Source of the DNA: Ulota crispa
Lineage: Eukaryota > Streptophyta > Bryopsida > Orthotrichales > Orthotrichaceae
Assembly: GCA_963920765.1 (NCBI GenBank)
Contig: OY987245.1
Location: 22,708,727-22,772,726, forward strand
Length of the DNA stretch: 64,000 nucleotides
Reading direction: 5' to 3'
The notes under the pieces are model-generated. The model did not search any database. It was not told where the DNA came from and worked only from the letters and a program-made list of their open reading frames with translations. Below, piece by piece: positions 1 through 64,000 of the stretch (position 1 is the first letter of the stretch; every line of letters begins with the position of its first letter). The translations under genes were made by a program, and so were the position numbers.

Positions 1-1504
1 TGTCCTAAAATGCGGTCAATTGCGCTTATATTATACATGTTAATATGATTTAAGTAATGGTACGCGGATGATTTTCATGTGTAATGTCACTGTTCAATGA
101 ATTGAAATTTGGATTCACATGAAGCTGTGTACAAAAGTGGTTTGGTTTGAGGAAGTCATAGCAGTTAAACATAACTGTTGTCCCTTTATGTGGTTGATTA
201 AAATTGAGGCTGCAATTGTAGAGGACATTGTTGAGATGTGAAATGTTAGAATGACATTTGTTAAGCTGAATGGGAAGTTTTGAAAGTGTATTAACCGAAT
301 TTGAAAAGGTAGATGTTCAGGGTTGATGGTCATCAATATTTTCCCAATTCGTGAATATAATGTGTTAGCCATCTTTTTTACAATAGTCTTTCAATAATGT
401 TATGTAAGGGAACGCTTAGTTTCATTCTGCCAATCAGGAAGATATGCTTAATATTGTGGAATGTTGAATCACTGCTAGTCTATAGTTTTGAAGTATAATG
501 GAGTGGAAGCTTCCATCTATGGATTACATATGAAACAATATTGCAATTGAGGTGATCATTAAGATCTTAGAAAATGAGGATATGCTCTTGAGCATCCACT
601 ATATCTTCATTTATGAATGGTCATGTACTACTAGGGAATGTGTAAAAACCAGAGTGTCTATAGCGTCTCATGATTTATTATACAATTGGCTTTCTCTATG
701 CATATAATTTAGAATTAAAGTATTTGAGATCTTACTCCATGAAATGTGGATGTACCGAGTTACTATCTCCTCTAATAGAAGGGTTTTGCAATTCACCAAA
801 ATATCTTATGTGAACAGTAACATTTGAAGCAATATTTCATAGTGAAGGTAATTGAGTGTGACATATATTAGGGTTTTTGTACTATGAGTAAGACTATTGT
901 GCACCCTCATAACTAACATAAAAAACTTAAAATACTACCTTGTAATTGCAGAAGAGTATATGTTTCTTCTAGATCCAAACAAGTACTGAGTACACTTGCT
1001 TATAAGCAAAATGTGCAGAGGAATGTGCTGGCCGCTATGAGATTACAAACAATATTGTCGGATGTGAAGTGGCACTATACTCTGATGGTACTATTCAATG
1101 TGTGGAGTCTCTGAACTCAAGACATATGGTTATACGTACAAACATGCTTAAGAGTTATTGATGAACTTAATAATGTGTACATATAATTTGATTGATACGT
1201 GAAGTAGACATGAGACTCTTTATGAGGTTGTTTTTTACCATTTGATGCATAGTATGAGGTACCAAAGTCATTGCGTGTACAAAGAGAAAGGCAACTTTCT
1301 AAGCTATTGGGAATCAGGACTAGAGAAATACATTGATTTTGAAATGCTGTAATTCAAAACTGAGTATGTCACGGACCCTATACAGCAAGAGCTAACATTG
1401 TGGAACTTAAGGCACTTGCTATTGCAGAAGTTATGATTGACTCTGTCTCACGTGATGTTAAAAAAATGTTAATGCTCAGTGCTTGCTCTCTATTTTGTAG
1501 GTAC
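1..1504. other. AT-rich sequence upstream of the CACTA relic, no gene seen
   Basis: No reading frame here has a recognisable domain. The stretch from about 1000 onward may belong to the 5' part of the decayed CACTA element that follows, but I cannot match it to a transposase segment. Confidence 0.4.
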
Positions 1505-2340
1505 CTCCAGTTTGTCATACTTTGGACATTATGCACTGTGAGAAGAATGTTTGCAAAAACATTCTTCAAACTTTGTTTGGAGAAACAGATATCGTGAAGT
1601 CTAGGGAGGATATGTGTGTCCGTGGCATCCGTCATCATCTGCATCTCCTGCCTCATCCGACAAATGGTACATTCTTCATGCCAAATGCTCCTTACGTTTT
1701 AACAAAACGTGAGCAGGAGCTGTTCCTAAAGACGTTGGGCAAAATCAAGTTTCCCTCTAATTATGTCACGCCTTTTGGAGGTAAAATTCAAGATGGCAAG
1801 CTTCAAGGTATGAAACCCATGACTACCACATTCTTATGGAACAGGTAATGCCTCTGTGTTTAAGAGGCATTGGGAAAGCATCTATTATTGGTGTCATGAT
1901 GCAAGTAGGGAGGTTGTTTCGCAAATTCTATTCCAAGGTTGTAGTTCTGGACCAGAGGGAGGCTATGCTTAAAGAAGCTATTGAACTATTTGTGCGTTAG
2001 AAAAATAATTTCCACCCTCAATGTTTGTTATGATGATGCACCTAATTATTCTCTTGGTGCAAGAGTTATTCATATGTGGTCTAGTACACGCTAGGTGGAT
2101 GTGCCCATTTGAGCGCTTTATGAAAGTGCTGAAGGGGTACGTGAAAAACAAAGCCAAACACGAGGGCAGCATGGCATATGGGTATTTGAGAGATGAATCC
2201 ATGGAATTCCTAACCAAGTATATGTCACAATATACACACATGCGCAAGAGGGCATGGGACGGTTATGAAGAGCCGGCCAGGTATGATGAGAAAATAGACG
2301 AGCTTGGAAAAAGGGAGCGGAAGATGAGCCTTGAGTTTTG
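1505..2340 (+). pseudogene. TNP2-like CACTA transposase fragment
   Basis: The frame starting near 1505 reads TLDIMHCEKNVCKNILQTL, matching the conserved LDVMHVEKNVCD motif of plant TNP2 transposases, followed by a GIR..LH..P segment and a LTK.E...F...L..IK.P..Y segment (to 1848). After 1848 the match continues with a LRGIGK segment, and from about 2080 the DUF4218-like motif RWMCPFERFMKVLKGYVKN is plain, followed by E.S.A.GYL.DE..EF...Y. Several stops and at least one frame change separate the pieces, so this is a pseudogene. There is no sign of the N-terminal half of the transposase. Confidence 0.8.
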
Positions 2341-4149
2341 AGTTTTTATTCATAATTTTGTGCTCGATAATACACTGCACATGGAGTCTTATTGGAGGTG
2401 AGCATCTACATCTCCCTTCTTCCAGGAATTAACATTTTTGTTTACTACTTCCTTGAACATTGTATTCCAGTATTGCCTTACTGGTGGTCAATGTCCACAA
2501 GTATTTGCAATTGTGTCTTGTCTGTTGTAAATGAGTGGACTAAGGTCATATATCCTGGTTAATGGATTGGTATAGTGTAATAGGATCTAGTAATGAAAAT
2601 GATTGAAGTTGTTGTGCGAGAGTTTTAAAAGTGAAATGGTATGGTGGGTTGTGACTCTGGTACGTAGTAATGGATTGAAGAAATTAGGAGGTGATATGGA
2701 AGGGTGAAACAGGGATCAATGTTTTTGTCCAGGCTGTTTGAATAAAATGGAGTGGTACAATGTAGTTTATCATAGTATTGTAGGTGTTTGTGGAACTACG
2801 GTCAAATTCAATAGAACCGGGCAAAGAAGGAATCTGTCAATAATCAAGGGAGTTTTAGCTAAAGAAAGGACAAACTTGATATCCATGTGTAAATGATTAC
2901 TTCTCAATGAACAGGAAGTGGGCCCTTATTGTGTTCACGAAACCCATTATTGTGGAGCTGTTTGTACTCCTAATTCTTGAAGTCAATAACTAGTGAGTTC
3001 TTCCTGATGGGTCTATGGTAAACAGTTGCAAGTACTTCTGGAATTTGAGGGCGTAGTGCCACTGAATACATAATAAATGTTCAATAGTAAGGATGAAAGA
3101 AACAATGTGGAGGAGTATAATGGTGTCCTAGTTAAGTGATTGTGGAATGTTAGACAAGGTTGAAGAACTTCTTAGAATTCATTTGGGAAGGCAGATTTTG
3201 TATGAATACAGAAGAGGTTGAAGTATTTGGCATCGCTATTTCAAGATTGTGTGTACACATGAGTATAGTGCGTCCTGACATTGATGCATTTCTCAACACT
3301 CCTCTGTCTAGGGATGTGAGAGCATTTTAGTAAGCTAGGGAGGACATGCCCTGGTTGTTTTTACCAACAAAATTATTAATGAGGTTTATTCCCCACGGTT
3401 TTTATGTAATAAATCAAATGGTTGTTCCGGGTGGCTTCTTATATCAAAACATTAGAGTTTCTAACGGGTAGGGTGAAGGAGGGTCCAGGGTGCGGGAAAT
3501 CTAAGAGATTATTTGGTAGATTTCCTTCAATCCCTTAATCAAATCGGTTTATGAAGGAGCTATTTTGGTTGTTCTCTGTATTTTAGAGTATAAATACTTT
3601 TTTGAAGATTTTTGTCTGGTTTGTAGCCAAAGTTTATAAATTGCAAACAATTTTTTCTCATTTCACTCGGCTAGAGTTGAACTATTGGTTGTTTCTTCCC
3701 GGACCTAGGGAGCATCGTTTAATGTGTGTATTGTAGGACCGGCAACAAAAACCGACTAGCAGAAATTTGTTACAGATGCAGTTCTTTGATATTTTGAATG
3801 CTTTGCAGTTGTGACTATGATTGCTGCAATGCTGTAATTGGGACATCACGGACATTGTTTTAAGGACATTGCCATACCAACTGCTAAACAAAAATGACTG
3901 TGTATGTATTGTCGGAATTAAATTGGCTTTCATGAATAGGAGATTTGTCTCAAATTATGTGGACCTCCCTAATGCCACCTTTTTCATGTCTTTCTGTGTG
4001 AAATCATTATGAGCAAGCAACGCTTGACAGAGAGAGGAACCGTGACAATTTTTGGAGATAGAATTGAGGGAAACATAGGAGAGCCTGTTTCGTTTTCCTA
4101 GCCAATCTCCATGTTCTACTGGATTTTGGAGAATGGGCTCTAAGTGAAG
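2341..4149. other. Spacer inside the CACTA relic
   Basis: About 1.8 kb between the TNP2 tail and the DUF4216 domain. Small unconvincing reading frames only. It could be decayed transposon sequence, an intron of the second transposon gene, or later insertions; I see no TIRs in it. Confidence 0.35.
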
Positions 4150-4660
4150 CAAGACAAGAAGAGCGGCAAGAAATTACCATGCTGTCGGACATGTGGGACA
4201 CTGTCATGGGACCAAAAGAAACCGCTACATCTTACAAGTCCATGTGCACATATGGTAATCACTACCGGGTTATAAGCACTGAAAGGAAACTGAAGACAAC
4301 AGATAGTGGCGTTGCAGTCATGTTTAGACAAGTTTGCAGGAATGGATGACGTGACAATAGTCAAGTTAATGCAAATGTTGAATACGTGGGGCACATTGAG
4401 GAGATTGTAGAACTAGATTATGGACGGCATTCCCTGGTTGTGGTAGTTTGTGATTTTGTGAAAGCACACTATGTTGGGGAGAATGCAACAATTAAAAAGG
4501 ACAAATGGGGATTTACATTAGCTAATTATGAACAAGGGCATGGGTTCTCTTGTGATAGCTTTGCCTTTCCCAAACACGTCAAACCAGTGTTTTTTTAGAG
4601 GCGGAAGATGAACTAGGGTGGAAGGTTGTTTTGAGAAAAGAGGTTTGAGGAAGGCAAGTC
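4150..4660 (+). pseudogene. DUF4216-like domain of a CACTA element
   Basis: Read on the plus strand, 4230-4350 gives a segment like YGNHYRVISTERKLKTTDSG, and 4386-4598 gives GHIEEIVELDYGRHSLVVVV then CDF, DKWGFTLANY and, past a stop, a WKVVLRKE segment near 4620-4645. This order (G.RF..T..R..T.NSG; Y.G.L.EI.EL.Y; V.LF.CDW; GF..VN; W.VV) is the DUF4216 pattern found next to TNP2 in plant CACTA elements. At least two stops interrupt it. Confidence 0.7.
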
Positions 4661-5264
4661 TTGCTAAGCACAAACAAAGATGACAACAACACCCTCTTTG
4701 GCATGGAACAAACTGAGGACTATGCAAGATTACAACATGAAGAAGAGCTCAGAGAGGACCTTGTTTTGGCATCTTCATCAAGAAGAAATGTCCTACTCAA
4801 GCAAGTACTAACACAAGGACAAGGTAGATGTCTCAAGACATTGGAAGATGCCAATAGGAGGGTTGCAGGACAAAGCATGTGTGGGCGAGGGGGAGAGGGA
4901 ACTACTACCCGACGCGTTTGTGGAGATTGTCATGCTGCTTTGGGCCTCCAGAGTCACAAACCTGTTGTTAAGCACAGAACCTCAGAAGATGAGGTATCTT
5001 AGCACAGCAAAGGGAGAGGGCAGGACAATGAGGACACATCTTGCAATGAAGATTCCGGTGCAGGTTGATTACGTCATTGACCAAGGCACTTGCGATCGTC
5101 TGAAGGCCCTACGGTGCAGCGCAACACATTGCTTGCGGATGATACCAAGAGCGACAATACTAACAGTAGTTTCTCTTCAAGTGACAGTTCAAATTTTTTA
5201 TCTAAAAGTAGTTCATAGTCCTTTTTGTTTTAAAGAGTGCTATTGCAGTCCTCTGAGACATTGA
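4661..5264 (+). other. Overlapping open frames after DUF4216, probably transposon tail
   Basis: Two overlapping plus-strand frames (4661-5002 and 4848-5264) follow the DUF4216 segment. The first is charged and rich in Glu and Gln. Neither matches a domain I recognise. Position suggests the C-terminal or second-gene remains of the CACTA element. Confidence 0.3.
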
Positions 5265-5576
5265 AGAACTTTTGCGTTTAATATACATTTTCCATTTGGT
5301 ACATGCGTGATAATGCTACGTGGAAGTTACCCGTAGAATTTCAAGGAATCTTCCCATGACAGAATTTCCATCATCCAATCATGCATTGACAGTAACTTTG
5401 CAGTGTGTAAGTTTCGTGAGTGTATCAGCAATGGCAAAAGGCTTTTCTATTTTGGAGCTCTTCAATGACTAGAAAATGTGGAGTCTCTGTCAATGTACTT
5501 AGAAGTAGACTTAATGTTTGTCTTTATCAACAACGCCAAATTGTACACTGACTTGTCTGACAGCTGGCCTCCTTAA

Positions 5577-6501
5577 CCCCTAAAGGACCATGGCCTTTAT
5601 TTTGTCAAAAGACACTCAAAACTGCCACCTCTATGGCAAAGAGTAAAAAAGTTTGAAAATCAAGCATTTTGCATATCTAACCATAGGATCTTGTGCTAGA
5701 CTACTATAAGAATGTGTCCTACAAAACTCAAGAACTTTGACCGCACAGATTGGAAGATATATGCATTTAAAGTGTAAAAAATAGTTTTTTTTGCACCTTG
5801 CTTGACTAGATTTTTTAACTTTGAACATTTTTAACTTAAAACTTTTGCTCCATAGAGTTTGGAATTCTATTTTTGCATGGTGGGAAGTTGAGTTGGTAAT
5901 CTTGAGAAAAAATAAATAAATAAATAAAACTTAATTTTCATTCTTTAAAAAATCATTAGGTAGAAGAAGGTATGAGATTGAAGAAAAACTTAAATTGCTA
6001 ATAACCCTGCAATGGAATTGAAATGCAATAATCCCAATGGTAAGATTGTTCTAGAAAGCAAATTTCACCCTCTCCAACAATTTTTTTTGAAAAAATGTTA
6101 AAATTGCATTCAAAAATGAAGTTTATAAGTTATTTTTTCAAGAAGATGCTTGAGTTGCCCGAAAAACAAGATTGTCCATAACTTTCTCATAACTAGTCCA
6201 AACAGAATGAATCAAAGCTTCAAATGTAGAAAAAGTTATAATCTATAAGAAAAATAAGATAAATTTCTTTTTTCAAGTTTTTTCCAGAATTTTTTTTGCT
6301 GCCCCTAGTCCCCAAATTTGTGCTTATTTGGGCATAACTTTTGCTCCCTGGCATCAGTTGGAATAAAAATTATATTCCCCAAAAGCTAATGTGTTTTTCT
6401 ATCTTCAAAAAAAGTTTCAAAAAATCAAGACAAAAATTGAGGCCGTAGGTACCTGCCCGAAATCCCATTTGTCCCCTGAAGGGACAACGGTCCTTTAGGG
6501 G
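5577..6501 (-). mobile_element. TTAA element, family T1, copy a (925 bp, non-autonomous)
   Basis: Flanked by TTAA at 5573-5576 and 6502-6505. The left end is CCCCTAAAGGACCATGGCC; the right end, reverse complemented, is CCCCTAAAGGACCGTTGTCC. No coding capacity. Four further copies lie at 17916, 39697, 45748 and 50543 (897-932 bp); this one is in the opposite orientation to them, since its right end carries the shared subterminal stretch GGGCAGGTACCTACGG (GGGCATGTACCTATGG in other copies). TTAA duplication plus CCC termini is the piggyBac pattern; Kolobok elements also use TTAA. Confidence 0.85.
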
Positions 6502-6670
6502 TTAAAGGTTCTTGAAAAGCCATGAAGCTAAAAAGTGACTCCTTCATGTTTAGAATTGACAGAGAATAGTACTTGTATTGCATTGTTGTCAGCTCGGATT
6601 TTCCTATGTCAATTTTTTGTCAATTCAACCAGGCTTTCCTTATTGTGTACTATCATACAACTTCACACAA

Positions 6671-7346
6671 AGTTCACTTGGCAAATTTACAATTATCCTT
6701 GATTACAAGTCAATTTGGCATTGATATTTGTTAACTGATTTTCAACTCATTGTTTGTTACACCACCAACTTGTTGTGTTGCACATCAATTTGTCATCTAG
6801 TATTGTTGATAACACCATATTAGATAAATTGGGAAAAACAGGGGTCCCATTTTGTACTCCATCTTAAACCCAAAATGTCACCTTAAACTAGATTCAAAGG
6901 TATATGATTCAATATGAACCACTAAGATTTTTTCCCTCCCAAATTCCTCCTCTTAGGTGAGGGCACGTGTACCAAAAAAAACGTTGGAACTCAAATTAAG
7001 TTGAACAACTTAATTCTTAGAAGTCCCAAAATGTACTGTTTTTCCCAATTTATCTAATATGGTGTTTGATTCTTGTCATGTTGCAGCAATTTTTGTCACT
7101 TGTCATCCCTTATTCTATATCATAGCTTTATGGGGTTGTGTGAGGTGGTGTGTAGAGCTATGACATAGAGTAAGGAATGACAAGTGACAAAATTGCTGCA
7201 ACATGATGAGAATCAACAATAGTAGACAATGATTGACGTGAAACACAACAAATTGGTGGTGTAACAAACAAGTTGAAAATCAATTAACAAATAGCAATGC
7301 AATAGTGCTAAATTGACTTGTAATCAAGGATAGTTTCAAGTGACAT
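6671..7346. repeat. Foldback (long inverted repeat) element
   Basis: The left arm, beginning around GTTCACTTG and TCCTTGATTACAAG near 6671-6704, returns in inverted form as CTTGTAATCAAGGATAG and CAAGTGACAT (about 7316-7346). The arms meet around 7125-7155 at a short loop. The left arm is longer because it carries the 256-bp element at 6811-7066; without it the arms are roughly 210-240 bp. No flanking duplication was established. Confidence 0.75.
6811..7066. mobile_element. 4-bp-TSD element, copy a (256 bp)
   Basis: Ends are AACACCATATTAGATAAATT and its inverse AATTTATCTAATATGGTGTT, flanked by TGAT at 6807-6810 and 7067-7070. It sits in one arm of the foldback; the opposite arm (about 7205-7220) shows the uninterrupted site with a single copy of that tetranucleotide, so the 4-bp duplication is supported by an empty-site comparison. 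No coding capacity. Four more copies at 45146, 50238, 57659 and 58218. A 4-bp duplication without sequence preference would fit Sola- or Chapaev-type elements; the superfamily is not settled. Confidence 0.85.
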
Positions 7347-7941
7347 AATATTTATTTGCACTAGTTTGATTCTTTAAGGTCGTAAAATTATTGATTTAAG
7401 AACTTAGAGTATTTGATTTCATGGTGCTCTTGGAAAGAAATGAACTTGACACAACCTCGCACCTAAACCTAGGATCTTCCTCAACTCAATTTTATATCAA
7501 ATGGAGAACAATGATGAAAGATTTGCAAATAGATAATAAAAAGTACTTGGAGTTCAAAATTGCACGCGGGTAGGGTCTTATACCACAAGCTCAACTTATT
7601 GCTCCATACCCCATTTAAGACCTTTTGGCCAAGTTCCAAATATCAAGTATATACCATGATAATATTAATATAACTTGCAAATATCAAGAAAGCCGCATAA
7701 AATCATGCACTTTTCAATCATTCTAAAACTTTCACTACAAATTTCAGTAAATTGAGGTCCTTTACTCTCACAATCCAACTGCTTAGTGACCATTTTCATC
7801 AAATAATTTTGTATTAAATGGTAGTTTTTAGTATTCATTGGACAATGAATTCAATTTTTGTGAGAGCTTAAGTCTTGCATAAAAAACTTGTGTTCACACT
7901 GCAAGAAGACAAAAGAACACATTTCTTTCCTTCCACCGGCT
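7347..7941. other. AT-rich intergenic sequence
   Basis: No gene, terminal repeat or recognisable motif seen between the foldback element and TTAA element T2. Confidence 0.4.
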
Positions 7942-8580
7942 CCCCTAAATGCCCAAAGCCTTTCTGAACTTCTTGGCCTTTTCAAGAAAGTGAACAATCA
8001 ACCAACCTTTTCATAAATCTCATCAAGTTTTTTTAAATTGTAACTGTACAAATTTAAACTTGACATGTTAGAGATTACATGAAAAAAGAAAACACAACAA
8101 TATCACTTATAATTTGAAATATTATAACATTTGAACATGAGGATGTTAAAATTGCAAAAGTGACTTGAAGTTTTCTAATCCTTATTTCACATGTCAAATC
8201 TAAAAAGTTGGTCATCAAAAAAATATGAGGTTCAAGGTCATTACATTTTTAACCTCAACTGCAGCTTTCAAAATCTACTCTTGTACTTTTTTTAAATGGA
8301 TTTCTAATGCAGATTTTTCTCCAAGCTCTAGTGTATTTGAGGCTCATTTTCAAGATCTTCTAACACTAGAAAACTCAAGATTGCAATGGACACCCTTGTA
8401 CAAAATCTTGAATAGAAAAATCATGAACATTCATTTTCAAAATCAGATTTTTGATACTGAAAATGGACTTCAAAAAAAAACGTGTTCAGAAAAAAATACC
8501 AAAAATAGTGATTTGATAAGATTTTATTCGTCTTCGAAGTTTTGCAAACACCCAAATTGGGTGCCTTGGGCATTTAGGGG
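7942..8580. mobile_element. TTAA element, family T2, copy a (639 bp)
   Basis: Left end CCCCTAAATGCCCAAAGCC; right end reverse complemented CCCCTAAATGCCCAAGG, followed by TTAA at 8581-8584. The left flank reads GGCT instead of TTAA, so the left duplication has decayed. A full homologue lies at 19435-20223. A plus-strand open frame inside (8225-8584) is fortuitous. This copy provides the empty site for the CACTA mini-element nested in the second copy. Confidence 0.8.
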
Positions 8581-8584
8581 TTAA

Positions 8585-9121
8585 GATAAGGACTCACTGT
8601 TTTCTACTCTCCTTGTTCTTCACGGTGCTCCCAAGATTTAATAACAATTGGCCATTGGCAACACATTACTACATGGTTTTAATACAATTTAGGCATTAGC
8701 AGCAAATGAACGAATTATGGTAAAAACTGACTAAGGAGTAGAGAAATTTCATGCAACGCAAGAATATAGGTTTTTTAAAAGGTCATAAATAGTAAGAATT
8801 GGTGGTGTTCAAATATCCACCTGCATCTTCTGGAGGGTTTGCCAAATCTCTCATCGAAGTACACATAAAATTGCAGAAATTGCAGAAATTGGGTGATCAC
8901 AGCAAGATTAGGAAGAAACTCTCAACATGAATGAACACCAGGGCAAAATGGCATAATGGGATATATATGTCTTCCCTCATGCTAGCAAAACTACGTCTAT
9001 TTTCCGTTTATATATCAGAGGACAGATGCCCTACCTCTATCTCAGCATGAAAAAGGCCTCTCTTACAGATTGCTTACCCTCATCACTACCTAAGAAAGCT
9101 TGCAAGTTAGAATCTTACACA
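8585..9121. other. 3' flank of the NHD1-like gene
   Basis: Intergenic stretch that probably includes the 3' untranslated region of the minus-strand NHD1-like gene next to its stop codon (9122-9124). No other gene is visible. Confidence 0.4.
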
Positions 9122-12100
9122 TTACAGTCCTGGAAGGGCTGGGAGGTGAGGCACTACGCCTGCGACATATTGAGGGATTGAGCCATTCAAATGCAATGCT
9201 GCAAGGTAGGCACCAATGCCTGCAAGATAGCCAGCCAATGCGTATCCACTCACCTGCCATCAAATAAACTCTTGGTCAATACTATTAAAAGAAAGTGGTA
9301 ATAAATAGGTTGAATTTGGACTCCAAACTACAAACTCATGTCCACTGATTTGCAAAAATAATAAAGGTCGCTTTTGATGAGAGCCACAAGTTGAAGCAAC
9401 CAAATAATACCTTAAATCAACATCATGAACAACTAGGAGTAAGATAACAAGCTAAAAATATCCAGTTCTATGCATTTATGATTAGATAATAAGTGTTCAA
9501 TCCCTTGAATGAAGTAGCTTTTAAGCTTTTCTCTAAAATATGTCCACCATGCCACATCAAAGCCGCAGAAGTGCCACCTCTTCATGCTTTAGTAAAACAA
9601 AACAAATTGTATTACCATGGGTACTATTACATAAGTTATTTCATTTAGTGCATAATAATAGTGTGAGACCCCTTCACACTAATTTGGGTAAATATCACCT
9701 AATTAGTATGAGAATATGACATGCTTCTCTCCCTTCTTTTCCAAACTAATGTTTTGGTCACAACCTTTCACCGCCCCTCAAGTACCACAACCTTTCACAA
9801 CCCGTCAAGTAACAACTTGATGGCAAAGCCTTTGTGAAAAGACACCCTTTCACATACTCTCTAGTTGAACTACAAGGTTGCAAAACCTCCTTGGAATTTG
9901 GCAGCTTGAATCACACTATTTGAGATACTCTTTATAAATTCTAACCCATAGTATATAACATTAGCCTATATTACTCCAAACTATTTTATTGAAGTGACTC
10001 TCAAATTCACTCATTTCTTGGATTAGTGCAAGGCACGGTAAATGAAACAACTTCTGTAAATAAGAAATTTTCTTTTCATACTAAAAAATTCGAAAGTCCA
10101 CTAAAAAAGTTCGTAATTTAAGATTTTACAACGTGGCTAAGCAATTCCGAACTCACGATTTTTGGTGTATGGAAAAGTCAGAAAATGCATGCAAAGGAAG
10201 GTGAAAGAATACAGAGAGAGAGAGCTACCTTTCTGAGGTACCACAGGAAGTTGGCCTTTTCCATGCCCATGTAGGCGACCCCAGCAGCAGAGCCAATGAT
10301 GAGAATGGAGCCTCCAGTTCCAGCACAATACGCTATAAGCTGCCAGAGCTCGGAATCCATAGGGAACTGCTCCGTGGTGTACATGCCCATGGTTGCCGCC
10401 ACCAAAGGCACATTGTCAATCAGAGCTGAGGCTAACCCAATGGTGCCTGCTATCAGCTCCACGCTTGGAATATGATCGTTCAAATATTGAGCCAAATCCT
10501 GCAAAATCCCCGCTGATTGCAAGCTGCCCCCCATACCATCCCACATACCCCAACTACCGTCAAAACGAAGCGTCTCTCCCTGCGACTCACAAAGTCTTAA
10601 AAATCATGCAAAAGGATACAAATTTCGCTACCACATTAACCCCCATTCCTCAACATCAGCTCATGTGTCTGTAGCATTGACTATTACATCCACTTTAAAA
10701 TTGCATAAGAAATCTTGGAGAGATCTCTGCACTACAGCTCAATAGTGATCTCTAAACTCACACTCCTACATGTGCAAAGAAGTGACCCCTACGACCTCTC
10801 TCTGGGATCACTGGGGGATCCCAAATGTCAAAATGCAAATGCTGTTCACATTTTTTGGTGACCTTTTAACCCATTAACGTTCATGCTTTCGAATGTACAA
10901 ATGACAACATTTTTAGCTTTTCTAGGTGAGCAAGGTCAAAGGCAATGTCAAACAAATTCTATAACAGTGTTTAATGCATTGGATGAGCTATTTTAGGCAT
11001 TAAATGTTGAGACTGATAAATTCTCCACTTTCGGAGTTCTTTCGATTTGCTAATCGGACTACCTGTAGTCAATCTATGTATAAATGTACATTGACCCAAA
11101 GGTGAGATATGGTAGAAGTCAGGCTAAAGGTGAGCCCATATTTTGGCTTTCCTTCCAAAAGCATAGAAGGAGAAAGGAGAAAAGAGAAAATAAGCGAAGT
11201 GTGACGTACCTCCCAACGGAAAGAAGGATTCCGAGGAAGAAGAGGACACCCTGAGTGTCAATTCGTGAGAGAGCTTGGGGGACTTTCAAACTCTGGCGGT
11301 CGGTTTCACCGTAGTGGATGGCGTCAGTGAGGAGCCACAACGTGCCTAAGCCGAGAAGAATGCCCAGGAAGGGGGGCAATCCAGTGAGGGATTTGAAGAC
11401 TGGCACGAACAAGAGCGCTCCGATTCCCACTGCAAACACGAGCTGGCCTCTGGGAGCCATCTGCTCTGATGACAATGCTGGTGACATGTCCTGTGACTTA
11501 CCCTCTGCTTCGCTACAGACATACACACATTCGTTAGGCTCCATCTTTCTCACTTCATGGCAAAATCTTTTCTACAACAGAAGAAGAGGCAATATAAGAG
11601 CCTTACCTGCTCAGAGACATCAATGCAAGCGGAACAATGAGTGACACTGCTGAGGGAATGAAGAGGTCCTGCAAGACACACACAGCTTCTGTCAATTTTC
11701 AACCAAGGCAGCACTCTTAGAAACATCTCTATATTCCACGAGGTTTTAGCAATTGCAACACCGCTACATTTTCTAAGATACCAATTTCTCTATTGGTGAA
11801 CCCATTCCTACTAAGTCTGAAGAGAAAACAAACTTGCCTACTCCGACTGCCAGGTGAAAGTTCAATGTATGTAAAGAGTTTACAATCATTGTTTGTCAAT
11901 TATTGGTGACCAACACTAAAAAGCAGCCAATCGAAACTGCTCTCATAGCGTTTAAAGCAGTGCAAGCAATTGCAAGAGGAGATTTCATATCAGAGCTCCA
12001 ATGCTACTAGACTGGAGATAACGGTTAAATCAACCCCTGAATTCCTCCATGGACAAAAGTGCCCATATCAAAGTAGAGAAATAAAAAAATAGAATACTCT

Positions 12101-15100
12101 TATGTTCTTTGAAGATAAAGTGGATGTTCTAAAAAGTGGAGAACCATCCGTACACCATAATAATAAGGCCCAATTGCTTCTATAAGGAGTTTAACCTCTT
12201 TTCTTAACTCAAAAGAAAAACGGGTAGATTTTTCTGGGTTTGAGCATGCTCCATATACAATCAAAGATTACCAAACAGCATGAGCAACCTCAACTTGCAC
12301 TACACATAGCTTCAACAAACAAAAAATAACTTGTGTTTCCTAAAGCTAGGAACTCCTGTTCATTGGTCTTCAGAGAATTTGACCTACACCTCCTCTCACT
12401 TAGGAGAGGATGTCCTTCAATTGTGGCTCTAATTTTTTATAAATACGTTGAATGTTTTTATATTCAAAAAAATCAGAATTCGAGAGCACTTCGCTGCTCA
12501 AAATTTTGGATTTATAGATTTCAACTCCCTTTTTGGCAAGCTTGCTGTTATCAAATTTGGTCAACTTTGATCATTAAACTCTTAAGATTGCACCATTGGA
12601 ACTTGATGAAACTTTGTCGAATCATGCGCAATTGAATGTTCTTTGAAATTCTAAAGACTCTCTGTTCAATTGTGTAACAGTAAAAGAAGTTTATGGGCGT
12701 ACCTGCAGTGTTTGGAGTGAAGAGATATGACCATGAATCCAAAGCATGGTAGTAGTGACATCCCCTATAGGTGTCCATGCACCCCCAGCATTGGCAGCGA
12801 TCACCACCACCGCTCCTAGGTATCTAAGAATACATCCCCCATCCACGTGTCATCCATCTCTTGCAATCACGGAAAAAATTAATTTCCCTAAAGAACTTCT
12901 CTACATATAGCCTACTGTAGTTTTCACTTGATGCAAAAAAATCAAGCAACACGAGTACCAACATCCTATGAATTTATATATTTGTACAGTATGATGCTCT
13001 TCTTTCAATGTCCATTTGCTTGATCGATCTTACAATGAATCACAGGTTTGGTAAACACAAGAAAAATACAATTAAGCACATGCACCCAAAAAAGGCTTCT
13101 GATCAGGCAATTTATCTGCGTGATTCAGAAGCACATATGAGAGTAGACATCCAATCAAGGACACTTCAACTCCAACACTTTTGCAATCAATGGAAAAATA
13201 CTGCCACCAAACTTTTCAAGGCGTACTTGCGTTGCTCAGGATCTCTGACGAGCTTGCGCAACAGTGACACCATCACGATAGTAGAGGTCAAATTATCCAG
13301 CACTGAACTGAGGAAGAAGGTAATCCCACCAACCTGTTCAAAACCAAACAACCCTTCATAAACCTTTAATTCCAGAAACAGCACATTATTGCTTAGAAAG
13401 AGATGCATTTCAAAAGACAACATCACAAAATCTTACAAACATGAAGATTTAACTTGTGCATTTATTTTATACAAGGACGCATAGAATCGGTACTTACAGA
13501 ATATTACGGTATATCGATATTCATAACTCAAAAGGACAAAAAAATTGTTGGACTTACTAAGTAACTGACATAGCAGACATTTTCACCATCCCGAAACAAT
13601 ACACTTCGTCTTCACATCATTTCAGTACTTTTGACATTCACTCACAAAGGGGGTATACTTTTGTTTCTAACTGTAATGAAATTGTGCTAAAAGAACTTTT
13701 CACAGGAAATGTAAACATTTATGGAAATATACATACTGATTAAAAGGGTGAGGCTACCTTACCACCCAAAGAAGAGTACGAGGCTTTCGCGTGGTTATGG
13801 AATCAGTAACAATCTTGAATCCTTGATGTGCGTCTATGATCTCCACTATAGTCATGGCTCCCAGCAAGAAGAAGACAATTTCAGCCACTTCACTACACGA
13901 CTCTGTGAGCTGCGCTGCTGCTATGTCCGTGGATGGAGCCTGCCATTAAAATCGCACGTCTTTAGGGTCAACAGGCCTGCAGGACTTCGAACAGCACCTT
14001 CGTAAGGAATGTCCACATAGCAACATCAAATCATAGAGAGGGTCCAAGAGCTCTTCTGTTGCAAAGTCCAAATCCTCTAATGATGTTGACCTGGACTCAT
14101 TTGCTTTTCAGCTCTTTGACCACTAGAAAACCTATGTCTGAGAAGTCTACTTCTGGACAACCTAGATGGTTCACGATAAAAACTGCAACAAATGGCACTA
14201 CAAATGGCAGGATTTAATGCAGTTAGATTTTCAAGAATGTCACTTTTTTGCTACTCAAGTGATTTCAGTTACTGCACTTTTTTGCTACACAAGTTATTTC
14301 AGTTACTGCAAGGGTTTAATAGGGCAAGCCTCTTTCACACTTTCACAGTAAATGAGGCGAATGTGAGGGTGTGGCATGACTCGTGACCTCATTCTCCAAG
14401 CAGAGATTTGACCACAACCTTTCACTACCCCTCAAATAGCAACTTGATAATGGAGCCTTTGCAATGCACCATCCTTGACACATGAAGGTTTTAGACACTT
14501 GAGTAACAATAGTTGAGATAGAATTTATATACTATAGTCCAAAATGTACTGGCTTTACTTATTCTTCTTATTAGTGCAACTCGCGCATTCACGCATTTCA
14601 TGAACTTCCTGAACTAGTGCAAGCTACTACTATGGGCGCAGTAATTGAAGTAACTTGTGTCCTGACATTAACATGACACATGTCACCCTACACACCCTTA
14701 CAAATCTAGATTCAGATCCAACAAGTGACTTAGGGCAAACGAATTAATACATACCGACTGAGTAAGCTTTTAATCCATTGCCTTACTCCTTATCTTCAGC
14801 CACCTTTGAAATTCTGGTTAAAGTTTCAGGTATGTGTTCGTTCGTTCCATGCACTGATAGAAAGCCTAGAGAGATTCTAGAAAAACTAACCACAAGTAGT
14901 TGCTACCGAAAAACCTAAACCTGCCAAAAACGAGGTTTGAGGTAGTTTAACCTGCCAAATGCTAAGAGTGCTACATTTTTTCTTGCTTGCTAGGAAAGTT
15001 AAGACAATGAGTATGAAAAACTAGGTTAAGAGAGTACTCCGATGCTGCGAATCACCCACAGGGTCACTGCCATCAAGAGACCGACGCCGCTCTTGTTGAA

Positions 15101-15871
15101 TGCTAAAAACTCCTCGAAGATAATCCCCAGGTAGCCCAGGACAAACACCCCGGACATCGCAAGGTTCTGGAGGTCCACATGAGAGAGGAGGATCAGGAAC
15201 TGCAAACTTCGAAAGCTTCAACCCTCGCAAGCGACTGAGAAAAAACAAAGGCAGCACTTGCCTGGTTTTCAGCCACCCAGGAATGCTGGACGATGGCGGT
15301 CACTCCGAGCGCAAGTGCACCAATGGACACCGCTTTGATTAAATCCGAATTAGGTTTGTAATTGGCTTCGTAGTCCACGGAGCTCATGTCATCGACGGAG
15401 CACAATGGATCGCACGTTCCAGCCGGCGAGTCGTCGGAGTCGTCGGGCATGGAGTACACCTCCGCCAGTTCCTCCGACACGGAATAGCTCTAAAATTCCA
15501 TCCACCCGCACGTCTACTTAATTGCCCGACCTCATATTCACACAGAAAACGAACTCGTCCTTGACATTGACCGCATTCCAAACAAAATTCAAAAATCAAG
15601 ATTTAAAGAGAGGAATAATTAAGAGAATTCGCAATTCGACAAGCGGTGATACCTTAGGAGTGGATTCGGCGCCATCGTCCGCGGCGGAAGCGACAACGGA
15701 GGCGAAACGACGACGAGGCGCTGCGAGGGGAAGTAGCGGAAGGCGGCATCGCAGAGCAGGTTGTGTGAGCTTGCACGACGGCAAGAGTGATGGCGAACGG
15801 GGCAATGAAGAAGAAGACGAAGCCAGAAACAGAGGCGCAGAAGAAGCCATGGCAGCCAGTGTAGCCGCCAT
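9122..15871 (-). CDS. NHD1: NhaD-type Na+/H+ antiporter, plastid-targeted (NHD1-like)
   Basis: Ten exons on the minus strand: 15871-15653, 15489-15262, 15166-15038, 13939-13763, 13333-13227, 12823-12703, 11668-11607, 11512-11210, 10523-10229, 9253-9122 (stop TAA). The product is about 590 residues; Arabidopsis NHD1 is about 580. The first 60 or so residues are rich in Ser, Ala, Leu and Arg and lack acidic residues, as expected of a plastid transit peptide. Then come NhaD hallmarks: GYLGIIFEEFLAFNKSG (exon 3), EIVFFLLGAMTIVEIIDAHQ (exon 4), FFLSSVLDNLTSTIVMVSLL (exon 5), NAGGAWTPIGDVTTTMLW (exon 6), SEQMAPRG and DAIHYGE (exon 8), DNVPLVAATMGMY and CAGTGGSILIIGSAAG (exon 9). The family exports Na+ from the stroma in exchange for H+ across the envelope. 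Exon phases fit at every junction. Intron 2 uses a GC donor. An alternative acceptor at 15199 would add 11 residues to exon 3. Introns hold repeats but exons look intact. Confidence 0.93.
9680..10070. repeat. Intronic dispersed repeat, copy 1 (NHD1 last intron)
   Basis: Shares ordered stretches with 14330-14670 in the same orientation: CACAACCTTTCAC, CCCTCAA, AACTTGATGG-like, AGCCTTTG, and near the end ACTAGTGCAAG-like followed by a segment ending in a variant of AATTGAAGTAACTT. Both copies lie in introns of the NHD1-like gene. Boundaries are approximate. Confidence 0.5.
14243..14310. repeat. Tandem duplication of a 34-bp unit in an intron
   Basis: Two adjacent units, 14243-14276 and 14277-14310, each beginning CTTTTTTGCTAC and ending TTTCAGTTACTGCA, differ at two positions. 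They lie in the intron between exons 3 and 4 of the NHD1-like gene. Confidence 0.85.
14330..14670. repeat. Intronic dispersed repeat, copy 2 (NHD1 third intron)
   Basis: Direct-oriented, diverged relative of the stretch at 9680-10070 (see there). Boundaries are approximate and no terminal duplication was found. Confidence 0.5.
15167..15261 (-). other. Probable GC-AG intron of the NHD1-like gene
   Basis: On the minus strand the exon ends AACCAG and the intron starts GCAAGT, the classic strong donor of GC-AG introns. The acceptor CTCCAG after a pyrimidine-rich tract joins ENQ to NLAMSG in frame. The nearby GT donor (GTGCTG, 4 bp on) breaks the frame. An alternative acceptor at 15200-15201 (TTTGCAG) also keeps the frame. 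Confidence 0.7.
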
Positions 15872-16358
15872 GGCTTGATTAGACTAGAGGGAGGAGATAT
15901 AAATGATACAGCGGCGGCAAATCCCGAAGAGTGGCACACAACACAAGCAAATGGCGAGCTCAATGAGGAGGCGGAGAAAACCAGAGTGCTTCGGAATAAG
16001 ATCGTGTGCAGTTCAAAAGGTTCCGGAGGTTGGCAGGTTGTCTGGCGTTGTCGTTGTCGTTGTGGTTGCGTTGCAGTACCGGTAGCTGCCGCTCACAAGC
16101 CACATGACACGAAGGAAGTGTTCAATTCTGCTCGTCTTCTCGTGCTTTTCGCTCGATTTTTTCGTGTTTTCTCTCCTATTTTCTCTCGGACTTTTCTTCG
16201 TCTTTCGTCACTCGTTATCACGTTTGGAGAAAAGCGCTTTTCGGCTGCGAGGCGGGACGCTGGCTGTGGAGCTCGGAAAAGCAACGCACTTTTCTAAGCT
16301 TACCCGAAGCAAGCATGGTCACCCGCTCTTCTGCAGGCGGTCTGCTGGACGCAGCAGG
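15872..16358 (-). promoter_or_regulatory. GC-rich upstream region of the NHD1-like gene
   Basis: Sequence just upstream of the start codon is markedly richer in G+C than the rest of the neighbourhood and contains short CGT/TTG runs. It likely contains the 5' untranslated region and core promoter. No clear TATA box was picked. Overlapping open frames here on both strands look like by-products of base composition. Confidence 0.4.
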
Positions 16359-16360
16359 TA

Positions 16361-17643
16361 AGGTAGGCGCACCCATAATCGTGGAGATAAGGGTTTTGGA
16401 GTAGGCAAAATAATTGACTAACTTTGAAAAAAATACTGTAAGCTAGGAAATGGAAACTAAAAATATTGGCATCAATTTCAAGGTTCCAACTACAAGTATT
16501 TGTTCACAAAGATTTTTCAAAGTCCAAAATCACTAGAATTGTTGGAACCATGTGTAAGAGATGCTAAAAACAAGGCTTGTTGGTTCTTAACCCTTTAACA
16601 ATCACATCCATTTTCACAGAATCCACTGAAAATAGGGGTTGTAAGCTTAGATTTGGAATTGACTCAAATATGGACCCATTTTCAATAATCCAATAGTACA
16701 AATGGGAAGTACACTTTGTTTATTATAAAGCACCAAAATTTCAATTAGATCTATCATTGGAGGTGAAATATTATAATGATTGAGTGAGTTGTATGGGGAA
16801 AATCTCTTGTGTTTCATTCTTGTTTAGTTTTGAATGTTAACCTTTCATGCAAGTTTTGATTGAGAAGAGCCTTACATTTCTAGAAAGCAAGGTTTCCCAC
16901 CTTTCCAACAAGACTAGTTCACACAAAATAGACAAAAATAGCAATCACAAGGTGTAGCTAAGTGGACAAAAAGGGTCAAAAAACCCACTTTCTTTGCTAC
17001 CCTAAAACGGTTCTACAAGAAATTTGATAATTATTCTGGAAAATCCAGTTGGTGAAAACAATCAAGAATTGGCCTTAAATGTAGGATGACAAATTGTAAA
17101 GCCAAAATGACAATAACATTTCATTAGATCTTCAAATACTACAATTATACTACTACTGTATAGGAAAACAATACAAGCGTATTTCTTAAGCAATTTGAAT
17201 ATTTTTAGAATTGTGCAATTGAAATTTGACATTCTTCTTGGATGTTTGATGTATTGTGTTGTTGCTTTGATCCATCTTTGATAAAAATTGGATGTGTATT
17301 TTGAAGCCATGCTGTATAAACACCATTATTTATCTACTCACATACCCAATTGCATTGTTATTTTTCTAGATGGATGCAAAATTCTTATGATCACATGCAT
17401 ACTTCAAGACCAAATTCCAAATTATTGAGCGATTTCAACCTACAGGCCAAAACCACTCCCAGCGACCAAAATGTGGTCGCGTGGTTCTTAAAGGGTTAAA
17501 TAGTGAGATGTGTACTCAAATTTGTCATGAAGTCACCCACAACCATCATTTTGTCACACATAACTATCACTTAAGTACCCATAACCACCCTAGCTTTGTG
17601 AGTGACGCTCATGGGGACATAGCGCCCATGGGTGCTCCTACCT
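16361..17643. mobile_element. TA-TSD element (AGGTAGG family), copy a, with a nested insertion
   Basis: Left end AGGTAGGCGCACCCATAA, right end reverse complemented AGGTAGGAGCACCCATGG, flanked by TA at 16359-16360 and 17644-17645. It is 1283 bp long because TTAA element T4 (16591-17495) lies inside; without it the length is about 374 bp, close to its relative at 59922-60300, which it matches along both halves in inverted orientation. TA duplication suggests a Tc1/mariner-type mobiliser. Confidence 0.85.
16591..17495. mobile_element. TTAA element, family T4 (905 bp), nested
   Basis: Left end CCCTTTAACAATCACATCC; right end reverse complemented CCCTTTAAGAACCACGCGACC begins alike. Flanked by TTAA at 16587-16590 and 17496-17499. 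The related TA element at 59922-60300 lacks it and shows the intact site: there the inverse of GGTTCTTAAATAGTGAG is continuous around TTAA at 60087-60090. That is direct evidence for a TTAA duplication on insertion. No coding capacity. Confidence 0.9.
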
Positions 17644-17915
17644 TAAGTTATTCTTCACGCGAGTGACCCAGGGCGCCAAAGCCTCTGCGATCAGCTTTTG
17701 GGAGAGTCTTACTGATGTGGCGTAATCTCATTTGTCATAAACTGCTATAATTGTATATCCATCAGTGATCTCTAGTGTGTGATTTTTCATAATTCCCCAT
17801 GAAGGCTCGGGATTAGTATACAATGTGTTTCCAAAAAGTTTGGATTGAGGGCTAGCCTATGGTTTTTAACCAAGGTACACGATTGGGTCTCATTTTTAGG
17901 AGTTTGGGGGTTTAA

Positions 17916-18833
17916 CCCCTAAAGGACTAATTGTCCCCCGAGAGAACAAATGGACCTTGGGCATGTACCTATGACTAAACCAATTTTTATAAATTTTTGA
18001 ATTTTTTTGAGGTTGGTGGGGAATTCAAAAATTTATGTGTACATCTAATTTTTTTCTTCATTTTGACATTTATTGAAGAAGTTATGCATGATTTTTTGAA
18101 AAACAAAGGAGGGTAGGCAATTTGTGCAGACCATAAAACTTCTTTAAAATTTGCATTTAAAATAAATAACAATTTCAAATTGATTTTTTAAATTTCTATA
18201 TATGTGGAAAGTTTTGAATCATTCAATTTTGATTAATGAGTGAGAAGTTTTAGTTTGCGGATAAGTATGGAACTCCCAAACCTCCATTCCTTTTGCCCCT
18301 TGTTAAATTTGGTACTTTTATTTTTTTTTACTTTTTTTTTCAAGTGGTAGTAGACTAAGATTCCTTGGTTTTCACTATTTGGATCAAAGCAACTCATATT
18401 TCTCAATTTTACATAAATCCTCCAATCTAGTCTAGTGTATATGCAAATTTCATGGCCTTACAACATTGCAGGATTTTACAAAGTATGATCCACACCTCCA
18501 ATTCATTTGAAAATTCTCCCACACATACCTAACTTGGTCTTCAACATGAAGAAAATAAACCTCAAAGTTTCTAGAGCAATTTTTTTTGATATTGGAGCAA
18601 TCAAAGGCTTCTGAAATTTTTGGCCAGTAGGGAAACAAAACTTTTCTTTGCACTTTGGATGTCAATATCTCACTTTAGAATGATCTGATTTTTTTTTCAC
18701 AAGTACCTCCCATAGTCTAGGGCAAGATCGTACAGATGAATTTTCAAAAAACTTTTTTACCTTGGTGCTTATTCTCCCAAAAGTGACCATTTTCAACAAT
18801 TTTCATAGAAAAATGGGCTTGGTCCTTTAGGGG
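17916..18833 (+). mobile_element. TTAA element, family T1, copy b (918 bp)
   Basis: TTAA at 17912-17915 and 18834-18837; ends CCCCTAAAGGACTAATTG and, inverted, CCCCTAAAGGACCAAGCC. Shares the subterminal GGGCATGTACCTATG with the other T1 copies. No coding capacity. Confidence 0.88.
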
Positions 18834-18842
18834 TTAAACTTT

Positions 18843-19165
18843 GGGAAAATTTTGTAGATACTCCTAAAAGTTTGTAATATTTACATAGATACCCATGATT
18901 TTTCAGAAATTACACAAATACCCTGTGACCAAAATTTTCATTTGTTTGTTTTGTTGTGCATGCCACTTCCCTTTTTCCTTTGTGCTCATGTTGCTTCTTT
19001 TTTGTTTCATTACATTCCATCCTTCAACATTGGCTATGAAGTAAATATAAGCACAACAAATGAATGCTTAAAGTTTTTGGTCCAAGGGTATTTGTGTAAT
19101 TTCTAGAAAGGCATGGGTATCTATGTAAATATTGTAAACTTCAAGAGCATCCATAAAACTTTCCC
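18843..19165. mobile_element. Mutator-like mini-element (323 bp) with long TIRs
   Basis: Inverted repeats of about 75 bp begin GGGAAAATTTTGTAGATAC on the left and GGGAAAGTTTTATGGATGC (inverted) on the right, both continuing to TATTTACATAGATACCCATG and to a segment near ATTACACAAATACCCT. Flanks TTAAACTTT (18834-18842) and TTAAATTTT (19166-19174) match at 8 of 9 positions, the TSD size of Mutator-like elements. Its left duplication includes the right TTAA of T1 copy b, so it landed on the edge of that element. Confidence 0.75.
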
Positions 19166-19434
19166 TTAAATTTTTTGGTTTTGAATTACAATGGAGGGAA
19201 CTCTATCAATAAAAACCACTGTGAAGAAGTTTATGTAGACACCTTACTTGAAAAGTGAACTAGTGCTACAAGGACAGAGTCACTTGTAATGCAGCTACTT
19301 GTTTACAATGTATAAAGAGATGCGCCTTGTTGGAGGCTTTTCATTGATATAAAATCTCAAAATACACTATTTTTTAGGTGCAGTATCATGCCTCAGTCTT
19401 GCATTACCTCAAAGAATAAGCTCAAATAGCTTAA

Positions 19435-20223
19435 CCCCTAAATGCCCAAGCCGTATCTGAGCTTCTTGGACTTTTCATGAAATTGGACAATCAATCAACT
19501 TTTTCATAAATTTCATCAAGTTTTTTCAAATTGTCACTAGAAGAAAAAATTGCCCTAAACAACTAGTTCACAACGATTCAAATGTCCTAAACGACTATAC
19601 AATGACTTAATTATAATCTTTTAGGACATTTGCAGTCATTGTGAAACTAGTCATTTAGGACAAGATTTCTTCTAGTGTGTAACCATACAAATTTAAACTA
19701 AATATGTTAAAGGTTGCATGGAAAAAGAAAACACAACAATATCACTTATAGTTTGAAAGATTATAATGTTTGAACATGAGGGTGTTAAAATTATAAAAGT
19801 GACTTAAAATCTTCTAATCCTCATTTCACATGTCAAATATAAAAAGTTGGTCACCAAAAAAATATGAGATTTAAGGTCATTACATGTCTAACTCTAATCA
19901 ATTTTTGGTTTTAAAAGTCTACTCCTACATTTTTATTAAACGGATTTCAAGTGTGGATTTTTTTCCAAGCTCTAGTGTATTTGGGGCTCATTTTCAAGAT
20001 CTTCCAACACTAGAAAACTCAAGATTGCAATGGACACCCTTGTACAAAATCTTGAGTAAAAAAATCATCAACTTTCATTTTCAAAATCAAATTTTTGATG
20101 TTGAAAATAGACATAAAAAGAAACTTATTTTGAAAAAATACTAAAAATAATAATTTGATAAGGATTTTATTCATCTTTGAAGTTTTGTAAAGACCCAAAT
20201 CTGGTCGCTTGGGAATTTGGGGG
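19435..20223. mobile_element. TTAA element, family T2, copy b (789 bp, with nested insertion)
   Basis: TTAA at 19431-19434 and 20224-20227. Left end CCCCTAAATGCCCAAGCC; the right end, inverted, is CCCCCAAATTCCCAAGC. It matches 7942-8580 throughout, apart from a 146-bp addition made of the CACTA mini-element at 19535-19677 and its 3-bp duplication. An open frame at 19884-20144 corresponds to the one in copy a and is fortuitous. Confidence 0.85.
19535..19677. mobile_element. CACTA mini-element (143 bp) nested in T2
   Basis: Ends CACTAGAAGAAA and TTTCTTCTAGTG, flanked by TGT on both sides (19532-19534, 19678-19680). The T2 copy at 7942-8580 has the uninterrupted site near 8040 (AATTGTAACTGTAC), confirming the 3-bp duplication. 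The interior is largely palindromic: GTCCTAAA/TTTAGGAC and AACTAGT segments recur on both halves. Confidence 0.9.
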
Positions 20224-20329
20224 TTAAGACATTGCCAAATGCGCTCAAATTTCAAAGTGAATACTTGAGATATTTGCATTATTCTTTTGATAATAAAAAA
20301 AACTCATGCAATTTTTTTGGGATTTAATT

Positions 20330-21080
20330 TAGCTACATCTAAAAATATGGATTTCTAGTCCATTTTAACATGCGTGACATTATAAAACAACTATTAAGCA
20401 TGAACAGGACCATTTGTATCAAAGATTGTTGAAATTGGTACAATCTTTTCTTTTTTTTCATGTTTTCAAAAAGTACTAGATCTGTGAAATGAACAAGGGT
20501 AGTTGCAAGAAATATTTCACAATTTTGTCTCAAACACCCTTAAAATTAGTAGTACTAGGTACTATGAGCTTTTGAAATAAAAATTTTAAAAATAAAAATA
20601 AATATGGAAAATTTGTAAAGCACTTAAAATAGCATACTCATGAAAATTCAAACTTAGAAAAAATTATTCTAAAAGTTATGCAAAAAAATAGAGGGACAGA
20701 AATTACCAACAAAAAGACAATTTGCTTTTTGCTTTTTAGAAAATAGCAAAAAAATTCAAAAAATTAAAGCAAAAAATGCTTGTTTTTGATCTCTTTGAGT
20801 AGCTTCACTTGATGCAAGTGGTTTTTGGAGGAAATTCTTTTTATTTCACCAATGTAGGGAGAATGGATGCCCACTTTGAGACAATGTGCATGGCATGAGA
20901 TTTAGAATTTTGTGAATCCCTTCTATGTATCCATGTAATGCTTTATAGTAAACAACTTCCTTGATTTGTGGCACAAGATTTGCTTTTTTGGACCCAAAAT
21001 ATTACTGAAAGCCCCCAAAATGGCCAAGGTAGATACCTATTCAGGGGTTGTTAAAAATTAGTAAAATAATTTTCAAAAAA
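20330..21080. repeat. Dispersed repeat, inverted relative of 56160-56800
   Basis: Ordered matches in opposite orientation to 56160-56800, for example TTTGTAAAGCACTTAAAATA here and the inverse of it near 56620, GCTTTTTAGAAAATAG, and GGGTTGTTAAAAA-like at the end. Extent is approximate; no terminal repeat or duplication was identified, so the repeat type is unknown. Confidence 0.6.
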
Positions 21081-24000
21081 ACAAAAAAATTACATAACAT
21101 CTATAACTTTGAAGTGAACATTATTTGAAATGCCAAGTCATAATGACTTGGTACACAAAAGATAGGAGCCAAAAACCACCTGTACAAGGTGAAGGGGATA
21201 GAAAATAGTACAAGTGTTTCTTACAATCACCCATAATGAGATGAAGTCACATATTTGAGTACCATAACATTTGGTAGCGCTACCAAGCGTTGCCTTACCT
21301 CTAGATGAAATGGTATGGAATATTCCACACCATTTCATCCACTAGATGAAATAGTGTGGAATATTCCACACACATCTTTAGCTATGGGGACACTTGGTTG
21401 AATTTGTCAGAGAGTTTATGAAAGAGAGGCTTAGTTTAGTGCACATATGTCAATGTGGGGCTAGCCCTGTCAAAAAAATTATTAAAAAAAAAAATTTGTG
21501 TGTGACAGGATGAAGTTTGTAGATGATACCTGAAGAGAGGGGAAGGCACTCAAGGCAGCCACTCTTTAGGCTACTAAATGTTATGCATTCATTTGTATTT
21601 TGGATTAGAATAAATTTTTAATGTATATGTTATGTTTTTTTTTGTCAAAACCTTGTGATTTCATCCAATATTTTATCCAAAATGGAATTTTGTTTGGGCA
21701 TGTAATTCTTGGATTTTGGTCAACACTACTTTGCTCAAAAGAAGGGTGGATGGTATTTAGAGGCAAGTGGGACATTTGAGCAAGTCTTAAGCACCTTGTG
21801 CTATTAGCTCTCTAGCTCTTGCATTCTTTAATTGTTTTGATGTTTTTAATGTAAAAGAAACCTTAGTTAATGTATTGGCAAATTATAGTATGTTAATGAT
21901 TACAGATAAAAAGGTCCCTTGCACAAGAAATAGAGAATGAAACTATAAAACTCATTATAATGCTTCCTAACTATCTTGTTGAGGAAAGACACCATTTCCT
22001 ATCTTGTTAGACATTCTAAGAGCACTTACATTCTTTAAAATTACAACCAAGCTCAATAGCAATGGATTTGTGTTCAACTAACGTGCAACAACTAATCTTA
22101 AATGAACAAATAACCTTTCAAAGGTTCCATATCAATGTTGATTTGACTTCAACAAAAATATGAATTATTTATAGTGAAACATGTTGTAATGAAAGCCTTG
22201 CTCATTGTCAATTTTTTGGGTAAACAGTCTAACTTGTTGGAAAAACTCTTGGTGAATAGTTTCAAGGGTGCAATTCAGATAATCAAAATGCACTCCTAAG
22301 TTCTATGACAAAATTGCAACTATTGTAGAGTAATTTTTGAGTTTTTTGAAATTTCCATGATTTGCGTTTATTTTTCTTTCGTCACCCTTGTGTGTAGATG
22401 GTTTATACCCAATTTTTGTAGAAGAACTATTGTTATTATTATTTGATAAAATCCAAATTTGATTGGAGTGATTTTGTACATTAGTTTTGTTCACCAATAT
22501 TTAGCTAGTAGGCTAGTGTTTGACACAAAATTTCAATTTGGATGTGTAGTTGAAAGTTTCCCTAAATCATTTCTACTTCAAAACTAAAAAAAATTCAAGC
22601 GCTTCTTGATGCTTAATTGATGATTGTTAACATTATCTTTAGATTTATATTAAACTCTCAAATTAAATAGTGTATTCTTCAATGGTAAAAAACTTTGTAT
22701 AAAATCATTCTTCTAATACATGATAGTTTTTTAGTGATACCAGCTTATGTTTTGGCACCAAAAAAACGTTGGAATTCTTCTAATTGGTGATCATTTTCAA
22801 GCATTGTTAAACGCTTATTTACTTTGCAAAGAAGTCACGGAAAAAGTAATTTTCAAAGTATCTCAGTATGAATGCTTTCAATCATAGCTTTGGTGCTTTG
22901 ATCTTAGGCAATGTGATAATTTAGTTGCACTTTTAAAGTAACTAGGCAATAATAAACCATTTTATCTTCAAATGTTTGTATTTTTTTATATGATAAGAAT
23001 CTATTCAAAGTAAGTATTTTCTAGAAACTATATTGTAAATTAGAATAAAACAAAGATTTAAAACAATGAAGACAAAAAAAATAAAAAAATCAACTTACAA
23101 ACCAAGGGTGCAAAATGTTTTTTAAATAGACTAATTGCACCAAATTATGTGATTATATTGTAAGAGATACAATTTGAGGTATTGAAATTTTATGTCAACA
23201 CTACCAATGATGAGTGTTGCATTTGTTAGTAAAGACATGTATAGTATTGTCATAAAGAAATTTCTTCACAATGTTCTCAAATCACAAAAAAACAAGATGC
23301 CTCAATATTCATCTTTAGATGAAAGGAAATATTATCAAGAATAATGTCTATTGGCCTTTACAATAGTGTCTTTTCATTTTTACAAGAAGGTCATTTCCCT
23401 CTTGCAAAAGCTCACAATCACTTCAACTTGTTCAAATGTGTTTTTTGAGAATTATAAAATTGTTTTTTTTCAACAACACTTTCTTTTAGTATATTCATAA
23501 TCAAATATAGTTTCCAACGCGGTGAGGTTTTTTTGCTATTGTTTCTTTTGTAAAATCTTCAAAAGTGACAAAACAAATTATACATAGCAATTTTACAAGA
23601 AAGAATGTAAATTACTAATTTTTGCTTTTCCATCCTTACTTTGCTCTTTAATGGAAAGCTAATGCAATAATAACAGTCCAATATATATGTAAAACAAAGC
23701 AACAAAACTTGCATCCAATGTTGTTGGGATATTTCCACTTGTAAATAAACTTTGAAACAAAAAAATTGTGATTCTACTACAACATTGTTTTGGTATGTGA
23801 ATTTGCTTTTGTGTTGCTATTGCTATGCTACATTGAAAGAGCCCTCCCAAATCACCATCTCTAGTTTGCAACTCTCTTTTTTTCAAAAGGAAGTTCAAGC
23901 AAGTACATAAAAAACAACAAAACATGCTTTTGAGGTCTTATTAATAATTGCCATAAAGTGTATTGCATAGTGGCAAGATGAGAAGCTTGGAAATGGAAAA

Positions 24001-24929
24001 TGTATTTGAATAAGTAAATTAAATACTTATTTGCTTATAGTAATTATCAAGTGTGTGATTGTTTTTTTTGAAGACATTTTTTTAGGTGGCATATGTATGT
24101 CTATAGCTCCTTTTTATTTTGGAGATTGGTTTATAGTATGTTGAGGTTTTCAAAAGATTGTTTTTGAAGGTCCAGCTAATTGTATGTATTTTCAAAGACT
24201 CTAAAGGCATGCATCCTTGATCATAATCTCTGATGTAAAAAGATTATTTCTTGCACAAAAGAAATTATCATCATTTTGTGAGAATTCGATGAACTTTCTT
24301 GAGCCAACTAGGTCTAGTCAATCCATTTGACACAAAGAATTCAAGGGTTTAAAATGACAAACCATATAGAAGAATAATGTAAATTTAACATGGGATAATT
24401 TCCACATTACCAAATTCACTCAAAAACGTTGCATGTAATTCAAGATCTAATTCCATCAAGACAATTGAGAACATCAACCTAAAAAACCTTGGCAGTTTCA
24501 AGAATAATGAGACCAAATTTGGATCTCCCAAAATAAAACCTTGGTATATCTTTGAGCTTGGTCACAAAAAAGCATGAAAAATGTTCTAGAGCTAATCCTA
24601 GGTTAGTTTTTTCCCAAATTTATTTTTGTTTTTACTTTTTCTCAAAAACGCTATGCTAAACAACATACCTGAATTTTGCTAAACAACATACTTAATTTTT
24701 TCGTAACAACATGCAATAATGATGAGGAAGGAGAAGCGTGACAATGATCAAAGAGGAGAAACCAAAAGTCACATTGCTCAAGCTAAAGAATCCTAGGGAG
24801 ACAAATAGATTGGATTTCTTAAAGTATACATTGCAAAGACCAGCATTGGAGTTTGCAGTAGAAACTAAAGAGGAAGGCTAACAAAATGCACACACGGTGG
24901 TGATGGTGGTGAGCAAGGGCAAGTAGCCC
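21081..24929. other. Long AT-rich intergenic region
   Basis: No gene recognised. Around 21300-21375 a short unit containing TGGAATATTCCACAC and ATTTCATC occurs twice in tandem; the unit itself is palindromic. Otherwise I see only AT-rich sequence and short frames without domains. Confidence 0.4.
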
Positions 24930-25382
24930 TTGCATCCTAGAAACAAAGAGCCCATGGTGAAGGTCAGCGAGGAGGTTGCCAAGGTTGCAAAGCCATTGGC
25001 AAATGTGCAATTCACGTTTTCAAGCTACAAGCAAGAGAACGGCCATAGCGAGGAACAATGGAAGACTTGTGTGGGGACAAAGAATGGCGTAAATGTAGAC
25101 AAGAGAGAGGGTAAGAGTGCAAAGAGGGAGAATGTGCATGGAAAAAATTCAATAGGAATGCGGGATCTAATCCATGGCAAAGACAAGGATACCAACTCGA
25201 AAAGGGGGAGGGCAAAAGGAAAGCATCCTTTTGGAAAGAGTACTTTCCTCAAGTTGGAGGGAATGCCGCTATTGCGGGGTGCATCCAAAGTCATGCCTAA
25301 ATCAACAACAAACATTCATTCATCAACACGTGTAAGGCCAAGCTCCTTAAAGTTTGTACCCAAACTTCTCCTAAGAGTTTAG
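24930..25382 (+). CDS. Hypothetical basic protein frame (150 aa), doubtful
   Basis: An open frame starting MHPRNKEPMVKVSEEVAKV runs 150 codons and is rich in Lys, Gly and Ser, with a lysine-rich middle. Local base composition (more G and C than the surroundings) suggests coding ancestry. I recognise no domain. Neighbours are intergenic repeats, so it may be a piece of a decayed gene or transposon, or spurious. Confidence 0.25.
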   Translation: MHPRNKEPMVKVSEEVAKVAKPLANVQFTFSSYKQENGHSEEQWKTCVGTKNGVNVDKREGKSAKRENVHGKNSIGMRDLIHGKDKDTNSKRGRAKGKHPFGKSTFLKLEGMPLLRGASKVMPKSTTNIHSSTRVRPSSLKFVPKLLLRV

Positions 25383-28110
25383 AGTCAAATTCTAGTTATT
25401 TGTGTAATTAAATTTTAATTTATTGTAATATAAAGTGGATGGCAAACTTTACGTACTATATTTTTTTTCTTGTAAAAAGTGTAAACTATTTTTGATTTTG
25501 ACTTCTAAATTTTTGAGCCAAAGCTCTAATTAAAATTTTGAGTCCAAAACTCTTCTAAATTTAAGAACCCAAAGCACCTTTTCCTTCTTTTTTCATTGGG
25601 TTGAATATGAAATTGTTTCCTAAGAACAATTATTATGTATCAAGCAACATGTGATAGCCCAAGCTTGATAGGAAGCTCTTTGATCAAAGGTTGGATTACT
25701 TTTTATTGAGAATTTTGTTCTAATGTCCATGATTGATCATCACCAAGTGTAAGATCCAAATTCATTCTTTAAATTTTTTTTGATTGAAGATCAAAATACC
25801 AAGTATTGAACAAGTTATTTTGTTACCATGATTATGCAACATCAACAAAACATAAGTATGAGTTCTTCTTGAGTGCTTTTTGATTAAAAGTTGGATTACC
25901 CCTTTAGGAGCAAGCTCCTTTAATAGCCATGATTATATGTCACCTTAATTTTCTATTTCTTCTTCATATTTGCAAATTGCAATTAAGTATTGTTAAAACT
26001 AAGTTATATTTAATATGACAATTTGAACATTGTATAAACATTTAAAATGAGATTCAAAATTTGAGTGATAAATAAGTCAAATATGTGTCCTAATCTCAAT
26101 GTTTTGTTTTGTTACATGTGCAATACACATTTGTTTATTATTTAGGTTATTTAGATTGGACCCTTTTTAATAATAATTAATAATAAATAAACAAGTATTA
26201 TCTATTTTCATGAAATGTGTACATAGGATGTAAAGCTCTATTTTACAATACACTCAAATTTCTTTGATGACATTAGCTTTTGTGTGAACAAATGAACTCT
26301 TACCACACATACTTACAATGTGACACAAAAAGTCTCTAATCACAATATTTTCTCAAGATCTATTAAAATTGTGCAAATCGAGAGTGTCAATTGCATATAT
26401 TTTTAGACAAAGAGGTTGCAAAATACTCTTGTAGTTGTTTGGTAGCAAATTTGAGCTCCAATATCATCAATTTTTATATATTAGGTGGAATGTGGTTTTA
26501 ATGGTTCAACAAAATAAAACTAAAACTAAAAATAAAAATACTCTAGGGAGGGGCATCGTCAAGTTTGAGGCAATCATTAAAAAAGAAAGTGATGCAAACC
26601 AAAACTATGACAACAACAACCACAAAGACAATGACAGAGCAAAAAAAGGAGAGGAGAGCCTACTCCTTGCTTGGACAAAAACATGACACTCCAGATGATG
26701 TATGTGCTTTAAAATCATCCATCCTTTAAGTCAACATCTTCCTATCTTTTCAATAAGAATTTACCCCATTTAAACTAGGTGGTGAGAGAAAGTGGAGTTT
26801 TGACCATGCAAAATTTCATTAGAAAGTTGAGGAAAAGAACAAAAAACAATTAGCAAGGTACAAAAAAATGCAATCAAACATGGGCTCTTTTGTGGATGAA
26901 ATAACCAAAAAGATAAGAAATTAACCTCAAAACCATCATAAGAAAGGAAAGTTCTTCTCCTATAAAATGGGCAAGGTGAATACAAAAAAAATAAAAAATA
27001 AATGTTAAATTGAACCAAGCTCTAAACTAATCTTCATAGTTTTCCCCCTCCACCTTTTTTCACAAAAATAAAATCTTGCATTTGCATGGTAGTTTCAAGG
27101 TTGGTTTCTTATAAATCTCGTAATTTTCCCATGCAAAGGATGCTCATGTGCAATTGCACTATTAGAAACATTGCTGGATGCACAATACTATGGGGTTGCT
27201 CATGCAAAAACTTCTTTATTTTGTGTAAGAGGATACAAAAAACACCTCAAATCAATTTTTGTTTGCTTTGTTTCACAATGGTTGTTGAAATCCCTTATTG
27301 TTGTCATTTTTATAAAACTACTTTTTCTTGTGTAGTGTAGTGATGGTTAAGCTTTTCTCAAATGATTGGACAATTGTGGTTGTAGTTTCTATGACAATGG
27401 TGAACTGATGATGGTTATTTGTAGAGAGACCCTCTCCGCATCTTTTACTCTACGCTTCGCTACCAGATGCCTCACAGCCAAATGGCAAAATTTTGGTGCT
27501 TTTTCTTCCCTTTCTTTGAATATCCTACATGATTTGCAAATCCTCCTTTGATTGTTTGTTCATTACATTTTCATTAGGAATTTTGAAGTATTTTTTTAAT
27601 TACATGATATAGCATAGGTTCAATCATGATAAAAAAAATTGTTAAAGAAAATTTCAGCACATTAAGACACACCTCTAAGATTTGGCAAGCAATTTTTCCT
27701 TGCTTATTGTAGGTGTGCAAAATTGATCAATAAAATTGGGTCAAATATCAAGCTATTCTATCACTTGTTAAGCAACAATAAGTGTTCCTTGATAATACAT
27801 TCATTATAAACAAAAAAATCCTAAATTTGAAACCTTTGATCTATTGAAACTATATCAAATTCAAACAAATCCTTGCATGACCCACACCAAAGATTCTTTT
27901 CAATTTTTTGTTTGAGATATTGAACTTTATATAAGCCTAGTTTCATTATTAAATCAAATTATCATGATTCATCAACAAGCAAGATTTTGATCTCTAATGG
28001 GAACACTTAGTATTGTGACAAGTTTTTTTCATCTTCAAGAGTCCTTATTGCCCTTTTGAAGATTTTAGTGCATTTTTGGCTTTTGGGATTCTTATTGTCC
28101 TTTCAAAGTT
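25383..28110. other. AT-rich intergenic region
   Basis: No gene recognised. Small frames at 26435-26686 and 27086-27340 lack domains and have composition like their surroundings. Confidence 0.4.
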
Positions 28111-28494
28111 ATGACATCTTTATGTGGTTTTAGCTTTTGGAAATCTTATTGTTGTCTTGAATGTGCACATTTTCAACTCTTTTTTATTTGGTGTTTCAAG
28201 TCTAGGTTGATGGAGAATGGACTGCTTCCTCAAGAAGAGGCAAGAAAGGCATTAATGCGGAAACAACAACGAGGACAATCATTAAAGCATGCCACCTCTA
28301 GCAAGTCCTCCACGCCATCTCAAGTATCTAATGGATCTCCAACAAGAAAGAATTTGATGCTCTTGTTGCATTGCAACAACAAGGGCAAAGACTTGGGAAC
28401 TTCATCCAATGGCAAGAATAAGAGGGTTAACTATGAGAGTGATATCAACGATTTTCTCCTCCGTACTTGCATTAAGAAAAAGTTGAAGGTCTAA
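28111..28494 (+). CDS. Hypothetical polar protein frame (127 aa), doubtful
   Basis: From about 28210 the frame reads MENGLLPQEEARKALMRKQQ and continues with a Ser/Thr-rich stretch and a basic end (RTCIKKKLKV). A better start would be the internal Met at 28210, giving about 95 residues. The polar, Lys/Ser-rich composition resembles the frame at 24930. No known domain, no visible partner gene; may be a gene fragment. Confidence 0.25.
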   Translation: MTSLCGFSFWKSYCCLECAHFQLFFIWCFKSRLMENGLLPQEEARKALMRKQQRGQSLKHATSSKSSTPSQVSNGSPTRKNLMLLLHCNNKGKDLGTSSNGKNKRVNYESDINDFLLRTCIKKKLKV

Positions 28495-29597
28495 TAGTGT
28501 TAGAGGGACTTGATGCATATCTTCTGCTATTGTTGAATAAAGAAATTAGCACAGCTAAATAAATTCACTAATGCAAATAAAAAGATTAATTAATAGGCCA
28601 AGTGAATTTAAACAAGCAACTTGGCATGAGCAATTTTTCAAAGGAATATTAATACAAATGAGTGAGTCATTTCTCCATATTTGTGAGTGATTGTGAGTGA
28701 AATAAGACAACTTGCTAACATTGCTAAATAATGGTATGAAGTAGATTTAGTGGTTTTTTTTTAAAATTAGCAACATGTTGGCTTAGGGTGTTGCAAAATT
28801 CCATGTTATCATATACATTTTGGAAGCTTTTGGCTAGGCATTAAAAAAATATCAATGTATCCAATTTATAATTTGTCAATTGTATGAAGGCTGCTCCTTA
28901 AAATGATTTTTGTTGGAAATAAGTTGTTCAATAGAATTTCAGTTCTCTTTTGAATCTATGGGACAAATTTATAGCAAAGAGCCAAAGAGAAGTAAGGCCA
29001 AAAAACCTATAATAACATAAAGTGCACCCCTTTGTTCTTGAGAAGTTCCTAAGAAATTTGTACTTATTCTATGATACATTGAATGACATTTTGACTACAT
29101 AGTAGGTATAACAAACAATTGGAGAATATCATTTAAACATGCCCCCTCTAAAAGTGCCTAGTTAACATTTTCATCAAATACAATTTATATCAACAAAAAA
29201 TTAATCTTTCTCTTGTTTTAATCTTAATTGGATTTTGGTTATCAAAATTGTGTTGTGCAATGTGATTATATGACATTGGCTCAACATTAGAATACAACAA
29301 GCAAGACTAATTTCCAAAAAAACAAAATTGAAAAATATAATCAAACCATAAAACAAGATACAGTGAGTTAAAAAATGTTATACTATTGATTATAGGAACT
29401 TCGCTTCATCAAAGTTTTACAACAAAATTTTCCTAAAAAGGACATTCATGATCATTGCCACAACTAAGAATCTTGTAATACAATCTTTACATGACTAACT
29501 TCCCGAGAAGCTAATATCATTTAGAACTCTAATTTGTGCATCCTAACAATGAATCAAAGTTTGTTTATTCAATCAAAAATCACAAACCTATGTTTGT
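28495..29597. other. 3' flank of HSP70, AT-rich
   Basis: Contains no recognised gene. The part next to 29598 should include the HSP70 3' untranslated region. Confidence 0.4.
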
Positions 29598-31556
29598 TTA
29601 GTCAACCTCTTCAATTGTTGGTCCAGCAGCTCCTCCTCCTGTGTTTGTTCCACCACCATATCCACTAGAGGGCATAGGACCCGCACCTCCTCCTCCGCCT
29701 CCTTGGTACATACGTGAAATTATGGGATTGCAAACATTCTCTATTTCTTTTTGTTTGTCTTCAAATTCGTCAACCTCGGCCAATTGGTTGGCATCCAACC
29801 AAGCAATAGCATCATTCACAGCCTTCTCCAACTTTTGCTTATCGTCGCTACTTAATTGATTTGAGATCTTTTCATCTTTGACGGTGTTCCTCATGTTGTA
29901 GGCATAGTTCTCTAGCCCATTCTTGGCATCAACCTTCTTCTTGACCTCTTCATCCTCATTCTTGTACCTTTCTGCATCTTGCACCATCTTTTCAATATCT
30001 TCCTTGCTCAACCTACCCTTGTCATTTGTAATTGTGATCTTATTCTTTACACCTGCCGTCTTGTCCTCAGCCGAAACATTCAAGATGCCGTTAGCATCAA
30101 TATCAAAGCATACATTGATTTGAGGTACACCCCTCGGAGCAGGTGGAATACCAGCAAGCTCAAATTTTCCCAATAAATTGTTATCCCTAGTTTTTGCTCG
30201 CTCCCCTTCAAAAACTTGAATGAGCACACCTGGTTGATTGTCGGCATATGTTGAGAACACTTGCTCTTTCTTTGTGGGGATTGTTGTATTCCTAGGAATA
30301 AGAGTGGTCATTACACCACCAGCAGTTTCAAGACCAAGGCTAAGAGGAGTAACATCCAATAGCAATAGATCTTGCACCTTTTGATTTCCCTCACCACTAA
30401 GAATGGCAGCCTGAACCGCTGCCCCATATGCAACTGCTTCGTCAGGATTAATACTCTTGCATAACTCCTTTCCATTGAAGAAATCTTGGAGAAGGCTTTG
30501 CACTTTGGGAATCCGAGTAGATCCACCAACAAGGACAACTTCATGCACTTGACCCTTGTCCATTTTTGCATCCCTCAAACACTTTTCTACAGGCTCCATG
30601 CACTTACGAAAAAGGTCCATGTTTAACTCTTCAAATCTAGCTCTTGTAATAGTGGAGTAGAAATCTACGCCTTCATATAAAGAATCAATCTCAATAGTTG
30701 TTTGTGCAGTTGCTGATAATGTTCTTTTAGCCCTCTCGGCTGCTGTCCGTAAGCGACGAAGGGCTCGTGCATTACCAGTAATATCCTTCTTATATTTTCG
30801 TTTAAATTCTTGGACAAAGTGGTTCACTACCCTATTGTCAAAATCTTCTCCACCAAGATGTGTGTCGCCAGCAGTTGCTTTTACCTCAAAAATTCCTTCT
30901 TCAATGGTCAACAATGACACATCAAATGTACCACCACCAAGGTCAAAAATCAAGATGTTCTTTTCACCTGTTGATTGACCTTTCTTATCCAAACCATAAG
31001 CAATAGCTGCAGCCGTGGGCTCGTTGATAATGCGTTGCACATTAAGGCCAGCAATGGCACCTGCATCTTTAGTAGCTTGCCTTTGCGAGTCATTGAAATA
31101 TGCAGGTACAGTGACAACCGCATTTTTCACATTCCTACCAAGAAAAGCCTCCGCGATCTCCTTCATTTTAATCAGTACCATTGACGAAACCTCTTCGGCA
31201 GCAAATTGTTTCAACTCACCTTTGTAATTCACAACAATGATTGGTTTATTCCCTGGTCCTGCAATCACCTTGAACGGCCACAACTTCATATCACTTTGTA
31301 CAGAGGCATCATCAAATCGTCGTCCAATTAGCCGCTTTGCATCAAACACGGTGTTGGTTGGATTCATTGCCACTTGATTCTTTGCTGCATCACCAATCAA
31401 TCTCTCTGTGTCCGAGAATGCAACATATGACGGGGTTGTGCGGTTTCCTTGATCATTTGCAATAATCTCCACTCGGTCATGTTGCCATACTCCCACACAA
31501 CTATATGTGGTTCCTAAGTCAATACCAATAGATGGTCCTTCGCCCTTGTTAGCCAT
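29598..31556 (-). CDS. HSP70: Cytosolic/nuclear HSP70 (Hsc70-type chaperone), intronless
   Basis: A single uninterrupted frame of 652 codons. The protein has [16 protein letters not shown] near residue 10 (phosphate binding), [14 protein letters not shown] near 200, [14 protein letters not shown] near 340, a standard substrate-binding domain, a Gly-rich tail ([18 protein letters not shown]) and C-terminal GPTIEEVD. The EEVD end marks it as cytosolic/nuclear and able to bind TPR co-chaperones. Length and motifs are typical of eukaryotic Hsp70, and I see no missing key residue. Many angiosperm cytosolic HSC70 genes have an intron near codon 72; this one has none, which fits a stress-induced copy. 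A heat-shock element lies about 365 bp upstream. Confidence 0.98.
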
Positions 31557-32379
31557 ATTTCAAGCACTCAATGCAATCTCCTCAAAAACTCAATCCTCTC
31601 AATCAATCAACCAATGCAACTCCTCCTCCAAAATTACTCCAAACCGAACTTTTCAATTGCTAATCCTCAATGCTCCGTCACACTAAATCAACAAAAACAA
31701 TCACAGAAATTGCTAAAACCTTCACCAATATTTTGCTTTGATATCAAACAATTGTGCAAAGAGCATAAAAAATTACGAGCATTAAATTAAGCACTTCAAA
31801 GAATTGTGTAAAGTATATAAAAACATTCCAAATAATCACTCCAAATAAACACTCAATCACAAATCTCAAGCTTCAAGATCGGCAATATATGCTATGCTCA
31901 TGGAAGAAGGAAAAGTAGTTTCTGGAGTCTTCCGGAAGCATAGTTGCAAGACAACGATGGATATCTCTATATTCTCCTAGATGATTCCATGTGCATCTAC
32001 AAAATGTATCTAATTTTGTAGATATGGTAGTTACATCCTCCTTCTGGTGCAAACAACATCTATTTGTCCATCTGGACATACCCTCCAAAGGGCGTCCATG
32101 GGGCTGTTTTTTTTTGTCTCTACCTCATCCATTTGAGTGAGTAGTTCATTTGCATACAATCATCCTTAAGATGAATATAATTTGTGTACCATACTACCAT
32201 TTTGAATGTTAATCATTTATCATCCATCATTGTCACCCATATGGATGAATTCTGTTGGAAAATCCTCCTTCAGAGTTATAATTTGTTGCTCGGTTGCAAC
32301 TTCAGTGGCACTTTTTATCCTGACAAGTGAGTCCAAGCAGGCTTGTGCTTCGCACAAGCAGTGCACGACACCGAGCGCC
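31557..32379. promoter_or_regulatory. Divergent intergenic region between HSP70 and the secreted-protein gene
   Basis: About 820 bp separate the HSP70 start (minus strand) from the proposed start of the next gene (plus strand). It contains the heat-shock element at 31920-31937 and no reading frame of note, so it presumably holds both promoters and any 5' untranslated introns. Confidence 0.55.
31920..31937. promoter_or_regulatory. Heat-shock element
   Basis: TTCTGGAGTCTTCCGGAA consists of four alternating units, TTC-GAG-TTC-GAA, at exact 5-bp spacing; three fit the consensus and one (GAG for GAA) is off by a base. Such arrays bind trimeric heat-shock factor. The site lies roughly 365 bp upstream of the HSP70 start codon. 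Confidence 0.7.
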
Positions 32380-34482
32380 ATGGATCGCTGGATTGCAGCG
32401 AGTTCGTTGCTGGTTTGTACACTTCGTTTCTTTGTTCACTGTCAATCCTGGGTGTTTTGAGAATTTTCTAGAACCTTTTCTGCTGAAACAACGAGAATGG
32501 AATTACAATTTGAACTTGGGAGTTGTTAGTTGGAGCTTGTGGTCGCTGTTTCGAGGTTTGCGAGCATTGTTGTTGAGGGATTGAGACGAAAAACCAGGTT
32601 TTGCAGTTTTGATTGAAGTTTCATGTTCACGTAGCCCTTTTTTAGATACAGGAATCGCCTTTCGAGGTGAATAATTGTGATTTTTGAGAGAGAAGGGAAT
32701 TCAAAATGCAGAGTTATTCACTTGCAATTTTGAATTCACGAACAACTATGTATTTAGGGTTTAGAATAAAAGGAAAGATAATGAACTTCTCGTTCTTGGG
32801 TGTGTTCGTTTCCATTTGAGCAACTACGGTAATAATGATCTTGAATGCGAGAGTTGCCTGGGGTTTAGCACTAGAAGAGTTGTGAATTATGAGCTTTGAC
32901 GAGGGACTCTCTTTCCAACAGATGCTTCTGTTCATGTTTCAAAAATGTGGATAGTTTGGTTGTCTTTCAACGTCTTACAGCCGTGTCGAGCACAGCATTG
33001 ATTTATATATCTGCGAGATGCAATAATTGTTTCATAGGACATTTCTATACTAGATAAATTTCATGTTAAATCTATTAGTGATGTCGTACCAGAGAAGGTA
33101 TTATCTTCTTCTCCAGTGTTCATATAAATATAACATAAGATGCAATCTGTAGAAAAATGTACTGTTAGACAATTAGTGTGTTTTCTAGTAATTAGAAAAA
33201 CCGTGTGTTGGAATCAGAGTTTTTGGTTCTGTGATGATTGTGCCGATCGTTAGGGTTTACGATGAGCTCATATGTCTTCTATTCCAATTTGCTTATATCA
33301 TTCCCACACTGCAAGTTTTACCCTTTTCACGTCCAGGGTTTCGAATGGGCTTGCTCCAGCGACTAAATATGGTTGCACGGGAGGATGTGAGACAGACTTC
33401 TTTACTTTCACTAGTAATTCAGGAGGTATAGTTTCAAAATGTGTTGAGGATATCTATTATGCATGACATGATTTTAATGCTGTTTCGATTTTCAGAGACT
33501 GGGATTATGTGCACTAGTTTTTCTCGTGGCGGTGTCAGCGAAAGCAGATCCAATCCCCAAGCCATGGCCACTTCAGTTTCACTCACAGATGTATCAGAAC
33601 CGGACGGGAAAGCTCTCCATAATCGACCTGTGGTACGACTTTCCTAATGGTCGGAACCTCAACCTTATTCAGAAACAACTTGGATCTGTGACTCATGACG
33701 TGGAGTATACCAATGGCACCTCATACTATTACGACCTCGAAGCAGGTACGTGCAGAAGGGTGTCATTTCCGGTTGGAATCCTTCGACCAGATTGGTTGAG
33801 TGCTGCTACCTACGTTGGTGTCGAAGAAATCGACGGTTTCAAGTGTAATGTTTGGGACAAAGCAGATTTCATTCGCTACTGGGAAGACATTGAGACCCAG
33901 CGACCAGTTTCTTGGATTTTCACCAGTAGTGGTGAGCTTCGTCCTTCTCTTTGAAAGTCCATGTGAATGTTGTACAGTGATTAGTTCATCTCTACTTCAC
34001 TGAGCAAACCGGTCCTAACAAAATATAACATGGAATCAGAACTCAAAGGCACCAATTGTAAGTGCATTGAAAATTTATATTGATGTTCAAATCCGGCTCT
34101 TTTATGTTTTCAATAATGGCACTCTTGGTTTCTGTTTCCATATGAATCAAAAGTTACATTATTTTCTAAAGGACCGGTTTGCAAAGAGGTGTGGAGGTGC
34201 TATTGTCTTGTGTTGAAGATGACTCTCTTTCTTTCCTGCTATTTTTACTTCTTTTTCATGAGGAATTGAACATGTAGTTGATGATTTGTCTCTACAGGAA
34301 TGTGGCTTCATGTTATGACTTTTGAGGAAGGAAATGTGCTTGACGACCAGAAGTGGCAGGCACCATCGTCGTGCTTTGAGCAGACTCCGTCCTCGATAAC
34401 GAGTACGGTTGATGATCAAACTAGGCAAGGGCTACTTTCAATAGAATCACTGGGTGATCACAGGGATCTTTTGGGCAATTAA
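32380..34482 (+). CDS. Secreted protein of the At4g14100-like uncharacterised family
   Basis: Proposed exons 32380-32412, 33496-33931 and 34298-34482, giving 217 residues. Exon 1 (MDRWIAASSLL) joins exon 2 (RLGLCALVFLVAVSAKA) in phase 0 to give a textbook signal peptide with likely cleavage before DPIPKPWP. The mature part has PWPLQFHSQMYQNRTG, DLWYDFPNGRNLNLIQKQLG, DVEYTNGTSYYYDL, GILRPDWLSAATYVG, VDG-like FKCNVWDK, PVSWIF and MWLHVMTFEEG, with a few Cys that could pair. I recall this pattern from small plant proteins such as At4g14100, once labelled as glycosyl transferases but without proven function. Introns 2 (33932-34297) is GTGAGC...ACAG. Exon 1 is inference: its donor (GTTTGT) is weak. 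The alternative start at 33345 (exon 33345-33425) also keeps frame but buries the signal peptide after an N-terminal extension. Confidence 0.8.
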
Positions 34483-34696
34483 TAAATCACATTATAGTTC
34501 TCAGGATATGATTTGGTTTGGGTCTTTAGCAGCCATTGTCATGCTTTTGGAGGTGAGAGATCCGTTCGATGTGCACAGTTTATTAGAGAACTCCTTTTCC
34601 AGTAAGCACAGGAAGATAGGCATGGGTCTGAAGCAGTGCTATTTTGTATCAATTAGACCAGTTTGAAGGTTACCAGGTTAGCCCTAAAGTTTCAAC

Positions 34697-35147
34697 ACTG
34701 TTTTGGAATACTGAAATTTTCTGGCAAACTTTTGAATTTGTGGTGTTTTGTTGAAAAGTCCAAATATGAAATATATAGTTCTCAGGAGGATGTATGTTTG
34801 CAACTTAGGGCAAAGTTCCAAAGTAACCGATTACATATCCAGGAAGAACATGTTCTGTACAGATGAGTCCGAATATGTTCGTTTGATTGCATGAGAATTT
34901 CAGATTTTCACGCGCCTCCTTTGAAACTTTTGGATTTAATAGTGGGGCGTCACAGTTGAAACTTCTGGCAAGAATAGAACTGTTGGATGGTACAGGTTTC
35001 ACATGAAAAACAAAATAAAAAAAGAACTTTGACGACCGTATTTCAGCTACATGCAAGTTTGTCAGGAAAGGCTCAACAAGATTCTCAAAATCCAATTCCT
35101 CCCCTTCGTTTTCAGAAAATCCAAAAATAGAATATTTGTTGACTTAG
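34697..35147 (+). repeat. Duplicated block A, left copy
   Basis: Matches 59375-60466 in the same orientation, for example TTTTCTGGCAAACTTTTGA, GGCAAAGTTC, AAGAACATGTTCT, ATTTCAGATTTTCAC and GATTCTCAAAATCCAATTCC. This copy lacks the two elements inserted in the right copy and so shows their empty sites (near 34735-34739 and 34981-34982). It lies downstream of the secreted-protein gene. Confidence 0.85.
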
Positions 35148-35843
35148 TCGATCATCCCAAATTCCAGGCGTACTTTTGAAAACGTAGTTAGTTCATCTTC
35201 CACCAAAAGTTCCGACTCTAACCCCTTATATGAACATGCAACAATTTTAAGAAGTCTTTGGAAGTGTGAACATACTAAGTAGATATACAATTTCATGTAT
35301 CAATTTGTGATATTTTTATTTTCACTTCAGGGTTAACATATTCAGATATTCAATATAATCATCAATGACAAGAATTCAGCAAAATACTGTGGGACAAGAA
35401 AACACTCACAACAATAACTTAAAAGTTTTTTTCCTATTGCCTCCATTCAGTCATCAGGGATAACAAAAATCATCCTTGTTGAGAAGAGCAGTTGTCGTCG
35501 GTTCAGTCAAAATGGACATATTTAGTTTCATCGCGCCAGCATGCACGGAAGTATCAAATTGAAAGACAAAACTACAGCATATTGCAGTAACTTACTGTAC
35601 CTTCAATAAGAACACCTTCACTCCCAAAATACCAGTAACCTACTGGAAAACAGATCACAAAAACCGCTGCTGCAGGGAGGGCAGAAAAAGAGTGATATAA
35701 GTCTCCAGCTGGGGTCTAATCTATCGATCACATCAACTCAGTTACATAATTTCCATGGAACAGTGATGAAAAATTGGGTTGACAAAGGACACAGTTTTCG
35801 TCTTGAAAGTAGACCTTGCATCTAACAGCCTCTAATTACCCTG
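35148..35843. repeat. Diverged outer part of duplicated block B, left copy
   Basis: From about 35660 to 35843 the sequence is a diverged inverse of 62881-63075 (for example AAAAACCGCTGC and CAGTTACAT). It flanks the nearly identical RPL21 core. From 35148 to 35660 no counterpart is evident and no gene is seen. Confidence 0.6.
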
Positions 35844-36355
35844 ACCTTCCTGTTAGGAAAGGTTCACGAAAACTCACATCTGGGAGAGTAACGCATTCGA
35901 CGTACCACATATGGCTCTCAACTTCTGCAATATCTTTAGATCTCCCTAGGACTAAAAAACGATTCAATGGCCTCAACCAATTTCAGGTACCGGCATGATC
36001 TGCACATTTATCCGAATCAAGCTATGCCAGTACGGCACCTCATTTGTTTTTGTCTTCAAAGGAAAACAACGCTACAAGCTCAACAGCGTAGAGTTGATAA
36101 CCCACTGAAACACTGCTAACACACATGTTGAGAAGTGCAAGAATCAAGTGACTATACTGACCAAATCTGCAAACCGTCAAAACGCCCTCAACACATTTAT
36201 AATGCAAAGGATGAGACAATCACTCCTTCTGACAACCACAATCCATAGAAATTCACATGGAAAAAATGGAGAAAATTTCGATGTGGTCCCAAACCTTGCA
36301 TTCAAGAAGCAAAGATACAATCAGGTTTGTGCACAGTCCACCCAAGAGACACAAC

Positions 36356-37499
36356 TTAGTATCCTCCTTTGAGGTCATTGACGACATCGTAGGGAATGGG
36401 AGTGACAGTCTCTAGGGTGGAGGAATCAAGGACAAATCCAGCTCTGGGACCGGCAGGTTGGCGCTTGAGGTCCACAGTCTCCCCTCTCGCTTTAGCCTCG
36501 GCCTTCTTGATGTCATTGCTCTTGCGCCGCTCCAGGAACTCCTCCCGGCAACGTGAAGGCTGCACATGCTCAATGCGCACATGAAGTCGCTTCTGAATGA
36601 TCCTGTTTCCCACCTGCACCAATCAAACCAAAACAAATTACAGGTTTATCCTTGACTACCGCCACAAATACACATGACATACAAGCGAAAACACAACCTT
36701 ACGTAAAAGATAAGCAACAAACAAATAAACGAACAAATCCATAGGAAAAAAAAAGCCCCTTTCCATCCAAACATAAATGTTAGAAGTGCGTGTATAGTTG
36801 TTCAAAGAGAGCTACATGAGTATTATTAAGTGAAAAGCATATCAGACTCATTACAAAGTACAGACAAAACCATGCAAAAATTCCAGAAGATGCTTGAATA
36901 CAAGGCTTAAGCGCCTCCATTCAGAGGCTCCAGAGCTGTGTTCAAGTAAGGAAACCCTAGGTCGCGAAGCAAGTAATATAATGGAACTTCAAACCCCTAG
37001 AGGAAAAGGCAGATGCCACTTTCGGTGAAGAGGATAAAAGGTAGAGTGCAAACAAGGCACCAAGCTGCTAATTATCACAAAGTTCATTCACCAGTTGACG
37101 ATTAGCAGAGATGGCAACGGCTGAAACCCTAGACGCTTTTTTTCGCTTTGAAGCGATATTAAGCAGCACTTGCAAGCGCTGTAATAGCGTGACGGAACCC
37201 CAATCCCGGAAGGCCGAGCAAAGGGATGAGTGAAAGGGAGCGAAAGAGAGCAGCGTGCGTACCTGCTTGTTCATCACGACACCGACAGCGCGCTTGGTGA
37301 CGTTCCAGACGATGCCTGTGCGTCCGTGGTAGAACTTGTGCGGCATGCCCTTGTGGATAGCTCCGTTCACCTTGATGTCCACATAGTCGCCAATCTTGAA
37401 GGTTCGCAGGTAGACCGTCAAGGGGATGTAACCTTTGTGCCTGAAGGGCCTGGAGAACAGGTCCCTCGTGCGGGAACGGAGCCCATGACCAGCCGGCAT
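36356..37499 (-). CDS. RPL21: 60S ribosomal protein L21 (eL21), copy 1
   Basis: Two exons on the minus strand: 37499-37263 (79 codons) and 36613-36356 (85 codons plus TAA), with a 649-bp phase-0 GT-AG intron. The 164-residue product begins [15 protein letters not shown] and contains [57 protein letters not shown] and ends [18 protein letters not shown], the standard eL21 sequence and length. It is a component of the large cytosolic ribosomal subunit. An upstream ATG in the leader (37579-37581) opens a different frame and is unlikely to be used. The protein is identical to copy 2 at 61225. Confidence 0.97.
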
Positions 37500-37584
37500 C
37501 GCTGCTGCTTGGTGATGCGATCTCTGCACACACGCAGAAACGAGAGAAAAAGAGAAAGGGCGTCGTGTGCAGCGCTTGCATCTT

Positions 37585-37594
37585 AAACCCTAAA
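37585..37594 (-). promoter_or_regulatory. Telo-box of RPL21 copy 1
   Basis: AAACCCTAAA, about 85 bp upstream of the start codon. Telo-boxes are common in promoters or leaders of plant ribosomal protein genes. A GC-rich GGGCC-containing stretch (37663-37686) upstream resembles site II elements. Confidence 0.7.
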
Positions 37595-37741
37595 CTTGCT
37601 CCATCGGGTTGAAATTAGGTCTGGTCTTACCGAAGCTCATTCCGTGGCTTGGGTAACGTTTGTTGGTCCGGGCCGGGCCGGGGCCGGTTCTCTTTCCTTG
37701 GTGTGAAAGTTCTCTTATGTTGTTATGTACCTTGTACAGTA

Positions 37742-38924
37742 CCCAAAAGAAAGAGTACATAACATCTTTTATGGCGTCTAAACAAGTACGTATAACTCAT
37801 GTATAATAAAGAATACAAGTGACATTTCAATTTCGCATTTTTAATATGCAATTATCATGCAATCTTGATCAAGTATATCAAATTTTAGTTACCAAAATCC
37901 AAAATCCTATTTTTGGTAAATGGTTTTGTGTCAAAATCATGGTTTTACAAAAAATTGATTAATAAATAGTGGTGATGAACTTTTGAGATTTGGTTGCATG
38001 GATATGTAGGAGTCATCCATACACACATCTTTCTTTCAAACAAACATTTCCAAAAAGTTTCAAAATTCCTTCTATAGAGATATTAATGTTAGATCATGAC
38101 TAAATTTAGTAGACTACATATTTCTTCTTGGAAATTAGTTTTTGGCAAAAAAAACATATCATCATGTTTAAAGTTACAAACTTAATTGCAATGTATGAGT
38201 CAAATAACAAAAACTAATTTTCATGAAGAAATATGTATTTTACTAAATTTGGTCATGATCACCCTAACATTAAAATCTCTATAGAAGGAATTTTGAATTT
38301 TATTGGAAATGTTTGTTTGAAAGGAAGATGTGCGTATGATGACTCTTGCATAAGGTGTGTACACCCATAAGCATCAATCTAAGGGTTTTGAACAAGATGA
38401 GTATCAATAAATAACTAGCAAATCATAGGATCCTATTAGGAACAGAAAAATAATGAGTTGGCACTTTTGAATGTATTATTTGGATATTGTGAGAATAAGT
38501 TATGAATTTTTAAAGAGCAAACTGCCATTGCACCCATAACCACTTTCAAGATTTCATGTTCACATGTAATACATCCTTGTCATTACACCTATCCACTTCC
38601 ACAGATTTTCCAATATTTTCAAAGGTGACGCTTATGGGGACACTGACGCTTATGAATGTACATACCTTATCTATGCAATCAAATCTCAATAATTCATCAC
38701 CACTATTTATTAATCAATTTTCTTGTAAAACCATGATTTTGACACAAAACCATTTACCAAAAATAGGATTTTGGGTTTTTGTAATTGAAATTTGATATGC
38801 TTGATCAAGATTGCATGAGAATTGCATATTAAAAATGTAAGAATGAAATGTCACTTATATTCTTTGTTATACGTACTTCTTTGGATGCCATACAAGGGTG
38901 GTATGTAGACTTTCTTGAGGGTAC
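37742..38924. mobile_element. Mutator-like/foldback element 1 of a tandem pair (1183 bp)
   Basis: Starts CCCAAAAGAAAGAGTACAT and ends with the inverse of a GTACCCTCAAGAAAG sequence. The two halves are inverted copies of several hundred bp (for example CAAAATCATGGTTTTAC, TTGATCAAG and TCTATAGA parts on each side). TGTACAGTA lies on both sides (37733-37741 and 38925-38933). A TA element (38353-38667) sits inside one arm. Confidence 0.75.
38353..38667. mobile_element. TA-TSD element (AGGTAGG family), copy b (315 bp), nested
   Basis: Ends AGGTGTGTACACCCATAAGC and, inverted, AGGTATGTACATTCATAAGC; TA at 38351-38352 and 38668-38669. Internally it matches 58839-59152 (for example AATAGGATCCTA-like, CAAGATTTCATGTTCACATG and ATAACC segments) in inverted orientation. 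Confidence 0.8.
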
Positions 38925-38933
38925 TGTACAGTA

Positions 38934-39467
38934 CCCAAAAGAAAGAGTACATAAGTCCCTCTTGTGGGATTCAAAGAAGTTTGTGCAATGAATAATATAG
39001 TGGGCATTTTGTTCTTGCATTTTTTGTACATGATCCTCATGCAATCCCAGTCAAGTATACCAAATTTCAGTTACTAAAAATCAAAATCTTATTTTTGGTA
39101 AATTATTTTATGTCAAAATCATGGTGTTACAAGAAAGTTTATCAAAAAACATTGGTGATGAGTTTTTGAGATTTGATTGCGTGGATATGTAGGAGACATC
39201 CATATGCACATCTTTCTTTCAAACAAATATTTCCAAAAAAATTCAAAATTCCTTCTATAGAAATTTTAATGTTAGAGTGATCATGACCAAATTTAGTAAA
39301 ATACATATTTCTTCATGACACTTTTTTTGGTTATTTGGCTCATATATTGTGATTAAATTTATACCTTTAAACATGGTGATATGTTTGTTTTGCCAAAAAC
39401 TAATTTTTTTATAGTTCAAACTTCTTTGAACATAAGAGGGACTTATGTACTCATTCTTGAGGATACC
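38934..39467. mobile_element. Mutator-like/foldback element 2 of the tandem pair (534 bp)
   Basis: Starts CCCAAAAGAAAGAGTACAT and ends, inverted, with GTATCCTCAAGAATGAGTAC; the next part, CATAAGTCCCTCTT and CAAAGAAGTTTG, is shared by both ends. TGTACAGTA flanks it at 38925-38933 and 39468-39476, the left one shared with element 1. Internal sequence is homologous to the left arm of element 1. Confidence 0.75.
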
Positions 39468-39477
39468 TGTACAGTAC

Positions 39478-40960
39478 TGCATAGTGCATACTATTTCACA
39501 GTATAAAAGTTTTATTTTCTATTCATGTGTTTATTTTTATTTGGCTGTTAGTCATGTGGACTTTGTTTTAATAACAAAACCCTTTGTTTATACCCATCCA
39601 ATAGGATCACAAATTATTGATTAAAAAATTCACTAAAGTTGAGCCAATGAAAGTTTACAAACTCTGGATTACAAAGTGAGTGACTCTATGATCTAACTCG
39701 TAAGGGACCATTATTCCTTCAGGGGACAAACAGGATTCTGGGCATGTACCTATGGTTAAACTCTTTTGTGTGATTTTTTAAAACCTTTATTGAAGATGAG
39801 GAATTCAAAAATTTGCGTGGGTATTTAATTTTTCCTTCATTTCGACAATTATTGAAGAAGTTTTGCATGAGTGTTTGGAAAACAAAAGAGATTAGGTAGC
39901 CAAAAGCTTTTTTTAAAATAACGTTTTTTTAAGATAGTAATTTGAAATTGGTTCTTTAGATTTATACATATATGGGAAGCTTTGAATCATTCAATTTTGA
40001 TTTATGAGTGAAAAGTTTTAGTTTGCAAGCAGGTACATGACTTCCATACCTCCATTCCTTTTGCCTTTGGTGCTTTACTTTTTTGTGCTCTTTATGAATT
40101 TTGTTTTTGACTTCTTTTTTTCCAAGTTGTAGTAGACTAAGATTCCTTGGTTTTCACCGTTTGGATCAAAGTAATTCAGATTTTATATTACTCATAAATC
40201 CTCCAATTTTGCGTAGTGTATATGCAAATTTCATGGCCTTACTGCATTGCAAGATTTTAGAAAGTATGATTCACACCTTCAATTCATTTGAAAATTCTCC
40301 CACACTTACCTGACTTGGTCCTCTACATGGAAAAACTAAACCTCAACTTTGCATAGAGCAGTTTTTTTTATTTAGGGGCAATCAAAGGCTTTTGAAATTT
40401 TTGGGCAATAGAGAAAAAAACTTTTTTTTTTCACCTCAAATGTTAATATCTCACTTTTCTATATTTAGAATGAGCTGATTTTTTTTCACAAGTACCTCCT
40501 ATAGTCTAAGGCAAGATCTTGTGGTTAGATTTCCAAAAATAATTGTTTTTCCTACCTTTCTACCCATTCCCCCAAAAGTGACAATTTTCAGTAACTTTCA
40601 CTGAAAAAAGGGCTTGATCCTTTACAGGTTAAAATATGAATCTTGAATTTCAATCAAATCATAGTATTTCTTGCAAATTTTAGTTTTATGCATATGTTGC
40701 ACATATTCAATGGGATTGGTGAACATCTGCAATGAAGCATAGATTGAATCTTAAACTCCAACAAATTTTTAAAGGACACTTGATGTTTATTTTGGCAAAT
40801 AATGCATGTCGACTAAGAAATATTGCATTACCAATTGATGATACCAATTGGCACCTTAGATTTAATCAAAATCCATGTGTTGAGAAATATTTCGCACTAC
40901 ATTCCACATCTAGAATCTCACAAAAATCTAAGGATCTAGTTGGTTAAATTACAAAGTTGG
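39478..40960 (-). repeat. Duplicated block C, left copy
   Basis: Inverted and diverged relative of 60467-61009: TTCTATTCATGTGTTTATT, ACTTTGTTTTAATAAC, GGATTACAAAGTGAGTGACT and, after TTAA element T1 copy c, a stretch including GAATTTCAATCAAAT, AATGCATGTCGACTAAGAAATA-like and CTAAGGATC. A T1 element (39697-40628) interrupts it; the right copy has the empty site. Confidence 0.85.
39697..40628 (+). mobile_element. TTAA element, family T1, copy c (932 bp)
   Basis: Left end CTCGTAAGGGACCATTATTC (a diverged TIR) after CTAA at 39693-39696; right end followed by TTAA at 40629-40632. The inverted paralogue in block C at 60467-61009 lacks it and has a single TTAA (60774-60777) between the same flanks (GAGTGACTCT on one side, ATCTTGAATTTCAATCAAAT on the other). 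No coding capacity. Confidence 0.88.
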
Positions 40961-41208
40961 TATCACTTTGTTCCTTGTCTGATGCCTTGGTTCATTGCAA
41001 AATGCATGCATTGCAACAGTTTTTTCAAAATTTTGGAATTAGAAAGATGGAATTTTGCTCAACTATTGGGTTGAACATTTTGCTTGACAAGTCCCTCCAA
41101 TTGTTATTGCTTGAAGTATTTTAGACTTTCTATAAGGTTCCTATTTATCCTTTATGACCCAATGAAACGAGGATCTTACATAGAGGCGAGACTTGCAAAA
41201 AACATGTA

Positions 41209-41849
41209 CAGTGGTGCTTAGTTAGCGTCAGCCTTTGTAAGAGCAACAATTGAATAAGATCATAGCCTCACTCTCTTTTTGCTGAAAAGCATTGTATTAT
41301 GAGTTTGGTTAAGGTCAAGTGCTTGCATGTGGTCAATGTTTTCTTTTCATTAGTTCCCATTTTTACTCTTTAGTTAGAAAGGCATTTGATTAGTGTACCA
41401 AAAACATGGGTGGGAAAGCACCTCCAAAGTTGCAACCCTTAAAACTAGGGAAAGTAGCACAAATGGAGGGTTGTTTATGATCAATGCTTGAAGGCTACAC
41501 TCATTAAAATGGGAGATTGGCACCTCCCAAAATAACCAATTGAGTCATGAAACCTTTCAATTTTAGGTCAGTTTTGAAAGGTTTTATTGCAATTTAGCTC
41601 AAATCAAGCTAAATTGCAATAAAACCTTTCTAATTTTAGGTTAAAACTTTCTAATTTTAGGTCAAATTTGAAAGGTTTTATGTCAATTCAGCTCAAATTG
41701 AGTTGAATTGACATAAAACCTTTTGTCAAATTTCCTTTACATTACCTCTTATTTCAATGGAAAACTCCCATTTTAATGAATATGAGGTTCTTGGATAAGG
41801 TCAACACTTTTTACTAGCCCAAAGTGTTGACGCTAACCAAGCACCACTG
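41209..41849. mobile_element. Tc1/mariner-like TIR element with TA duplication
   Basis: Ends CAGTGGTGCTTAGTTAGCGTCA and, inverted, CAGTGGTGCTTGGTTAGCGTCA begin alike over about 22 bp with one mismatch. TA lies on both sides, giving TACAGTGG...CCACTGTA. A second TIR pair (ATTAAAATGGGAG, about 41502-41780) lies inside, so it is probably nested. No transposase frame. Confidence 0.65.
41576..41723. repeat. Two successive near-perfect hairpins
   Basis: 41576-41630 is a 24-bp perfect stem with a 7-nt loop; 41671-41723 is a second palindrome of about 26 bp per arm with one mismatch. Both start with AAAGGTTTTAT and contain AATT(T/C)AGCTCAAA, so one is a diverged copy of the other. They lie at the centre of the nested TIR element. 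Confidence 0.85.
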
Positions 41850-42377
41850 TACCAGTGATGCTTGGACAAGATCCACCTTTATAAAAGTAAAATTTGGAAA
41901 GTGTCAAAGTCTCACTTTCTTTTGTTGTTTCAAAGTTTGATTAAATGGAGTGTTTGTTTATGATCAATGCTTGGATATGATAAACCTTTCTTTCTTGCCA
42001 AAGACATTGACCTTATCCAAACATCACTATAATATGAAGTTTATTGCTTGAGGAGATTTTTGAGCTTCAGCAACTCTCACAAAACATAACTTCTCAAAAA
42101 AACATGATCTCCAAACAAAAGTGAATATGTAATAATAGAAGATGTATCCAAAAGGTGTCATAGTTTCTCCTTTAAGTAGACTTGGGGTCACTCGAGCAGA
42201 GACAAACAATATGAGTTTAATCTCTTGAAGTAAAAGTCACTTTTAAAAGTAAAAGTAACTCTTTGCATCTCATTAATGAATCCAATGAGCTTAATAAGCT
42301 CTTGACTCCAACTACTAGCCTTTAGACCTAGCAACCCTAGGAACCAACACAAATGAAGCAAGGTGCCTAATTTTTAA

Positions 42378-42617
42378 CCCCTGAGCGCCCAAGGGGCCAA
42401 AATATGGCCTCTTGGTTTTGAAAAATTTCCTTATTTGACCATTATAATCTTTTCAATGGTATAGTGAAAGGACGTATCATTTTCCTTGAAGCTCCAGGCC
42501 TATGTTCAATACTAATTAGTATAGTCAAATTTTGTGAATCTCTTTTAAGTGATAATTTGATTGGAATGAGTTCCAAAGGGTTTGGATTTGAGTATACTTA
42601 TGCTGGGCGCTCAAGGG
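42378..42617. mobile_element. TTAA element, family T3, copy a (240 bp)
   Basis: TTAA at 42374-42377 and 42618-42621; ends CCCCTGAGCGCCCAAGG and, inverted, CCCTTGAGCGCCCAGC. Homologous along its length to 59423-59668 (for example TGGTATAGTGAAAGGAC against TGGTACAGTCAAAGGAC). No coding capacity. Confidence 0.87.
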
Positions 42618-42621
42618 TTAA

Positions 42622-44638
42622 TAAGGGACCGCCCACATCACAACATCCACTCCTTCTAAGGCTGTACATCAATTGGCATAGTGGCATGTACCAATTTAGA
42701 ACTAGAAATGATGTGGGCATTCTTCAACCTTCAATCCTTTTATCTCGATTCCTCTCATGATTTGCACAAAGTATTAAAAATTGCAGAGCTTGCTTCCCAT
42801 CACAACTTCTCACTCAAGCAATGATGGTATGAAAGAAACAAGAGTGCGGCACATATGTTTCAAAAATGCAAAAATGGATATAAAAGCAAGCCTACTTTAG
42901 GATAGAAGTTGGGATCATAGAAGCCTAGGTTAATAATTCCATATTGAACCCACTATTGGTTTAAAAAAGGAAGCAAAATTACACGTATCTTGGCCTCAAC
43001 TTGTAAATAAATCTAAAAATCTTGGAATCAATTTGCAAAAGGGGCGACGTTATTTTGTGAGCGTAAAATGGTGAGCCTAAGAGCAGCAAGCCAAGATTTG
43101 GTGAGCGGGAACCAATTTTGAGCTCAAAATCAATGAAAGTACTTTTAAAAATAATTTTTATAAAAGATGAAAGTTTAAAATGCATAGTTATTGGGCCCCA
43201 TGTACATGGTTATAAGTGAAATTGAGTATTTTGACAAAAAATCTAGGCTCATGGGTCATAGGCCATGGCTTACAAATCCTTGTTCACAATATAGCATTCC
43301 CCATCCCACCATCTTGGAACTCAGGATTTGGTTTTCAAAAATGTTGGGATTGCAAATTGAAAGTACATTTTTTGGAAAAAGGTTAGTAAATCAAAGAGAC
43401 ATGCAAATCAAATTTCATTATATGACACTTTCTTAAAAAAGCTCTATACAATTATCATTTGATCTTGAGGTCAAATACTTATTTGAACTAGAGTAGAGAT
43501 ATTTAAACTTAATACCATCTTCTTAAAGAGGAATTGCTTCTTGAATTACATTATAAAATTTTCATAAGGTCATTTCAAAGCAACTCTTATCATAATTTAT
43601 AAAATTCTTAATGCAATTAGTCCTAACCCTACTATCAAATTCTAGATAAAAAAAAAGCTTGTTCAATAGATATATCTTGAGCAAATCATTCTTTGTGATT
43701 CTACGGTATACACGTGATCAAATTAATAGGGTATTTGATGTAGGCCTATTTATCTAAAATATGGTATCTAAAATGACCATATATTTATGTAAAATGCTCC
43801 GCGGGTCACATTTCTACTACCATATGTTTTTTTATAAATTCCTTCATTTGATTTTTGAATGGGGCTATTTTATGTATAAATATTGTTTGTTCAATTTTAT
43901 TCTATCTCCATTGTTCATAAAAAAAATCTTACTTTCTATTACATATGCACATATGGTATTTACTATGAAACCAATAACAACCATATGAATTAAAGGGTTA
44001 TTGTCCAAGTGGAATTTTTTTTTATCAAGTTTTTAGTATTTCTCAATTGTATGGTATGCATTTTAAAAAATTTAACATGGAGAGTAACAAACAACACTAA
44101 TTCTTTTACAACCTCTATTTGTCAAGGCTAATTTATCACCAAAAATTCCTACTACCTAATGTTTTTACATACCCTAATTTATATAGACTAAAGTACATAG
44201 TATTTCATGAACCTATAGTAGCTCTACATATAATGTTATTTTTTTGTCCTTTGCATTAAATGAACCCTATCTTTTAACTCACGTGGTTCCTAAAACACAA
44301 GCTAGTGATCTCCCCAAGAGCTATATCCATAAATTGAATTTTGTTTAATTTAGATAGCACAAGTAGATGAGGATGGTGTATGTGTTTGAAGATTATGACT
44401 CTAAGTAATCCTGCCTCACAAACCCCTAAAACTTTTTCTAAGCCACTTTGTGGTGGCTTGAAGCTTAAAGCCAAAAGAATTCTCATTGGATAGCAAGGTC
44501 ATTTGCAAATGGAAGGTAGTTACTTTTAACTTTCTTTTTTTTGCCCAAAAAGAGCAACTAATTGATTTAATTTTGCACAACCCCAAATCTTTATACCCAC
44601 TTGCTTGTTGGATGTGTTAGAAGGATTATAAGAACTTT
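42622..44638. other. AT-rich intergenic region
   Basis: No gene or element ends recognised in about 2 kb. Short frames lack domains. Confidence 0.4.
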
Positions 44639-44855
44639 CACTAGTAGAAAACTGCATTGAAACCCACTAAATTATGTCCAGTTGTTTTTGTTGAATTCCT
44701 TCTCTCCAATGCAGATTTTTGAGTTGGAATGAGTTTTTGCGCTGAAATTTTGCAAACTTTTGCATTATTTTGTTGAATTTTGCATTGGAAACAAGGAACT
44801 CAACAAAAAAAACTTGACATAATTTAGTGGGTATCAACACAGTTTTCTACTAGTG
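44639..44855. mobile_element. CACTA mini-element (217 bp)
   Basis: Ends CACTAGTAGAAAACTG and CAGTTTTCTACTAGTG, flanked by TTT on both sides (44636-44638, 44856-44858). A subterminal pair CCCACTAAATTATGTC and GACATAATTTAGTGGG extends the inverted repeats. Confidence 0.85.
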
Positions 44856-45145
44856 TTTGAAACAACCTATAAGAATATTGTCATTAAAAAATGTATCAAA
44901 ATCATTACAAACAACTTTAGCAAAAGCTATTTGAAATAGCAATGCTTTTTCAAAATCAACACCTAAACGAGATTTATCCATTTCAAACAAATGATGCATA
45001 TTTCCTCTTATTTCACTAAATAACCTCCTCAATTGGCCTCCAAGAGGGCCATACTTAGGGATCACATGATTATCCTTGTTTTCATTAAAAAGTGAAGCAT
45101 TTAAGTCAAATTTCCTACCACATACAAATCCTTATTTTAGCATTT

Positions 45146-45456
45146 AACGCATTATTTGTTAATTTGGAAAAATGAGCTGTCCTAATTTGTATTCACCTAA
45201 ATTTGAGATTGTCACCTTAATTTATGTGGAACTATATTCGTTAAATTCAGGAGGCCTCTTGAAATCTGCTTAATGAACTTTTTGTCCAAATTTTCAGATG
45301 TTAATGAACTTTTTGTCCAAAATGAGTGTCTTCTTGGAAGATATATATCTCATTTCATTAGAAAATAGTCAAAAGATTCCCAAACATGGCGTTCAATTCC
45401 AAAAAAACCAAATGTCCCACTTTGTAAGGATTTTCCAAATTAATGAATAACGCGTT
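45146..45456. mobile_element. 4-bp-TSD element, copy b (311 bp)
   Basis: Ends AACGCATTATTTGTTAATTT and, inverted, AACGCGTTATTCATTAATTT; ATTT at 45142-45145 and 45457-45460. Internal stretches such as TTCATTAGAAAATAGT and CAAAATGAGTGT recur in diverged form in the copy at 50238. Confidence 0.82.
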
Positions 45457-45747
45457 ATTTTCATTACAAGCTATAAAACTCACACTTCTGACATCAACAA
45501 AATTAGGTTGAAGTGTTTTTGATAATAAAGCTAAACTATGCATAATATCAACCCCAAAAAAATAGTGAATTTGAATTGAGATTATTTATTAAAATTTATT
45601 AAATACCATTTCTAGTGTTTCCAAGTATATTTTAGCATCCATGTCATAAAAATCACAAAGTTCCTAGTTTAAATTCCAAAATTATCAAATTTTATTTGAC
45701 CTATTTTATCATTTAGTGCAAATTTGGCTAAATTTCCAAAAGATTAA

Positions 45748-46667
45748 CCCCTAAAGGATTGAAGTCCCCTTGGAGGACAAATGGGATTTTGGGCATGTAC
45801 CTATGGCTAATTTACTTTTTGTGATTTTCTGAAACTTTTATAGAAGGTGGGGAATTCAAAAATCTACGTGGGCATCTAATTTTTTCTTCATTCTGACATT
45901 TGATGAAGAAGTTATGCATGAATTTATGAAAAACAGTGTTTGAGGGGCAGCCAAAAACTTCTTTAAAAATTTCATTTTTTTCAAATAAAAATCTGAAATA
46001 GGTTCTTTAGACTTATATAGACGTGGGGAGCTTTGAATCATTCAATTTTGATACATGAGATGAAAGATGAGGAGTTTATGTTTGCGGGCAATTCTAGATT
46101 CTCTACTCTAAAATAAGCTTTGAAGTCCTTTATTTTACTCAATTTTCAATATTTTGAAAAAAAAACAAAACCAAAGGATGTAGATTGTTTATCAAAACAT
46201 TATAACCGTTGGGATTTGCAATTTTCATTTTTATTATTAAATTCTTAACAATTTGGAGTTTTGACTCATTCTCTACTTCTTTTTACTTACTATTTTTTCC
46301 CATGTGTTGTATAGTTCCAACTAATTTGAAAATTCTCCCACACATACCTAACTTGGTCTCCTACATGGGAAAAATAAACCTCAACTCTGTGTAGAGTAAT
46401 TTTTTTGATCTAAGAGTGGTCAATGCCTTCTGAAATTTCTGGGCAGCAGCAAAAAAAATCTCATCTCCGCAATTCAGATGTAAATATCTCACTTGTTTTT
46501 GTGTAGATTGAGCTAAATTTTTTACCACGTGTACCTCTTGTAGTCTACTATAAGATCTTATAGTTGAATTCTTGTAAAAAACTTTTTTTCTTACCATTGT
46601 ACTTGCTTCCCCAAAAGTGGCAGGTTTTTGTGTTTTTCACAAAAAAAATGGCTTAGTCTTTTAGGGG
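45748..46667 (+). mobile_element. TTAA element, family T1, copy d (920 bp)
   Basis: TTAA at 45744-45747 and 46668-46671; ends CCCCTAAAGGATTGAAGTCC and, inverted, CCCCTAAAAGACTAAGCC. Shares GGGCATGTACCTATGGC with other T1 copies. No coding capacity. Confidence 0.88.
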
Positions 46668-46671
46668 TTAA

Positions 46672-47504
46672 ATCATAAAATGGCAAAATCTCCAAAAGAT
46701 TTAATTATAAAATGGCTGATTTCCAAAAACTATACTTTCATAGTCAGAGGTAAACTTTGCTACCTTTCATTTCATTTTTGCAATTTTCAAAAAAAAGGTC
46801 AACTAGCTTATAATTCAAAGTCAATTCTCCTTATACATTATTGCTAACCAAACCAACTAATTTGACCAACCCATAGCCAATCACCTAGTGTATACATTCC
46901 AAATAATGTTTATTACCAAAAAAATCTATAGTTCTTGGATTTAGAGCATCTTCACTTGTATTGTGAAACAACAAGTTAGGAAAACTTTTGGATGAAAAGG
47001 GAGCAATTGAATGCATGAACCCACCAAAATATACTCTTTGACATAGCAGAAATTGCATTTTTCCTCTGCACAACAACTTTTGCAATTACACTATCTCTTT
47101 AAACAATCAATAAGTTGAAAAATCAATGATGGAGAATCCATTTGCTTCGCAAACATATAGACATGTCATTAATTGAATATTATTTCACCTAATTGGACGG
47201 GTGGGAAAAACAAGCCATAAACGCTCGTAACAAGAAATACTGCATTTCCCAGTGACGGAATTTTCAAGGTCGACTGGAGATGCTCTAACCGGTGTACATC
47301 CCCATTTCACCGACTGGTTTTGACAAGTCAAGGATCCAAGCCTTTCAAGCTCTCAGATTCTCCCGGGAACGCTGCACGCGAAGTGGCTTTCACATCTTTC
47401 TGATCCGGAAGCTTCCTTTCTACCGCAAGAGGTCGGTTTCCTAGTTTGGGCTAATGGGAAGCTAAGGTCGGACGTCGTTTGTTTGTATTTGTTTGTCTGT
47501 ATTA
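46672..47504. other. Intergenic region with a possible Harbinger-like element
   Basis: GAGCATCTTCACTTG at 46944 and the inverse of GAGCATCTCCAGTCG ending at 47285 could be the two ends of a 342-bp element. The flanks are TTA and TAA, so the duplication is not exact and the call is tentative. From about 47200 G+C content rises towards the kinase gene. Confidence 0.4.
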
Positions 47505-48139
47505 TAGCATCTGCACCCTTGCACGCAACCTGGAACTCTAAAAAGGAGGGGAGCTATAGAAAGGAGGTGCACAGGGGAGTTATAGAAAGGAGGTGTACAG
47601 GGGAGGTATAGAAAGGAGGTGTACAGGGGAGCTATAGAAAGGAGGGGTATAGGGGAGGTATAGAAAGGAGGTGTACAGGGGAGCTATAGAAAGGAGGTGT
47701 ACAGGGGAGGTATAGAAAGGAGGTGTACAGGGGAGCTATAGAAAGGAGGGGTACAGGGGAGTTATAGAAAGGAGGTGTAGAGGGGAGCTGTAGAAAGGAG
47801 GTGTATAGGGGAGCTATAGAAAGGAGGTGTATAGGTTGCATTCATGATCACGGGTTCGCACAAATCTTCAATGCCCCACCATTGCCCTCAACCAACTACA
47901 AGCAAGCACGCTTATCTAGGACGACAAGTGTTGAGCTTCAATTGTGGACCTCTTGTGCCTGCCAATCAACAAATTTGCATTGTCATGGATCCGGGCACTA
48001 TAAAGTATCATCAAACTTTGAACATTGAACATTTCACATACAACAGTTGCACGTCTACAATGAGGCGCGCCACCGCGGAGTGACCATGCCAAGTGCTATT
48101 GAGGGAGGGCCTGTTTCGCATAGAAGGGTGCGGATGCTC
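47505..48139. mobile_element. Harbinger-like mini-element carrying a minisatellite (635 bp)
   Basis: Ends TAGCATCTGCACCCTT and, inverted, GAGCATCCGCACCCTT, flanked by TTA at 47502-47504 and 48140-48142. GAGCATC-type ends and TTA duplications are typical of PIF/Harbinger (Tourist) mini-elements. Nearly half of it is the tandem array at 47541-47833. It lies just upstream of the kinase gene. Confidence 0.7.
47541..47833. repeat. 26-bp minisatellite, about 11 units
   Basis: The unit GGGGAGCTATAGAAAGGAGG plus TGTACA repeats about eleven times with small changes (GTTATA or GGTATA for GCTATA; GTACA, GTATA, GCACA or GTAGA). Units are strongly purine-rich on this strand. A minus-strand frame through the array (SIAPLYTSF repeats) is a by-product of the repeat. 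Confidence 0.92.
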
Positions 48140-48409
48140 TTAGTCGGCTGAGGGAAGAATCGCCTTCTCCGTGGTCCATTTGTTAGGACTGCGGACGATC
48201 TCGCCTTGTAATGGAGGTTGGAAGGTCCGGCTGGGTTTATGGGGCGAGTGGGGTTGCCTTAGAACTGATTGCGTATAGCGATCATGAAGTGCGGCTGAGC
48301 AGGACAAGCTTAGATTTCTGCGACTGTCGGTACTGCAGGTAGAGATCATCCACGGTGCTTGTTTTCTGTCCCTGATTCAGCGTTGGTGTATGTCCTGCTG
48401 GGCTTCGCT

Positions 48410-50254
48410 ATGGAAGGTACTTTGAGTAGACGACCAGGAGTTTGGGAGCGTCGTGCGCTTGCCGATACGTCCAGCAGCGGTGGGCATCAGCACCGCAACG
48501 TCCAAGGTAAGCTCTTTTCGTTCCCCTTTTCTCTACCAACTACTTTCCTGGCCAATTCCGAGCATAGATCTGATGGGAACTCCATCTCCTGTCGGGTTTT
48601 AGGTTGTGTGCAAGGGTAGAGAATTGCAACGTGCACTGATCCTTCCAACGGTTATCGTGCAGAGGAACCCAGGCAAAGGCCTCCATCACATGGTGCTGAC
48701 GTCCAGTATTGCAAGCGTCAGTACGATGTAATTGTGACCTATATTCGGTATGCCCTCCAGTGTTGGGGACCCCTGGACGAGGCTCCTCTTTCATACTGGA
48801 TGGATGCTACCGTCAATCCCTGGACTGGATCTTCGGCGATGATACAGGTGAGGCCGGAGTTGCAACGGGTGCTGACGCGCGCGAAGATCCTGTGTGAAAA
48901 CTGTTGCGGGGAATCCCCTCCGCTGAAGGCAGCTCTTCGGCATGCCGAGCGATCGGAAGCATTCGCGGATGTTTTGGCAGAAATCCAGTGGTGCATATCG
49001 GTGGTGCACAATGGCAGCATTTGTAAGAATGTGAAGGACAGGTGGGCGCCGGAGCTCAAAGATTTCCCATGGCAAGCTAAACTTGGGCGCCATGAGCAGC
49101 TGTTGCTGCAAAGAGCAGAGCAAGAAGACTGGCTGGAGATGATGCAAAAGCTCGGGAGATGGAATGCGGGTCACCTGTGCAGTGCTCAAGATTGTGGCAA
49201 TTCGCATGCTCAGGGAGGTGCAGAGTACTGTCTCTCAACCCAGATGTTGGCAAGAATACTTGCGGCGCAGGACTTGAGGGTTGCGCATGGCTACGATTCC
49301 TTCCTGTGGAGTTTTGACAAACAAGTGCTGCAGTATGGCCCGACATTAGGATCGGGTGCCTTTGGCGCTGTTTCGGAGGTGACGTGGCTGGGATGCAAGT
49401 ACGCGCAGAAAGTCTTTAATCCTGCCGGACTCCATTCCTTACAGGCTGAGGCGGATGCTTTAGCCAAAATGAATCACCCTCACGTTGTGAAAGTGTTTGC
49501 GCACTCTGAAGACTCCCTTCTCATGGATTTGATGTGTATGGATCTGCACAAGTTCATGAAGATGCGAAGGAAGAACAGACCCTCTAGGGTTGAGCCTTTC
49601 TCGCTTGCTGCGGCGATCGACCTGATGCTCCAGATTGCAGATGCCGTGAGCCACATGCACTCTCACAATGTGGCACATCGCGATCTCAAATCATCGAACA
49701 TTCTTGTGAACCCGTTCAACATGCCGGGTCTGGATGGGGACGATGATGACGAGGATGGGTTTGTGTTTGCAAAGATTGCGGATTTTGGGATGGCGAAGGT
49801 GAAGCGAGAGATAACGCGCAACTCTCACCTGACGCACAACGTGGGCACAAGGAAGTGGATGGCTCCGGAGATCTTTGGAGCGAACCTAGACGATGATCCT
49901 TTGGAAGAGGCCTATCCGATGAAAGCTGACGTGTACAGCTTTGGAATCATTTGCTTTGAAATCTTGTCAGGCGAGGAACCATACAGCGGTGTGCCGCTAC
50001 GTGAGTTGTACTCCAAGCTGACAGCTCAAGTTCCATTGCGGCCACGACTACCAAGAAGTTGCCCCACGGGGTTGGCTTCCCTGATTTGTGCATGCTGGGA
50101 TGCGGATCCACGAAAGCGACCGGCATTTGCAGATGTGTGTCGTGTGTTGAGATATCTGAAAGGCCTATCAACATTGACCGACGGTACAGAGTTCTACTTA
50201 GTTTGCCTATATTCTCTTTCTGTCTCTTTCAGCCCAGTACGTGTTATTCATTAA
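48410..50254 (+). CDS. Protein kinase with an N-terminal helical region; C-terminus disrupted by a transposon
   Basis: Two exons: 48410-48506 and 48663-50254, with a 156-bp GTAAGC...GTGCAG intron, giving 562 residues as read. Exon 1 starts MEGTLSRRPGVWERR. Residues about 95-205 are helical and amphipathic with Cys-Cys and Trp residues (RVLTRAKILCENCCG; EIQWCISVVHNG; LLLQRAEQEDWLEMMQKL). The kinase domain covers about 255-533: GSGAFG (262-267), Lys in YAQKVF, Glu in LQAEADAL, HRDLKSSN (371-378), an acidic insert (GDDDDEDG), DFGMAKV (406-412), MAPEIF, DVYSFGI and RKRPAF. All catalytic residues are present, so it is predicted active and of the TKL/Ser-Thr type (HRDLKSSN, GTRKWMAPE). The last residues (VRVIH and the stop) lie inside the element starting at 50238, so the native end is lost or further exons lie beyond. 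A potential intron (donor 50183, acceptor TTTCAG 50232) could also remove part of the tail. High G+C sets the gene off from its surroundings. Confidence 0.85.
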
Positions 50255-50523
50255 TTTGGGAAAATGATGGGTACCATTTTGTATCTTACCTTAATGCCAC
50301 CTTAATTCAAACTCAGCCTTAAATCTATTTAATGAATTTCTGTTCAAAATTTTAGAAGGTAGTGACTTTTTTGTCAAAAAGAGCGTAGTTTTAGAAGATA
50401 TATATCTCATTTCATTGGATAACAGTTAACAGATTCCCAATTCAATAAATATGGTGTTCTTCGGAAAAAAAAATCAGAAATCCCACTTTGTATGCTTTTT
50501 CCCAAATTAACAAATAATTCATT
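50238..50523. mobile_element. 4-bp-TSD element, copy c (286 bp), at the kinase 3' end
   Basis: CCAG flanks both ends (50234-50237, 50524-50527). The left end TACGTGTTATTCATTAATTT and the inverted right end AATGAATTATTTGTTAATTT match from the TTATT onward. Supplies the last codons and stop of the kinase frame. Confidence 0.78.
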
Positions 50524-50542
50524 CCAGATTGTTCCTTCTTAA

Positions 50543-51439
50543 CCCCTAAAAGACCAGACCCCCTTTTTTAGAAACATAGCAATTTTGGGCAAGTACCTAT
50601 GATTGGAGTTTTTCATATTTTAGCCTAAAATTTTAATATAATGTGGGGACAGGGTTTATCTTTCATATGCACAAAATTTGAATAAGAAGTTATAGCCTAA
50701 TATGTTGCTTTTTATGTTCAAAGGGCACTCTGGGCAGATTTTTAAAAATCACTTTTTTCAAAAACAAAAATTTTAAATTGGTTTAGGAGATTTATGTGAA
50801 TGTAGGAAGCTTTGAATTATTCTGTTTAGATCAACGAGATGAAAGTTATGAGGATTTTTTGTTTGCGGGCAGTTACGGATTCTCTACTCCAAAATAAACT
50901 TTGAAAACCTTTATTTTTACTCAATTTTCAACATTTTGGAAAAAAAACAAAACAAAAGGATGAATATTGTTTATGACAACATTATGACCATTGGTATTGG
51001 CATTTTTCATTTCCATAATTATATTCTTAACAATTTAGTGTTTTGAATCATTCTCTACTTCTTTATACTTACTAATTTTTTTCCATATGTTATACAACTC
51101 CAAATGATTTAAAACTTTTTTGACATGTACTTTACTTAGGCGGAATAAGGAATTTTGAGAAGTACCACCCACATGGCCTTTTTTCCTTAGGTATTTCACC
51201 TTATGAAGGGTAGCTGCCCGATTTTTCACAAGACGTTTTTGAATATTCAAACCATTCTAACTTCTAATCCATGTGGTGGAAAACTCTGAAATTTTTTCCA
51301 CATCTTCTAAAACCATTCTTCTACAAGATCAAACGGTCACATATGCATAAAAGTGTTTTTGTTTTCAAATTTGGTTGATGCTCTAAAAATGGCAGTTTTG
51401 AAGAGTTTTTGGTGAAAACTATGCTTGGTCCTTTAGGGG
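50543..51439 (+). mobile_element. TTAA element, family T1, copy e (897 bp)
   Basis: TTAA at 50539-50542 and 51440-51443; ends CCCCTAAAAGACCAGACC and, inverted, CCCCTAAAGGACCAAGC. The right TTAA is also the left TTAA of element T5. Confidence 0.87.
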
Positions 51440-51443
51440 TTAA

Positions 51444-54400
51444 CCCCTAAACGTCCACAGGGCTTTGTATGAGCCCTGCCGTAGAGTACTTCTACGGTGG
51501 CTTATTGCAAGCTAGAGGGAGGATGTGGTTGGCTAACCCTAATCAAACCATAATGATGAAATGCTTGTGTTCTTGTGACCTAATTGCAGGTTTTTGCGGA
51601 AAGATCGATTGAAGAACTTCAAAAGTTGTAGATGCATCTGATTGCATATAGGCATGGTGGGTGGCCCGGAAGAAAGCCAAGTATGCAATTTCCGTAGGGT
51701 CGCGGTGGCTGCCACTTGTGGTGGAGTATGTTGCGAGATGGCGGGTAGAGCACGAGAGATGGTGAGTTTGGTGCAAAAGGTGGCAGGTAAGTAGACATAC
51801 TAGAGAGATGGCAAGCGTTTTAGCTTTGCAAACGATTGCACCTGCAAGTCTTGCGCAGGATGCCCGCGGCCTTGCAGTTGTTCCCGTAGCCGTGGTAGCT
51901 AGCGATGTTGAGCAGGTGCGGCACATTTTCTTCTCTCTTGAGGAGGTTGCTTCTGTGGCTGGCTGCTTGTATAAGCAATGAAACCTGCAGTGTCACAATG
52001 GCTTGGGTGCAATTGACCTCAATGTAATGGTACGCTTGCGGTGATTCTTGAACAAATGTGGCTGGAATTGAGCAACCCTGCTAGATTTGAGCAACCTTGC
52101 TAAAATTGAGCAATTCTGTTTCCTTCAATGTTCATCATTCTAGATCTAGTGTCCACAAGCTGTCAATAGTGTAGGATAGTCCATGTTGACTCTAAATTTT
52201 TGAAGCCATTCTCTTATTACCTCAGAGAATTTGCCTTCCTTGGGAAGAAACTTCCCATACTACAGCGCATTAGCTCACAAAGATTGCAAAGTACCTCTTG
52301 ATATCATCGTCCACCCATTGGACTATGCATTTGTTTGTATTTGTTTGACTCTTGCTGAGTAGACCAATTTTTATTGCACTACAAAACATCTTTCACTTAT
52401 ACATATTTGTTTCCTTTCACAAAACTCTGACACCACGATAAGCACGTAGCACTACTTGGCAGGCATGGAAGTGATGTGCTTTCAGTTACGGTCATATGTG
52501 GTATTACAATGCTCACACAATGGCATCAATATTTGTAAGGCCTTCTAGGCTTGGGCATGGCAAATGTAGAGCTCCAATGTTCCAATTTTATGATGCTCAC
52601 AACAAAAGCACAATGTCTGCAAATTCTTTTTGAATCCGTATCAATATACTCTCCTTAGGTTTAGAGCCAAGAAAAGATCATTTTTTGGGGCAATTTGCAC
52701 TTGATGGGAATCTCAACAATTTCCATTGATTTTGGAGGGCTGTGAAGTTATAATTTCCAAATACAATAGGTACATGAATCGATAGCAACAGTATTTGGTG
52801 CTCAAGAGTCTTGTGAGTTGCCATAAATGAATAGTTTTTCAACAATGGACTCATCAATTTTGATGTTGGTCATAGTATAGTGCATGACACTTATAACCAA
52901 TAACTACTGGCCAAACAGTCAAGAAATACCAAGGTACAACACATATACCCATTAGCTCAAAAGTAATTCCACCACCCAACGGGACAAACCCTAAGCTTCA
53001 TCCTGATGGACTCAAAATTTTGATAACTATTTTTTGACAAAGCCTTTGGCTAACCACTTGAATTGGGAATTGTTGATTATAAGTGTCATGCACCGTATGA
53101 AAGAAAATTTACATGCTCATACTCCTCCAAGAGGCCATTTGGGTCATGGACATAGAGGTCTTCATGATACAATTATGATCCTCTTCATTTTCAATAAAGT
53201 ATTCGTTCAGCCTCTTTAGGAGTTACCGTTTCTTTTGTAGCTCAACACATGTATTGTTTTTTTGTCAAATCCACGGACAAAAAAAGTAGGTGCATCCTGA
53301 GACAAGCATGACTTTTATTTACATTTCAATTTTTCAAGGATACAAGGTTAGCCATAAGCTGGGGGTCAAGAAATTAACTATTGCTACATGAGCTCAATTC
53401 AAATTGCTGTACTGAGCACAAACAATCCCAAAGCAATGCAACAACAGCCCAAAGACTTTGACATGATTAATTCCATGAGTTCCTTGAAGTCTAAATCAAG
53501 GGAGCAACATGAGTCAAGGGTGGTCAGTTTGTGAAGGTTGAACAAACAGAACCTAATCATCACTTTTGTAAAGAAATTCTGAAAGCTCATGGTGTAGCCT
53601 TGATCCATCAAAAACAAGCTTAGATGGGAGTCAATGTTGATCCAGTAAGGATTTGTATTTTTTACCTGCATATGCATTCATATGCATTATTAGTAGAAGA
53701 TTTTACTACTCAAGTTGCATTATACTCATCACCAATATATTGCTGGAGTGCCAAAATAAAAAGAGAATTAACAATGGACACAACAGTATTGCTGCCAAGC
53801 AAAATTTGCAAGTCGTAACATTTTTCTTTAGTAGAAGATGGCCAACCCAAACAAAGAATCCGAATGCCTATCCACATAAACCTCATGACTAGGGCTACAA
53901 TCACGTACGCAGCTACAACTACTATAAAATCATGACCATAGGCATATCTTTGCTAACAACTTACAGAACTCATAGTTCTTCCACTACAATATCCTATGAC
54001 CAACAAGGACTACTGATAGTGCATGTGGATCTCTACTCTTTGCACAAAACATTGCCATCACCACGGCATGTTCACACCATCTTCCAGAAATACCATACAC
54101 CTTATCTGAGAATACTTAAAATGGGGGTGGGAGGTGAGAGTCTGAAGTTACAAATCAGAATAACAAGCTTTTAGTTCTCTTCATCTCAAAGATTGGTTCC
54201 AACGCTTGATGCTCAACCGTGATTTTTTCATACTCTCTCTCAGTTTATCACTAATGAAACAAAATAGCAACTAGTCTTGCCCCTACAAGCTAACTGGTCC
54301 AAGAAAATGAGACACTCTCCTTATTAAAATTCCCTTACACCACTAAAACTCCAACCACAAAGTTGGCTCTGCTCCATTGTACATTATGTAATCACACCAA

Positions 54401-55568
54401 GCTTCAAAATGCATTCAGAGGGAGAAACTAAAATCAAAGCTACATTCTCACTCTAGCTTTGTAAATGTCAAGAACAATAGAGCGTGCAAAAGAGATAGCT
54501 CCTTGGAAATAGATTTTCACATACAATTTTTCTAGTTACTGTGCTCATTACAACACAAGCAGTACGCAATTCTATAATGCATTAAATTTCAAATCCTTGC
54601 ATTTGTTTTTTGCTTAATACACTTGAAATGAATAAGTTCTGGCTCATTGAATCTTGCAAGCAAATTCAACATTCTAAAAGGTGATAAAAAGCCAGAGATT
54701 GCATCAGATTACACAAAAGTAGGTATGCTTCATCCGTCCAGATATGAAACAACATGCCGGTTATGAACATGACCCATGCAGGTTTATTCATCCGCGTTCA
54801 AGAGCCTAAAATTGGATCTCTTGCTATATAGCAAGGTTGTCAAGCATGAGGAGGAAGTTCTAGACTTAAATTGTAATACAGAATGGAACTAGGTCGCTCA
54901 CTATTCTTCTAAACCCTAAATCCAAGAAGCTTCTCACCTTGTTGCCAGCGCTGAGTGGTTTACGTTTTGGAGTACAACAGTACTAGACTCCTTTGTGTAG
55001 CAGCTATTCCAGGAGAAATACACTCTCTGTGTGCCACACTTCGTGAATTGTCCCCCTACCCACTCTTTCACGTTGGCCAGCACTTCTCCGCCCACCACAT
55101 TGCCGTCCTCAATAAGCTCCTCTAGAGATGTCAACTTCTTCCCTTGGTCCGGAGTAGTAACCTGACTTCAATGATTATATCATTTGCAGACGCCTTTGGA
55201 CCATCATCAGTGTTTCGCAGTTTTTTTTCTCACAATTCGTCTTTGTGCCACTTCTTTGTGCCAACCACATGAAGCACATCTTCCCCGCCAAAAAATTGGA
55301 ACTTTTGCCAGCGTGGAACTCTCGCAACCCAATCATCTTCCGGGTGAACACTCTCGCTCACAGATACATACACCGTAGCTGCAAAACAATACAAACGCTT
55401 CTTGATTGGTGCACGCTGATCTCCTGCAACCCTCAACTCTCTCAAACTCTCAAGGATAGTCTTAGTACAAACTCCTCCAAAATCCAACCAAATTGTGCTG
55501 GTGGAACTCTTGGAATAAGCAAAAATCCTCTTGTATTGGCCACATAGGGACACTTAGACGTTCAAGGG
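51444..55568 (-). mobile_element. piggyBac-like element T5 (4.1 kb) with transposase remains
   Basis: TTAA at 51440-51443 and 55569-55572; ends CCCCTAAACGTCCACAGG and, inverted, CCCTTGAACGTCTAAGTG match over the first 12-14 positions with few differences. It is long enough for an autonomous element, and its minus strand carries transposase-like remains running from near the right end (open frame 55553-55230) through the piggyBac signature at 53904-53399. Multiple stops and frame changes, and a small internal inverted duplication (52880-52896 against 53077-53093), show it is dead. Confidence 0.72.
53399..53904 (-). pseudogene. piggyBac transposase fragment (DDE_Tnp_1_7-like)
   Basis: Read on the minus strand, 53904-53710 gives MWIGIRILCLGWPSSTKEK and CYDLQILLG, then DEYNAT; about 100 codons on, 53677-53399 gives LFLMDQGYTMSFQNFFTK. 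piggyBac transposases have, in this order and spacing, a KPHKWGIK..L.D...GY...F.IY.G segment and a L...GY.L..DNFFTS.PL segment. In the second motif the catalytic Asp before NFFT is Gln here. Short length, stops and that change make it non-functional. Assignment rests on these two motifs only. Confidence 0.6.
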
Positions 55569-55572
55569 TTAA

Positions 55573-57654
55573 TCTTAATTTGATACTTATTCTATTTTGA
55601 GGATGGTTTGCATTGCAAATCACTAGGATACATGTCCAATAGATGGAGAATGGCCTTTGGGAAGGTTGACAGTCAAGACAAAGGTAATTAATCCTAGAGC
55701 AAGCTGAGTAACGTGTCTCATTGATTTTTGTGGTGGCGGAAGCAAGTGTTTTGTTACAACGGTAGCCATTTGCAGTTTCAAATTCTTGAGTCACACAACT
55801 TGTAGGGAGCCCTTCAGTTGTTGGATTTGCTGCTTGCTGTACATAACATATGCTAGCCCCATGGGGCGTGTTAGTGCACGTATGGGCCTATATGATTGCT
55901 AAATCCTGGAGCATTGACAATTTATTGAATGCAATGCATGGGGCATTGGGGGGTTGGATTTCTAGAGTTCCTGGGTTCCTATCATTTTCAAGGCATTCAA
56001 GGCACAAAAATATACGTCCCACATGTGGGTGATTGCAAGAATGACCTATATCACATTCTGTCCCCCTCACCTTCTGTGGCTTGTTTTTTGCTTGTAACTT
56101 TTGCACAAGAAGTCATATTGACTTGTTCTTTTAGAATAATGTGAACATGCAAGTTATTGACGTTTAATGGGTTTTTGGTGTTTTTTAAAACTATTTTGCT
56201 ATTTTTAAGCAATCCCCAAATAGGTGTCTACCTTGGTCATTTTGGGGGTTTTTAGTACTATTTTGGGTCCAAAAAAGCTTTTCTAGGGTTATAAATCAGG
56301 GATGTTGTTTATGGAGCATGCTTACATGCATTTGTAGAAGGATTTTGCAAAATTATAAATTCCATGGCATCTACATTGTCTCAAAATGGGCATCCTATCT
56401 CCCTTCATTGGCAAAATACAAAGAAATTCCTCAACATAGCAATTGTACCATATGAATGTGTTTAATGGATTCTCAAATAGCCAATTTTTATTTTATTTTT
56501 TTGAATTATTTTACTATTTTCTAAAAAGCAAGAAAGAAATTGGCTTTTTGTAGGTGATTTTGCTTTGTGCATAACTATTAGAATAAAATTTTTCTAGGTC
56601 TGAATTTTTAGGTGTAAGCTATTTTAAGTGCTTTACAAATTGTCCATATTTTATTTTATTTTTAAAAACTTTGTTTCAAAAGCTTGGTAGTACTATTAGT
56701 GCTACAAGTACTAAGAGTGTTTAAGACAAAACAAGGAGGTCATTCTTGCAACTACCCATGTACTGGATGAGGATCATATCAAATGCTTCAAAGTTAAATT
56801 TTTAGATTGTGAAAAGCGCATTCTTTCAACCTTTGACCTTGCTTCTGATGCTTGCATGCATGCAACTGCTTCAAACTCTGCTAACTCTGCTAGATGGGTG
56901 AGCACTCCCTTCACGGTGCAAACACATTGTATCTCAGTTTTGTGTCCTTGAGTCCACTCTACTACAAATTCAAATCTGCTCAGTTAAGTGGAAGTAGGGC
57001 ACCTTTGTCAAGGGAGATTCTTGAGGAGGGGTGAACTAATTTAGCCAATTGCTTTCATTGCATGTTGATTTGCAATCTGCTCTCCATAGAGCATTTGATT
57101 TGGCCAAGGATCAGTAATTTATTTTGTCTGCTCCTACTTTGGCTAGTGGGAGATGGACTCAAAGTAGTAGTGTGGAAATAGCGTACGTGGTTGAACGTTT
57201 ACTCACATGTTGTACGGTGTGCAAATTCTTTTTGACATACCAAGCGAGTGTCTTGTTCAAGTGGAGTTAACATTTCAATGTGGTAGTATCATTTGCAAAG
57301 CAAGTTTGAGTATCGTGACCTTTATCACCACAACCCAAAAGTATGGACCATTTGGCACAGCGCGCAAATGGGATAAACAGTTTTGTACAAATCTTGGAAG
57401 GGTGGTCACTGCAAACCCGATGCTGGACATTGATGGGAAACTTTTTGAGTTTGTTTAGGATACTAGAGATTGTACTATGTTTGCGGAATTTTTTGGAGGA
57501 TGAAGATCCATACGCTTGACTCAGAGACAAATTGTGTATCCTGGCCTTTGGGTCCTCTAGAAATTTGGCTAAAGTTTAAGTTCTATTCAATCCCTAGTAC
57601 CTCAAGTATTGCATGAAGTGTTCAAAGCAAGTCCATCATTGTTTGCATTCTTTG
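55573..57654. other. Intergenic region, mostly unassigned
   Basis: Holds the dispersed repeat at 56160-56800. A plus-strand frame at 57207-57458 (83 codons) has no recognised domain. Nothing else is supported. Confidence 0.4.
56160..56800. repeat. Dispersed repeat, inverted relative of 20330-21080
   Basis: Shares the inverse of TTTGTAAAGCACTTAAAATA and several further ordered segments with 20330-21080 (see there), including TCTCAAAATGGGCATCC against an inverted GGATGCCCACTTTGAGA. Confidence 0.6.
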
Positions 57655-57658
57655 AAAG

Positions 57659-57957
57659 AACACCATATTCATTAAATTGGGAAAACCAGATTCCCAAGTT
57701 CACTAGAAGGAAATGGGGGTATCCACAATTGCCCGAACGTGACTTCTAGCAGTTGTGCCTAGTCGCACCCTAGTTAGTTTTGGTCAAAAATGACTAAGGC
57801 GCAACTGCTGGAAGTTGCATTCGCGCAGTGGAAGTCACCTTCAGGTAATTGTGGATACCCCTATTTTCTTCTAATGGTTGTACCCTAATGGTCGGTTTAA
57901 GTTGGTTACCTTAAACCCAAAATGTTACAAAGTTCCCAATTTAATGAATATGGTGTT
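57659..57957. mobile_element. 4-bp-TSD element, copy d (299 bp, with nested insertion)
   Basis: Ends AACACCATATTCATTAAATT and AATTTAATGAATATGGTGTT, flanked by AAAG at 57655-57658 and 57958-57961. Interrupted by the CACTA mini-element at 57701-57877. Confidence 0.87.
57701..57877. mobile_element. CACTA mini-element (177 bp), nested
   Basis: Ends CACTAGAAGGAAA and, inverted, CATTAGAAGAAAA (terminal CACTA changed to CATTA on one side), flanked by GTT on both sides (57698-57700, 57878-57880). Subterminal GGGTATCCACAATT is inverted on the other side. Confidence 0.82.
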
Positions 57958-58217
57958 AAAGGCCTTGCTTCATTGTTCTTTGCACCTAGATTCTATAGAT
58001 TGTATGTGAGCTCACAATGCTGATGCTTGTTTTTTTGGCGGTGTAGTGAATGTTATTTGCTTCAAAAGGTTTTTTATTTTTCATCAACATTTTCAATTAA
58101 TAGAACAACTTTACATGAGCTAATCGCTTATGATATGATGCTCTCATTACCAATATTGAGTTTCATAGCTACTTTAGGGGCACTTTACAATACGACCTAT
58201 ATTTTGAAAGTGATATT

Positions 58218-58475
58218 AGCACCATATTTGTTAAATTGGGAAAAACGGAGGTATTATTTTGTACTCCACCTTAAACCCAACAAGTTACCTTAAACCAGAT
58301 TCAAAGGTATCAGATTCAATCTGAGCCACAAAGATTTTTTCCCTCGCAAATTCCTCCTTTCAATGAAGGCATGTGTACCAAAAAAAGCGTTGCAAGCTCA
58401 GTTTGAGGTGATCACCTCAAACTTTTAGAAGTCTCAAAATGTATTATTTTTCCCAATTTAACAAAAGCAGTGGTT
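58218..58475. mobile_element. 4-bp-TSD element, copy e (258 bp)
   Basis: Ends AGCACCATATTTGTTAAATT and, inverted, AACCACTGCTTTTGTTAAATT begin alike; TATT at 58214-58217 and 58476-58479. The interior closely matches copy a at 6811 (for example TTGTACTCCA, CTTAAACC, AGATTCAAAGGTAT, TTTTTTCCCTC). A further partial end (ATTTGTTAATTTGGGAAAA) occurs near 58582. Confidence 0.82.
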
Positions 58476-58838
58476 TATTGTACTTATGTGGAATTTTTTT
58501 GGAGGCAAATTCTTGTGGTCCCAACCCAACAAAGTACTCCCACACCATTTCTCTAATCAAATCTTCACCTTGAACATGATATTTGTTAATTTGGGAAAAT
58601 GTATTTTCCAACAAAAATTTTAGGAATTGAACTTTTGCATTTGTGAGAATATTTTGGTTATTTGAAGTGAGTTAATTGGTAGTTCCTTCAAGATATTTCA
58701 TCATTGATGTAAGGTCTTGAATCAATCATCTTAAAATTCACTCCTAAATCATTAAAAATCTCTTAAAACCATAAAATCCAAAAGTCCCAAAATTGCATTG
58801 AGATCCCTTCCCCCGTGCCATTTCAAAATCCACCTCTA

Positions 58839-59152
58839 AGGTAGGAACACCCATAAGCATTACTGTCTCCATAACCGTCACTTTTGAAATCTTGAAAAAT
58901 TTGTGGAAATGAATAGATGTAATTACAAGAATGTATAGCATGTGAACATGAAATCTTGAAAGTTGTTATGGGTACAATGGCAATTTACTCTTTAAAAATT
59001 CACAACTTGTTTTCACAGTATCCAAATAATACATTCAAAAGTGCAAACTCAATATTTTTCTGTACCTAATAGGATCCTATAATTTACTAGCTGTTTATTA
59101 ATACTCATCCTGTTCAAAACCCTTAGTTTGACGCTTATGGGTGCTCCTACTT
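58839..59152. mobile_element. TA-TSD element (AGGTAGG family), copy c (314 bp)
   Basis: TA at 58837-58838 and 59153-59154; ends AGGTAGGAACACCCATAAGC and, inverted, AAGTAGGAGCACCCATAAGC. Homologue of 38353-38667 in opposite orientation. Confidence 0.85.
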
Positions 59153-59422
59153 TAATTATGTAGAAGACCTCTTGAACTTTGTAGCTTGCTTTTCTCAAAG
59201 CGTTAGAAGGGATTTCAAACACGTTCAACACGACCCCATTTGCACTAAAGCTAGAACCTACAACCTTGGAACCACAACATGAAATATCAAAAAAATTCAT
59301 ATCAAACACTAACACATGGCCAGGTACATACCATGGTAGATTGCACATGTTCTGCCGTGCGAGCTCCTCCCGGCGCTGTTTTGGAATACAGTACTAAGAT
59401 TTTCTGGCAAACTTTTGATTAA

Positions 59423-59668
59423 CGCCAGAGCGCCCCAGGGGGCAATTATATCGCGTCGATCTGGTTTTTGAAAAATGTCCACGTTTGACTCTTATTCTCT
59501 TCTTAATGGTACAGTCAAAGGACTTGTACTTTTTCATGTATTTTCAAGCATGTGTTTACTACCACTCAAAAAAAATTCAAGCTATTTGACTATACTTAGG
59601 TAATAGTTTTATTGGAGTAAGTACAAAAAGGTGTGGATTTGAGTGAATATGGCTTGGGCGCTTAGGGG
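59423..59668. mobile_element. TTAA element, family T3, copy b (246 bp)
   Basis: TTAA at 59419-59422 and TTTA at 59669-59672; ends CGCCAGAGCGCCCCAGG and, inverted, CCCCTAAGCGCCCAAGCC. Absent from block A left copy near 34735, whose flanks (TCTGGCAAACTTTTGA; TGTTTTGTTG) continue across the site, though the empty target no longer reads TTAA. Confidence 0.82.
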
Positions 59669-59921
59669 TTTAGCTTATATAATGTTTTGTTGAGAAGTCC
59701 AAATATCAAATGTACAGTTTTCAAAAAGATGTATATATGCAACTTATGGCAAAGTTCTAAAGTAACTGATTATATGTTTGGGAAGAACATGTTCTATACA
59801 GATGAGTACAAATATGTTTGTTTAATTGCATGAGAATTTCAGATTTTCACACACCTCCTTTGAAACTTTTGGATTTAATAGTGGGCGTCACAATTGGAAC
59901 TTCTACCAAAGAATAGAACTA

Positions 59922-60300
59922 AGGTAGCAGCATCCATAAGCGTTGCGTCCCCATACCCGTCACGTGACAGTGACAGGGCCAACCAATAAAAAAACAAATG
60001 GTTGTGGGTGATTGAGTGATGGTTATGGGTGATGAAATGATGGTTGTGGGTGACTAGCATGAGGTTTTGAGTACCCATCTCACTATTTAAGAACCAAAAA
60101 GCCTTGTGATTAGCATCTCTTACACATGGTTCCTACAATTTTAGTGATTTTGGACTTTGAAAAATCTTTGTGAACGAATGCTTGCAGTCGGAACCTTAAA
60201 ATTGATGCCAATATTTTTGATTTCCATTTTTTTTCAAAATTAATCAATCATTTTACCTACTCCAAAACCCTTATTTCCACGCTTATGGGTGCGCCTACGT
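59922..60300. mobile_element. TA-TSD element (AGGTAGG family), copy d (379 bp)
   Basis: TA at 59920-59921 and 60301-60302; ends AGGTAGCAGCATCCATAAGCG and, inverted, a form of AGGCGCACCCATAAGCG. The empty site in block A left copy is AGAATAGAAC then TGTTGGATGG at 34971-34990. Contains the TTAA site (60087-60090) into which T4 inserted in copy a. Includes short repeats of an ACCCA(C/T)AACCATCA type. Confidence 0.87.
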
Positions 60301-60466
60301 TATTGGATGATACATGTTTCACTTGTAAAACAAAATCAAGAAAGAACTTTGATACCCCAGTTTCAGCGACATGCAAGTTTGTCAGGAGAGGCTCAACAAG
60401 ATTCTCAAAATCCAATTCCTCCGTTTAGATTTCAGAAAATCCAAAAGATGAAATATTTGTTGACTT

Positions 60467-61009
60467 GGTCCTTGGATTTTAGTGAGATTCGAGATGTGGA
60501 ATGTAGTGTGAAATATTTCTCAACACATGGATTTAGATTAAATCTAAGCTGCCGATTGGTATCATCAATTGGTAATGCAATATTTCTTAGTCGACATGCT
60601 TTATTTGACAAAATAAAACATCAAGTGTCCTTTAAAAATTTGTTGGAGTTTAGGATTCAATCTAAGCTTCATTGCAGATGTTCACCAATACCATTGAATA
60701 TGTGCAACAAATATGCATCAAACTACAATTCTCAAGAAATACTATAATTTGATTGAAATTCAAGATACATATTTTAAATCAGAGAGTCACTCACTTTGTA
60801 ATCCAGAGTATGTAAACTTTTGTTGACTTAAATTTAGGGAATTTTTTTATCAATAATTTGTGATCCTATTAGATGGGCATAAAAATAGAGATTAGTTATT
60901 AAAACAAAGTCCGCTTGAGTAATAGCCAAAAAATAAATAAACACATGAATAGAAAATCAAACTTTTATATTATGAAGTAGTATGCAATACAAGGTACACA
61001 ATAACATAA
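60467..61009 (+). repeat. Duplicated block C, right copy
   Basis: Inverted, diverged homologue of 39478-40960 without the T1 element; the TTAA at 60774-60777 is the empty target. A 152-codon open frame at 60289-60747 crosses the block A/C junction and looks fortuitous. Confidence 0.85.
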
Positions 61010-61129
61010 GAGAACTTTCACACCAAGGAAAGAGAACCGGCCCCGGCCCGGCCCGGACCAACAAACGTTACCCAAGCCACGGAATGAGCTTCGGCAAGAC
61101 CAGACCTAATTTCAACCCGATGGAGCAAG

Positions 61130-61139
61130 TTTAGGGTTT
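61130..61139 (+). promoter_or_regulatory. Telo-box of RPL21 copy 2
   Basis: TTTAGGGTTT, the inverse form of AAACCCTAAA, at the same distance from the start codon as in copy 1. Confidence 0.7.
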
Positions 61140-61224
61140 AAGATGCAAGCGCTGCACACGACGCCCTTTCTCTTTTTCTCTCGTTTCTGCGTGTGTGCAG
61201 AGATCGCATCACCAAGCAGCAGCG

Positions 61225-62368
61225 ATGCCGGCTGGTCATGGGCTCCGTTCCCGCACGAGGGACCTGTTCTCCAGGCCCTTCAGGCACAAAGGTTACATCC
61301 CCTTGACGGTCTACCTGCGAACCTTCAAGATTGGCGACTATGTGGACATCAAGGTGAACGGAGCTATCCACAAGGGCATGCCGCACAAGTTCTACCACGG
61401 ACGCACAGGCATCGTCTGGAACGTCACCAAGCGCGCTGTCGGTGTCGTGATGAACAAGCAGGTACGCACGCTGCTCTCTTTCGCTCCCTTTCACTCATCC
61501 CTTTGCTCGGCCTTCCGGGATTGGGGTTCCGTCACGCTATTACAGCGCTTGCAAGTGCTGCTTAATATCGCTTCAAAGCGAAAAAAAGCGTCTAGGGTTT
61601 CAGCCGTTGCCATCTCTGCTAATCGTCAACTGGTGAATGAACTTTGTGATAATTAGCAGCTTGGTGCCTTGTTTGCACTCTACCTTTTATCCTCTTCACC
61701 GAAAGTGGCATCTGCCTTTTCCTCTAGGGGTTTGAAGTTCCATTATATTACTTGCTTCGCGACCTAGGGTTTCCTTACTTGAACACAGCTCTGGAGCCTC
61801 TGAATGGAGGCGCTTAAGCCTTGTATTCAAGCATCTTCTGGAATTTTTGCATGGTTTTGTCTGTACTTTGTAATGAGTCTGATATGCTTTTCACTTAATA
61901 ATACTCATGTAGCTCTCTTTGAACAACTATACACGCACTTCTAACATTTATGTTTGGATGGAAAGGGGCTTTTTTTTTCCTATGGATTTGTTCGTTTATT
62001 TGTTTGTTGCTTATCTTTTACGTAAGGTTGTGTTTTCGCTTGTATGTCATGTGTATTTGTGGCGGTAGTCAAGGATAAACCTGTAATTTGTTTTGGTTTG
62101 ATTGGTGCAGGTGGGAAACAGGATCATTCAGAAGCGACTTCATGTGCGCATTGAGCATGTGCAGCCTTCACGTTGCCGGGAGGAGTTCCTGGAGCGGCGC
62201 AAGAGCAATGACATCAAGAAGGCCGAGGCTAAAGCGAGAGGGGAGACTGTGGACCTCAAGCGCCAACCTGCCGGTCCCAGAGCTGGATTTGTCCTTGATT
62301 CCTCCACCCTAGAGACTGTCACTCCCATTCCCTACGATGTCGTCAATGACCTCAAAGGAGGATACTAA
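61225..62368 (+). CDS. RPL21: 60S ribosomal protein L21 (eL21), copy 2
   Basis: Exons 61225-61461 and 62111-62368 with a 649-bp intron. The 164-residue product is identical to copy 1, and the intron is the same length and sequence as far as I compared. Start chosen at MPAGHG, the conserved eL21 N-terminus; an upstream ATG at 61143 is out of frame. The leader is pyrimidine-rich (CCCTTTCTCTTTTTCTCTCG), typical of ribosomal protein genes. Both copies have intact frames and promoters and may both be expressed. Confidence 0.97.
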
Positions 62369-62880
62369 GTTGTGTCTCTTGGGTGGACTGTGCACAAACC
62401 TGATTGTATCTTTGCTTCTTGAATGCAAGGTTTGGGACCACATCGAAATTTTCTCCATTTTTTCCATGTGAATTTCTATGGATTGTGGTTGTCAGAAGGA
62501 GTGATTGTCTCATCCTTTGCATTATAAATGTGTTGAGGGCGTTTTGACGGTTTGCAGATTTGGTCAGTATAGTCACTTGATTCTTGCACTTCTCAACATG
62601 TGTGTTAGCAGTGTTTCAGTGGGTTATCAACTCTACGCTGTTGAGCTTGTAGCGTTGTTTTCCTTTGAAGACAAAAACAAATGAGGTGCCGTACTGGCAT
62701 AGCTTGATTCGGATAAATGTGCAGATCATGCCGGTACCTGAAATTGGTTGAGGCCATTGAATCGTTTTTTAGTCCTAGGGAGATCTAAAGATATTGCAGA
62801 AGTTGAGAGCCATATGTGGTACGTCGAATGCGTTACTCTCCCAGATGTGAGTTTTCGTGAACCTTTCCTAACAGGAAGGT

Positions 62881-64000
62881 TAAATTTGAGGCTATGAGAT
62901 GCAATGTCTAATTTGAATAGGAAATATGCGCCTTTTCTCAACTCAACTTTCCACCACTGTGTTAGAGAAATCATGTAACTGAATTTATGTGATGGATTGA
63001 TTGATTTCACTCCAGTTGCTAACAGACATCACACACTTTTTCTCCCCTCTGTCCGGCAGCGGTTTTTGGGCCGGAGAGAACTGACCCCCTCGTTCCTTTT
63101 GCCTGATGAACGGGGTCTCGGGACTCTGTCCACTACACACATCCATGTTTTTTGTGCCTGGGTGGGAAAGCTCTGTAATTCTTCGAGTAAAAGTAATAAT
63201 TTGGCTCTTGTTTTGGCGTTGTTCAATTGTATCCTCCTCAGGGGAATTGGACTATGGTGAGGTAGGAGGCTCATGAATTGATCTTCTAAGGGCTGAAACT
63301 GAATTTTGGGGAGGTGTAACTTCTTGAATTTTCAGTAAATTTTCCTTGAAAGACAAGAACTGACATGTAACCCAAGTTATTCCATATTTTTTTGGAGCTA
63401 TAAGATTTTGAAGCGGAAGTGGCATAGGGCTCTAAAACAGCCCACCTGAAATGTACATAATTTGTAGACCTATGAAAAATAGCATGTACAAGAGGAGTAC
63501 ATTTCAGAGGGTGGACGGTTTTAGAGCCTGGACAGTTTATGAGCCTCCCGCTTAGTCTGCTCAAAAAGCGACCTGTAGTGGTCTTCTTGGAATGGATCTC
63601 TTGAAGTTATAAAGAGAGGGGAATTATCAAAATTAATTGTGACAAACGGCCATATTTCAAGCCCAGTCTTGACATCTTGAAAATATCATAAATAGGTCTA
63701 AGTGAACACTCCAAGAAATATTTGTTCTTAAAAACTTCTTCTCCATGGCATCTCTCCCACCTAAGCAAATCTTCTCTTTATATATTGCAAATTCAGGAAC
63801 GGAAGTTGAATGTAGGTTTTCGTAATCACACTTGGGTCCAAACTCTGAAGGATTCCATTGAACATTTTAACCCATTTCAGTAGTCATTTCAACAAACTGA
63901 AATTTTCAATGTAAAGGATATATAGCTCAACCTTCAAACTGATTTTATGACATACCTCAAAAACAAAACCTGGAAACCCTGTTTCGCAAACCCTTGAAAC
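62881..64000. other. Diverged outer block B, then unassigned sequence
   Basis: 62881-63075 is a diverged inverse of 35660-35843. From 63076 to the window end I see no gene; short frames (63029-63274, 63286-63564, both minus) have no recognised domain. Confidence 0.45.

Follow-up and report, generated by a model that had tools for sequence, protein, structure and literature searches.

The window, by which we mean the whole 64-kb stretch of DNA analysed here, carries an HSP70 gene at 29598-31559 on the minus strand, which runs in one open frame. Among the named rows of the 120 listed, the highest identities for HSP70 belong to moss proteins, with 95% in Ceratodon purpureus, 94% in Physcomitrium patens and up to 91% in Sphagnum; two metagenome proteins are at 96%, and some seed-plant proteins of greater length among the matches listed combine higher bit scores with lower identity. 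This one conserved gene places the host at the level of the mosses. A long open frame at 48620-50254 contains HRDLKSSNILV and presumably encodes a protein kinase, and the segments 37068-37614 and 61110-61656 form an inverted duplicate with identical ORF translations, which we take to be a piece of a ribosomal protein L21e gene. Regarding the assembly itself, four contig ends have been inspected: TTTAGGG repeats are present in C4 and C8, none has been seen in the 1.1 kb read of C3, and C1 is N where printed. Close to the kinase-like frame lies the TTAA-flanked element that is the subject of this report, with the following features.

50539..51443, no strand: neighbouring small TTAA element of 905 bp with ends CCCCTAAAAGACC / CCCCTAAAGGACC, having the TTAA at 51440-51443 in common with the element described here
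51440..55572, minus strand: probable decayed piggyBac-family transposon, both TTAA included, delimited by its TIRs, by a second copy on contig C6 and by ends common to transposase-bearing elements
51440..51455, plus strand: left terminus TTAACCCCTAAACGTC, with homology to transposase copies at their 3' ends; 3' side of the gene
51458..51497, no strand: two palindromes just inside the left end, CAGGGCT-7-AGCCCTG and CCGTAGA-5-TCTACGG
52876..53097, no strand: nested high-copy MITE of ~220 bp with ends GTGCATGACACTTATAA (52880-52896) and TTATAAGTGTCATGCAC (53077-53093), found in the C6 copy too
53543..53611, minus strand: putative remnant of the transposase gene, in the block of the second catalytic Asp: LMDQGYTMSFQNFFTKVMIRFCL, aligned by tblastx to LEHRGHTIVIDNFFTGIKLFMCL in the C5 relative
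54939..55019, minus strand: putative N-terminal gene relic ISPGIAATQRSLVLLYSK opposite IPPGIASSQRSPIILRSK of the C1 relative (tblastx)
55557..55572, minus strand: right terminus, TTAACCCTTGAACGTC on the minus strand, on the 5' side of the gene

The preliminary description had reported TTAA on both sides together with CCC-starting TIRs, and both are indeed found: TTAA occupies 51440-51443 and 55569-55572, and the inward-reading imperfect inverted ends CCCCTAAACGTC / CCCTTGAACGTC are alike at 10 of 12 positions. Of the marks by which piggyBac is recognised, the 5'-CC..GG-3' termini are seen in these TIRs, and the TTAA target-site duplication is seen in the window element and in its C6 copy, where similarity stops. 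Across the 274.8 Mb of the genome, 1853 instances of the end pattern TTAACCCYTNAACGTC have been counted (913 + 940), compared with a single one of the backwards-read control, an excess far beyond chance. As the gene strand is minus, the left end corresponds to the 3' side of the gene; the right terminus shows homology to two relatives described below, C1 and C5, at their 5' ends. The palindromes inside the left end are candidate transposase-binding sites. The second of them (CCGTAGA-gtact-TCTACGG) reappears imperfectly, with altered letters, in some relatives (CCGTAT..ATACGG in L070, CATAGA..TCTATG in L055), and none has been found at that place in L068 and L071; in a scoring of palindromes the best case was L072, reached by 3 of 2000 shuffles, and the window copy scores lower.

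One second full-length copy has been obtained by DNA search, on the reverse strand of another contig (C6:3304541-3308929), with 89% and 91% identity to the window element over two pieces and similarity stopping at both TTAA sites. Near its left end, ~312 bp of another repeat have been inserted, copies of which also lie in the window at 38362-38653 and 58837-59154. Over 4058 aligned bases, 373 differences separate the two copies, transitions making up 278 of them, and no excess at third codon positions has been observed between them. The nested MITE is present in both copies, and hence it either entered before the copies separated or moved with the element. The first DNA search with the window element (40 of 984 candidates scored) was dominated by this MITE, whose part of the query was matched by 40 of 43 rows, and the two halves of the element were therefore searched apart. 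After removal of the MITE from the query, relatives with both ends have been recovered in L051 (5449 bp), L052 (1766 bp), L053 (1772 bp), L054 (1810 bp) and L055 (2422 bp); L052 and L053, which are 95.6% alike, also hold an interior block of the window element at 70-71% identity, and L068 (1816 bp) has mainly the right end in common with it. No recognisable transposase has been detected in L051-L055 or L068. The 5.4-kb L051 had been considered as a possible autonomous copy and was rejected, as it contains no transposase (best E 0.61).

To our knowledge, the piggyBac family is known mainly from animals and has hardly been documented in land plants. A search of this genome with the PF13843 profile has given at least 120 match rows with a best E of 1.3e-73 (116 scored of 528 first-look candidates; assembly of 274.8 Mb in 157 contigs), 10 of the 120 rows being free of stops, and no PF13843 signal has been obtained in any of 14 control genomes. 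None of the matches listed falls inside the 64-kb window. The transposases of L059 and L060 match those of piggyBac (6x67/6x68) and piggyBat (9c0f), whose structures are solved, and the catalytic DDD has been read by eye in the L059-piggyBat alignment; a homology search with L059 has returned 25 PF13843 proteins, the top eight at 46-50% identity and two named animal proteins at 33%. Ends have been sought for five other transposase copies, with both found for L057 and L058, the right end for L060 and no paired ends for L059 and L061. L057 and L058 (5.0 and 5.1 kb), which belong to another subfamily, have TTAACCCYT ends, and beyond these ends no further homology to the family of the window element has been seen. 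Equal-scoring PF13843 pairs of opposite orientation, 15-20 kb apart, occur at C7:18203169-18204302 / 18223004-18224137 and at C2:36765124-36766008 / 36779670-36780554, perhaps as inverted duplications.

The decisive link is provided by three transposase-bearing elements with the ends of the window element's family, C1:1176510-1184004 (7495 bp), C8:18113884-18120638 (6755 bp) and C5:5359822-5368417 (8597 bp). In all three of the subfamily elements examined at both ends, both are homologous to the family, and the transposase always lies on the strand that corresponds to minus in the window. The window copy directly matches both C5 ends, the C1 right end and the C8 left end, the rest being connected via family members. 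The C1 5' end is 80.6% identical to the window element's right end over 36 bp, and the C1 3' end matches family left ends (75.5% over 49 bp with L053), the window copy's own left end not passing against it; at the C8 right end, the right ends of L010, L052 and L055 pass and the window copy's own right end does not. A family left end has been found downstream of all six transposase copies fetched (C8, C5 and four more), and in five of the six it matches the window copy's own left end. The weakest, L074, has a best E of 2.6e-5 and starts at base 13, with the window copy's own end not passing, and the left end of L073 has TTAG instead of TTAA.

In C1 the transposase appears as two PF13843 matches without stops, and those of C8 and C5 have been identified by a piggyBac clade profile. 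On our own reading of the DNA, the C1 gene contains a GT-AG intron between ..SSQSQ and YVSKV.., and since the transposases of C1, C8 and C5 are all interrupted at one common place of the profile (about 151-156), this split is read as a putative common intron; C5 has one additional frame change in the 5' part of its gene. The catalytic DDD has been read by eye in C1 as TVDEIMV, MTDNFFT and GIDVVDQ, and the C-terminal cysteine-rich part of the profile is matched by C1 in another frame (E 2.7e-7). A protein search with the second C1 exon, in which 128 of 387 candidates were scored, has yielded at least 130 match rows; a hand count, to which some copies contribute two rows, puts 47 of these at an identity of 58% or above. 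Membership of the window element in the piggyBac superfamily is well supported by its ends and by these transposase-bearing relatives with family ends, the link being made within the genome through matching ends, the same gene orientation and two colinear relics.

Regarding the relics themselves, the preliminary description had seen a minus-strand frame with two ordered transposase motifs. Motifs and strand are present as described, and the single frame is not: the two motif ORFs (53399-53677 and 53710-53952) lie in different minus-strand frames, their starts being 275 bases apart, which is not a multiple of 3. A PF13843 match had been anticipated at 53400-53900, and neither motif ORF has given a Pfam match at E up to 10; among ten ORFs of the region no PF13843 has been found, with sub-threshold matches to unrelated families in two only. 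Six-frame HMMER searches of the window element and the C6 copy with profiles built from the genome's own transposases have given best E values of 0.14 (8 transposases) and 0.81 (18 sequences), and a further such profile gave a best E of 0.2, in the C6 copy and there on the wrong strand. In a frameshift-tolerant scan the score of the window copy was reached by a fraction of 0.08 of 300 shuffles and that of the C6 copy by 0.027, and 6 of 30 window tiles, the element's own included, equalled or exceeded the element's score. When the clade profile was used, the corresponding fractions of 200 shuffles were 0.025 (window copy, the best site being inside the nested MITE) and 0.095 (C6 copy, with 24.6 on the other strand against 20.7 on the gene strand), and over eight family members the share ranged from 0.025 to 0.70. 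The 5.1-kb L066 gave E 0.0084 in one transposase test and was reached by 0.70 of shuffles in another; a short cysteine-rich match in L056 (E 0.0027) has been set aside, as its position does not fit the gene order.

Following these negative profile tests, the interior of each copy, with the ends cut off, was compared by tblastx with C1, C8 and C5 against 300 dinucleotide shuffles. The best hit of the window copy has 29.0 bits, a value attained by 3 of 300 shuffles, and its best hit within the transposase frame has 25.4 bits (2 of 300). For the C6 copy the two values are 38.6 and 27.6 bits, each attained by 0 of 300 shuffles; the results of the two copies are not independent of each other, since the copies are homologous. 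None of 62 overlapping tiles elsewhere in the window reached 25.4 bits in the transposase frame; when any hit is counted, two overlapping window tiles stand at 46.9 bits, above both copies, by matching another part of the C5 element. The in-frame match is the NFFT relic at 53543-53611, which lies opposite GHTIV.DNFFTG and from which the second catalytic Asp is absent. The motif GYTMSFQNFFT of the preliminary description has accordingly held up as better than chance against same-family transposases (its score is attained by 2 of 300 shuffles in the window copy, by none of 300 in the C6 copy and by none of the 62 tiles). The other, GIRILC..LLG, has not: it is probably due to chance, since it crosses the split point shared by all three relatives and is absent from the same-family tblastx matches at E up to 1. 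An additional block, missed by that description, is the N-terminal relic at 54939-55019, which aligns to WIPPGIASSQRSPIILRSK of C1, a part that is probably coding in the relatives, as judged from their open frames. Both relics agree with the gene in order and strand. Taken together, one motif noticed earlier and one additional block make transposase remains in the window element probable.

The most serious alternative is a non-autonomous element with piggyBac ends only, whose unrelated interior never held a transposase and whose motifs arose by chance. Such an origin would agree with the non-significant profile tests and the missing codon-position bias, and the shorter relatives L052-L055 likewise have common ends, and some of them an interior block, without a recognisable transposase. 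However, two interior blocks match the gene of the same family on the right strand and in the right order, beyond all 300 shuffles in the C6 copy, and we regard this alternative as unlikely. A Kolobok element, which would duplicate the identical 4-bp target site, is very improbable: Kolobok ends have been described as 5'-RR..YY-3' (PMC9587614), whereas the ends here are CCC..GGG, as in piggyBac (PMC10045372), so that the CC..GG termini argue against it, and the transposase found between family ends is of the PF13843 type (C1) or recognised by the piggyBac clade profile (C8, C5). A chance pairing of TTAA-containing sequence without any transposon can practically be dismissed, since TTAA is common in the window (383 sites) but a second full-length copy has the same limits and 1853 end-pattern copies stand against 1 reversed.

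We consider it likely that the locus holds a dead copy of a moss piggyBac family, which derives from a longer ancestor, has kept relics of the transposase gene and has spread as a ~4 kb element. The claim of a dead piggyBac-like element with minus-strand transposase remains is supported by same-genome relatives with matching ends and orientation and by the two colinear relics, and TTAA-flanked relatives, whose presence in the genome had been proposed as a check, exist as the C6 copy, L051-L055 and the transposase-bearing elements with matching ends. The ancestor would have been a longer element (the relatives measure 6.8-8.6 kb) with an intron-containing DDD transposase gene on the minus strand. 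By analogy with the superfamily, its transposase would have acted by binding the ends, excising the element and integrating it at TTAA. The lineage may then have lost a large portion of the gene's 5' half and, judging from two copies, have spread at least once more as a ~4 kb element with transposase supplied from elsewhere, before decaying by mutations, mostly transitions; this order of loss and spread is the one that we infer.

The copy had also been taken for a plausible relative of the source that moved the small TTAA elements of the window, but their ends differ: small elements end in CCCCTAAARGAYY (also given as TTAACCCCTAAAGGACC), and the window element's family ends in CCCYTNAACG... 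Four elements of 905-933 bp with ends TTAACCCCTAAARGAYY lie in the window, at 5573-6505, 17912-18837, 45744-46671 and 50539-51443. In the genome, the small-element end type TTAACCCYTAAAGGACC has 9236 exact copies and TTAACCCYTNANCGNCC has 7030, neither being found reversed, which gives 16,266 exact piggyBac-type termini for the two patterns combined versus 0. No transposase bearing small-element ends has been identified in this analysis of the genome. A further TTAA element of 248 bp (42374-42621) has ends TTAACCCCTGAGCGCCC / TTAACCCTTGAGCGCCC, end types which recur among the first 100 places listed. One may postulate, with about even confidence, that piggyBac in this moss is a major, long-resident and diversified cut-and-paste group, which comprises several transposase subfamilies, one of them with a conserved intron, and has driven thousands of non-autonomous TTAA elements. 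If this holds true, piggyBac would rank among the leading groups of DNA transposons in the genome of a land plant.

The superfamily itself is known; what is notable is its host and its abundance. A 2022 review of land-plant transposons lists six TIR superfamilies, without mention of piggyBac in the available excerpts of its text (PMC9033089), another names PiggyBac among the superfamilies when discussing plants (PMC10794571), and a fern genome paper gives 1230 PiggyBac annotations amounting to 0.00% of the genome (PMC6890710). No paper on piggyBac in a moss has been found in the open-licence literature searched; an apparent case (PMC10619864) was rejected, its available text referring to 'expression piggybacking'. 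The at least 120 PF13843 rows and 16,266 termini offer a concrete case for asking at what time land plants acquired or retained the superfamily, and the same moss is a case for asking whether piggyBac moves the TTAA MITEs of plants.

Compared with known systems, the family resembles piggyBac of Trichoplusia ni (6x67/6x68) and piggyBat of Myotis (9c0f) in its TTAA target, its CC..GG ends and the PF13843-type DDD transposase of its relatives. Among the proteins compared, the closest to the C1 transposase are the metagenome PF13843 proteins P0002, P0003 and P0004 (55-57% identity). Kolobok is alike in its TTAA duplication and differs in its RR..YY termini (PMC9587614). The T. ni element has been described with a single ORF of 594 aa, catalytic residues D268, D346 and D447 and a 19-bp palindromic-like internal repeat bound by the C-terminal domain (PMC7351741), to which the left-end palindromes may be a parallel. 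Unlike piggyBac and piggyBat, the family resides in a moss, its transposase-bearing members measure 6.8-8.6 kb and have a gene that is interrupted within the catalytic region, and the copy in the window is dead.
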